In this document: one piece after another, positions 1 through 39,996 of the stretch
Layout: the number at the start of each line of letters is the position of its first letter
Position numbering within the stretch: the stretch's first letter is position 1
Source of the DNA: Rubripirellula sp.
GTDB taxonomy: Bacteria > Planctomycetota > Planctomycetia > Pirellulales > Pirellulaceae
Direction of reading: 5' to 3'
Assembly: GCA_022425745.1 (NCBI GenBank)
Contig: JAKMEW010000410.1
Location: 1 to 39,996, forward strand
DNA length: 39,996 nucleotides
The notes under the pieces: generated by a model
Databases searched by the model: none
Seen by the model: the letters and a program-made list of their open reading frames with translations, nothing else
What the model was told of the DNA's origin: nothing
Position numbers and translations under genes: made by a program

Positions 1-345
1 TCTTTATACGATCTCGAGACTGACCCGTATGAAAAGAATGATGTGGCCAAGTCTCACCCAAGGATTGTGCGAACGCTTTCAAAAAGGCTCGAAAAAATCG
101 GGCAACAGCGGCCACCCCTGGGCGATAAACCGCTGTTAATGGATCCGCCTTTACCTTATGTCTATGGGCAAAATGAGCAGAACGACACACCTCAGTGGCT
201 CATTGAAGCCGTTGAAGCAGTCCGAGCCAAGCAACCGACCGAGTGGGCACCGGGAGAAACTCCATGGCCAAAAGCCCCACAGGGTGCGGTTGCGAGCAAG
301 ATGGATGGCCTCAAAGATGAAGCCACCACTGAACGTAGTAAGTGA
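1..345 (+). CDS. Sulfatase, C-terminal end (partial)
   Basis: The reading frame is open from the first base, so the gene begins upstream of the window; 114 residues are visible. It opens with SLYDLETDPYEKNDVAKSHP, the typical C-terminal strand of type I sulfatases, in which the word LYDLxxDPxExxNxA precedes a final helix. A charged, proline-rich tail follows and ends in TERSK. The catalytic cysteine and metal-binding part lie outside the window, so the substrate cannot be named. Sulfatases of this kind are usually exported and remove sulfate esters from algal polysaccharides; that role is family knowledge. Planctomycetes carry many paralogues, and a second sulfatase lies at 12249-13829. The next gene is convergent and ends about 110 bases away. 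Confidence 0.8.
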   Translation, partial: SLYDLETDPYEKNDVAKSHPRIVRTLSKRLEKIGQQRPPLGDKPLLMDPPLPYVYGQNEQNDTPQWLIEAVEAVRAKQPTEWAPGETPWPKAPQGAVASKMDGLKDEATTERSK

Positions 346-457
346 CCGAGATCGAAAACATTTAGGTTGACCAAAACGCAAGAGCACCCGCCTCAGGAGA
401 GAAGCGAGTGCCCATCGTGGAGTCACAAAGGCCCAAAAACGGTGATGACTCATCGTC

Positions 458-1900
458 TCAATTCATCTCTGGAATGCCATCCTCAAGCAAGCCACTTGGC
501 ACACTTGAAGGAACTACCCAGTCAAGGCGAGCCTGCAAATCGGGTGCGGTCAAGCTTTCAAGGAAAGCGACCAATAGCCGAACACGATTGCCTTCTAATG
601 AGTCGTCGTTCATGTCTACTCCTTCGAGCATCCACTCATTCAAGCCTTCGTCGCGAATCACCAAATCACGAAGATCCGGTTGAAACAATTGAACTTCTGG
701 GTCGTAAGAAGTGAGTGACTGCTCTGGGTCAGCGTGGTGCCGAATCACATCTTCCAAACTTGAGAACGCCCCGTTGTGCATCCACGGGCCTGTCTCTGCG
801 ACGTTGCGAAGTGCCGGTGTGCGAAATTTAAAAAGATCGTTACTCGCACCTGTCACGCCAAATCGTCCAAAATCCAAACCACTGACAGGATCTTTTCCGG
901 GACCCAGCTGTGGGACCGCTAGGTTATGGTGCTGCTGATCGGTCAACAACGTCCCTGAGTGACAAGAAACGCAGTTAGCGGAGCCATAAAACAACAACGC
1001 TCCTTTCTTTGCATCATGACTCAATGCATCAGCATCTCCGCCAACGTATCGGTCAAAGGGACTATCATTCATCCCGAAGGCCTCCGTTTCAAACGCAGCA
1101 ATAGCAATTGCTGCATGCTGAAATCCAAGATCCCCTTCAGCAACGTCGGGGAATGCGGCCGCAAACATTTCCCTGTACGTTTCATTCGCTAACAACCGCA
1201 CCATCAACGCATCCCAAATTCCGGTGAAGTCAGAATCATCAATTGCAGCAAGCTCGTTTCCATTTGCAGCATCTTCCATAAGCCCTCGCATTTCGTCTCG
1301 GCTCGTCACAGGGAACATCGCTTGAATCTGCAATGGCGTTGTCAGCTCAGATGGCAATTGGTCACCTGCCGGTGAAACAATCACTCCGTCAGTGGTCGAT
1401 GCTCTTCCGTCCCAAAAAGCCGTATGCCAATGCTCCGATCCTCGATTGAAGATATCGGGTGCATTCCGTGGCACGAAATGTCGCCCTTCGCCACGAACTC
1501 GGAAAACACTGATTGCACCGGGTGTTTCGGTCTCCGTGCCCACACCCAATGCAAGTGCATCGGAGGTGGCAGTGAGGGAATGATGACAGGTTGCACATGC
1601 GGTATCTCGATTACCGCTGAGAATTCGATCAAAGAAGAGAGCTTGCCCGAGGAGAACCTGATTGGAGTCTTGGCTTGGTGTATCGATTGGAGTGACATTG
1701 TTCTCGGAGAGCATTCGACTCAACCGCGAATCAAGATCGTTGGAATTCTGACGCGATGATTGCGACTGCCGTTCAGATTGCCCCTGCCGATAGGCCCGCC
1801 GATTTTCACTATCCCCCGCAAACCCAATCTCGCAGACCAAGATAAAGCAGACCACAAATGCGGCGATTAACTCAACGAAAAAAATACTTCTACAACGCAT
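458..1900 (-). CDS. Exported di-haem cytochrome c peroxidase / MauG-like protein
   Basis: The 480-residue product has a hydrophobic signal segment (about residues 6-25) and two CxxCH haem-binding motifs: CATCH at 102-106 and CVSCH at 310-314. The spacing of about 200 residues and the late FRTPALRNVAETGPWMHNG motif are typical of the CcpA/MauG family. Members reduce hydrogen peroxide with electrons from small cytochromes or oxidise protein side chains in the periplasm; which applies here cannot be read from sequence. The ATG at 1900 was chosen because GGGGAGAA lies just upstream and the signal peptide follows at once. The frame stays open upstream to 2092, but that extension would cover the promoter-like motif at 1962-1977. 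A Gln/Ser/Arg-rich linker (residues 31-60) separates signal peptide and catalytic domain. It is divergent from the gene at 2318. Confidence 0.88.
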   Translation of the reverse strand: MRCRSIFFVELIAAFVVCFILVCEIGFAGDSENRRAYRQGQSERQSQSSRQNSNDLDSRLSRMLSENNVTPIDTPSQDSNQVLLGQALFFDRILSGNRDTACATCHHSLTATSDALALGVGTETETPGAISVFRVRGEGRHFVPRNAPDIFNRGSEHWHTAFWDGRASTTDGVIVSPAGDQLPSELTTPLQIQAMFPVTSRDEMRGLMEDAANGNELAAIDDSDFTGIWDALMVRLLANETYREMFAAAFPDVAEGDLGFQHAAIAIAAFETEAFGMNDSPFDRYVGGDADALSHDAKKGALLFYGSANCVSCHSGTLLTDQQHHNLAVPQLGPGKDPVSGLDFGRFGVTGASNDLFKFRTPALRNVAETGPWMHNGAFSSLEDVIRHHADPEQSLTSYDPEVQLFQPDLRDLVIRDEGLNEWMLEGVDMNDDSLEGNRVRLLVAFLESLTAPDLQARLDWVVPSSVPSGLLEDGIPEMN

Positions 1901-1961
1901 GACACTTCTCCCCGATGTCAGTCCATGTTGCTGTGTACGCTTGACTGGAAACGAGAACGAG

Positions 1962-1977
1962 GCAAAGGGTGTGCCAA
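1962..1977 (-). promoter_or_regulatory. Sigma-54 (-24/-12) promoter candidate for the di-haem peroxidase gene
   Basis: On the minus strand the sequence reads TTGGCACACCCTTTGC. It keeps the invariant GG and GC dinucleotides exactly 10 bases apart, the full TGGCAC box and the TTGC box. Against the consensus YTGGCACG-N4-TTGCW it differs at the G after CAC and at the final W. Predicted transcription would begin about 12 bases past the GC, near 1950, leaving a leader of about 50 bases before the ATG at 1900. This is a match by eye with no expression data. Confidence 0.55.
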
Positions 1978-2112
1978 AGTCGCAGCAATATTTCATGCAG
2001 GTAAGCCATCGGTACATACAACATTTTTTTACCGCATAGATCGGCCAGTGAATTCTCAGAACAAGAACTCTTTGTCTCGCATTCTGTTTCATTCTTGGAC
2101 GCGAGTCTCAAA

Positions 2113-2139
2113 TTGAAACAAGCTAAAAACCTTGTTCAA
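2113..2139. promoter_or_regulatory. Inverted repeat between divergent promoters, enhancer candidate
   Basis: The left arm TTGAAACAAG (2113-2122) and right arm CTTGTTCAA (2131-2139) are complementary over nine pairs with one bulged A, around the 8-base spacer CTAAAAAC. The centre is about 150 bases from the GG of the leftward and 120 bases from that of the rightward sigma-54-like promoter. That is the usual distance for an activator (bacterial enhancer-binding protein) site. It could also be a plain operator or a chance palindrome. Confidence 0.4.
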
Positions 2140-2244
2140 AAGTAGATCTCCGCCTCAAAATTTATTTTCCCCGCCTTCTGATGTTCGCGTGATCGAACAC
2201 AACAAAAACCAGCGACGGGACCGAAGCCACTAAGCAATCAGACC

Positions 2245-2262
2245 TTGGCATGCGTTTTGCAT
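2245..2262 (+). promoter_or_regulatory. Sigma-54 (-24/-12) promoter candidate for the coiled-coil gene and its cluster
   Basis: The sequence TTGGCATGCGTTTTGCAT has GG and GC exactly 10 bases apart and matches the consensus YTGGCACG-N4-TTGCW with a single difference (CATG for CACG). Transcription would start near 2272, giving a leader of about 46 bases before the ATG at 2318. Together with the mirror-image motif at 1962-1977 it suggests joint control of the two divergent units. This is pattern evidence only. Confidence 0.6.
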
Positions 2263-2317
2263 CGTGAAGTGAGAAATCAAAATTGTTTCGCAACTCACTC
2301 CATACAGGAAAATTTCA

Positions 2318-2704
2318 ATGCGATCAGAGAAACTTATGTTCAACGGGTTATCCTTCTGCACTCTTTGCCTAGCGGCCTTTGCGATGCAGACTCTTACCCA
2401 TGACGAGGCATCCGCAGTTCCGCAAACAAAAACCGACTCTCGCAACCTTCTGCAACGAGTGGTTGACCTTGAAGACCGACAAGTTCAGAACGATGTCGAC
2501 TTTCACCTGATCGATCAAAGTCTCAATGACCTTGACCTTAGAGTGAATGACAATCAGGGTCGGGTTATCGCACAGAAACGAGCCATCCAGGCCATGCAAG
2601 CCCGCATCAAACAGGCGATGGAATTGATTGAAGTGCAAAGAGCCGACGCCCGTGTTTTGACTCGGGAGGTCGAAAACCTGCGTGCGTCTATAAAGGAACG
2701 CTAG
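2318..2704 (+). CDS. Small exported coiled-coil protein, unknown function
   Basis: The 128-residue product is not one I recognise. A hydrophobic stretch at about residues 8-24 (LMFNGLSFCTLCLAAFAMQT) looks like a signal peptide, with possible cleavage near ASA-VP (about residues 32-33). From about residue 42 to the end the protein is almost entirely helical heptads (LLQRVVDLEDRQVQND, then IQAMQARIKQAMELIEVQRA and VLTREVENLRASIKER), so a long coiled coil is expected. The ATG at 2318 is preceded by AGGA at a spacing of about 8. It is the first gene after the sigma-54-like promoter at 2245-2262 and is followed after about 170 bases by an exported deiminase-like gene. A periplasmic scaffold or oligomerisation factor is a guess; nothing catalytic is visible. 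Confidence 0.72.
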   Translation: MRSEKLMFNGLSFCTLCLAAFAMQTLTHDEASAVPQTKTDSRNLLQRVVDLEDRQVQNDVDFHLIDQSLNDLDLRVNDNQGRVIAQKRAIQAMQARIKQAMELIEVQRADARVLTREVENLRASIKER

Positions 2705-2877
2705 TCTCCGTCGGTCCTTCATCAATTGGCGGGTCTCGTTCGGCCAGAGGCAAGACGAGACTCCGCGAATGAATTTGAGCAACTTCGGCAACACCATGGC
2801 CGAAGCATCCGATTTATTGATTTGCGGTGACTAGTCACTCGATGCACCGCAACGAAACTCATCATGGAAACGCGGAG

Positions 2878-4128
2878 ATGAACTCGCTTTCGAATGGAAA
2901 AATGAAACCAAAATGGATCGTGTTGCTGGTAACGCTATCTGCCAGCCTTTTTCAAATCATCATCGCTGCCTCCCATCCCGCTGTATCCAGCACGCCGAGG
3001 GATGAGCCAACTCCACGGTTAATGCCAGAAAATGGATCCGGCATAAGCGTTGTGGCCTGCAGTTTGACGAGCGCGCGCACATCGTCACTTCGCAACGCCC
3101 AAGTCATTGAGAACATTATCAAAACCCTTCCTTCCAAGTCTCATGTTCTACTATTCGTCAATGATCCGTCGAGCTTCAAAACCAATCACTCGGCGAGGGT
3201 CACGTTTGTCGAGTTACCCGAGGCAAGTCGCATATCAATCTGGCCTCAGGATCCATTTTTGGTACTCCGTTCAAGAGGCGAATCGACGTTACTGGTCCCC
3301 CGCATTTTTGAACGAGGAGACGATTCGAAAATGCCTGAGAAGCTTGCTGCAAAACTCGACCTAAGACTCATCCGCTCCAACCTCGTTTTTGAAGGTGGAA
3401 ACATTGTTTGCGGAGATCACATGGCGATCATCGGCAATGACACAATCTTGCAGAACGTATGTGAGGGGGAGAACGATCGAGAGAAAGTCATCCTAGATTT
3501 TGAAAAGGAACTCGGGGTAGACGTCGCGGTGGTTGGCCAAGGCGTTCAATCCGTCGGACACATCGACCTGATCGTCACCCCGATTGGTGGAAACCGCGTT
3601 GTCGTAGCTGACTCGTTTTGGGGAGCAGAATTGATGATGACCGCGATCCATCAACACTCGACTCAATTAACAAAATTCGAATCGCGATGTGAGCAACAGT
3701 TCTTTGGTGATGCGAATATCAAATCGCTGACAGATGCTGCAGGTGAACGGATCAATCGGCCAACAATGATCGGGGGTGCATACTATGCTATCCGCAATAG
3801 TTTCCTCTTGGCGAAGGAATTGAACCTGATTGCTGATCAACTCAGAGAACAGGGATTTGATGTCACGCGAATGCCCGCGCTCATCCCCCAGATGCGAACC
3901 ACTGAACTTAACTACCCCGTTTTGACCTACAATAACGTTATTCTGGAGACGAGGAACTCTCAATCACTCGTTTACCTACCTCAGTATGGCCTGCCAATAC
4001 TCGATACAGCATGTGCCGCGGAATGGAAGCGATTGGGATTCAGCGTCAAAACCGTTCAGGGTCTTTCCACCAGTGCTATTTATGGTGGATCCCTGAGATG
4101 TTGCACCAAGGTATTACATAGAGACTAA
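2878..4128 (+). CDS. Exported deiminase-like protein (guanidine-modifying / agmatine deiminase superfamily)
   Basis: The 416-residue product has an N-terminal hydrophobic segment (residues 13-31), so it is exported or membrane-anchored. The rest fits the pentein fold of agmatine and peptidyl-arginine deiminases. WPQDPF (122-127) takes the place of the WxRD substrate loop, FEGGN (171-175) supplies the acidic residue, His228 in GHID is the catalytic histidine, and Cys408 or Cys409 in GGSLRCCT near the C-terminus stands where GGGxHC carries the nucleophile. The residue before the cysteine is Arg rather than the usual His, and the WPQD loop differs from the canonical WMRD. Members hydrolyse guanidino groups; the substrate here is unknown. 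ATG 2878 has GGA at spacing 9; in-frame starts at 2827 (GTG), 2842 and 2902 (ATG) are possible. It lies between the coiled-coil gene and a haem protein. Confidence 0.72.
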   Translation: MNSLSNGKMKPKWIVLLVTLSASLFQIIIAASHPAVSSTPRDEPTPRLMPENGSGISVVACSLTSARTSSLRNAQVIENIIKTLPSKSHVLLFVNDPSSFKTNHSARVTFVELPEASRISIWPQDPFLVLRSRGESTLLVPRIFERGDDSKMPEKLAAKLDLRLIRSNLVFEGGNIVCGDHMAIIGNDTILQNVCEGENDREKVILDFEKELGVDVAVVGQGVQSVGHIDLIVTPIGGNRVVVADSFWGAELMMTAIHQHSTQLTKFESRCEQQFFGDANIKSLTDAAGERINRPTMIGGAYYAIRNSFLLAKELNLIADQLREQGFDVTRMPALIPQMRTTELNYPVLTYNNVILETRNSQSLVYLPQYGLPILDTACAAEWKRLGFSVKTVQGLSTSAIYGGSLRCCTKVLHRD

Positions 4129-4231
4129 ACTGTTGCACTGGAACCGTCCGGGGATCATCTCCCCAACATTTCTCCAAGGATCCGTATTTCTCAAGATTAC
4201 AGCATGCCTCCAAGAAGCATTGCAATCGACG

Positions 4232-7200
4232 ATGACACAGAATCCAATTCACGGCACGATCACCCTGCGAATGCCTTTGCTCACCGCAGTCATGATGCTC
4301 CATCTGTGTTTTGGCATGTACTACGATGCTGGACTTGATGCATTTGCTACCTCCCCTCAGTTTGACATCCTGGACAAAACTGATCTGACTCCGCCACAAC
4401 AGATTCAACAGCGACTCGATCAGCATTGTGGCGATTGTCACCGAGGGACTTCTTTTGAAGGTGATTTCAACCTCGATCAACTCACCAGCGGAAACACCGA
4501 GGAGCAACTGCAGACTCTCGCAAAGATGGAAGAGCAGTTACATCTTGCCCTAATGCCTCCTGCCGACTCGCCTCGATTTCCGGAATCGGCACGGGATGAG
4601 GTGATGCAATGGTTGCACCAAAAACTCGACATCCACAACGCTTCAACACTTAACGGTAAGCTCGCACAACCCGAGTACGGCAACTACCTCGATCACCAAA
4701 AACTATTCTCCGGAGAGTTTACCCACCTCAAAGGTTTTACCTACGATCGACGCTGGTTGATTAGCGAGTACATCTTTGACGCAAAAATCAATGAATTACT
4801 CAATCACCGCCCCTTTCAGACCATTGATGGGACACGCCAATACGTCATCGGAGATAACAATCGGCGAGCCCCCATCACCAATCCATTCCTTCTGCCGTCA
4901 AGAATTGGCGTGCGTTATTACGCGAACGAAACACTCAATGCCGGTCACCTGCTAACCATGATGGCCAATGCCAAAGAGATCTCGGCTTACATGGTGGAAC
5001 TTGTAAAACGAGACAAACGCTACCTTCCGGCGATTGATGAATTCATGCGTCAACAGTGGGAGCACCAGTCGACGCTCTCTTCTCGCCGAGAGTTCCTTAC
5101 GAATCATATCGAGCGCGTGCTTCAGGAGATCAGTGGATACGACGAGGGGGATTGGTTACCCATTTTTGAGCCAGTCAACCTCTCGCAACCGAGTGCTGCC
5201 ACCGCCGACAGCGTCAAGAAGGCCGCATTCCACGCGGCCAACCCCGGCATGCAGGAAATGATCCTGATTTTCCACACGATGCAACATGTTCAAAGCTCGA
5301 GTCGATCCGATGATGAACTCATTGAACAATGTGAAAGAAGGTGGTTTAACTTTGGTGACGACGCGAGAAGAATCGAGTCCAGAGTGACTTTCCTCCGGCA
5401 GTATCTGCCCGAGTTTCGAGAACAGATTGAAACTCATCGATACGCGCAGAAGTACAAGCAGCGACCGTACCAACCGCTTCCTGATCCAGAGATGCATGTC
5501 ATTGTTCAAACGATCAAGAAACATCGCAGGAAGGGTGATCATTTCAACGAAATCATCGACGCTTGCATCCTAGATTGGGACAAGGAATTCGAACAGCAAC
5601 GCCAGCAATCCGATCGAATCAGTGAAGGACAAATCACAAAATTAACCGAACAACTATTTGTAAAACTTCACCATCGATTTCCCACGCAAGACGAAGCAAA
5701 GTCTTACACGCCGCTCATTCAAGGTTACCTTGACTCGATGACAAGGATTGATGCCATTGAGCAAGTCATTCAGACCATTATTCTCCGTTCCGAATTTGTC
5801 TATCGACAAGAATTTGGACGGGGAGATTCAGACCAGTGGGGCCGAACAATACTTGACCCTCGCGACGCAAGCCATGCAATTGCCTTCGCCCTGACCGATA
5901 GTGCTCCCGACGAAGAACTGGCTGCCGCGGCAAGCTCGGGGCGGCTTTGGACTCGCGAGGACTACCGCCGAGAGGTCGAACGCATATTAAAAAACCGCAA
6001 TCAGTACTATGTCATCGATGAAGCGGTACAACGACTACAGTTAACGGCCAGCATCACCAATCAGCCAATCCGCAAGCTTCGATTCTTCCGCGAGTTCTTC
6101 GGCTACCCGTCACTGCTGTCCATCTTCAAAGATAACAAACGTTTTGGCGGCCATTACGACAACTCAAAGGGAAGACTGGTCGGTGAAGCGGATCGACTTG
6201 TTGAACACATTCTTCAGAGCGATGAGAACGTCCTCGAAAAGCTACTTGGTTCAGACGCCTACTATGTCTACCACTCTGGTGACAACGAAGCGATGCGAAC
6301 AGCATCCGAGAGAATCAAGACCATCTACGATTATTTTCATCCGCTCAATTGGCAAGATTTCGAGAAAGAAGACTTACTCGATCACAAAGATTTTCTTGCC
6401 GAGGTCAAGATGCGTGGAGTAGACGTCAACAACCTCTCCCCGGGGGGACGCCGCAATCCGATCCGAGAATTCAAAACGGCCATGGAGAGTTTTAGTTTGC
6501 GGTTCGATAAGGGGCAAACCGCCGCTGCGCCTTACGTCTCATTCCCAGCACACGGCCCCTACAATGCATCCACGCGCACAGGACTACAATTAAGATCCCC
6601 AGAGGTTGCGAAGTTCTTCAATATTCATCTCGACAACTGGCACTATCCCAGCGCCCAGCCTGCTCCGGTCAATAATCGGCGTGGCATGCTTTCGCACCCT
6701 GCATGGCTGATCGCCCACGCAAAAAACACAGAGACGGATCCGATCTCGCGAGGAAAATGGATTCGAGAAAAACTTCTAGCGGGGACCGTACCGGATCTGC
6801 CAGTCACCGTCGATGCAGTGATCCCCGAGGATCATCACCGGACTCTTCGCCAACGCCTCGAAGCCAAAACAAGCGAAACAGCGTGTTGGAAGTGCCACCA
6901 AAAGATGAACCCGCTTGGCTTACCATTTGAAGTATTTGATGACTTCGGACGTTTTCGCACGCGAGAATCACTTGAACATCCCGACAACCTTATCAGCAAG
7001 GGACCGGACAAAGCAGCACCGCATGTCGATCTTCGAGATCAATACAAAACGTTACCCATCGACAGCAGCGGTTACTTGGAAGGAACCGGAGACCCTAATC
7101 TTGATGGGCCCGTCGAAGATGCTTTGGATTTAATTGATCGCCTAGGACAATCTGATCGTGTCAGGCAATCGATCATTCGACACGCGTTTCGATATTTCCT

Positions 7201-7375
7201 AGGACGCAATGAACTACTGAGCGACTCCAAAACCCTGATTGACGCGGATCGAGCTTACCAAGATAGCGGAGGCAGCTTCGATGCGGTGATCGTGTCACTG
7301 TTAACTTCCGATTCGTTTATGTTTCGAAAAACCCTTCCCTCAGCCACCGGTAACACGAAGTCAACGCAGCTATAA
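4232..7375 (+). CDS. Planctomycete-type cytochrome with DUF1592/DUF1588/DUF1585 domains
   Basis: This large exported protein has 1047 residues from the chosen ATG. A hydrophobic stretch (about residues 15-30) is followed by a haem motif CGDCH (66-70) inside the planctomycete cytochrome domain that ends in the ALMPPAD word. The middle (about 100-480) is weakly conserved to my eye. From about 480 the DUF1592 pattern is clear (RSEFVYRQEFG, then KLRFFREFFGYP), then DUF1588 with a second haem motif CWKCH (885-889) in the phrase CHQKMNPLGLPFEVFDDFGR, and DUF1585 with FRYFLGRNE near the end. This domain set is common in planctomycetes and has no firmly assigned reaction; haem-based electron transfer is likely. 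The start is uncertain: TTG 4133, ATG 4232 and ATG 4271 are all possible and none has a good ribosome site. The DUF1552 gene follows after 84 bases, the usual partner. Confidence 0.85.
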   Translation: MTQNPIHGTITLRMPLLTAVMMLHLCFGMYYDAGLDAFATSPQFDILDKTDLTPPQQIQQRLDQHCGDCHRGTSFEGDFNLDQLTSGNTEEQLQTLAKMEEQLHLALMPPADSPRFPESARDEVMQWLHQKLDIHNASTLNGKLAQPEYGNYLDHQKLFSGEFTHLKGFTYDRRWLISEYIFDAKINELLNHRPFQTIDGTRQYVIGDNNRRAPITNPFLLPSRIGVRYYANETLNAGHLLTMMANAKEISAYMVELVKRDKRYLPAIDEFMRQQWEHQSTLSSRREFLTNHIERVLQEISGYDEGDWLPIFEPVNLSQPSAATADSVKKAAFHAANPGMQEMILIFHTMQHVQSSSRSDDELIEQCERRWFNFGDDARRIESRVTFLRQYLPEFREQIETHRYAQKYKQRPYQPLPDPEMHVIVQTIKKHRRKGDHFNEIIDACILDWDKEFEQQRQQSDRISEGQITKLTEQLFVKLHHRFPTQDEAKSYTPLIQGYLDSMTRIDAIEQVIQTIILRSEFVYRQEFGRGDSDQWGRTILDPRDASHAIAFALTDSAPDEELAAAASSGRLWTREDYRREVERILKNRNQYYVIDEAVQRLQLTASITNQPIRKLRFFREFFGYPSLLSIFKDNKRFGGHYDNSKGRLVGEADRLVEHILQSDENVLEKLLGSDAYYVYHSGDNEAMRTASERIKTIYDYFHPLNWQDFEKEDLLDHKDFLAEVKMRGVDVNNLSPGGRRNPIREFKTAMESFSLRFDKGQTAAAPYVSFPAHGPYNASTRTGLQLRSPEVAKFFNIHLDNWHYPSAQPAPVNNRRGMLSHPAWLIAHAKNTETDPISRGKWIREKLLAGTVPDLPVTVDAVIPEDHHRTLRQRLEAKTSETACWKCHQKMNPLGLPFEVFDDFGRFRTRESLEHPDNLISKGPDKAAPHVDLRDQYKTLPIDSSGYLEGTGDPNLDGPVEDALDLIDRLGQSDRVRQSIIRHAFRYFLGRNELLSDSKTLIDADRAYQDSGGSFDAVIVSLLTSDSFMFRKTLPSATGNTKSTQL

Positions 7376-7459
7376 AATAGTTTAAAAAAAACGCCTAAAA
7401 ATTTGACGCCACTTCTCTGAAGAACAACAAACGCTGAACTTAATTCACAAAACCTTCCC

Positions 7460-8869
7460 ATGAATAATCGCAGATCGTTCATCAAAACAGCAGCTTTCGG
7501 ATCGAGTGTATTGAGTGCAGGTCCGATGGGATTCGGTCAACCAAACACAATTGGAATGACACCGTCATTTGATCAAAACTTGCCGTTCCGATTTATTTTC
7601 ATACGCAAGTCGAACGGAATCCGTCCCGGTGAATTAGCACTACCGACCTTCAGTGATCAAGAGAAGTCAAAAGACGATCATAAAGAAGCGTTCGAAGCTG
7701 ACCTTGAAAAACATGAATTACCAAGCTGGCTCAGCGGACTAAAGCCACACAAGGAACACCTTGGAATCCTGCAAGGACTGTCATGCAAAATGAGCGAGAA
7801 TGGGCATTACTCCTATTCCTCGGTCATGGGGGCATTCAAATCGGGACGTAATTCTCTCAGCGGCATCAAGCGAGCCACCGCCGACTTTGAATTAGCGAAA
7901 CTATCTCCATCACCATTTGGCCATGTGGAGCTATCGCTTACGGGCAACTACAGCAGCTTCCGCACTGGCATCGTTCCCGGATACTCGGCGCCAGCGGCAC
8001 ACCAAAGAAATTACTGCTACGCCGATCCCCAGACAGCATTCGACGAATTGTTCAAGTCTGTTGTCGATCCGGCGAGTGTTAATTCGGAGAACCGTATGCT
8101 TCAATTCTTGGAGTCAGAGGAGGCTTATAAGGTATCCGCGATTCAAGGTTATGAACGCCTGAAACTGACCAACCACATCTCTTCGATCGATGCAATTCGT
8201 CAACGCAATCGCGAAGTGGCAGCTCACGCCGAATTAATCCAACGACATTTGCCAGTTCTGAATCCTGTCCATCAAGACGGTGGCATCAATGCATCAACTC
8301 CGGAAAAGCAAGAAGCGATGACCGATATCCTGATCGCTGCGCTCGCAACCCGACTGACCAACGTTGTGACCTATACGATCGACGAGCTATCAACGCCAAT
8401 CCGCGGCTTACCGGGTAACGAGTCTGATCGAATCTCGATTCATGAACTCGGTCACAATGGTGGCTACAGCGGTGTTCCGGCTGAAAAGATCCGTGAAAAA
8501 ATTCGAGTTGGGCATATCAAACAAATCGCAAAAATTATTGAGCAACTAAAGCAGATCCCAGAGGGGACGGGATCCATGTTTGACCGAACCATGATTTTTT
8601 ACTTCCCAGAAAACGGCGAGACCCATCACAGTCACGGCACCGAAGCCCCGTTTATTGTTTTGGCCGGAAATGCCAGCCCGATCAATCTTGCAGGCCGTTA
8701 CCTGCGGTTACCCTACCATGCGACTCCCGAACACAAGACACTAGGCAACTGGTACACGACCCTGCTCAACGCTTTCGGGAATCCTATCTCGCACTACGGC
8801 GACCTCGACCTCGAAATGTCCCGAAAAAAACTAACGCAGATCGGCCCCATACATCAACTACTTACATAA
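7460..8869 (+). CDS. Tat-exported DUF1552 protein
   Basis: The 469-residue product begins MNNRRSFIKTAAFGSSVLSA, a textbook twin-arginine signal, so it is exported folded. The body matches DUF1552: an early RFIFIRKSNGIRPGE segment, the central NGHYSYSSVMGAF stretch, and the late DRTMIFYFPENGETHHSHGTEAPFIVLAGNA stretch that recalls the alkaline-phosphatase/DUF1501-like folds of planctomycetes. No enzymatic role is established for DUF1552 as far as I know. The gene almost always follows a DUF1592-type cytochrome gene and does so here, so the two probably act as a pair in the periplasm. The ATG at 7460 has no recognisable ribosome site, but it places the RR motif correctly. Confidence 0.85.
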   Translation: MNNRRSFIKTAAFGSSVLSAGPMGFGQPNTIGMTPSFDQNLPFRFIFIRKSNGIRPGELALPTFSDQEKSKDDHKEAFEADLEKHELPSWLSGLKPHKEHLGILQGLSCKMSENGHYSYSSVMGAFKSGRNSLSGIKRATADFELAKLSPSPFGHVELSLTGNYSSFRTGIVPGYSAPAAHQRNYCYADPQTAFDELFKSVVDPASVNSENRMLQFLESEEAYKVSAIQGYERLKLTNHISSIDAIRQRNREVAAHAELIQRHLPVLNPVHQDGGINASTPEKQEAMTDILIAALATRLTNVVTYTIDELSTPIRGLPGNESDRISIHELGHNGGYSGVPAEKIREKIRVGHIKQIAKIIEQLKQIPEGTGSMFDRTMIFYFPENGETHHSHGTEAPFIVLAGNASPINLAGRYLRLPYHATPEHKTLGNWYTTLLNAFGNPISHYGDLDLEMSRKKLTQIGPIHQLLT

Positions 8870-8965
8870 TCCTTCTTGCTAACGTCCAATCAATTAGGCG
8901 AGCTAGAAGAGCATAATGACGCTCAGAAGTATTTGGAGATCACATGCATTGAAAGAATCATCAGT

Positions 8966-10249
8966 ATGAATGTCGACCAAGCCAGCCTTCCGGACGCAAG
9001 TGACGCGTTCCCCTCTGAGCCTAGCCCCACTCTCTCACCCGCACCACGCCGAATTTCCAAAGAGGTGGAGCGGGAGATCCGCAAGCATGTGGGAGGCTTG
9101 GCGAACGCAGTCGCTATATTAGCGGCCATAGCTTGCTTCACCGTTGGAGTGATTCTGTTTTCAGGCATCTGGACGTCACACACACTTTCAAAGCCTCTGG
9201 GTGTGGGAGTGCTGATCACAGGCATGGTGGTGGTGCAACTCAATGAAAAACGAAAATCAAAAAAGGCCCAGGATCTGAAGGAGTTCCTAAGCAAAGGAAA
9301 TTACGTCAGTGCAAAACTCGAAACCATTTACGATAAAAGTAAGAATGGTTATCGCCCGAGCCGGGAGTTTATTGATGAGTTGCAGGTTTTTTACCGCGGC
9401 AACAGTGGCCGAAGCATCCTTGGGCAATTTGCCAGCGATTGGCCCGCGCGAGTCAAAATCGATCGTAAACTTATCGATATAAAAATTAATCTTGGTGACT
9501 TTATAGATAAGGTAAATCCAACCGAAGACATTCGTCTACTCATACTCGGAGTGGGCAAGAATACTCGCCTGCTCGCTATCGGCCAGCTTCACTGGCTTTC
9601 GATCGACCAAGCAGGTCAGTTCTCGACAAGCCTACCTGCATTCAAACCGCAGGGTGCTGATAAGGATGCAGACAGTAGCGAATCACAATCAACATCACTC
9701 GCGCCATCGTTTTTCAGCTCGGTTCTCGTGGTGCTTCCTACTTACGCCTTGGCCACTTGGGGTGTGATGTCAGGAAGCAACGCAGAATTCACAAGCAACG
9801 GTGACTCGATACCGTCGGGCGTGGACTTTTTAGTCACACTGCTATTCACTCTCACCCATGGTGTGACCCCTGTCTTCTTCTATCGTATTTTCTTTATAGG
9901 AATCGACGCTGCAAGAACTCGAGAACAAGGACTGAATCAGGGATTGCGGATCGCAAATCTATTTACCACCCTTCACATGGCATTATGGTACGGACTTCCT
10001 GCGATTTTGCTCGCAGCAATGACCAGCTGGTATAGCCTTGGATGGTTTGTTTTTCATCTTATCATCGCTGGAAAAAAACGTAGACGCTGGACCTTCATCG
10101 AGCACGGATCGACATCGGTTGCGTTATTACTATTCCTTTTGATGTTTTCCGAAACAAATCTCTTTCCACTAGGAATCATGGTCGTGATCTTCCAGTCCCT
10201 ACTCCTCACGCTCGCTGAATGGAAGGGACGAAGGCTGTGGGTCGACTAG
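8966..10249 (+). CDS. Multi-pass membrane protein, unknown family
   Basis: I do not recognise this 427-residue protein. The N-terminus is Pro/Ser-rich and soluble. Two membrane segments follow (about 46-69 and 76-91), then a Lys-rich cytosolic-type stretch and a soluble domain (about 92-248) with no motif I can name. A second cluster of about six membrane segments lies at 250-269, 285-312, 330-350, 353-368, 382-397 and 399-417. The Gly-Lys-Lys-Arg-Arg-Arg loop near 370 would sit in the cytoplasm. A frame-open start exists at 8876, but ATG 8966 (GAAAGA upstream) gives a sensible length and was chosen. It follows the DUF1552 gene by 96 bases in the same direction and could be the last gene of the sigma-54-linked cluster. 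A transporter or sensor role cannot be decided. Confidence 0.75.
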   Translation: MNVDQASLPDASDAFPSEPSPTLSPAPRRISKEVEREIRKHVGGLANAVAILAAIACFTVGVILFSGIWTSHTLSKPLGVGVLITGMVVVQLNEKRKSKKAQDLKEFLSKGNYVSAKLETIYDKSKNGYRPSREFIDELQVFYRGNSGRSILGQFASDWPARVKIDRKLIDIKINLGDFIDKVNPTEDIRLLILGVGKNTRLLAIGQLHWLSIDQAGQFSTSLPAFKPQGADKDADSSESQSTSLAPSFFSSVLVVLPTYALATWGVMSGSNAEFTSNGDSIPSGVDFLVTLLFTLTHGVTPVFFYRIFFIGIDAARTREQGLNQGLRIANLFTTLHMALWYGLPAILLAAMTSWYSLGWFVFHLIIAGKKRRRWTFIEHGSTSVALLLFLLMFSETNLFPLGIMVVIFQSLLLTLAEWKGRRLWVD

Positions 10250-10290
10250 GGAGTGTTGTTTCGATTTGCCAGGTTAGCATTGACCGCTCT

Positions 10291-10307
10291 GCAGCTGGAT
10301 TAGCTGC
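10291..10307. repeat. Short inverted repeat in the gap before the acyltransferase gene
   Basis: GCAGCT (10291-10296) and AGCTGC (10302-10307) form perfect 6-base arms around GGATT. The gap 10250-10429 shows no T-run after the stem, so a terminator is not supported; an operator or a chance palindrome is possible. Confidence 0.3.
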
Positions 10308-10429
10308 TACTAGGTGGGCTAGCACCTTGAGTGATAGGCAACTCAGCGAGGATGAGCAGCCTGAGGGAACTGGCTATACTTTTTATCGACAACAAAGACG
10401 ACGCTAGCCACAATCAACGAGTTCGACTC

Positions 10430-11620
10430 ATGCATCAAGTCGTATCTGATCAACCCTATGAGTTCGTCCCTCCTTATACGGGACGAATCTGGCCGTTTCT
10501 CCTGCAACTTTTTGTCCCGTGGCAACTCAAAGCAAGATGCGGAATCGAGCGAGTTGAGATCCAAGGCTTAGAAAAGCTTCAAGCACTTTTCAAACAAAAA
10601 GAATCCGTTCTTCTGGCACCAAACCACTGCAGACCGTCCGACCCCTTGGTGATCAATGAACTATGCAGACAGGCTGGCAGGGCGCCTTTCACAATGGCGA
10701 GTTGGCACGTTTTTCTCGAAAGCCGACTGCAGAGGTTTATTGTCAGACGAGCGGGGGCATTTAGCGTCTATCGCGAGGGGCTGGATCGCCAGGCGTTACA
10801 AGCCGCTACCGAAATCTTGACCGCAGCCAATCGCCCACTCGTTGTCTTCCCTGAAGGTGTGATTTCGCGCACCAATGATCGACTACTTTCACTAATGGAC
10901 GGGACGTCGTTCATCGCGCGATCAGCTGCAAAGAAGCGGGCCGAAAAAAAATCCAACGGGCGAGTGATGATAGTACCAGTCGCGATTCGGTATCACTTCC
11001 ATGGGGATCTGCAGGAGGCGTTGCATGGGACGCTGGATCGAATTGAACAGAAACTCTCGTGGCGTCCGCGTCGCGAGGACGACCTGACAGCGAGACTCTA
11101 TCGGGTCGGTGAATCGCTACTTTGGCTCAAGGAAATTGAGTACTTCGGTGAACCGAAGTCTGGAGACGTGTTTGATCGTGTGCAAAAACTAATCGACCAC
11201 ATTTTGGTTCCCATCGAAGCAGAATGGCTCGATGGACGCAGCGATGAGAACACCGTTGCAAGAGTTAAACAACTTCGAATCGCCATTGTCCGAGATTTGG
11301 TAGCTGGCGAACTCGAAGAAGAGGAACGTAACCGACGCTGGAACCAGTTGGCTGACATGTACCTCGCTCAACAACTCAGCCACTATGCTCCCCACTATGT
11401 TAAATCGAATCCGACCAACGAAAGACTGCTCGAGACGGTTGAAAAATTCGAAGAAGACCTAACTGACTTTACCGAAATCCATCAGCCGATGTCAGCAACG
11501 GTGACGGTAGGCGACCCGATCGAAGTGGTCGGGAAACGACCTCGCGGGGTCACGGAAGATCCGGTGATGAGCGAACTGAACCAACAACTCCATCAGCTAC
11601 TTGGAATCCCATCTGCATAA
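10430..11620 (+). CDS. PlsC-like 1-acylglycerol-3-phosphate acyltransferase family protein
   Basis: The 396-residue product carries the acyltransferase signature: NHCRPSD (65-71) provides the HX4D catalytic dyad (His66, Asp71) and VVFPEGVISR (138-147) provides the FPEG substrate motif. The family moves acyl chains onto glycerolipid acceptors at the inner face of the membrane, though acceptors vary. At 396 residues it is longer than classical PlsC (about 240-250). The extra C-terminal half (about 200-396) is largely helical and charged and may be regulatory. ATG 10430 gives an N-terminus (MHQVVSDQPYEFVPPYTGR) that looks right for planctomycete members. In-frame starts at GTG 10331 and ATG 10352 would add 33 or 26 residues and cannot be excluded. 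It follows the membrane protein gene after 180 bases. Confidence 0.8.
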   Translation: MHQVVSDQPYEFVPPYTGRIWPFLLQLFVPWQLKARCGIERVEIQGLEKLQALFKQKESVLLAPNHCRPSDPLVINELCRQAGRAPFTMASWHVFLESRLQRFIVRRAGAFSVYREGLDRQALQAATEILTAANRPLVVFPEGVISRTNDRLLSLMDGTSFIARSAAKKRAEKKSNGRVMIVPVAIRYHFHGDLQEALHGTLDRIEQKLSWRPRREDDLTARLYRVGESLLWLKEIEYFGEPKSGDVFDRVQKLIDHILVPIEAEWLDGRSDENTVARVKQLRIAIVRDLVAGELEEEERNRRWNQLADMYLAQQLSHYAPHYVKSNPTNERLLETVEKFEEDLTDFTEIHQPMSATVTVGDPIEVVGKRPRGVTEDPVMSELNQQLHQLLGIPSA

Positions 11621-11650
11621 TGCTTTGCCAGCAGGATATTCAGCTTCGAG

Positions 11651-11690
11651 GACTTCTGCTAATCTGATGGGACTTCTGCTAATCTGATGG
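11651..11690. repeat. Perfect 20-base tandem duplication
   Basis: Two identical, abutting copies of GACTTCTGCTAATCTGATGG lie between the acyltransferase gene and the 38-residue membrane peptide. It looks like a recent replication-slippage or duplication event in noncoding DNA. Confidence 0.95.
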
Positions 11691-11750
11691 ATCCATCAAC
11701 CGACATGGATCGTCAGAAGCCGCGTGTGACAGCAAAAGCATAAACAAAAG

Positions 11751-11867
11751 ATGAAATCAAAAGACAGCACAATCGGAATCGTCATCGGCACACTGCTAGC
11801 CTTTTTGGTATTCACACCTCTCGTGCCGCTACTGGTTGTCTGGCTTGTCTCGCTGGTTCGTGGATAG
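11751..11867 (+). CDS. Predicted 38-residue single-pass membrane peptide
   Basis: The frame reads MKSKDSTIGIVIGTLLAFLV and continues through FTPLVPLLVVWLVSLVRG to a TAG stop. A short charged head (MKSKDS) is followed by about 28 strongly hydrophobic residues and a terminal Arg-Gly. Small hydrophobic proteins of this type are often missed by gene finders. The ribosome site is weak (AAACAAAAG directly before the ATG) and conservation cannot be checked here. It stands alone between the acyltransferase gene and the tRNA-like sequence, so its context suggests no partner. Confidence 0.45.
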   Translation: MKSKDSTIGIVIGTLLAFLVFTPLVPLLVVWLVSLVRG

Positions 11868-11979
11868 TGCTCCAAACAAGCAATTATCACGACCACACGG
11901 CTCCGTCGCACAGTGGTCAACCGTGATTCCGTCTACCATCGTTCCAAAAGTCCCTAAGTCGGAATGACTTACGCAACAG

Positions 11980-12053
11980 TCGGGGCGATCTGATTTGAAC
12001 ACGCGACCTCTGCGTCCCGAACGCAGCGTTCTACCAGGCTGAGCCACGCCCCG
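11980..12053 (-). tRNA. tRNA-Pro (anticodon CGG), with degenerate D and T stems
   Basis: On the minus strand a 74-base tRNA fold begins CGGGGCG (12053-12047) and closes with CGCCCCG plus an A discriminator, giving a perfect 7-pair acceptor stem. The anticodon arm CTGCG-TTCGGGA-CGCAG is perfect and reads CGG, so proline. The D stem GCTC/GAAC has one C-A mismatch. The T loop TTCAAAT is normal, but its stem GCGTG/CAGAT has only two Watson-Crick pairs plus one G-T, where GCGGG/CCCGT would be expected. No CCA end is encoded. Identity as proline is clear. Whether it is functional or a decaying copy is open. Confidence 0.75.
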
Positions 12054-12248
12054 ACACCAATCTTTGCACCGATCTCAATCGTCGATTTGGGAATCAATCC
12101 CTCGACACTGCGACCGCCACATCACAATTGAATCATAATCAACGTGATAGAATTTTGACACGCAAAGAAAATCCATGTCCTTGCAAGTTATCACCGTACC
12201 CACGGCAACCACTACTGCTTTATCCGTTTCCACATAAAGAATCCTACT

Positions 12249-13829
12249 GTGCGTCCTGCAACTTTCTTAAAAACTCTCTTCGCAACAATCGTCATTGTTT
12301 GTACTTCCAATGCGGCTTCCGCGGACGCTCGCCCCAACATTGTCCTCATCATGTGTGACGACATGGGCTTTTCTGACCTGAGTTGCTACGGTAGCGAAAT
12401 CCCAACGCCAAACATTGATCGCCTCGCAAACTCTGGCCTGCGATTCACCGACTTTCACAACAATGCCAAGTGCTCGGAAACTCGAGCGTCATTGATGACC
12501 GGGCTCTGGCATCAACAATCTAAGAACCTCAAACAACCCGGCCACGTCACCATCGCCGAAGTCTTAAAGGGTGCGGGCTACCGGACGTACATGAGCGGAA
12601 AATGGCATCTGGATTCAACGCCACCCAAGCGAGGGTTTGATCGCTACTTTGGCTTCCTCAGTGGCGCGATCAATTTCTTCACCGGCACCGACTGGCAAAT
12701 CAATGAGAACTTGATGCGTCTTGACGAGAACGTTTATCAAGCCGGTAAAGATTTTTACTCGACCAATGCATTTACCGATTTTGCAATCGACTTTCTGCAA
12801 TCTGAATCACAGAACCTCGATCGCTCTAAACAACCATTCTTCCTTTACCTCGCGCACAACGCCCCACACTTTCCTCTGCACGCGTTACCCGAAGACATTG
12901 AGAAATTCCGCGGTGCTTATCGAAAAGGATGGGATGCGATACGCAAACAGCGTCACGAACGCCTGATGGAACTTGGGATCATCGATGAAACGTGGCGACT
13001 CTCAGAACGCGACCCAAAGGTTGAATCATGGGACTCACTCACAGAGGAAGAGAAAACCTTTCTAGAACCGATGATGGAAGTTTACGCAGCGATGATTCAC
13101 CGATTAGATGTGAACATTGGGCGACTGATCCAACACCTTGAATCCACCAAGCAACTCGACAACACCTTGATCCTCTTCCTATCCGACAACGGAGCATGCC
13201 CCTACGAAAGACTCCGAACCGATGTGATGGTGCCGGGTCCAGTTGAAAGTGACATAGCGTATGACGCTCGTTGGGCGAACATGTGCAACACGCCCCTGAG
13301 ACTCTACAAGCAGTACGCGCACCAGGGCGGCACCCTCACTCCAATGATTGCTCACTGGCCCGCTGGCATTCAAAACGGTGGCAACCTTTGCCACTTCCCC
13401 GCTCACCTTGTCGACATCATGCCAACTGTTCTCGAGTTGGCCCAAGCCGAATACCCTGCTAAATTCAATGAACAAACGATTCATCCCATGGAAGGCGTTT
13501 CACTCGTTTCGGCACTCAAGGGTCTCGATCACGAACAACGCACCAAACCGATTTTCTGGGAATTTTCAGGAAACCATGCCGTGCGATCAGGTGACTGGAA
13601 ACTTGTCGCCGAGCGGAGCAAACCGTGGGAACTGTACCACCTTGCAACCGACCGGAGTGAAACGAAGGATGTGTCATCAGAGCAACCAGAGAAGCTTGAA
13701 GAACTCGCAGCATCCTACGACCGGTGGGCTGATCGAGTTGGGGCAAAGTCTCACCGACAAAGTATGAAGATGAAGCCATCTAGCCAGTCGCAACTATTCG
13801 ATCTCGAGGCGATCCTGACGAAGGACTAA
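12249..13829 (+). CDS. Exported type I sulfatase (arylsulfatase family)
   Basis: The 526-residue product has a signal peptide (about 1-26, ending SNAASADA) followed by RPNIVLIMCDDMGFSDLSCY, the metal-binding start of sulfatases (Asp37, Asp38). The nucleophile motif is AKCSETRASLMTG with Cys75 and Arg79; Cys75 would be converted to formylglycine. Further family marks are MSGKWHLD, HNAPHFPLHA and LFLSDNGACP, the last completing the calcium site. It would hydrolyse sulfate esters, probably of sugars, in the periplasm or outside. The motif is C-S-E-T-R, with Glu where Pro or Ala is usual. The GTG start places the signal peptide at once and has AAAGAATCC upstream. The end overlaps the convergent glycosyltransferase gene by 4 bases. 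No sulfatase-maturing enzyme gene is seen in the window. Confidence 0.88.
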   Translation: MRPATFLKTLFATIVIVCTSNAASADARPNIVLIMCDDMGFSDLSCYGSEIPTPNIDRLANSGLRFTDFHNNAKCSETRASLMTGLWHQQSKNLKQPGHVTIAEVLKGAGYRTYMSGKWHLDSTPPKRGFDRYFGFLSGAINFFTGTDWQINENLMRLDENVYQAGKDFYSTNAFTDFAIDFLQSESQNLDRSKQPFFLYLAHNAPHFPLHALPEDIEKFRGAYRKGWDAIRKQRHERLMELGIIDETWRLSERDPKVESWDSLTEEEKTFLEPMMEVYAAMIHRLDVNIGRLIQHLESTKQLDNTLILFLSDNGACPYERLRTDVMVPGPVESDIAYDARWANMCNTPLRLYKQYAHQGGTLTPMIAHWPAGIQNGGNLCHFPAHLVDIMPTVLELAQAEYPAKFNEQTIHPMEGVSLVSALKGLDHEQRTKPIFWEFSGNHAVRSGDWKLVAERSKPWELYHLATDRSETKDVSSEQPEKLEELAASYDRWADRVGAKSHRQSMKMKPSSQSQLFDLEAILTKD

Positions 13830-15118
13830 TGGGGAAAGCAGATTTGCTTCATTTCCTGTGCAGCCCTCTCGATGGCATGTAACTTTCTCACTGCTTGCTG
13901 CCCCTGCGCTGCTAAATTGGACCGCAGCGAATGGTCCTGCTTCAGACGAACGATACAGTCAGCAAGAGCTTTCAGGTCGCCGGGTGCATGAAGTAATCCA
14001 CCGCGAGTTGAAGCGATCACTTCAGAGAATGCACCGTGGTCCGGCAAGATCACGGGGGTCCCAGCGGCCAATGACTCCAACACGAACAGACCTTTTGGAT
14101 CTTGATAATCGGTCGGCACACAGGTCACGTCATAAGATCGCAGCAAGCGGACTTTCTCACTCAAATCCGGACTGCCGTGATAGACAAACCGATGTTCAAG
14201 CTTAGCATCCTTAATCTTCTTAGTGAGACCACCGAAATAGTCGTGTTGATGCTCACCCAGCCAACCGGCTACATGTAGAGTGAGATTCTCATTACCTGGA
14301 AGCTTCGCTAAATCGATAAAAGTCTCAACGAGATGATGGAGACCTTTTTCTGGAGCAATCCGAGCAAGATAACCAATCCGAAATTCATCCGCGGATCGTT
14401 CGACTGCCCCCTCAACGTGATCGAAAGGATCCAAGTCAATCGAAAGCGGAGTCACCACCATCCGTTCTCGGGGTACTCTCAGCAGGTCAGACATCTTATC
14501 TGCGTAAAACTGGCTGTGAGTGACAAAGCAATCGACATGAGGAACAAGCGATCGACACAAATCGAGAACCTGAGTTCGCTCGGCTTGCGGCAGATGATCA
14601 AGAAAAATGTCATCTCCCTGCAGTAAGACGATGCGTCTTACCTGCGGCAACAACTCGCCAATCTCAGGCAAGCTACCACCAATCAGGAGATTCGTAAAAA
14701 GGATTGCATCCGGCTGCATCTCATCACTAAGCCAGTGAGATAAACGATCCACTTCATCTGCTTGTCGTCCGTGACTACCCTGCAACATTGAAACGGAGAG
14801 TTCACCGAGTTGCTTTGCGTCATACGATGCGGATTTCCGTGTGGCAAAGCGAATCAAAGGCTCCCAATCCAACCAACGACGCATGAAACGCGGTAAATAT
14901 CCCAGCCAAGGAAACTGCTGTAATAGATAGATATGGATCCCACCAAAGAACATCTGGTGCGTTGCAACACTGGAATCGTCAGTGCGAATGGGGGTGTAGA
15001 CAGGCTGAAGAACACAATCAACACCTTGACGGCGCAGAGCTTTAGCCAGAGCGTTGTCATGCATACAACTGCCGCAGTACATGCCAGCAGCACCAGCTGT
15101 CAGATAAACCGCTTTCAA
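13826..15118 (-). CDS. Glycosyltransferase, GT4-like
   Basis: The 430-residue product has the GT-B two-domain layout. The N-terminal part contains TAGAAGMYCGSCMHDNALAK, a glycine-rich loop with two cysteines seen in a planctomycete-type subgroup. The C-terminal part has IGYLARIAPEKGLHHLVETF (start of the donor-binding domain) and KGLFVLESLAAGTPVILPD, which holds the conserved Glu of GT4 enzymes. It should transfer a sugar from a nucleotide-sugar donor to an unknown acceptor. The start was set at TTG 15118 because AGGA lies 7 bases upstream; TTG 15124 is an alternative two codons earlier. It converges on the sulfatase gene and is divergent from the ROK kinase gene. Confidence 0.82.
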   Translation of the reverse strand: MKAVYLTAGAAGMYCGSCMHDNALAKALRRQGVDCVLQPVYTPIRTDDSSVATHQMFFGGIHIYLLQQFPWLGYLPRFMRRWLDWEPLIRFATRKSASYDAKQLGELSVSMLQGSHGRQADEVDRLSHWLSDEMQPDAILFTNLLIGGSLPEIGELLPQVRRIVLLQGDDIFLDHLPQAERTQVLDLCRSLVPHVDCFVTHSQFYADKMSDLLRVPRERMVVTPLSIDLDPFDHVEGAVERSADEFRIGYLARIAPEKGLHHLVETFIDLAKLPGNENLTLHVAGWLGEHQHDYFGGLTKKIKDAKLEHRFVYHGSPDLSEKVRLLRSYDVTCVPTDYQDPKGLFVLESLAAGTPVILPDHGAFSEVIASTRGGLLHAPGDLKALADCIVRLKQDHSLRSNLAAQGQQAVRKLHAIERAAQEMKQICFPH

Positions 15119-15427
15119 CGTCAAATCCTGCCTACGGGTGAATCAACCACATCCCCTCGCTCACTAAAGAATCATAACAGTTTGACAAAACTGCAGGCTT
15201 AGAGCAGGCCAAAAGCAACTAAAACCAAAAGGGGATGACTGAAGCACCGATCGAAAAAGCTGAGCCGCAACCATCCGATTCTTAAGCCTTCCTTTTGGCG
15301 TTCGCGACTCACACCGAAACCGCCAACTCGTTGTGGTGGATCCGCTCGAATCCTATAATCTTACCCGACGTCCGCTGACGTAAGTCAGGACTTCCCCAAG
15401 CAATTGGATGGATACAGGAAAACCAAG
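15119..15427. other. Divergent intergenic region
   Basis: About 309 bases lie between the glycosyltransferase gene and the ROK kinase gene. Apart from the sigma-70-type promoter candidate at 15331-15359 and the kinase ribosome site at 15416-15419, I see no gene or repeat here. Confidence 0.5.
15331..15359 (+). promoter_or_regulatory. Sigma-70-type promoter candidate for the ROK kinase gene
   Basis: A perfect -10 box TATAAT (15354-15359) lies 17 bases after TTGTGG (15331-15336), a weak -35 box. The gene start at 15428 is about 60 bases downstream of the predicted transcription start. Confidence 0.55.
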
Positions 15428-16459
15428 TTGAATCAGATCAATGACGCGGAACGATCGCTATTTTGGGGGATCGATATCGGCGGTACGCAAATCAAAATCG
15501 GCTTGGTGGATTCGATGGGCCAAACCGTCTTCCAAGCAAGCCTTCCCACCAATCAATCCGAGGGTCCTGAGCGAGCGATGGAGCGAGTCTCGGATCTGAT
15601 TCACACCCAAGAAACATCAAATCCAGGGATTTCTGCGGCACTTGCAATTGGGATTGGCGCACCGGGGCCAATGGACCTGCCTGCGGGAACACTCGTTGAA
15701 CCACCACAGCTTCCGAGCTGGAACAACTTCCCCATTGTGAAAGAAATGGAGCGGCGAACGGCGAGATCCGTTTCGTTCCAGAATGATGCCAACGCAGCTG
15801 CTTACGGGGAATTTTGGCTCGGTAGCGGACAGTCTGATCAGTCGATGCTCTTTTTAACTCTCGGGACAGGTGTTGGTGGTGGCATTGTGACCAACGGAGA
15901 GTTGGTTAACGGAACGAACAGTTTTGCTGGGGAAGTCGGACACATGATGGTTGACCCCTCACCCGATGCTCGCCTTTGCATCTGGGGTGGTGGTCGTGGC
16001 CAGTTGGAAGCATACGGTTCAGCGAGTGCCGTTTCGATGCTCGCGACACAGAAACTTCGCGACGGGGCAGTCAGTTGCCTAACTCGGGAACTTGCTGCCG
16101 AGGAATCGATGATCACGGCGAAACAGGTCCATCAGGCTGCAACTGAGGGCGATACATTTGCACTCGAAGTCATTGATGACACCGCTCGTTGGCTCGGCAT
16201 CGGCATCACGAGCTTGGTTCACATTCTCGACCCCGGATCGGTCGTCCTTGGCGGTGCCATGAACTTTGGCGGCGAAAACTGCCCAATCGGAAGGCGTTTT
16301 CTGCAAGGAATCACCCAAGAATTTCGACAACACACCTTCGATTCGGTTTTCTCGGGAACTAGCATAAAATTCGCTCGTCTTGGCCCCGCTGCCGGCTACC
16401 TTGGGGCAGCCGGATATGCAAGAAAAGAGTACAAAGCTAAAAATCGGGGCGAATCGTGA
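15428..16459 (+). CDS. ROK-family sugar kinase (glucokinase-like)
   Basis: The 343-residue product shows the ROK kinase pattern: phosphate loop DIGGT (16-20), active-site FQNDANAAAYGE (118-129, with Asp120 the expected base), TLGTGVGGGIV (144-154), sugar-binding EVGH (169-172) and the late GGAMNFGG segment. ROK kinases phosphorylate glucose, N-acetylmannosamine or related sugars with ATP in the cytoplasm. The zinc motif that is normally CxCGxxGCxE reads CIWGGGRGQLE here (184-194), so only the first of three cysteines remains. The structural zinc is probably absent or held otherwise. TTG 15428 was chosen because AGGA lies 8 bases upstream; TTG 15404 is the alternative. Upstream is a promoter candidate at 15331-15359; lepA follows about 150 bases on. 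Confidence 0.85.
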   Translation: MNQINDAERSLFWGIDIGGTQIKIGLVDSMGQTVFQASLPTNQSEGPERAMERVSDLIHTQETSNPGISAALAIGIGAPGPMDLPAGTLVEPPQLPSWNNFPIVKEMERRTARSVSFQNDANAAAYGEFWLGSGQSDQSMLFLTLGTGVGGGIVTNGELVNGTNSFAGEVGHMMVDPSPDARLCIWGGGRGQLEAYGSASAVSMLATQKLRDGAVSCLTRELAAEESMITAKQVHQAATEGDTFALEVIDDTARWLGIGITSLVHILDPGSVVLGGAMNFGGENCPIGRRFLQGITQEFRQHTFDSVFSGTSIKFARLGPAAGYLGAAGYARKEYKAKNRGES

Positions 16460-16613
16460 AACCTCCCCCGTCTAGTGCGGTACAGAGACCGAGCCGACGG
16501 ATGATAATCCAGCACAAAACCAGACATCTCACCTTTTGATCCTGCCCCTCTCGTCGGTTAGCCGAATCGGCAATGGAATCAGACAACACCTAACGGTTGT
16601 AACCAAAACCAGC

Positions 16614-18410
16614 ATGTCAAAACATATTCGTAACTTCTGCATCATTGCCCATATTGATCACGGCAAAAGCACCCTCGCCGACCGTCTGTTGGAACAGACT
16701 GGCACGGTAACGGTTCGTCAAATGAAGGAACAACTGCTGGATGATTTGGAGCTCGAGCGTCAACGAGGAATCACCATCAAGGCGCGCGCCGTCTGCATGA
16801 AATTCAAGCGAGGCAAAGAGACCTACGAGCTGAACCTGATCGACACTCCAGGCCATGTTGACTTCCAGTATGAAGTCTCCCGATCACTCGCCTGCTGCGA
16901 AGGTGCACTGCTGCTGGTTGACGCTTTCCAGGGTGTTGAAGCGCAGACAGTCGCGAATGCCTACGCGGCGATGGAACACGATCTGAATATCATCCCAGTG
17001 ATCAACAAGATTGACCTGACACATGCGCGTCCCGAGGAGGTAGCCGAGGAGATGATGAACTCATTGGGGACCGACCCTGATGAGTGTGTTCGCGTGAGCG
17101 CCAAAACGGGGCAAGGTGTTGACGACCTACTGACCTCAATCATCGACAACATCCCGGCTCCAACCGGTGATCCGAAAGCAAAACTGCAGGCGATGGTTTT
17201 TGACTCGAACTATGACGATTATCGCGGCGCGATCACGTATGTTCGTGTCATGCAGGGCACGGTTCGCAAAGGCCAGAAGATTCTGTTTGCGCGAGCCGGC
17301 TCGCAGCACGAAGTGGTTGAGTTGGGGCAGTTCGTGCCGCAGCGTCAGGCATGCGATGAACTCAAAGCAGGTCAGGTTGGTTACCTCATCTGCAACCTCA
17401 AAAGCTTAGGTGATGTGCACATTGGTGATACAGTCACCAGCACCGGAAGTGATGCAGCAGAAGCTCTCCTTGGATACTCGCGTCCAAAGAGAATGGTCTA
17501 CTGCGGCCTGTTCCCAAGTGACGGCCAAGACTTCAGTGAACTGCGTGATGCACTCGAGCGGTTGGCTGTGAACGACCCGAGCTTTGAATTTGAACCTGAA
17601 ACAAGCGATGCCTTGGGCTTTGGATTCAGATGCGGATTCCTAGGCTTGCTGCACATGGAAATTGTCCAACAGCGTCTCGAAAACGAAGCCGACATTGACC
17701 TAGTGCAGACGGCGCCCAATGTTACGTACGAAGTGGTCAACAAGCGGGGCGAAACATTATCCATCCACAAGCCGCAGGATGTCCCCGACCCCGGTGACAT
17801 CGAAGAATTTCGCCAGCCAATTGTTCGCTGCAACATTATCGTTCCGGACGAATTCATCGGAGCGGTGATGAAGCTTTGCCAGGAACGACGGGGAATTCAA
17901 AAATCTCAAGAGTACCTTGGTGCCCAGCGTGCGATGTTGACTTACGACATTCCACTGGCCGAAGTGGTTTATGACCTTCATGACAAAATCAAAAGCTGCA
18001 CCAGAGGCTATGGAACGCTCGACTACGAAATGGTCGGATATGAACCAGCGGACCTGTGTCGCCTGGATATCCTCGTCAATGGCAAACGAGTCGATGCACT
18101 GAGCGTTGTTTGCAACCGAGGTGACTCTGACCGACGAGGTAGAGCTGTCGCGAAACGCCTCAAGAAAGAGATCGAAAGGCACATGTTCGAAGTGGCTGTG
18201 CAAGCTGCGATCGGTAGCCGAGTGATTGCTCGTGAAACCGTGCCCGCAATGCGAAAAAACGTGACCGCCAAATGCTACGGTGGTGACATCACTCGTAAGC
18301 GAAAATTGCTGCAAAAGCAGAAAGAAGGCAAGAAGCGGATGAAAGCGATCGGTAGTGTTGAAATTAGCCAAAAAGCGTTCATGGCAGTCCTCAGCTCCGA
18401 CGAAGATTAG
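16614..18410 (+). CDS. lepA: Elongation factor 4 (LepA), translational GTPase
   Basis: The 598-residue product has the normal length for LepA. The GTPase motifs are in order: AHIDHGKST (P-loop), RGITIK (switch I), DTPGH (switch II), NKID (base recognition) and SAKTGQG. The LepA-specific C-terminal domain is present, with RCGFLGLLHMEIVQ and the late Lys/Arg-rich CYGGDITRKRKLLQKQKEGK. LepA binds ribosomes and back-translocates or remodels stalled elongation complexes. ATG 16614 puts MSKHIRNFCIIAHIDHG at the start, as in the family; the frame is open upstream but no ribosome site is evident. It lies between the ROK kinase gene and the ammonium transporter gene on the same strand and seems functionally unrelated to either. 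Confidence 0.96.
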   Translation: MSKHIRNFCIIAHIDHGKSTLADRLLEQTGTVTVRQMKEQLLDDLELERQRGITIKARAVCMKFKRGKETYELNLIDTPGHVDFQYEVSRSLACCEGALLLVDAFQGVEAQTVANAYAAMEHDLNIIPVINKIDLTHARPEEVAEEMMNSLGTDPDECVRVSAKTGQGVDDLLTSIIDNIPAPTGDPKAKLQAMVFDSNYDDYRGAITYVRVMQGTVRKGQKILFARAGSQHEVVELGQFVPQRQACDELKAGQVGYLICNLKSLGDVHIGDTVTSTGSDAAEALLGYSRPKRMVYCGLFPSDGQDFSELRDALERLAVNDPSFEFEPETSDALGFGFRCGFLGLLHMEIVQQRLENEADIDLVQTAPNVTYEVVNKRGETLSIHKPQDVPDPGDIEEFRQPIVRCNIIVPDEFIGAVMKLCQERRGIQKSQEYLGAQRAMLTYDIPLAEVVYDLHDKIKSCTRGYGTLDYEMVGYEPADLCRLDILVNGKRVDALSVVCNRGDSDRRGRAVAKRLKKEIERHMFEVAVQAAIGSRVIARETVPAMRKNVTAKCYGGDITRKRKLLQKQKEGKKRMKAIGSVEISQKAFMAVLSSDED

Positions 18411-18583
18411 AGCTCGGAAAAGGAATTCAAGTCACGTAGCTTACCTCCTCTCCTGCTAGGAATCGGAAGAGCAAAAGTCTATCTTATTAGGCAGGCGGGA
18501 TGGAGAGTGGAGACTATAAGTCGCAACGGCTCATCTGTGACACGCCGAAATTTGTTTCATCACACCCTCTCAACCGGTGGTGG

Positions 18584-18605
18584 TGTCCCGATAGACTCCG
18601 GGACA
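18584..18605. promoter_or_regulatory. Stem-loop in the ammonium transporter leader
   Basis: TGTCCCG (18584-18590) and CGGGACA (18599-18605) form a perfect 7-pair stem with an 8-base loop, about 90 bases before the transporter start. No T-run follows, so it is not a simple terminator. It could be an RNA control element or an operator. Confidence 0.4.
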
Positions 18606-18693
18606 AGGCGGCCATCTCCAAACCAAAAACGCTTCGTCGAGCGTGAGCGGGTGACGTTACCATTATGCGCTCATCCAACGAAAGGTTGTCACC

Positions 18694-20244
18694 GTGAGTC
18701 GTTATTACCGCCTACTTCTCGTGATTAGCATGCTGCTAATCAGTTCCGCTGCTATCGAGCGAACCGCAAGTGCTCAAGAGACCTCTGCTTCCCTATCTGA
18801 AGTTAGCGAGGGATCAACAAATACCAACGCAGCGATCGTTGATCCAACACCCATCGCCGATGAAGCTCCAGCAACTGAAGCTCCAGCAATTGAAGCCCCA
18901 GCAACTGAGAGTCCTGAAACCGGCGTGCCTGAAGGAATGATGACCGACGATGAATTCCTCAACTCAAGTGCTGCGACACACAATGCGTGGATGCTTGTCT
19001 GCTGTGCCTTGGTGCTTTTCATGACTGCACCGGGGCTTGCCATGTTCTATGGTGGTCTGGTTCGCCGCAAAAACGTCCTCAGCGTCATGATGCAGTGCAT
19101 CTTCTTAATGGGACTGATGACGGTGATCTGGGCGACCTACGGTTACTCACTTGCCTTCGGTGGTGATGGAGGATGGATCGGCAATGGTGAATACCTTTTC
19201 ATGAACGGAGTACAAAGGGAATGGAATGATGCTCTCGGTGAACCGCTCACTCCGATGGAAGGCGAGATGGCACGATTGACACACATGCTTTTTCAAGGAA
19301 TGTTTTTCATCATCACTCCAGCGTTGATTTGCGGAGCATTCGCGGAACGCATGAAATTCAGTGCCATGGTGATTTATTCGGTCCTCTGGGGGACCTTTAT
19401 TTACTGCCCGCTATGTCACTGGGTTTGGGACGGAGGGCCGTTGTCCTACAATGAGTCGAGCATCGCAGGTGGCGCGTTGGATTTCGCGGGTGGCACCGTC
19501 GTCCACATCAGCAGCGGTGTCTCCGCACTCGTGGCGGCCTTGCTGATTGGCCCTCGAATGGGATTCTTGAAGGAACCTTTGCAGCCTCACAATCTGACCT
19601 ACACCGCGTTGGGTGCCGCCATGCTTTGGTTCGGTTGGTTTGGATTCAATGCGGGTAGCGAACTGGCATCAGATGGTTTGACCAGCAGTGCATTTGCAGT
19701 CACTCACTTTGCAGCCGCAGCGGGCGCAATTGCCTGGGCGACAACGGAGTGGTTTGCACTTGGCAAGCCGACCGTCCTTGGTGCGAGCAGCGGTGCGGTT
19801 GCTGGGCTAGTTTGCATCACGCCGGCAGCTGGATTTGTTCAACCAATGCCCGCAATCTTCATGGGCTTAAGCGCGGGCATCCTCTGTTACTTCGCGTGCT
19901 CAAAGCTCAAACATGGCCTTGCCTACGATGATGCATTGGATGCATTTGGTGTGCACGGTGTGGGTGGAATCCTCGGCGCTGTCCTGACTGGCGTCTTCGC
20001 GACTCGCGCTTGCTGGAATGTCAGTGATGGAGAACCAATTGGATTGATCGAATCGAGTGGCAACCCCGATCTACTAATTGGACAGATCGTTGCGGTCTTC
20101 ATCACAATCGTTTTCGCGGGAGCGGGAAGCTTCATCCTTCTTAAAGGAATCGATGCGATCATCGGTATCCGCGTGCGTCTCGAAAGTGAGCAGCGTGGCT
20201 TGGACGTCTCAGAACATGGTGAAGAAGCCTATATGCTTGGCTAG
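18694..20244 (+). CDS. amt: Ammonium transporter, Amt family
   Basis: The 516-residue product contains the complete Amt fold. It has about 11 membrane segments beginning near residue 98, the PGLAMFYGGLVRRKN signature (113-127), FGWFGFNAGSELASDG, and the pore histidines in VVHISSGVSALV and FGVHGVGGILG. Amt proteins carry ammonium into the cell. Ahead of the first membrane segment is a signal peptide (about 1-28, ending SAQE) and an acidic, Ala/Pro/Glu/Thr-rich linker to about residue 92. That linker is much longer than in usual Amt proteins and would lie in the periplasm. GTG 18694 has AAAGG 8 bases upstream. No PII (glnK) gene is next to it; a strong terminator follows. A stem-loop lies in the leader. 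Confidence 0.93.
   Translation: MSRYYRLLLVISMLLISSAAIERTASAQETSASLSEVSEGSTNTNAAIVDPTPIADEAPATEAPAIEAPATESPETGVPEGMMTDDEFLNSSAATHNAWMLVCCALVLFMTAPGLAMFYGGLVRRKNVLSVMMQCIFLMGLMTVIWATYGYSLAFGGDGGWIGNGEYLFMNGVQREWNDALGEPLTPMEGEMARLTHMLFQGMFFIITPALICGAFAERMKFSAMVIYSVLWGTFIYCPLCHWVWDGGPLSYNESSIAGGALDFAGGTVVHISSGVSALVAALLIGPRMGFLKEPLQPHNLTYTALGAAMLWFGWFGFNAGSELASDGLTSSAFAVTHFAAAAGAIAWATTEWFALGKPTVLGASSGAVAGLVCITPAAGFVQPMPAIFMGLSAGILCYFACSKLKHGLAYDDALDAFGVHGVGGILGAVLTGVFATRACWNVSDGEPIGLIESSGNPDLLIGQIVAVFITIVFAGAGSFILLKGIDAIIGIRVRLESEQRGLDVSEHGEEAYMLG
18862..18906 (+). repeat. Three 15-base in-frame repeats in amt
   Basis: GAAGCTCCAGCAACT is followed by two near-identical copies (each differing at one base from the first), encoding the units EAPAT, EAPAI and EAPAT in the periplasmic linker of the transporter. 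Such units expand and contract by slippage. Confidence 0.9.
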
Positions 20245-20281
20245 GAATAAGGGCTTAAACCCTGCGAGTGGGAACAAAAAT

Positions 20282-20316
20282 AAAAGCCGCCACGGTGCAT
20301 CCGTGGCGGCTTTTTT
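20282..20316. terminator. Rho-independent terminator after amt, likely bidirectional
   Basis: A perfect 10-pair GC-rich stem GCCGCCACGG / CCGTGGCGGC with loop TGCAT is followed by TTTTTT and preceded by AAAA. It ends the amt transcript about 40 bases after its stop. The A-run on the other side would let it also stop transcripts coming leftwards from the TlpA-like gene. Confidence 0.93.
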
Positions 20317-20440
20317 CGTAAGCTTCTTGGTCAGAGATTTTTGAACAGCTAATTCTTTGACTGTTGGCGACTCTATGCAGAACCACCGAGTTCGCTTCAC
20401 CCTTGTCACACTGACCTCTAACGAGGCCCTTCGGGTTGCT

Positions 20441-21568
20441 CTACTCTGAGCTTTTCTGGGAATCAGCGAGTCGTTTTTGAAGATCCTCGAGCAATGTCGA
20501 CAAGCGTTTCTTAACTCTTTCGTCTGGTGCTGCATCTATTGCAGCTTGCTGCGCGGCAACTGCACCAGCAAGGTCACCGGTCTCCGATTTCAACAGAGCC
20601 ATCGTATTGAACAAGAGTGGTAACATTTCCGCATCAGCACCCTCCACTTCAGCTTGGAGCGAGTTTAACGTTTCACTCGCAAGTACTCCAACATCCGCAC
20701 CTTGCTTGATCTGGCCGTAGAGAGTGTAAGCAAACTGCCCTACCGCATAAGCATCACCTTTCATCTCAGTGAGTTTCCCGCGAAAGTGGGACAGCACATC
20801 CTCGTCAATCATCCCACCCATCAACTTCAGTTGGTACTGAATGCTGGTCCACTGAGCCTCGAGCGGTGTGCCTTCGGTTGCCTTGCGCTGCTCTTGAGCC
20901 AATTGGACCGCTTCATCAAACTTGCCTGCCCCTGCAAGCATCGAGACCTTTTGCATATTGGCCTGCAAGGCCTGCTGCAACGACATTTCTTTTTCAAAGT
21001 CAGCGCGATTCCAAGTATCGTTCACAACAGCTTCGAGCGGTCCATCCATGTCCATCGGATGACCGATCCATTCGATTTCGCTTGTTTTACCAACAAGGAA
21101 AGCAGTGGGAATCCCTCCCTGCTTGGATGCCTCCATGTAGTCTTTGTAAACCGACCCATCAGGATCAGTGGTCAAACACCACGCTGATGTCAACTCAGAG
21201 AATGGCTTACCCGTTTGCGGGTGATTCTTGCCCAGGAGATCTTTAACTTCTTCGACGGTTTCATTGGAGACGCTGATCACCTGAACACCTTGGCCGCGAT
21301 ACTTGTTTTGAATCTCGGCCAAGTGAGGCATACTTTGAATGCAGGGACCACACCATGTTGCCCAGAATTCAACAACGTAAACCTTTCCCTTCTCGAACTT
21401 CGTCACTGGCTTGAAAAAACCGTTTCCATCCTGAAGCCAATGCTCGATCGCCAATTCAGGTGCGGCGGATCCTACCTTCAGATCCTGAGCGGAAAGATGA
21501 TGCCTGTCATAACCAGTGAAAGACAAAGCTGCTGCGATGGTAGCAGCAAGCAGGATGCGAGTTTTCAT
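20441..21568 (-). CDS. Exported TlpA-like thioredoxin-fold protein with helical C-terminal extension
   Basis: The 375-residue product has a signal peptide (about 1-28, ending LSAQD) and a thioredoxin-fold domain (about 30-190) with the active site WATWCGPC (CGPC at 73-76), followed by VQVISVSNE and a GIPTAFLVG cis-proline loop. This matches TlpA/ResA-type periplasmic thiol-disulfide reductases. The second half (about 200-375) is helical with TPR-like spacing (LLFNTMALLKSETGDLAGAV, AAQQAAIDAAPDERVKKRL), as seen in planctomycete and Bacteroidetes members. Thiol reduction of exported proteins is the likely role, and haem proteins such as that at 4232-7375 would need reduced CxxCH cysteines; a specific link is not shown. 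ATG 21568 gives the signal peptide at once. It is convergent with amt. Confidence 0.85.
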   Translation of the reverse strand: MKTRILLAATIAAALSFTGYDRHHLSAQDLKVGSAAPELAIEHWLQDGNGFFKPVTKFEKGKVYVVEFWATWCGPCIQSMPHLAEIQNKYRGQGVQVISVSNETVEEVKDLLGKNHPQTGKPFSELTSAWCLTTDPDGSVYKDYMEASKQGGIPTAFLVGKTSEIEWIGHPMDMDGPLEAVVNDTWNRADFEKEMSLQQALQANMQKVSMLAGAGKFDEAVQLAQEQRKATEGTPLEAQWTSIQYQLKLMGGMIDEDVLSHFRGKLTEMKGDAYAVGQFAYTLYGQIKQGADVGVLASETLNSLQAEVEGADAEMLPLLFNTMALLKSETGDLAGAVAAQQAAIDAAPDERVKKRLSTLLEDLQKRLADSQKSSE

Positions 21569-21730
21569 GTTTCTATTTCAGAGTGAAGGACAAAGAACGG
21601 GGGAAGCACGGTACCCTTAATTCAAACCATCTTTTTTTAAACGGCGACAATGATTGGAATTTTAAAGGATTTACCACTACACGAGTACAAACAATTCGCT
21701 GACCGAAGGTAGCCAGTCAGCATTTTTTCA

Positions 21731-22687
21731 CTACTCAGCATTTTGGGGTGCGATTTCCAACTGAGGTTTCGCACCCCCCTCTGCCGCCTGCGGCTGATCA
21801 GGACCAATTTTTTGTGCTCCATCACCAGATGCGTTTTCAGCAGCTTCCTTTTCTTGACCGTCTGCGTCGCGAGTGGGTCGACGCCTCGAGTTCCTCTTGG
21901 GTGGCTCCTCAGAAAACTCGCCATACACACGGTCTGTCGTGATGGTGATTCGCTCAGCACGAATCCGAGTCTCGTCTGGCGGTTGATAGAACCCTGAAAC
22001 ACTCACTTCATCGCCTTCCTGAGCGAGCGATAAATTGTTGTAGCGTATTTCGAACGTTGCATCTTGGGCGAGTGGAATCTGAAGCGGACGTCCTCCGGCC
22101 TGAACCGCAAGAAGACCATTAGCATTGAGCCCCATAACACCACCGACAACTCGACAATGAATCGGCTCCGCAAAAGCCTGTGGATTCTCGCCTCGCTTTT
22201 CGGGGTAAACACCAGGAACAAACTGTTCACGCGTGCCACCGGTCAATTTTCCGCTTACGGGCTGGAAGAGTTCAACTTTATTGATCGGCGTGATGGCCAT
22301 TCCATTAACGGGATTGAAGGTCCCAGAAAGGCGAACAAGTTGTCCACGCTGTAGAAAAGCTGGTTTGGCTAAGGCAACAAATTGAAAGCTATTGATGTTC
22401 TCGGGCATCTGCACCATGACATCGGTGCCATCTTCTTTTTGAACCAACACAACACCGCGTTGAAAGCCTTTTAGCTTGCCGCGAAATTGCGTGACCATGT
22501 TTTGATTCGCACCAAACCCACCGACAGCAGATGGATTCGCTCCCTGCGGCGTGTTACCAAACCCCGCGTTCTGAGCCATCGTTGAATCCACTGAGCAAAC
22601 CAGTGAGCCAATAGCCAAAAGCACCACAGCACTCTGGGCCGGTAAGTTACCCCGCCGGCTACCAGTCTTAAAACAAACCTTCAACAT
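21731..22687 (-). CDS. Exported protein of unknown family with repeated beta-rich segments
   Basis: I do not recognise this 318-residue protein. A signal peptide is clear (about residues 17-38, ending DSTMAQN). The mature N-terminus is Gly/Asn/Gln-rich. Two segments look alike in character: FRGKLKGFQRGVVLVQKEDG with VRLSGTFNP, and LQIPLAQDATFEIRYNNLSL with VSVSGFYQPP. Both run from a strand-rich core to a G-F/T-x-P turn, so two OB-like or similar beta domains are possible. The C-terminus (about 255-318) is charged and of low complexity. The ATG at 22687 has GGAG 6 bases upstream; an ATG at 22699 is an alternative. The frame stays open to 22951, which I take as noncoding. It is divergent from panB and about 160 bases upstream of the TlpA-like gene on the same strand. 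Confidence 0.65.
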   Translation of the reverse strand: MLKVCFKTGSRRGNLPAQSAVVLLAIGSLVCSVDSTMAQNAGFGNTPQGANPSAVGGFGANQNMVTQFRGKLKGFQRGVVLVQKEDGTDVMVQMPENINSFQFVALAKPAFLQRGQLVRLSGTFNPVNGMAITPINKVELFQPVSGKLTGGTREQFVPGVYPEKRGENPQAFAEPIHCRVVGGVMGLNANGLLAVQAGGRPLQIPLAQDATFEIRYNNLSLAQEGDEVSVSGFYQPPDETRIRAERITITTDRVYGEFSEEPPKRNSRRRPTRDADGQEKEAAENASGDGAQKIGPDQPQAAEGGAKPQLEIAPQNAE

Positions 22688-22995
22688 CTCAAACTCCATC
22701 GCAGTGAAATGCCCTCGACAACGTACAAACCGAGGCCACACGGACTTAAGCCCCTTTGCCGGTCGCAATTGTAACGATCGGTTCACTTCATAAGGAAACA
22801 TTGTCCCAGCGTAGAGCACAAAAAGTTGAGCACAAAAAAGAGTCCCGAACACAGAAAACCGCTCACAGCCCGTAAAAAAGCAAAATCCTCGCTCTCCCAC
22901 CCTATTGGTATCAGATCTCGACCGCTTAAACTCAGACGCTATCAGAGCCAACCTCGCTGAGCGGTGGCCGTCCCGTAACTGAAGCGATCGTTTCC
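22688..22995. other. Divergent intergenic region before panB
   Basis: About 308 bases lie between the unrecognised exported protein and panB. I found no convincing promoter box, repeat or RNA. The frame of the exported protein runs on to 22951 without a better start site than the one chosen. Confidence 0.4.
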
Positions 22996-23826
22996 ATGAG
23001 CCATATCAACAACGGCAATCCCCGGCCCGCAAATCTCCCACGCCGCGTGACAACGAAAACGCTACAGAAAATGCGAGGCGATGGAATCGCAATCTCCATG
23101 CTCACCGCCTATGACTACCCGACAGCCGAAGCGTTGGATTCAGCTGGAGTTGATGTCCTGCTGGTGGGCGATTCGTTGGCGATGGTGGTTCAAGGTCACG
23201 AAACCACTCTCCCTGTCACCATGGACCAGATGCTCTATCACGCCGAAATGGTCGGACGGGCAGCCAAGCGATCGATGGTGGTGGTTGACCTTCCTTTCCC
23301 CGAAGGTCAGCTTGAGATCAACCGAAGTGTTGAAGCAAGCGCACGAGTTCTGAAAGAGACGAAATGCCATGCAGTCAAACTCGAAGGGGGAGCCGAACAG
23401 GCCAATCGCATTGAGGCGATTGTCACCGCGGGCATTCCAGTGATGGCGCACGTGGGTTTAAGACCACAGAGTGTTCACGTTGAGGGTGGCTACCGAATCC
23501 AAAGACAAACGGAACAATTGCTGGCTGACGCAATCGCAGCTGAACAAGCTGGTGCCTTTTGTGTTTTGATTGAATGTGTCCCCACCGAAATCGGTCGCGC
23601 AATCACCGACGCCGTCTCCGTTCCAACAATCGGAATTGGCGCTGGGCCTCATGTTTCGGGACAAGTCCTAGTGACTCACGACATGATTGGTTTCAACTCG
23701 GGTTACCTCCCCAAGTTTGTCAAACAATTTGCGGATGTTCGTGACGCCATTACTCAGGCCGCTCAAGACTACTGCCAAGCGATCCGCACAGGACAATTCC
23801 CAAGCAAAGAAGAATCTTTTGAATGA
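22996..23826 (+). CDS. panB: 3-methyl-2-oxobutanoate hydroxymethyltransferase (ketopantoate synthesis)
   Basis: The 276-residue product matches PanB throughout. After a short leader it has SMLTAYDYPTAEALDSAGVD, VLLVGDSLAMVVQGHETTLP (metal and substrate site), VKLEGGAE and VMAHVGLRPQSVHVEGGYRI, ending with VTHDMIGFNSGYLPKFVKQF. It transfers a hydroxymethyl group from methylene-tetrahydrofolate to 2-oxoisovalerate, the first step to pantothenate and CoA. Length is typical (260-280). ATG 22996 gives an N-terminus a little longer than E. coli PanB. The stop overlaps the next start as ATGA, so translation of the two genes is probably coupled. A CoA-type Nudix hydrolase lies at 36978-37820, not linked. 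Confidence 0.95.
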   Translation: MSHINNGNPRPANLPRRVTTKTLQKMRGDGIAISMLTAYDYPTAEALDSAGVDVLLVGDSLAMVVQGHETTLPVTMDQMLYHAEMVGRAAKRSMVVVDLPFPEGQLEINRSVEASARVLKETKCHAVKLEGGAEQANRIEAIVTAGIPVMAHVGLRPQSVHVEGGYRIQRQTEQLLADAIAAEQAGAFCVLIECVPTEIGRAITDAVSVPTIGIGAGPHVSGQVLVTHDMIGFNSGYLPKFVKQFADVRDAITQAAQDYCQAIRTGQFPSKEESFE

Positions 23827-24533
23827 GCACCTCCAACAAGCACCCCATCTCGTTTGAAACGACAGCGGAACTTCAGCAAGCCGTTGCACTGGCATCCGCT
23901 AACGTGATCCGCGAAGCAGTAAACGAGCGAGGCATCGCGAATGTCTCGCTGTCCGGCGGATCGACACCGCGACGGATCTACCAACTCTTAGCTGAAGAGG
24001 ATCTACCCTGGGACCAAATTCACTGGTTCTGGGGAGACGAACGTAACGTCACCTCTGATAGCGATCAGAGCAACGAGCGGATGGTTCGTGAGACCCTACT
24101 GCGTCACCAGCACACGCCAGAGAGTCACATTCATCCAGTCACCGTTGATGTCGATCAACCAGCGATCGGTGCTCAAGCATACGAAAAGATCCTTAGGGGA
24201 CATTTCCTCGGACATGACACCCCTGAGTGGGACCTGATTCTACTCGGCCTCGGAGATGATGCTCATACAGCATCCCTGTTCCCCGGCACCAAAGCCTTGC
24301 AGGAAAAAGAGCGTTGGTTCGTTGAGAATTGGGTCGAGCAAATGAATACCTTTCGGTACACACTCACCGCTCCAGCAATCAACTCCGGCAGAAACATTTG
24401 GTTCCTCGTTGCCGGTGAAGGAAAGCGAGAGGCATTGGGGAATGTTTGGTCTGAGCAGTATGCACCAACTGAGTATCCATCACAATTAATTAGCCCAACC
24501 GCCTGGTACATCACTCGCGACGCCAAGCCTTAA
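23823..24533 (+). CDS. pgl: 6-phosphogluconolactonase
   Basis: The 236-residue product has the DevB/SOL-type lactonase motifs: SLSGGSTPRRIYQLLAEEDL (phosphate loop), WFWGDERNVTSDSDQSNERM, and LGLGDDAHTASLFPGTKALQ with the catalytic His. It hydrolyses 6-phosphogluconolactone to 6-phosphogluconate in the oxidative pentose phosphate pathway, in the cytoplasm. Related glucosamine-6-phosphate isomerases share the fold, but the DDAHTASLFPG motif favours the lactonase. The ATG at 23823 lies inside the panB stop (ATGA), giving a 4-base overlap. No zwf or gnd gene is adjacent. A minus-strand terminator for the protease gene follows. Confidence 0.9.
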   Translation: MSTSNKHPISFETTAELQQAVALASANVIREAVNERGIANVSLSGGSTPRRIYQLLAEEDLPWDQIHWFWGDERNVTSDSDQSNERMVRETLLRHQHTPESHIHPVTVDVDQPAIGAQAYEKILRGHFLGHDTPEWDLILLGLGDDAHTASLFPGTKALQEKERWFVENWVEQMNTFRYTLTAPAINSGRNIWFLVAGEGKREALGNVWSEQYAPTEYPSQLISPTAWYITRDAKP

Positions 24534-24586
24534 TCCAGCAAGTTTCGGAAATGAGTGGAGATCGAACCTATGCAGGTATCGATCCA

Positions 24587-24620
24587 ATAAAAAAGCTCGA
24601 CCCACGAGTGGCCGAGCTTA
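24587..24620 (-). terminator. Rho-independent terminator after the Prc-type protease gene
   Basis: Read leftwards, AAGCTCG pairs with CGAGCTT (arms 24593-24599 and 24613-24619) with further inner pairing, and is followed by a run of six T in TTTTTTATT. It lies about 40 bases past the protease stop and also just past the pgl stop coming from the other side. Confidence 0.8.
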
Positions 24621-24658
24621 GATTTGACAGGTTGCGAGTCTTCGCAAAGAGGACTCAA

Positions 24659-26746
24659 TTAGCCAGCGTTGTCGAGTTTCTTATCTCTCAGACCATCAAT
24701 GTAGTCATGGACGATATTCATGACTTCACGATTGTAAAATCCATCTCGATAAACGACTCCGTCATTCATCTGCTCGACCAACTCTTCTTCTTCATCCTTG
24801 TTTTGCGATTCGAGTTCTTTCCTTCTCTCGACAAAAGCTGACTCTTGAAGGGAAACAGAGTTTTCCTCTTTCTGAGCGACATAGGATGAGATTCTCCTCA
24901 ACAAGTCCGCAAACTCCTCATCCTCAGTGACTCGCTTCTCGCTTCGCACACGAATCTGATCCAGAAGATCAACGGGAACCATGTTGTAGACGGAATGCTT
25001 AGCTCCCTTGACCACATCATGCTCCAACGCGTACTGAAGATCACCCTCAGCGACATCCATCTTCGCAGTGATACTTGGCAACACAACATCAGCAGCCACA
25101 CCTTTACGCTGAGTACTTTGTCCATCAGGAAGGTAAAACTGCTGCAGCGTTACTTTCAACGCTCCGTAGTTTGCGCGATTGTGGGCAAATAACTGTTGGC
25201 CAAGATCCATTAGCGTTTGAACGGTTCCCTTACCGTGGGTGGCAGGGTCGCCGACAACAATCCCTCGGCCGTAATCTTTGATCGCACCAGCAAAGATCTC
25301 GCTAGCACTAGCGCTGAACTTACTGGTCATCACAACCAATGGCTTATCCCAAGTCGTTCCGCTCTCTTCGTCAGCGTACTGCTGAATCGAACCATCAGAA
25401 TTCTTGACTTGAACCACGGGACCACGATCGATGAACAGTCCGGTAAGGTTGATTGCCTCAGTCAAACTTCCCCCACCATTTTTGCTCAGGTCCAAAACGA
25501 GACCATCGACGCCTTTCTCTTGAAAATCGATTAGGATGCGACGGACGTCGCGTGTGCTACTGCGGAAATCGGCCTTCTCTTGCCGAGCAGCATCCATATC
25601 GAGATAAAAGCTGGGCAGGTTGATGTAACCAATCTTGAATGTTTCCTCAGCACCGGGGAGATGATGCTCAATAATCTCGCCGCGAGCCGCGGACTCCTCA
25701 AGTTCAATTCGAGCTCGGGTGATTTTGTACTCTTCGACGTTACCAACACCGCCGGGTTTTACACCTAGGCGAACAAGCGAACCGGCTTTACCTCGAATCA
25801 GGTCAACAACGTCGTTGAGTGGCATTTCAACGATATCAACCATGTCACCCTCTTCACCTTGACCGACTGTCACGATGATGTCGTCGGTTTTCAGCTTACC
25901 ATGCTTGGCGGCCGCACCACCCGGAATCACGCGTGAGACAACGGTGTTGCCGTCTTTCTCTCGAAGCTGTGCACCGATCCCGTCAAGATTTAGACTCATT
26001 TGAATCTGAAAATCATCGAGGGTTCCAGGAGACATGTAGGTTGAGTGTGGATCGTAAGCAGTCGTCACCGAGGTGAGAAACATCTCGAGGAGATCATCGT
26101 TATCGGTCTGCTTCCATCGCTTTGCGTAACGCGAGTAGCGACGACGCAACTGATCGATGTAATCTTCCGCTTCATCGTCTTTTAGGTCGAGAATGGCATA
26201 CTTGATTTGACGTCGCCAACGATCGCGGGCTTCCTCGGCGGTCTCGGCGTACTCGGTTTCATCTGGGTCAGTAATGATCGATTCTTCTTTTTCAAAGTTG
26301 AAATCACTGTCGAGCAGTTCCATTGCGACGGCAACTCGCTCGTCGACTCTCTGAATGAAGCGGGTAAATATCTCATAGGCGAGACCAAGATCACCGTTCT
26401 GAACCATGTTATCGATTTCGAGCTTGGCTTCCTCGAATTCATCGATATCACTTTGAAGGAAGTACAACTTCAACGGATCAAGCGACTTGATGTAGAGCCG
26501 CAAAGCTCGCTCGCTGATCGTGTCATCCAGACGCTTAGCCGAGATGTGGTTGCGAGGCATCAGAGCCGCGATCAACCGTGCGACACGACCATCACGCGCT
26601 GGTGGTTCACCCAAGGAAAAAGCTTGACCATTACCTGAGTCGGTAGCGACATCCTGAGCGAGAACCGGTGCCTGACCGAGCAAGCAGGCGACGAGCGCTA
26701 GTGACAATAAGCGGGTGCTAGAGAACAGCCGTGGAGGGTTATCCAT
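24659..26746 (-). CDS. prc: Carboxy-terminal processing protease, Prc/Tsp type (S41)
   Basis: The 695-residue product has a signal peptide (about 1-30) and then the full Prc layout. An N-terminal helical domain (50-230, with ISAKRLDDTISERALRLYIK and LDPLKLYFLQSDIDEF) is followed by a PDZ domain (about 250-335, with DGIGAQLREKDGNTVVSRVI), the S41 catalytic core and a C-terminal helical domain. The catalytic Ser is Ser480 in SASASE and the general base Lys is Lys506 in HGKGTVQ. One residue more than in E. coli Prc separates them. It cuts periplasmic proteins at nonpolar C-termini. ATG 26746 has AGGA 8 bases upstream; the frame is open to 26806. Length is close to E. coli Prc (682). A terminator follows at 24587-24620. 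Confidence 0.93.
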   Translation of the reverse strand: MDNPPRLFSSTRLLSLALVACLLGQAPVLAQDVATDSGNGQAFSLGEPPARDGRVARLIAALMPRNHISAKRLDDTISERALRLYIKSLDPLKLYFLQSDIDEFEEAKLEIDNMVQNGDLGLAYEIFTRFIQRVDERVAVAMELLDSDFNFEKEESIITDPDETEYAETAEEARDRWRRQIKYAILDLKDDEAEDYIDQLRRRYSRYAKRWKQTDNDDLLEMFLTSVTTAYDPHSTYMSPGTLDDFQIQMSLNLDGIGAQLREKDGNTVVSRVIPGGAAAKHGKLKTDDIIVTVGQGEEGDMVDIVEMPLNDVVDLIRGKAGSLVRLGVKPGGVGNVEEYKITRARIELEESAARGEIIEHHLPGAEETFKIGYINLPSFYLDMDAARQEKADFRSSTRDVRRILIDFQEKGVDGLVLDLSKNGGGSLTEAINLTGLFIDRGPVVQVKNSDGSIQQYADEESGTTWDKPLVVMTSKFSASASEIFAGAIKDYGRGIVVGDPATHGKGTVQTLMDLGQQLFAHNRANYGALKVTLQQFYLPDGQSTQRKGVAADVVLPSITAKMDVAEGDLQYALEHDVVKGAKHSVYNMVPVDLLDQIRVRSEKRVTEDEEFADLLRRISSYVAQKEENSVSLQESAFVERRKELESQNKDEEEELVEQMNDGVVYRDGFYNREVMNIVHDYIDGLRDKKLDNAG

Positions 26747-27165
26747 TGTGATTTCCTGGATTCTTGTCAGCAACGATAAAAGGAGGGGTGACCAAGGTGC
26801 GCTCAACCAAACGTCAATAAATCCCAGACTCTCGAAGCAAAACGCGATGCAAAATTCAATTTACGTTCCGAGCCGTTAGTGCGGTGCCCACCGAAACTGA
26901 ACTCGGTGTCACACGCTTCCTCGCGCAAATCGAAAACTGGCGAGAAAGGACGAACTAAAGCTGCAGGGGATCGTAGGGAAGCGTCAAAGATCGAGCAACG
27001 CCGGTTCTTCGTCCAGTGTAACGATTCGGTTCACCGCAGATATCAATTCCAACGAGAGGTTCAGCGTATTTCTAGTCGAAAACGGGCCAGCGAATGGTTC
27101 AAACAAGCCGAAAACCATCCTCAAAAGTTGAAAAAACAGGCCAAATCAGCAGGATCGCTTATCAG
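26747..27165. other. Intergenic region between EF-G and protease genes, no gene seen
   Basis: About 419 bases downstream of fusA and upstream of the protease gene. A basic 96-codon frame on the plus strand (26879-27169) has a GTG start without ribosome site and Lys/Arg/Ser-rich composition, so I do not call it. No GC-rich terminator with a T-run is evident after fusA; GGCCTGTTTTTTC on the minus strand is the nearest T-run. Confidence 0.45.
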
Positions 27166-29259
27166 TTAAAACTGAAAAGCGTCGGCATCTTCCTTGGGAG
27201 CGGGCTGATAGCCCAAAGGCTCCATGCTACTCCCTGCGCGGCCCTGAGAGAGACTACGAACCGCCCCAGAGTATCCGAAGAGCTCTTTGAGCGGAGCGTG
27301 TGCGGTAATGACCGTCATCATTCCCCTTGATTCCGTCGAAGAAATGATCGCTCGCCGTTGCTGCAGGTCACCCACCAGTTCACCCATATAGTCTTCCGGC
27401 GTCGTGACTTCGACCTTCATCAACGGCTCAAGCAAAACGGGCCCCGCCTGCTGCATTGCTCGATCAAAAGCGTCGCCTGCCGCGATTCGGAATGCGACCT
27501 CGTCGCTCCCCTCTTCATGAATCTCCGCCGAGCAAACCTCGATACGAACACCTGAGAGCGGAAAGCCTGCCAACAATCCACCACCATTGGCTCGCTCCCT
27601 CATCTCATCAATCGCCGCAGAACGCACCGCATTGGACAAGGGACACTCCGGCGGGAGTCGATCAAAAACCAGAGCTGGTGCAGACGAATTTTCAAGCGGC
27701 GAGACCTTCACGCCTAGTCGCGCGAACATCTGTGTCGCACCCATCTGTCGATTACATTGGCCCACCACATCCGCGGCACCGCCAATCGTCTCGCGATAGT
27801 TCACCCTCGGTTTGTAGAACTTGACGTTCAAACCAAAATCACGTGTCAATCGATGCTGGATCACTTCCAAGTGCAACTCACCCATTCCACTGATCAGCGT
27901 TTGCCCCGTCTCGCTACTCTCACTCGCTTGGAATGTCGGATCCTGCCTTCGCAGCATATCCAGAGTCTCTTCAAGTTTCTTTTTGTCGGCGGTGCTCTCA
28001 GGCTCAATCGCCATCGACAGAACGGTGTCGGCAAAGTTAATACTCGGAAGCGCAATGTTTGCCTTGGTATCACAAATGGTGTCACCGGTAATTGCAAACC
28101 GAGGCCCGATGACGCAGCAAATATCTCCCGCGCCAACCGCGTCCATCTGACCGCCACGATCCTTCTTGGTCGCATGAATCTGCCAGACCTGAGCGATATT
28201 TTCCTTCTTATCACGATTCGGACAGTAGACCCGTGAATTCTGATTAAGCTCGCCGCTATAAATTCGAATCCAGTAATTATCGCCTGTCTTGGCGGGAAGA
28301 ACCTTGAACACCAATCCGCAAAACGGTTCTTGGTTCTTTGGAGCTCGCGTCAACGTCTTGTCGGTTTTCTTTGGATCAACACCTTCCACCGGCGGGCGAT
28401 CCAAAGGACTAGGCAAGAAATTCCCGACTGCTGTCATCAATGGCTGAACCCCAATCCCGTGAAGGGCAGACCCACAAAGCACAGGCTGGATTGTTCGATC
28501 GATACAACCTTGCCTCAACGCTTCGATGATCAACTCTCGAGGCACTTCCTGCTCTTCCATTGCGAGGGTGGCAGCCTCCTCACTGATATCGTAGATCGCA
28601 TCAAGCATCTGCTCTCGCCACAACATGGCATCATCGAGCAACTCAGCAGGTATCTCCTTTTCCTCGATCGTCTTGCCTTCGGTCTCTGGATCAAACTCGA
28701 GAAGCTTCAAATCGATCAGATCGATCACACCACGGAATGGATCCGCCACATGGGTTGGCCCCTGACCAACTGGAATCTCAATCGCAACGGGATTCCCTCC
28801 AAGGCGTGGGCCTATCTCATTAAACACGGACTCAAAATTTGCGCCCTCACGATCCATTTTGTTGATAAAGACAACACGCGGGACACCATACCGATCAGCC
28901 TGGCGCCATACCGTTTCACTCTGTGCCTCAACGCCCTCACGTGCGGAAAAGACAACAACCGCTCCATCTAGCACCCTCAGGCAACGTTCCACCTCAGCGG
29001 TAAAGTCGACGTGCCCGGGGGTATCAAGCAAGTTGATTGAGTAATCCCCCCAAGAGTACTTCACGCAAGCACTAAAAATCGTAATGCCACGTTCCTGCTC
29101 TTCTGGATCATCATCGGTATCAGTCGTTCCATGATCAACTCGGCCTACCCGATGCTTGGCACCGCTGAGGTACAGCATCCTCTCGGTAACCGTGGTCTTT
29201 CCCGCATCAATATGTGCGATCACACCGATGTTACGAATCTTTGCAATGTCCGTGGCCAT
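27166..29259 (-). CDS. fusA: Elongation factor G (second-type switch I)
   Basis: The 697-residue product has all five domains of EF-G: AHIDAGKTT (15-23), switch I ending RGITI, DTPGH (79-83), NKMD and CGSALHG, with the domain IV loop near NYRETIGG and the C-terminal APLKELFGYSGAVRSLSQGR. It drives tRNA-mRNA translocation, and with ribosome recycling factor, subunit splitting. The switch I region (39-62) reads VDHGTTDTDDDPEEQERGIT, unlike the canonical VHDGxATMDWMEQEQERGIT. This resembles the divergent EF-G2/spdEFG type, so a specialised role such as elongation-only or recycling-only is possible. Start ATG 29259. It follows rpsL and rpsG on the same strand as in the str operon, but a terminator at 29341-29375 lies between, and no tuf gene follows. 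Confidence 0.93.
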   Translation of the reverse strand: MATDIAKIRNIGVIAHIDAGKTTVTERMLYLSGAKHRVGRVDHGTTDTDDDPEEQERGITIFSACVKYSWGDYSINLLDTPGHVDFTAEVERCLRVLDGAVVVFSAREGVEAQSETVWRQADRYGVPRVVFINKMDREGANFESVFNEIGPRLGGNPVAIEIPVGQGPTHVADPFRGVIDLIDLKLLEFDPETEGKTIEEKEIPAELLDDAMLWREQMLDAIYDISEEAATLAMEEQEVPRELIIEALRQGCIDRTIQPVLCGSALHGIGVQPLMTAVGNFLPSPLDRPPVEGVDPKKTDKTLTRAPKNQEPFCGLVFKVLPAKTGDNYWIRIYSGELNQNSRVYCPNRDKKENIAQVWQIHATKKDRGGQMDAVGAGDICCVIGPRFAITGDTICDTKANIALPSINFADTVLSMAIEPESTADKKKLEETLDMLRRQDPTFQASESSETGQTLISGMGELHLEVIQHRLTRDFGLNVKFYKPRVNYRETIGGAADVVGQCNRQMGATQMFARLGVKVSPLENSSAPALVFDRLPPECPLSNAVRSAAIDEMRERANGGGLLAGFPLSGVRIEVCSAEIHEEGSDEVAFRIAAGDAFDRAMQQAGPVLLEPLMKVEVTTPEDYMGELVGDLQQRRAIISSTESRGMMTVITAHAPLKELFGYSGAVRSLSQGRAGSSMEPLGYQPAPKEDADAFQF

Positions 29260-29340
29260 GCGACTTAAACTTCAAGGAATTCAATGTGAATGAATCAGAC
29301 TTGCCAGCCAAACCTTACACAGGTTAGCAAGCTAGTAACA

Positions 29341-29375
29341 CAAAAAAACCGCGACGCCGGTACGTCGCGGTTTTA
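29341..29375 (-). terminator. Rho-independent terminator between rpsG and fusA
   Basis: AACCGCGACG and CGTCGCGGTT form a 10-pair stem with a 6-base loop. Read leftwards it is followed by TTTTTTTG and preceded by AAAA. It lies just past the rpsG stop, so most rpsL-rpsG transcripts should end before fusA. Confidence 0.9.
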
Positions 29376-29401
29376 AAATTAGATTTTGCGTCCCAATCGC
29401 T

Positions 29402-29878
29402 CTACCAAGCGAAGTGAGCGAATGCCTTGTTGGCGTCTGCCATGCGGTGCGTGTTCTCACGCTTGGTGTATGCGACGCCTTCTTTCTTATATGCCGAAAG
29501 CAATTCGTCGGCGAGTTTCAGATGCATCGGGCGACCTTTCTTGTCGCGAACCGCACCCAGAATCCAGCGAAGTGCAAGGCTTTGCTGACGAGCGCGATTG
29601 ACCTGCATCGGAACCTGATAGCTTGCACCACCAACTCGCTTGCTGCGAACTTCGATGTATGGCTTCACGTTCTCAACTGCTGCCTCGAAAACTTCGATCG
29701 ACGATGAATCAGCGACCTCGTTTCGGCGAGAAATTTCGTCCAACGCATCGTAAAAGACTCGTTGAGCAGTGGTCTTCTTACCATCTAACATCAAACAGTT
29801 GATGAATTTACTGGCAAGTAGAGAGTTATGTTTGGGGTCACCCTTGAGCTGCGAGCGACTGGAAGTTATTCGACCCAT
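29402..29878 (-). CDS. rpsG: 30S ribosomal protein S7
   Basis: The 158-residue product matches S7 in length and sequence: [60 protein letters not shown] and the C-terminal [19 protein letters not shown]7 binds the 3' major domain of 16S rRNA and starts assembly of the 30S head. It may repress its own operon in E. coli; no such leader was looked for here. Start ATG 29878 is preceded only by a weak GAACCGAAG. rpsL lies about 125 bases upstream on the same strand and a terminator follows at once. Confidence 0.97.
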
Positions 29879-30003
29879 CTTCGGTTCTTACAAAAAACGA
29901 TGTGTGATTGATTTTACGTTCCGAGCGTTAAACAACTGCTAACACTCCATTTGCTGCTGCCGATGCCCCGCATCGAGCGGAGTCGTCAAACAAAGCGTGC
30001 AAA

Positions 30004-30369
30004 CTACTTCTTCGCACCGTAACGACTTCGCGACTGCTTACGACCTTCGACACCGAGTGCGTCGCGAGATCCGCGAACGACCTGGTATCGCACACCAGGA
30101 AGGTCACGCACACGACCACCACGAACAAGAACGATCGAGTGTTCTTGCAAGTTGTGTCCTTCGCCCGGAATGTACACGGTGACCTCTTTCCCGTTACTCA
30201 AGCGAACACGGGAAATCTTTCGAAGAGCCGAGTTCGGCTTTTTCGGGGTCATGGTACGCACCTGCAAGCAAACACCTTGCTTCTGCGGGCACTTTTCAAG
30301 CACTGGAGACTTACTTTGACTCTTTTTCAGTTTCCGGCGTTTGCGGACAAGTTGGTTAATTGTGGGCAT
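30004..30369 (-). CDS. rpsL: 30S ribosomal protein S12
   Basis: The 121-residue product matches S12: [35 protein letters not shown], the decoding loop [11 protein letters not shown] (41-51, with Lys43), [15 protein letters not shown] and [19 protein letters not shown], ending RSRYGAKK. S12 monitors codon-anticodon pairing in the A site. Position 88 is Arg in GGRVRDLPG, where most bacteria have Lys; Lys88 to Arg is a known streptomycin-resistance change in other species. Thr-Thr-Thr-Pro before the loop is here Arg-Thr-Met-Thr-Pro. ATG 30369 is chosen to match the family; the frame is open to 30420. No clear ribosome site. A TTGACA-type promoter candidate lies about 185 bases upstream. Confidence 0.97.
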
Positions 30370-30552
30370 AAAACTGTCGTTCGGGTGGGGTTGATCCACA
30401 CTATGGAATATCGGACCCACGCCCCTTTGTTGGGACGCAGTCGAGTTTTCTTACTCGAAAAGACACCGTTTTGCCGGCATTCTGGCCACTTTTATAGGGC
30501 GACCTGAACACGATTGCATGCAAATAACGCAAGACGGGGTCGAGCGAACCGA

Positions 30553-30582
30553 AGAGTATCCCCGCTGTAATTTTTCTGTCAA
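30553..30582 (-). promoter_or_regulatory. Sigma-70-type promoter candidate for rpsL-rpsG
   Basis: On the minus strand a perfect -35 box TTGACA (30577-30582) is followed after 18 bases by TACTCT (30553-30558), a partial -10 box. It would give a leader of about 175 bases before rpsL. Confidence 0.5.
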
Positions 30583-30950
30583 GAGCTTCAAGGCAGAGGA
30601 AAACAAACTGTTTTCGAGCGGGAAAGTCGGTTTCGATTACGCAACTTTTGTCGGCAATGCGGAATCGCCCCGCCGCGGAAAATCGATCCGAGATCGCTTT
30701 TTTCGGTAAAAACACCAATCCCCATCGGTTCCTTGAAGCAACCAACCGCCGTAGCGAGCGAGTATTTTGAGATTTAGGTTGCTGCTAGATGATTCAATTT
30801 TGTGTGAAAAACGGAAAATCCACCCAAATAATCTCCGTCTTCTCAGCGTTTGATCCAACTGGTGTATCTAACGCCTGATCTTGCTTTCCAGCACCCAAAG
30901 CCGCTATTGATCAACGATGCGGTCAAGTCACCTCGACTTACTGCACCTCA

Positions 30951-30984
30951 AAAAATCAACAATCCGGAAAAATCAACAATCCGG
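30951..30984. repeat. Perfect 17-base tandem duplication
   Basis: Two identical abutting copies of AAAAATCAACAATCCGG lie about 65 bases upstream of the FlgI-like lipoprotein start, in what is probably its leader or promoter region. Confidence 0.95.
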
Positions 30985-31048
30985 CCCTTGCTCGCCCGAA
31001 AAACGAGCATGCGTCGCGACTGCACACGACAGGACGTCAACGGACACC

Positions 31049-32773
31049 ATGCCTACCTCATCGCCACATCCTTCATCCAACCGTGCACAAACGCAACGGA
31101 ACTTGCCCTTATTGGCATTGATGATCCTGCTCAGTGGTGGCTGCAACGCTCTTTTTCCAGGCCGATTTGAAGAGGCTGAGAACGAGGCAAAACTCAGGGA
31201 ACTGATGAGGGCTCCCGAACCACCGGACTTGGTCCGCGATGGAACCGTAATCCAAGGTCTCCGCCCGCTACGGATCGAAGGTGTGGGCGCGGTTAACGCA
31301 CTGCCCGGCACCGGCGGTCCACCGGACCCCTCCATTTTTCGCGATCAACTTCTCGAAGAGATGAAGAGACACGATGTGATCGCTCCCAACCAATGGCTCG
31401 AGACTGACGACACCGCTCTGGTGAGAGTCCTTGCGTTGATTCCTCCGGGCGCCAAACGCGGTGACTTGATTGACATTCGAGTAGTCGCCCCCAAAGAAAG
31501 TCGCGTCTCTGATCTCCATCATGGATGGCTTTTGGACACACGTCTTCGAGAGCAGAGGATGTTGCAAAACATCGTCCGCCAAAGTGATGTCCTCGCCATC
31601 GGACAAGGCTCAATCCTGACGAGGGCGGACTACCAGCCGAACGAAGACGAAACTCTCAGAAACGAAGGACGGATCCTCTCCGGTGGACGCGTTCAAGTCA
31701 CTCGGAAACTGGGGCTGATCCTAAGACCTGAATATCAACACGCAAAACTCTCCAAAGCGATTGCCGATGCGATCAACCGTCGACTCTTTTTCTTTGACGG
31801 AACAACTCGTCGAGGTATCGCGACTGCTATCGAAGATGATTTCATCGAAATCGAAGTTCATCCGAGATACCGCGACAACGTCCCACGCATGATGCAGGTC
31901 ATCCAAGCGATCGGCATCAAGGCTGAGATGAGCGGCCGCCAAGAAAGACTTGCTGACCTTGCGATGAGACTTCAGTCGCCTGAAACCGCTGCTGACGCCG
32001 CACTCCAACTCGAAGCTCTCGGAGAGAGTGCCGTTCCGACCTTGCTAGATGGCCTGGAAGCAAGCAACCCCGAACTACGCTTCTACGCAGCTGAAGCTCT
32101 TGCCTACCTCGATCGAGTCGAATCAATCGAACCACTCGAGGCCGCTGCACGGGAAGTCGCAGCGTTTCGCTACTCATCACTCATCGCCCTGCAAGGCGTC
32201 GAGCAACAACTCGCAATCGATGCACTCCGTCGTCTAACTAACGAACCAAGTTTGGAAACTCGCTACGGCGCGTTCTGCTCAATCCGTCGAAGAATCGATG
32301 GAAAAGCAGTCCTCGGTGGCAGCGAGCTTGGTCCGCTCACACTTTACGAACTTCCCTCGCAGAGCTCACCAGCGATCGCCGTCTCCATCGAAGAAGAACC
32401 TGAAGTGGTGCTGATCGGCGATGTCCACCCAATGGAGATCTCCACCTTCCTCATGCTCCCCGGCGGGATCATGCTCAAACCAGACCCAAATCATCCAGAA
32501 GAACTCTTGCGAATCAGTCGCTTTCAAGCAGGCGAGCAGGATCGACGCGTGGTTGTCTCCACCTCACCCGATGATGTCATCGCCGGAGTCGTTCAAGTCG
32601 GTGGTTGCTATGGCGACGTGATCAACATGCTACGGGAAGCGAAGAACCAGGGATTCATCAAAGATCAACTTGCAATCAATCCGCTGCCACCGTCCGTTAG
32701 AACCTATTATCGCGACGACACAGAAAACAGCGACAACGAACAAGAAGCGGTCACACTCGAATCTCTCGACTGA
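31049..32773 (+). CDS. Lipoprotein with FlgI-like domain and HEAT repeats
   Basis: The 574-residue product starts with a lipoprotein-type signal (LPLLALMILLSGGC, Cys32), so it is probably a surface or periplasmic lipoprotein. Residues about 65-310 resemble the flagellar P-ring protein FlgI: GVGAVNALPGTGGPPD, DTALVRVLALIPPGAKRGDL, HHGWLLDTRL, SGGRVQVTRKLGLIL and IEVHPRYRDNVPRMMQV. HEAT-like repeats follow at about 315-410 (ALQLEALGESAVPTLLDGLE, LRFYAAEALAYLDRVESIEP). The C-terminal part (about 420-574) is beta-rich and unrecognised. No flagellar gene is near, and FlgI is not normally a lipoprotein or fused to HEAT repeats, so an outer-surface ring or scaffold role outside the flagellum is plausible but inferred. 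ATG 31049 has GGA close upstream; longer starts at 30917 lack support. Confidence 0.8.
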   Translation: MPTSSPHPSSNRAQTQRNLPLLALMILLSGGCNALFPGRFEEAENEAKLRELMRAPEPPDLVRDGTVIQGLRPLRIEGVGAVNALPGTGGPPDPSIFRDQLLEEMKRHDVIAPNQWLETDDTALVRVLALIPPGAKRGDLIDIRVVAPKESRVSDLHHGWLLDTRLREQRMLQNIVRQSDVLAIGQGSILTRADYQPNEDETLRNEGRILSGGRVQVTRKLGLILRPEYQHAKLSKAIADAINRRLFFFDGTTRRGIATAIEDDFIEIEVHPRYRDNVPRMMQVIQAIGIKAEMSGRQERLADLAMRLQSPETAADAALQLEALGESAVPTLLDGLEASNPELRFYAAEALAYLDRVESIEPLEAAAREVAAFRYSSLIALQGVEQQLAIDALRRLTNEPSLETRYGAFCSIRRRIDGKAVLGGSELGPLTLYELPSQSSPAIAVSIEEEPEVVLIGDVHPMEISTFLMLPGGIMLKPDPNHPEELLRISRFQAGEQDRRVVVSTSPDDVIAGVVQVGGCYGDVINMLREAKNQGFIKDQLAINPLPPSVRTYYRDDTENSDNEQEAVTLESLD

Positions 32774-32794
32774 TGCCAGCGACCATCGCCGAGG

Positions 32795-33751
32795 CTAAAT
32801 CACACTTCGGTAGTAATCCACACTCTGAGCAAGCCCGTCATAGATTGACACCTGAGGTTCAAACCCCAAAGCTGACCTAGCTTGATTGATGTCGGCGAGT
32901 GAATCTCGGATGTCACCCACTCGTGCCGGTTCGTGAATCGGGTCAATTTGCTTGCCAAGTATTTCACTGAGTTTCGTTAATAACTCCAGCAGAGAAGTTC
33001 GTTCGCCTCGACCAATATTAAAGGTACCACCGGAGACACCGGGCGTTGTCGCTGCCAAAAGGTTCGCTCTCGCGACATCTCCCACGAAAACGAAATCGCG
33101 AGACTGCTCACCGTCGCCGTAAATGATCGGTTGCTTTCCGGACAGAATCATGGAGACGAATCGTGGAATCACCGCACTGTATTCGCTTTGAGGATCCTGA
33201 CGCGGGCCGAACACATTGAAATAACGAAGGATCACCGCTTCCATGGAGAAACTGGTAACGAAAGCTCGACAGTAGGCTTCCGCTGCTAGCTTGGCTGCGG
33301 CATAGGGAGACAATGGAGCGACAGCATCAGACTCTCGCTTGGAGACAAATGGCGAATCCCCATAAGCAGCGCTAGTGGATGCCAACACCAATCGCTTCAC
33401 TCCCGCCTCAGAAGCCGCGTGCAAAAGTTCAACCGTGCTGGTTGCACACCAAGCATGGCACAACGCCGGTTCGCGGATGCTACGAGGCACACTCGCCATC
33501 GCCGCCTGATGAAAGACATAATCAACGCCTTCCATCGAGCGTTTGACCGTCTCGCGATCCGATGCATCTCCTCGGATGAACTCAACACCGGCCGAATCAA
33601 AGCTATCCAAATTGGCCTCAAACCCAGTGCTCAAATTATCAAGCACTCGAACTTTGGCGCCGGCCTGCAAAAGAGCGTGGGTCAAATGCGAGCCGATGAA
33701 GCCCGCGCCACCTGTCACCATGCACGTCGTGCCTTGCAATTGGTCGATCAT
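32795..33751 (-). CDS. NAD-dependent nucleotide-sugar epimerase/dehydratase (GalE/WbpP-like)
   Basis: The 318-residue product is an extended short-chain dehydrogenase. It has the dinucleotide loop GGAGFIGSH (14-22), Asp38 in VLDNLSTG for NAD binding, VFHQAAMASVPRS (79-91), ASTSAAYGDSP (active-site Ser/Thr region) and YAAAK (Tyr150, Lys154), with the sugar end RYFNVFGPRQDPQSEYSAVI. It most resembles UDP-glucose/UDP-GlcNAc 4-epimerases of the WbpP type, supplying sugars for surface polysaccharides; the exact substrate is not determined. ATG 33751 was chosen (GGA just upstream); GTG 33760 would add three residues. It ends 21 bases from the convergent FlgI-like gene. Upstream, a 15-base repeat pair separates it from the TANGO2-like gene. 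Confidence 0.88.
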   Translation of the reverse strand: MIDQLQGTTCMVTGGAGFIGSHLTHALLQAGAKVRVLDNLSTGFEANLDSFDSAGVEFIRGDASDRETVKRSMEGVDYVFHQAAMASVPRSIREPALCHAWCATSTVELLHAASEAGVKRLVLASTSAAYGDSPFVSKRESDAVAPLSPYAAAKLAAEAYCRAFVTSFSMEAVILRYFNVFGPRQDPQSEYSAVIPRFVSMILSGKQPIIYGDGEQSRDFVFVGDVARANLLAATTPGVSGGTFNIGRGERTSLLELLTKLSEILGKQIDPIHEPARVGDIRDSLADINQARSALGFEPQVSIYDGLAQSVDYYRSVI

Positions 33752-33927
33752 CGAATCCACACACCCGTGGTTACTGCATCATTAAACCGATTGTCTCTCG
33801 CGATACCGCTTGATCTCCGGTCATCGCCAGCGGGGCGAGTCCGGCGTGCTGCGCCGCAGTGTGCGCAGCCGCTAACAAGCATACCCCAGATGGGTTATCG
33901 GCATCGCCTGCGGCAAAGATGCAGTCT

Positions 33928-33959
33928 AATCGGCGTCTCGACCGAATCGGCGTCTCGAC
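33928..33959. repeat. 15-base direct repeat, period 17
   Basis: AATCGGCGTCTCGAC occurs at 33928-33942 and again at 33945-33959, two bases apart. It lies just after the TANGO2-like gene and before the epimerase gene, read leftwards, and could be a duplication remnant. Confidence 0.9.
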
Positions 33960-33961
33960 GC

Positions 33962-34741
33962 TTAACCCTGAGCTTTAGCCTTGGTGCGTGCCTCGCGAAG
34001 CCCTCGAGAAAGAATATCTCGGAGCATTGGCGAGAAATCTTCGTACTTCACCTGATCCGGTGCACCGTTGCTGAATTGATAGATCGCATCCCGAGGCTTC
34101 ACGCCCAAGGCGATCAGGGTGCTGCTAACAGTTCCGTAATCCCCGTTGCGTACCACCATGCTCGGCCGACCGGGACCAACTGGCGATCGTGCAAATACCT
34201 TGCTAGCAACGGCCAAGAATTTAACGGGCGAATCAAGGGTCTGAAGGGTCAGCAGCCGACGGGCCATCTGAACTCGTTGATCCTCGGGATCGTTCAAGTT
34301 GCGAGCCCCGATGATATTCAATCCATCCTTAAGCTCGACCACTTCCTGACGTTCATCAGCGTGAATGGCATAACCGCTGTTGGCATCGGCAATGATGATG
34401 TTGCAGCCGTCATACCGGGTTTTGGCAAATTCCGCTTCGGCCTTCTCCAAGGCTCGGTCTGCAGAAGAGCAACGCATCAGATCCAATGCCAACAGGCCTC
34501 TCGAGCGTTGCCCGAACAGAGGCACACTTGTTGCTCGGTTACAAAGACCGACGAAAACGCCGTTCTGATTCACACCCAACCAAGTGCCGCCACCCTTCTG
34601 GTCCATCCCACAGAGAACCCGTGGCTTGCCTGACTGAATCGAAGGCGGAAGGCTGGGACGATCAAAGTACTCCTCGCGATTCGCTGCGACCAAGATTGGG
34701 CTTTCGGGAACCAAGCGATACTGAACGGCCAGCAAGCACAT
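33962..34741 (-). CDS. NRDE/TANGO2 family protein
   Basis: The 259-residue product starts MCLLAVQYRLVPESPILVAA and continues NREEYFDRP, the two hallmarks of the NRDE (TANGO2, PF05742) family: Cys at position 2 and the NRxE motif (here NREE at 21-24). GGGTWLGVNQNGVFVGLCNR and DYGTVSSTLIAL are also typical. The family has an Ntn-hydrolase-like fold and roles in haem or lipid handling have been proposed in eukaryotes; bacterial function is unsettled. ATG 34741 puts Cys at position 2, which decides the start; the frame is open to 34786. It is followed leftwards by the epimerase gene. hemL lies about 300 bases upstream on the same strand, a suggestive but unproven haem link. Confidence 0.87.
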   Translation of the reverse strand: MCLLAVQYRLVPESPILVAANREEYFDRPSLPPSIQSGKPRVLCGMDQKGGGTWLGVNQNGVFVGLCNRATSVPLFGQRSRGLLALDLMRCSSADRALEKAEAEFAKTRYDGCNIIIADANSGYAIHADERQEVVELKDGLNIIGARNLNDPEDQRVQMARRLLTLQTLDSPVKFLAVASKVFARSPVGPGRPSMVVRNGDYGTVSSTLIALGVKPRDAIYQFSNGAPDQVKYEDFSPMLRDILSRGLREARTKAKAQG

Positions 34742-35019
34742 CGTGAGGCTTTCATGTCTGGAAAGATCGGCGGAAAACCGAACCACAACGGACGCTCAAC
34801 GAGTCAGTCCGAGTGATTCACGTCGGTCAATAATGTATCGCCGTCGCGGTCCAAAACACACCTTCTTGTGGGGGGAAAGGTTCAAAAAGATTCGCGTCTC
34901 AAGTGATTTGCGGCAAAAACTGAACACTAGCGAAGCTCTAACGGTCTTGAGGCGTTTCTTCTTCGCTAATCAGCCACAAGACACGCAAAATGGCGGCTCT
35001 AGAGAGGGGCGAGATGGGT

Positions 35020-35037
35020 CTTGGGCAATCCCCCAAG
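35020..35037. other. Stem-loop just after hemL
   Basis: CTTGGG (35020-35025) and CCCAAG (35032-35037) form a 6-pair stem with a 6-base loop immediately past the hemL stop. No T-run follows on the minus strand, so it is at best a weak terminator or processing signal. Confidence 0.35.
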
Positions 35038-35040
35038 CAT

Positions 35041-36339
35041 CTAAAAACCGGAAAGCACTCTCCCAGCAGCCTCAATCGTTTGATCAATCATCTCCAAGGT
35101 GTGCTCACGGCTGATGAACAACGCCTCAAATTGGCTGCACGGCATGTAAACGGACTCATCGATCATGCCCCAGAAATACTTTGCAAAATGCTCTCGGTTG
35201 CTGCGATCGGCATCGGGCCAATTCCGAACCGAATCGGGTTGGAAAAACAACGTCATCATGCTGCCAACCTGTTGAACACAATGTGGCACACCTGCGTCAC
35301 TTGCAGCTTTCGCAACTCCGACGGCCAACCGTTCGCCAATCTGGTCGAGATACTCATAGGGTGATTCGTCCCGTAGCAACCGCAACGTGGCGCTACCTGC
35401 AGCGACCGCAACCGGATTTCCGCTCAGGGTTCCGGCTTGGAAAACCTTCCCCGCGGGAAGCACCTGGTCCATGATGTCTGCACGACCACCGTACGCCCCT
35501 AAGGGCATTCCACCACCGACGATCTTCCCCAAGGTGGTCATGTCTGGCGTGATGCCGAAACGTTCCTGCGCACCGCCCAAAGCGAGACGAAAGCCAGTCA
35601 TCACCTCATCAAAAATGAGGACAGCGCCGTCCTTGCGAGTCTCTTCGCGCAGAGTCTTCAAGAACTCCGGTTCACCTGGAACACAGCCCATGTTGCCGAC
35701 AACGGGCTCGAGTATCACGGCAGCAATTTCACCTCGATGCGTGGCGAAAGCCTGTTGAACGGCTTCGCTATCGTTGTAATCGAGGACCAAAGTATCCTGA
35801 CCGGCACCAGGGGTAACCCCAGGTGAATCGGGAACGCCAAGGGTCGCGGCAGCACTACCTGCGGCGACCAAAAGGCTGTCGACATGACCGTGATAGTTGC
35901 CGGAAAACTTAATGATTTTATGTCGACCGGTTGCACCGCGAGCCACACGGATTGCACTCATGGTCGCTTCGGTCCCACTACTTACCAAACGTACTTTTTC
36001 GATACTCGGCACCGCTTCAATGATTTGCTCGGCTAAACCAGACTCTGCCTCGGTCGGGGCACCATAGCTTGTGCCACGTCCGGTCGCTTGGATGACCGCT
36101 TCAATGACCTCTGGGTGGGCGTGACCAAGAATCATCGGTCCCCACGAGCCGATGTAATCGAGCAGCTTTCGATCATCGATGTCGTACAGGTAAGGCCCCT
36201 GAGCACGCTTGATGAACAGCGGTGAACCGCCAACGGCGCCAAAAGCACGTGCTGGGCTGTTCACCCCACCGGGCATCAATTGTCTCGCCCGTTCGAAGGC
36301 AGCGAGGCTATTCGGTCCGACTGAATAGTTTTCTGACAT
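35041..36339 (-). CDS. hemL: Glutamate-1-semialdehyde 2,1-aminomutase
   Basis: The 432-residue product matches HemL: LMPGGVNSPARAFGAVGGSP, GSWGPMILGHAHPEV, VSSGTEATMSAIRVARGATG, KFSGNYHGHVDSLLVAAGS, LIFDEVMTGFRLALGG and TTLGKIVGGGMPLGAYGG with the PLP lysine at 272. It converts glutamate-1-semialdehyde to 5-aminolevulinate, the committed step of haem synthesis by the C5 route. Length is normal. ATG 36339 (MSENYSVGPN) was chosen from family length; the frame is open to 36459 but that extension has no support. trxA lies upstream on the same strand, with a stem-loop at 36402-36432 between them that could be an attenuator or terminator. Confidence 0.96.
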   Translation of the reverse strand: MSENYSVGPNSLAAFERARQLMPGGVNSPARAFGAVGGSPLFIKRAQGPYLYDIDDRKLLDYIGSWGPMILGHAHPEVIEAVIQATGRGTSYGAPTEAESGLAEQIIEAVPSIEKVRLVSSGTEATMSAIRVARGATGRHKIIKFSGNYHGHVDSLLVAAGSAAATLGVPDSPGVTPGAGQDTLVLDYNDSEAVQQAFATHRGEIAAVILEPVVGNMGCVPGEPEFLKTLREETRKDGAVLIFDEVMTGFRLALGGAQERFGITPDMTTLGKIVGGGMPLGAYGGRADIMDQVLPAGKVFQAGTLSGNPVAVAAGSATLRLLRDESPYEYLDQIGERLAVGVAKAASDAGVPHCVQQVGSMMTLFFQPDSVRNWPDADRSNREHFAKYFWGMIDESVYMPCSQFEALFISREHTLEMIDQTIEAAGRVLSGF

Positions 36340-36401
36340 TGTTACTTTACCGTTTTCCTTCTTTGTTCCGTCCAAAACAATCGTCGCCACCGAAACGAAA
36401 C

Positions 36402-36432
36402 GAGCCCGATACACCAAGTCGGTGCCGGGCTC
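36402..36432. promoter_or_regulatory. Strong stem-loop between trxA and hemL
   Basis: GAGCCCG (36402-36408) pairs with CGGGCTC (36426-36432) and an inner CACC (36413-36416) pairs with GGTG (36421-36424), leaving loop AAGTC. Read leftwards it lies about 70 bases after the trxA stop and 60 before the hemL start, followed by CGTTTCGTTTC, a poor T-run. It may end trxA transcripts or control hemL. Confidence 0.5.
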
Positions 36433-36505
36433 GCCAAGTGTATCGAGGGTGATAGCCACACGTTTTTAGAAATAGGGAAACGTGCTCGGTACCACCAGTC
36501 CAAAA

Positions 36506-36835
36506 TCAGTTCGCAGCCGCATCTAGGGCATCTTGGAGTGCCGCTTTGGGACGCACTCCAAGAAAGCTACCTGCGATCTCACCATTCTTGAAAATCAAGA
36601 TCGTTGGGATACTGCTAATTCCGTACTGCGACGCAATTCCGGGGCTATCGTCGATGTTCAGTTTGCCAATCTTCGCCGATGGATTTTCCGCTGCCAACTC
36701 GTCAATCATCGGTGCGATCTGCCGACACGGGCCACACCAAGGTGCCCAAAAATCGACGAGAACGACCCCATCGGAGGAGAGCACTTCCGCGCTAAAGTTG
36801 TCGTCACTGAATTGCAAAACTGCGTCAGAAGCCAT
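36506..36835 (-). CDS. trxA: Thioredoxin
   Basis: The 109-residue product matches thioredoxin 1: VLVDFWAPWCGPCRQIAP with the active site CGPC at 34-37, IAPMIDELAAE, KIGKLNIDDSPGIASQYGIS and the cis-Pro loop SIPTILIFKNGE. It reduces disulfides in cytoplasmic proteins using NADPH through thioredoxin reductase, which is not in the window. There is no signal peptide, so it is cytoplasmic, unlike the TlpA-like protein at 20441-21568. Start ATG 36835; AAGG lies about 10 bases upstream. The next gene leftwards is hemL. Confidence 0.96.
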   Translation of the reverse strand: MASDAVLQFSDDNFSAEVLSSDGVVLVDFWAPWCGPCRQIAPMIDELAAENPSAKIGKLNIDDSPGIASQYGISSIPTILIFKNGEIAGSFLGVRPKAALQDALDAAAN

Positions 36836-36977
36836 ACTGAGGGTACCTTGAACGAATGGAGTGGAGTAATGAGCGTCGAGACAACAAACAAGCCTCCGAT
36901 CTCGGCGAGTGCCTGCTCAAGAGCATCGTATCGGAGCGACCAGATCTGACAGCATTGTAGGATTGGTTGCGGAGGTG

Positions 36978-37820
36978 TCAATTTGGCCGCATCGGAGATC
37001 TTTCGACGGAAGATGCCCCTGCGAGGGGCAGCAACTCACTTGGTAAGGCGGCACCTAATTCGTGCAACATCATCGCGGTAGCTCCCCAAATCCAATGACT
37101 CCCGTGCCGAAAAGCAGGTGCCTCAAACATCAACGCGGGATGCTCAGCCCCCTGCCCGGTCACATTTTCTGGCAACCACTGCCCCTCAGGCAGCGATTCA
37201 GTCTCCCGGTCAATTAATTTCTCGGAAACATCGCTGCTCATCGAACGAGGTTGATTCCATTCGGCAACTTGACGAATCCTCCCTTTCGAACTGGGCTGAT
37301 ACAGGCTTGCCAAAGGAAGCTCAATCACCTCAGCCACCTCGCGAGGATCTGGATCCCAAGCCAGCGAAGGCTTGGGCATCACTGCCACAAATGGCGAGAC
37401 AAGATGATGACTCGCGTAAACAAAAATCGGAGACAACTCACCAACGATGACCGCTTGCCTTGGGACGAGACCCAATTCTTCGGCGAACTCACGCCGGGCC
37501 GCCTCCTCTTCACTCTCATTGAGCTCGACACGCCCACCCGGGAAAGAGATCTGTCCGGGATGATGTTCAAGGTCATCTGGCCGAAGGGTGAGCGGCGCGA
37601 CCCAACCCTGAGCGGGATCAACGTAGAGTGCAATCAACACTGCCGCCCGCCTGACTTCACCGATCACCGGCCCTCGATGCCTGCCGTAAGCGAGTTGAGG
37701 TGCCATCGCGGAGCGAGACGTTGATACTGAAGCAGAATCTCTTTGATTTTGCCTTAACGCATCTCTGAAGATTTCGACGTACCGCGCGAAGCTCGATCGA
37801 TGCAACGAGGATTCGGACAT
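36978..37820 (-). CDS. Nudix hydrolase, CoA pyrophosphatase type (NudL-like)
   Basis: The 280-residue product has a complete Nudix box starting at Gly96: GRVELNESEEEAARREFAEE and then LGL, fitting Gx5Ex7REUxEExGU. It is preceded by LRPDDLEHHPGQISFPGG, the extra motif of the CoA-pyrophosphatase (NudL/UPF0035) subgroup. Members split CoA and its esters into 4'-phosphopantetheine and ADP using Mg or Mn. The N-terminal 50 residues and the C-terminal region after about 190 are longer than in E. coli NudL (192 residues) and unrecognised. ATG 37820 has GAGG upstream. The sugar-isomerase-like gene is 48 bases upstream on the same strand, so they may be co-transcribed. panB (the CoA route) is at 22996, not linked. 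Confidence 0.86.
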   Translation of the reverse strand: MSESSLHRSSFARYVEIFRDALRQNQRDSASVSTSRSAMAPQLAYGRHRGPVIGEVRRAAVLIALYVDPAQGWVAPLTLRPDDLEHHPGQISFPGGRVELNESEEEAARREFAEELGLVPRQAVIVGELSPIFVYASHHLVSPFVAVMPKPSLAWDPDPREVAEVIELPLASLYQPSSKGRIRQVAEWNQPRSMSSDVSEKLIDRETESLPEGQWLPENVTGQGAEHPALMFEAPAFRHGSHWIWGATAMMLHELGAALPSELLPLAGASSVERSPMRPN

Positions 37821-37868
37821 CGTGGCGATTCACCTCACGTGATCAGATCAGCCGTAACCAAGATTGAC

Positions 37869-38615
37869 CTACAGATGCGATTCGAGCAGACGACGCAGTT
37901 TGCGGAGCTCGACCCGGTGATCCAAGTCATCCACTGGGACCATGTGAACTGTTAGAGCTCGATCGTAACCTTCGCGTTCCAACTGCGTGATCAGTTTCGC
38001 GTAATCGATCTCTCCTTGCCCAATACTTACCTGAAATGCATCAGGCCTCGAATCTCGAAGGTACACATTGCAGACAAATTTCAGGATCTTTTCGATGTTC
38101 TTTTCTTTGCCACCACCGCAAAGGTAAACACTCGGATCGAGCGAAATGCCCAAACCATCCACGTTATTGCACAAGACCATCAGGGTATCGGGGTCATCAC
38201 TTAGACAGCCAAGCTGACTACGCACGCTTACACGAATCCCCTCGGACTCCCCAATTTGGACGAGCCGCTTGAGATGCTCAACCTCTTCGTTGAACGGGGT
38301 TCCATGCTCACTCGAAGGCACGATGATGTTGACCACCTTGGTGGTCTTCGCCAAACGACAAAGACAGAGAAAATCTTCGTAGTGTTGTTCGCCAGTCGAT
38401 ACGAGCTGCACACTGTAACCAGAGATATCGAGTCGATGAGTGTGCCGCAGCAACTGAACGGCGCGATCCATGTCCCCAATTAGCTCACTCGGCTTGAGAC
38501 CGCCAGTTTCATGAAGAGCAAGTTCCACGGACGTGAAACCAAGATCGGACAAGACTTCGATCGCATCGAGAAGCTCGACTTCTGGCCAGCACTCAGTTGA
38601 AGCTGCAACAAACAC
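37869..38615 (-). CDS. Sugar phosphate isomerase/epimerase-like TIM barrel protein
   Basis: The 248-residue product fits the xylose-isomerase-like TIM barrel family (PF01261). It has LGFTSVELALHETGG near the N-terminus (strand with metal-site Glu), VNIIVPSSEHGTPFNEEVEH in the middle, LGISLDPSVYL and the late YLRDSRPDAFQVSIGQGEID strand with metal-site residues, and DRALTVHMVPVDD. Members isomerise sugars or act on inositols with a divalent metal; many planctomycete paralogues have no assigned substrate. GTG 38615 has a good ribosome site (GGAGAAGGA, spacing 7), which decides the start. The Nudix gene follows after 48 bases. Confidence 0.78.
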   Translation of the reverse strand: MFVAASTECWPEVELLDAIEVLSDLGFTSVELALHETGGLKPSELIGDMDRAVQLLRHTHRLDISGYSVQLVSTGEQHYEDFLCLCRLAKTTKVVNIIVPSSEHGTPFNEEVEHLKRLVQIGESEGIRVSVRSQLGCLSDDPDTLMVLCNNVDGLGISLDPSVYLCGGGKEKNIEKILKFVCNVYLRDSRPDAFQVSIGQGEIDYAKLITQLEREGYDRALTVHMVPVDDLDHRVELRKLRRLLESHL

Positions 38616-39006
38616 TTTTGATTCCTTCTCCGCTATGGAACATCAGCTCCGCAAACATCCGATCTGCAGTAGCAGATTGTCCAATTTGCCACCGCACCGC
38701 GAACACTAGCGATGCAAACCGAACCGTTGCTTGCTGAATTCAATTGATTCAATGGTCTCGCCGCAGCGACAGCCAATCCTGTCATCGCAGCGGTTTATTT
38801 GTATGTTTCACACCCGAACGCCAACAGCATCATCGCTCCACATTTCAGACCAACCGGCTCCAAAAGCCGCTATCAATCCTGCTGACAGCGTCATTTTGGC
38901 GATCAGATCATTCGGCGAAGCAAGACTGCTAGCTTCCAAAATCAGACGGGCAGCGGCGAGCATACAGAGAAGTTGCGATTCAGCAACAGATCGATCTTGA
39001 AGGTGG
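38616..39006. other. Intergenic region between aroK and the isomerase-like gene
   Basis: About 391 bases. A 93-codon minus-strand frame (38808-39089) overlaps the end of aroK and holds a hydrophobic stretch, but has no ribosome site and no recognisable motif, so it is not called. I see no RNA gene, terminator with a T-run or long repeat. Confidence 0.45.
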
Positions 39007-39540
39007 TTATTGCGAACCCAACCAGCGTCGCAAGACTTCTGCAGCAATCTCCTCCGGCCGCCCACTGGACACATCCAATCGACCATCACTCGCTTGTTGA
39101 TACAGCGGTTGGCGGGTTTCCAACATCCTCCGGATCTCCTCCAGCTCTGACAGCTCAGTCAGAGCTGGCCGCCGGGTTGCCGAAGAAACATCGCCATGGA
39201 TACGTTGCAGCAACGTTTCCGCATCCGCATCCAACCAGAAACAAAGCCCCGTTTCCGAAATCAATCTTCGATTTTCTTCTCGCAAAATGGCACCACCACC
39301 GAGAGCTATCACGCAGGGCTCCCCGTCTGAGACCAAACGCAATGCTTCCGACTCCCAACGACGAAAGCTTTCCTCTCCCCCCTCTTCGAAGATTTGCCGA
39401 ATGGTTTTCTGGGAGATTTCCTCCACCCGATCATCCAAATCGACACACTGCCGATCCAATTCCTTCGCGAGAAGCCTGCCGATGGTTGACTTCCCAGTGC
39501 CACGATAACCGGTAAGGTAAAGATGCCTGTCTTCATTCAT
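39007..39540 (-). CDS. aroK: Shikimate kinase
   Basis: The 177-residue product has the P-loop GYRGTGKS (11-18), the shikimate-binding DLDD (34-37), IFEEGGEESFRRWESEAL and the ALGGGAI motif, with the lid Arg in ATRRPAL. It phosphorylates shikimate with ATP in aromatic amino-acid synthesis. Length is typical (170-180). Start ATG 39540 with only a weak ribosome site. It is the first gene of the leftward run; the partial gene at 39730 is divergent from it. Confidence 0.94.
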   Translation of the reverse strand: MNEDRHLYLTGYRGTGKSTIGRLLAKELDRQCVDLDDRVEEISQKTIRQIFEEGGEESFRRWESEALRLVSDGEPCVIALGGGAILREENRRLISETGLCFWLDADAETLLQRIHGDVSSATRRPALTELSELEEIRRMLETRQPLYQQASDGRLDVSSGRPEEIAAEVLRRWLGSQ

Positions 39541-39641
39541 TCCAACATTCTTATCCGCCGCGGGAGCTTCTGCCAGCGGTCAACCACTCGAAGTCACGCT
39601 GTTTTGCAACCTCTTCCAACCGCTCACCATAATCTTCTCTC

Positions 39642-39667
39642 AATCACTCTGAAAAGTGATTTACAAT
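39642..39667 (+). promoter_or_regulatory. Inverted repeat followed by a -10-like box
   Basis: AATCACT (39642-39648) and AGTGATT (39655-39661) form perfect 7-base arms around CTGAAA. They are followed directly by TACAAT (39662-39667), a -10-like box about 60 bases before the start at 39730. No good -35 box is seen. A repressor or activator site is possible. Confidence 0.4.
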
Positions 39668-39729
39668 GTTAGTATTCAGACCAGAAAAGAGATTCAGAAC
39701 AGTGAAGAAATGAAAGAGGATGACGGCGA

Positions 39730-39996
39730 ATGCTTCCGGCCAATCAATCTCGAAGCAAATGGCTGTTTCGCACACTTGCGATACTCATCAGCCTTGCGCC
39801 ATTGATTGCTGCGGAAACACTTCTGCGTTTAACCGAAACACCGGTAGTTGATGCCGTCGACTCCGACCCCTGGGTTGATCTGCATCAACTCAAACCACTC
39901 TTTACGCTCAATCAAGAAAACAATCGATGGGAGATCCCGTCGAGTCGATCTAACTTTTTCTGCAGCGATTCCTTTCCTGCCACCAAGGCCGCGAAC
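39730..39996 (+). CDS. N-terminal part of an exported or membrane-anchored protein (partial)
   Basis: The gene runs off the window end; 89 residues are visible. The start MLPANQSRSKWLFRTLAILI and the next SLAPLIAAETLLRL form a membrane segment or uncleaved signal (about 11-33). The following LHQLKPLFTLNQENNRWEIP and SRSNFFCSDSFPATKAAN resemble the N-terminus of planctomycete SGNH-hydrolase/TPR proteins, in which a GGST motif normally follows; that motif is beyond the window, so this is a guess. ATG 39730 has AGAGGA about 9 bases upstream. An inverted repeat and -10-like box lie at 39642-39667. Divergent from aroK. Confidence 0.6.
   Translation, partial: MLPANQSRSKWLFRTLAILISLAPLIAAETLLRLTETPVVDAVDSDPWVDLHQLKPLFTLNQENNRWEIPSSRSNFFCSDSFPATKAAN

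Follow-up and report, generated by a model that had tools for sequence, protein, structure and literature searches.

Is the gap between the genes for a MauG-like peroxidase and a divergently oriented coiled-coil protein a sigma-54 regulatory region, and if so, through which operator and for the benefit of which of its two neighbours? Sigma-54 (RpoN) promoters with upstream sites for enhancer-binding proteins are known from the NtrC/NifA-type systems; their transcription begins some 12 bases downstream of the -12 box and requires rpoN. In the window, by which we mean the whole stretch of 39,996 nucleotides of Rubripirellula sp. DNA analysed in this work, the gap extends from the ATG at 1900 (minus strand) to the ATG at 2318 (plus strand) and comprises 417 bases, as given in the preliminary description. 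The latter had also placed two outward-facing motifs with GG-N10-GC spacing in the gap, TTGGCACACCCTTTGC (minus, 1962-1977) and TTGGCATGCGTTTTGCAT (plus, 2245-2262), and both are indeed found at these positions and on these strands. No sigma-70-like promoters are listed in the 417-base gap, and a search of positions 1800-2900 for structured RNA yielded no Rfam match. The features relevant here are the following:

458 to 1900, minus strand: di-haem MauG/CCP-like protein, the N-terminus of which resembles a signal peptide (by eye)
1961 to 1977, minus strand: sigma-54 -24/-12 match TTGGCACACCCTTTGCC facing the MauG-like peroxidase; second-best match of the window, kept in the relative G015
2085 to 2101, plus strand: distal operator TGTTTCATTCTTGGACG, an imperfect TGTYTCA-N3-TGARACA palindrome and likely activator site
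2104 to 2120, plus strand: proximal operator AGTCTCAAATTGAAACA; its centre is 19 bp from that of the distal palindrome, and such a pair is present in 23 of 24 homologous promoters
2113 to 2139, no strand assigned: palindrome named in the preliminary description; shares bases with the proximal operator and is less conserved in its right part (2121-2139)
2245 to 2261, plus strand: sigma-54 -24/-12 promoter TTGGCATGCGTTTTGCA of the coiled-coil/deiminase operon (predicted); best match of the window, with an equivalent in 24 of 24 homologous loci
2318 to 2704, plus strand: coiled-coil protein of 128 aa, predicted to be exported or membrane-anchored, without Pfam match
2842 to 4128, plus strand: deiminase-fold protein (PAD_porph, predicted) with a hydrophobic segment at the N-terminus; D137, H240, D242 and C420 invariant
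4133 to 7375, plus strand: PSD4/PSCyt3/PSD2 (DUF1592/1588/1585) protein, next after the deiminase
7460 to 8869, plus strand: DUF1552 protein, next after the PSD4/PSCyt3/PSD2 gene

All sigma-54 scores reported here were obtained with a matrix written by hand. When both strands of the 40 kb window are scanned with it, the plus site (18.1) and the minus site (15.5) take ranks 1 and 2, in agreement with the earlier statement, made from a scan by eye, that the other intergenic regions hold no equally good match; the third-best match (14.9, 5457-5473) falls within a coding region. In 300 first-order Markov simulations, sites scoring at least 15.5 averaged 0.3 per window and sites scoring at least 18 averaged 0.037, and a divergent pair at most 300 bp apart with both members at 15.4 or above was encountered in none of the 300 simulated windows. 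By rule of thumb, the transcript from the plus site is predicted to start at about 2272, that from the minus site at about 1951. The pattern TGGCAYN5TTGCW, which is fitted by the plus site and not by the minus site, the latter being without the final A/T, has ten matches in the genome of 5.06 Mb compared to six for the reversed control. Six of the ten fall within ORFs (minimum length about 145 codons), and four, including the window site, do not. With only ten matches against six, the motif alone proves little and it is conservation that carries the proof. At locus L016 (G000, contig C225), an exact sigma-54 match lies inside an ORF and is followed, after 148 bases, by a pair of ORFs whose translations resemble, in our reading, groES and groEL.

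Matches to the coiled-coil protein occur in 12 of 60 near genomes, its own included, in 24 of 241 Pirellulaceae genomes from five genera (E <= 1.1e-17) and in nine named MAG records, one of which is a Fuerstiella. At a threshold of 1e-3 the number rises from 24 to 27 of 241, the three weak additional matches probably being spurious, and in an even draw of 392 genomes from the phylum the own genome was the only one matched at 1e-8. The promoter set (n = 24) is made up of 23 family loci and the Fuerstiella MAG; G191 was dropped, as it lies at a contig edge and is without upstream DNA. In each of the 24 promoters, GGCA-N6-TTGC is found 52-104 bases before the protein match, with matrix scores between 12.6 and 19.6. 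GGCA and TTGC are invariant throughout, and the longer TGGCA is present in 17. The three weak protein matches served as a negative control and have best sigma-54 scores of 6.2, 6.2 and 3.3. Scores of at least 12 are reached by 25 of 455 ORF upstream windows from the larger fetched loci: 22 belong to the coiled-coil gene (some loci being counted twice), two to the G015 peroxidase (one site counted twice) and one to another gene. When the columns of the motif are masked, clustering at 55% identity separates the 24 promoters into 20 groups, and the conservation of the promoter is therefore not a mere consequence of recent common descent.

Each unit of the operator resembles TGTCTCA-N3-TGAGACA, and the distance between the unit centres is 19 bp in all but one of the 23 promoters with such a pair and 20 bp in the remaining one. 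Relative to the promoter 17-mer, the operator starts at -74 to -78 in 19 promoters, at -86 in one and at -158 to -160 in three. These three are the window, G015 and G004, where the operator is located about 83 bases further out than the usual 76; in the window it sits between the two divergent promoters. The shifts amount to about one and eight helical turns, so that the phase is apparently kept, as far as two shifts can tell. Compared with 480 shuffles, the score of the pair lies above the 95th percentile (17.7) in 23 of the 24 promoters and above the maximum (20.4) in 18, five of the 23 not exceeding the latter. Since the consensus was derived from the same coiled-coil promoters and these five scores stay within the shuffles, weight is carried by position and by genome scans. 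The strict tandem pattern has eight sites in 60 genomes, all eight at the coiled-coil promoter, as opposed to one for the reversed control. With one mismatch allowed, 64 matches were obtained in 47 of 241 Pirellulaceae genomes versus two for the reversed control; among the 64, two pairs overlap on opposite strands and 16 lie at the coiled-coil promoter by coordinates. This looser pattern misses eight of the 24 gene-bearing genomes, including the own genome with its degenerate distal palindrome. A scan of the own genome for single palindromes gave 16 matches compared to two for the control, several of them representing one place on both strands; beyond the window, only two of these loci have a sigma-54 match of at least 12, in each case more than 1 kb away. 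The promoter of the Fuerstiella MAG has an operator score at shuffle level (16.7) and is without operator. In this MAG (L086, titled Fuerstiella), the coiled-coil/deiminase pair with its sigma-54 promoter may have arrived by transfer or be the result of mis-binning.

In the preliminary description, the site of the enhancer-binding protein had been sought in the palindrome at 2113-2139. The arms of this sequence pair only if a one-base gap is admitted, and it is absent from the listed ungapped inverted repeats. Compared with G015, the closest relative, positions 2085-2120 are 94% identical, positions 2121-2139 79% and the gap as a whole 70.5%. The wrong palindrome had thus been singled out: the conserved element is 2085-2120, the right half of which is overlapped by 2113-2139, and the latter was rejected as enhancer site. 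The operator thus belongs to the best conserved parts of the gap; a stretch adjoining the peroxidase start (1895-1924) is conserved between the window and G015 to a similar extent.

The window's own genome (92.8% complete) contains one rpoN match and nine strong enhancer-binding proteins. All nine have reciprocal best hits in G003 and in G018, both of which are without the operon, and the operon-bearing G017 has the same nine activators and no other. In G033 (with operon, 93% complete) there is no reciprocal best hit for C461. For eight of the nine, namely C122, C282, C327, C249, C427, C528, C333 and C454, each of the four gene-bearing relatives compared yields a reciprocal best hit; G011, of which the comparison included only five activator loci, was not used. 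If the activator is shared among the relatives, it must be one of eight core proteins, and we consider it probable on these comparisons that the operon's activator is indeed one of these eight core enhancer-binding proteins. A tblastn search with the nine activators covered the flanks of 11 relatives, which extend to about 17 kb on each side but are short at contig ends (5.4 kb in total for L038, 0.3 kb on one side for L044); none was detected. Within this range, a dedicated activator gene travelling with the operon is not supported, and all nine are present in the operon-lacking G003 and G018. Autoregulation was not seen either, the activator loci (429,398 bases) being free of operator pairs with a score of 20 or more. 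Taken together, the 24 of 24 sites, the single rpoN match, the nine enhancer-binding proteins and the tandem operator lend strong support to the original proposal that the plus-strand operon is under sigma-54 control.

The tandem operator is not confined to the coiled-coil promoter. csrA-like ORFs lie downstream of eight of the 30 operator loci examined (L206, L207, L209-L212, L218 and L221), tandem operator and sigma-54 match preceding the csrA-like genes. An activator that belongs to the core proteins and is present even without the operon fits with csrA-like genes bearing the same operator. One csrA type (G006, G017 and the operon-lacking G003) has a sigma-54 site about 63 bases and an operator-like pair about 250 bases upstream; the pair scores of 20, 21 and 19.7, respectively, correspond to the tail of the shuffles. 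The G018 counterpart is weaker (sigma-54 11.8, pair 17.7), and the best-scoring csrA type in 16 loci has no operator above the shuffle range. For the window's own genome, csrA was rejected as a target, as the operator is missing at the three csrA genes considered. The csrA gene on C173 (G000, locus L264) is preceded by a sigma-54 match, TTGGCACGCAGAATGCG (14.0), that starts 104 bases upstream, and its operator score of 16.1 amounts to none, a combination that suggests a second activator. The csrA genes on C113 and C198 have sigma-54 scores of 3.6 and 8.8, both without operator.

At L224, L225, L229, L230, L231 and L232, and also at the distant L228, a conserved stretch is located about 150 bases after the sigma-54 site. 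It comprises a GC-rich stem and a terminator-like hairpin with a T run and is a candidate for a sigma-54-dependent small RNA. Against a small RNA speaks that GTG-started small frames cross the stretch in some cases and that six of the seven loci have the start of an ORF some 300 bases further on; the stretch could therefore be a leader. L229 and L228 gave no Rfam match; two of 30 base pairs show double changes, and the covariation term is +2.27. Further targets of the operator include csrA-like genes and, perhaps, this small RNA.

How else could these motifs be explained? That all of them are chance matches in an AT-rich gap is favoured by the genome-wide count of exact matches, only ten against six for the reversed pattern. 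Conservation in 24 of 24 promoters across genera nevertheless contradicts chance for the plus promoter, and matches to the operator pattern far outnumber those to its control (64 versus 2), which makes this explanation scarcely credible. It could also be argued that the tandem palindrome binds a repressor or some other regulator instead of a sigma-54 activator. Inverted repeats of such type are typical of repressors as well, and no activator gene was found beside the locus. The pair, however, is located outside the promoter, and its spacing from the -24 box and, apparently, its helical phase are maintained. In addition, a sigma-54 match of at least 11 is present within 420 bases on either side in 25 of the 30 operator loci examined (three of these being the coiled-coil promoter), while the same applies to 209 of 1200 random positions (17%) in the same 30 loci. 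A repressor or other regulator at this place is, in our judgement, improbable.

The side of the peroxidase calls for a separate assessment. The peroxidase is found beside the coiled-coil gene in three of 23 loci, which makes the divergent arrangement appear to be an addition specific to this clade. G015 keeps the minus site as TTGGCACACCTGTTGCG (score 15.2), 60 bases before the ATG; in G004, which likewise has the peroxidase next to the coiled-coil gene, no sigma-54 match in its direction scores higher than 9.1. As the operator shift occurs in G004 as well, where the peroxidase is without a good sigma-54 site, the shift is no evidence for shared use of the operator. That the plus promoter alone functions, with the minus motif a product of chance and the peroxidase transcribed from an undetected promoter, is a possibility to be taken seriously, even if we lean against it. 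It is favoured by the lower score of the minus site (15.5) and its missing final A/T, by the low value in G004, by the rarity of the adjacent peroxidase and by the fact that the minus 17-mer is 82% identical to that of G015, little above the 77% of the flank. It is countered by the retention in G015 of GG, GC, a high score and a similar distance to the ATG inside a gap of 70.5% identity, and by the simulations, 0 of 300 of which produced a divergent pair of such quality. A sigma-54 promoter of the peroxidase is plausible, but its support is thin and comes from the window and one close relative. The co-regulated module including the divergent peroxidase that had originally been suggested is supported only in the window and G015. 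Of the three elements whose conservation in relatives had been put forward as a check, the plus site is retained in 24 of 24 cases and the minus site in one of the two relatives with adjacent peroxidase; the palindrome as named is not the conserved element. The description of the module's products as protein-modifying fits the deiminase fold and the MauG-like protein encoded at 458-1900. For the latter, the nearest NCBIfam model is that of a His-Xaa-Ser system MauG-like protein, with 288.9 bits, below the cut-off of 340; instead of being a peroxidase, it may be related to MauG and modify proteins.

A deiminase-like gene follows the coiled-coil gene in 21 of the 23 loci with fetched flanks. The two exceptions are L044, where the contig ends, and G114, in which no deiminase was seen. 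Strong deiminase matches are present in 24 of 241 genomes (a 25th, in G112, is weak), and 23 genomes share them with the coiled-coil gene. The exceptions are G114, which has the coiled-coil gene alone, and G002, where the deiminase is situated at a contig edge. As judged from sequence, the conserved unit is the promoter together with the coiled-coil protein and the predicted exported deiminase-fold protein. Genes for DUF1592/1588/1585 and DUF1552 proteins 3' of the deiminase were found, among the loci seen, only in the window, G015 and G004. The model of a coiled-coil homologue has a hydrophobic N-terminal helix (2-38) and a long helix (44-124), with a mean pLDDT of 80.5 and a pTM of 0.38.

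For the deiminase, 19 of 20 members match PF04371 above the cut-off, and D137, H240, D242 and C420, presumably the catalytic Asp, His, Asp and Cys, are invariant across the 20 aligned members. A hydrophobic stretch opens 19 members (by eye), the truncated L086 having been left out. A search for solved relatives by sequence profile found none at 0.01. The structural model (mean pLDDT 73.4) retrieved 1xkn as best Foldseek match (E 1.9e-13, TM 0.51 by query), and the predicted fold corresponds to 1xkn, 6b10 and PPAD 4yt9 with TM values of about 0.5 at 11-15% identity. Family profile and predicted structure assign the protein to the guanidine-modifying fold and the PAD_porph (deiminase) family. 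With the PAD_porph proteins, i.e. the Porphyromonas peptidylarginine deiminase and the agmatine deiminases, it shares PF04371 and the Asp/His/Asp/Cys positions invariant here; it differs from them by its N-terminal hydrophobic segment, its coiled-coil partner protein and the sequence WPQDPF in place of the family motif W.RD.GP.

Promoter, operator and gene pair are conserved in sequence, and rpoN and activators are present in the genome. The full explanation, which we regard as very probable, is that the gap constitutes a sigma-54 regulatory region whose tandem operator switches on the coiled-coil/deiminase operon. We infer the following course of binding and activation. RNA polymerase with sigma-54 would bind the -24/-12 site at 2245-2261 and wait there, until an NtrC-type activator (enhancer-binding protein), probably as two dimers, occupies the tandem palindromes (2085-2101 and 2104-2120), brings the DNA into a loop and opens the promoter using ATP. 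In this way the coiled-coil protein and the deiminase-fold enzyme, both exported, would be switched on, with read-through into the DUF1592/1588 and DUF1552 genes being probable in the window's clade. In the window and G015, the operator could also serve the peroxidase promoter at 1961-1977.

The region shares with NtrC/NifA-type systems a GG-N10-GC core near TGGCACN5TTGCW, paired upstream palindromes and a genome containing rpoN and activators. In contrast to these systems, the operator reads TGTYTCA-N3-TGARACA and the operon is without a link to sigma-54 in the literature searched. Sigma-54 promoters of csrA have been put forward for the related planctomycete Pirellula sp. strain 1 (Studholme and Dixon, 2004, as cited in the accessible part of PMC12316311), and some csrA genes studied here likewise possess them, part of these with the same operator as the coiled-coil genes. 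The same in silico sigma-54 analysis is also cited in the accessible part of PMC2754498; in these parts of the two papers, the coiled-coil/deiminase operon and its operator are unmentioned. In a literature search with subscription papers mostly outside its coverage, we found no description of this operon and operator, no paper on RpoN in Rubripirellula and none joining either CsrA and sigma-54 or peptidylarginine deiminase with Planctomycetes. A query with the operator half-sites returned only unrelated papers among the best 10 of 236. The regulatory machinery is of a known kind; the target operon and the operator appear to be new.

A more far-reaching picture, which we offer tentatively and regard as doubtful in its entirety, is that of a sigma-54 'envelope deimination' module in Pirellulaceae: an activator also controlling csrA and, in one genus, a sigma-54-dependent small RNA would induce both a coiled-coil protein anchored in the membrane and an exported arginine deiminase of its own, and this enzyme would modify the coiled-coil or another surface protein in a lifestyle switch. 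Gene regulation in planctomycetes is little explored, and the locus offers a specific Pirellulaceae regulon with a defined promoter, an operator, a two-gene target and the sharing of this operator with csrA-like genes.
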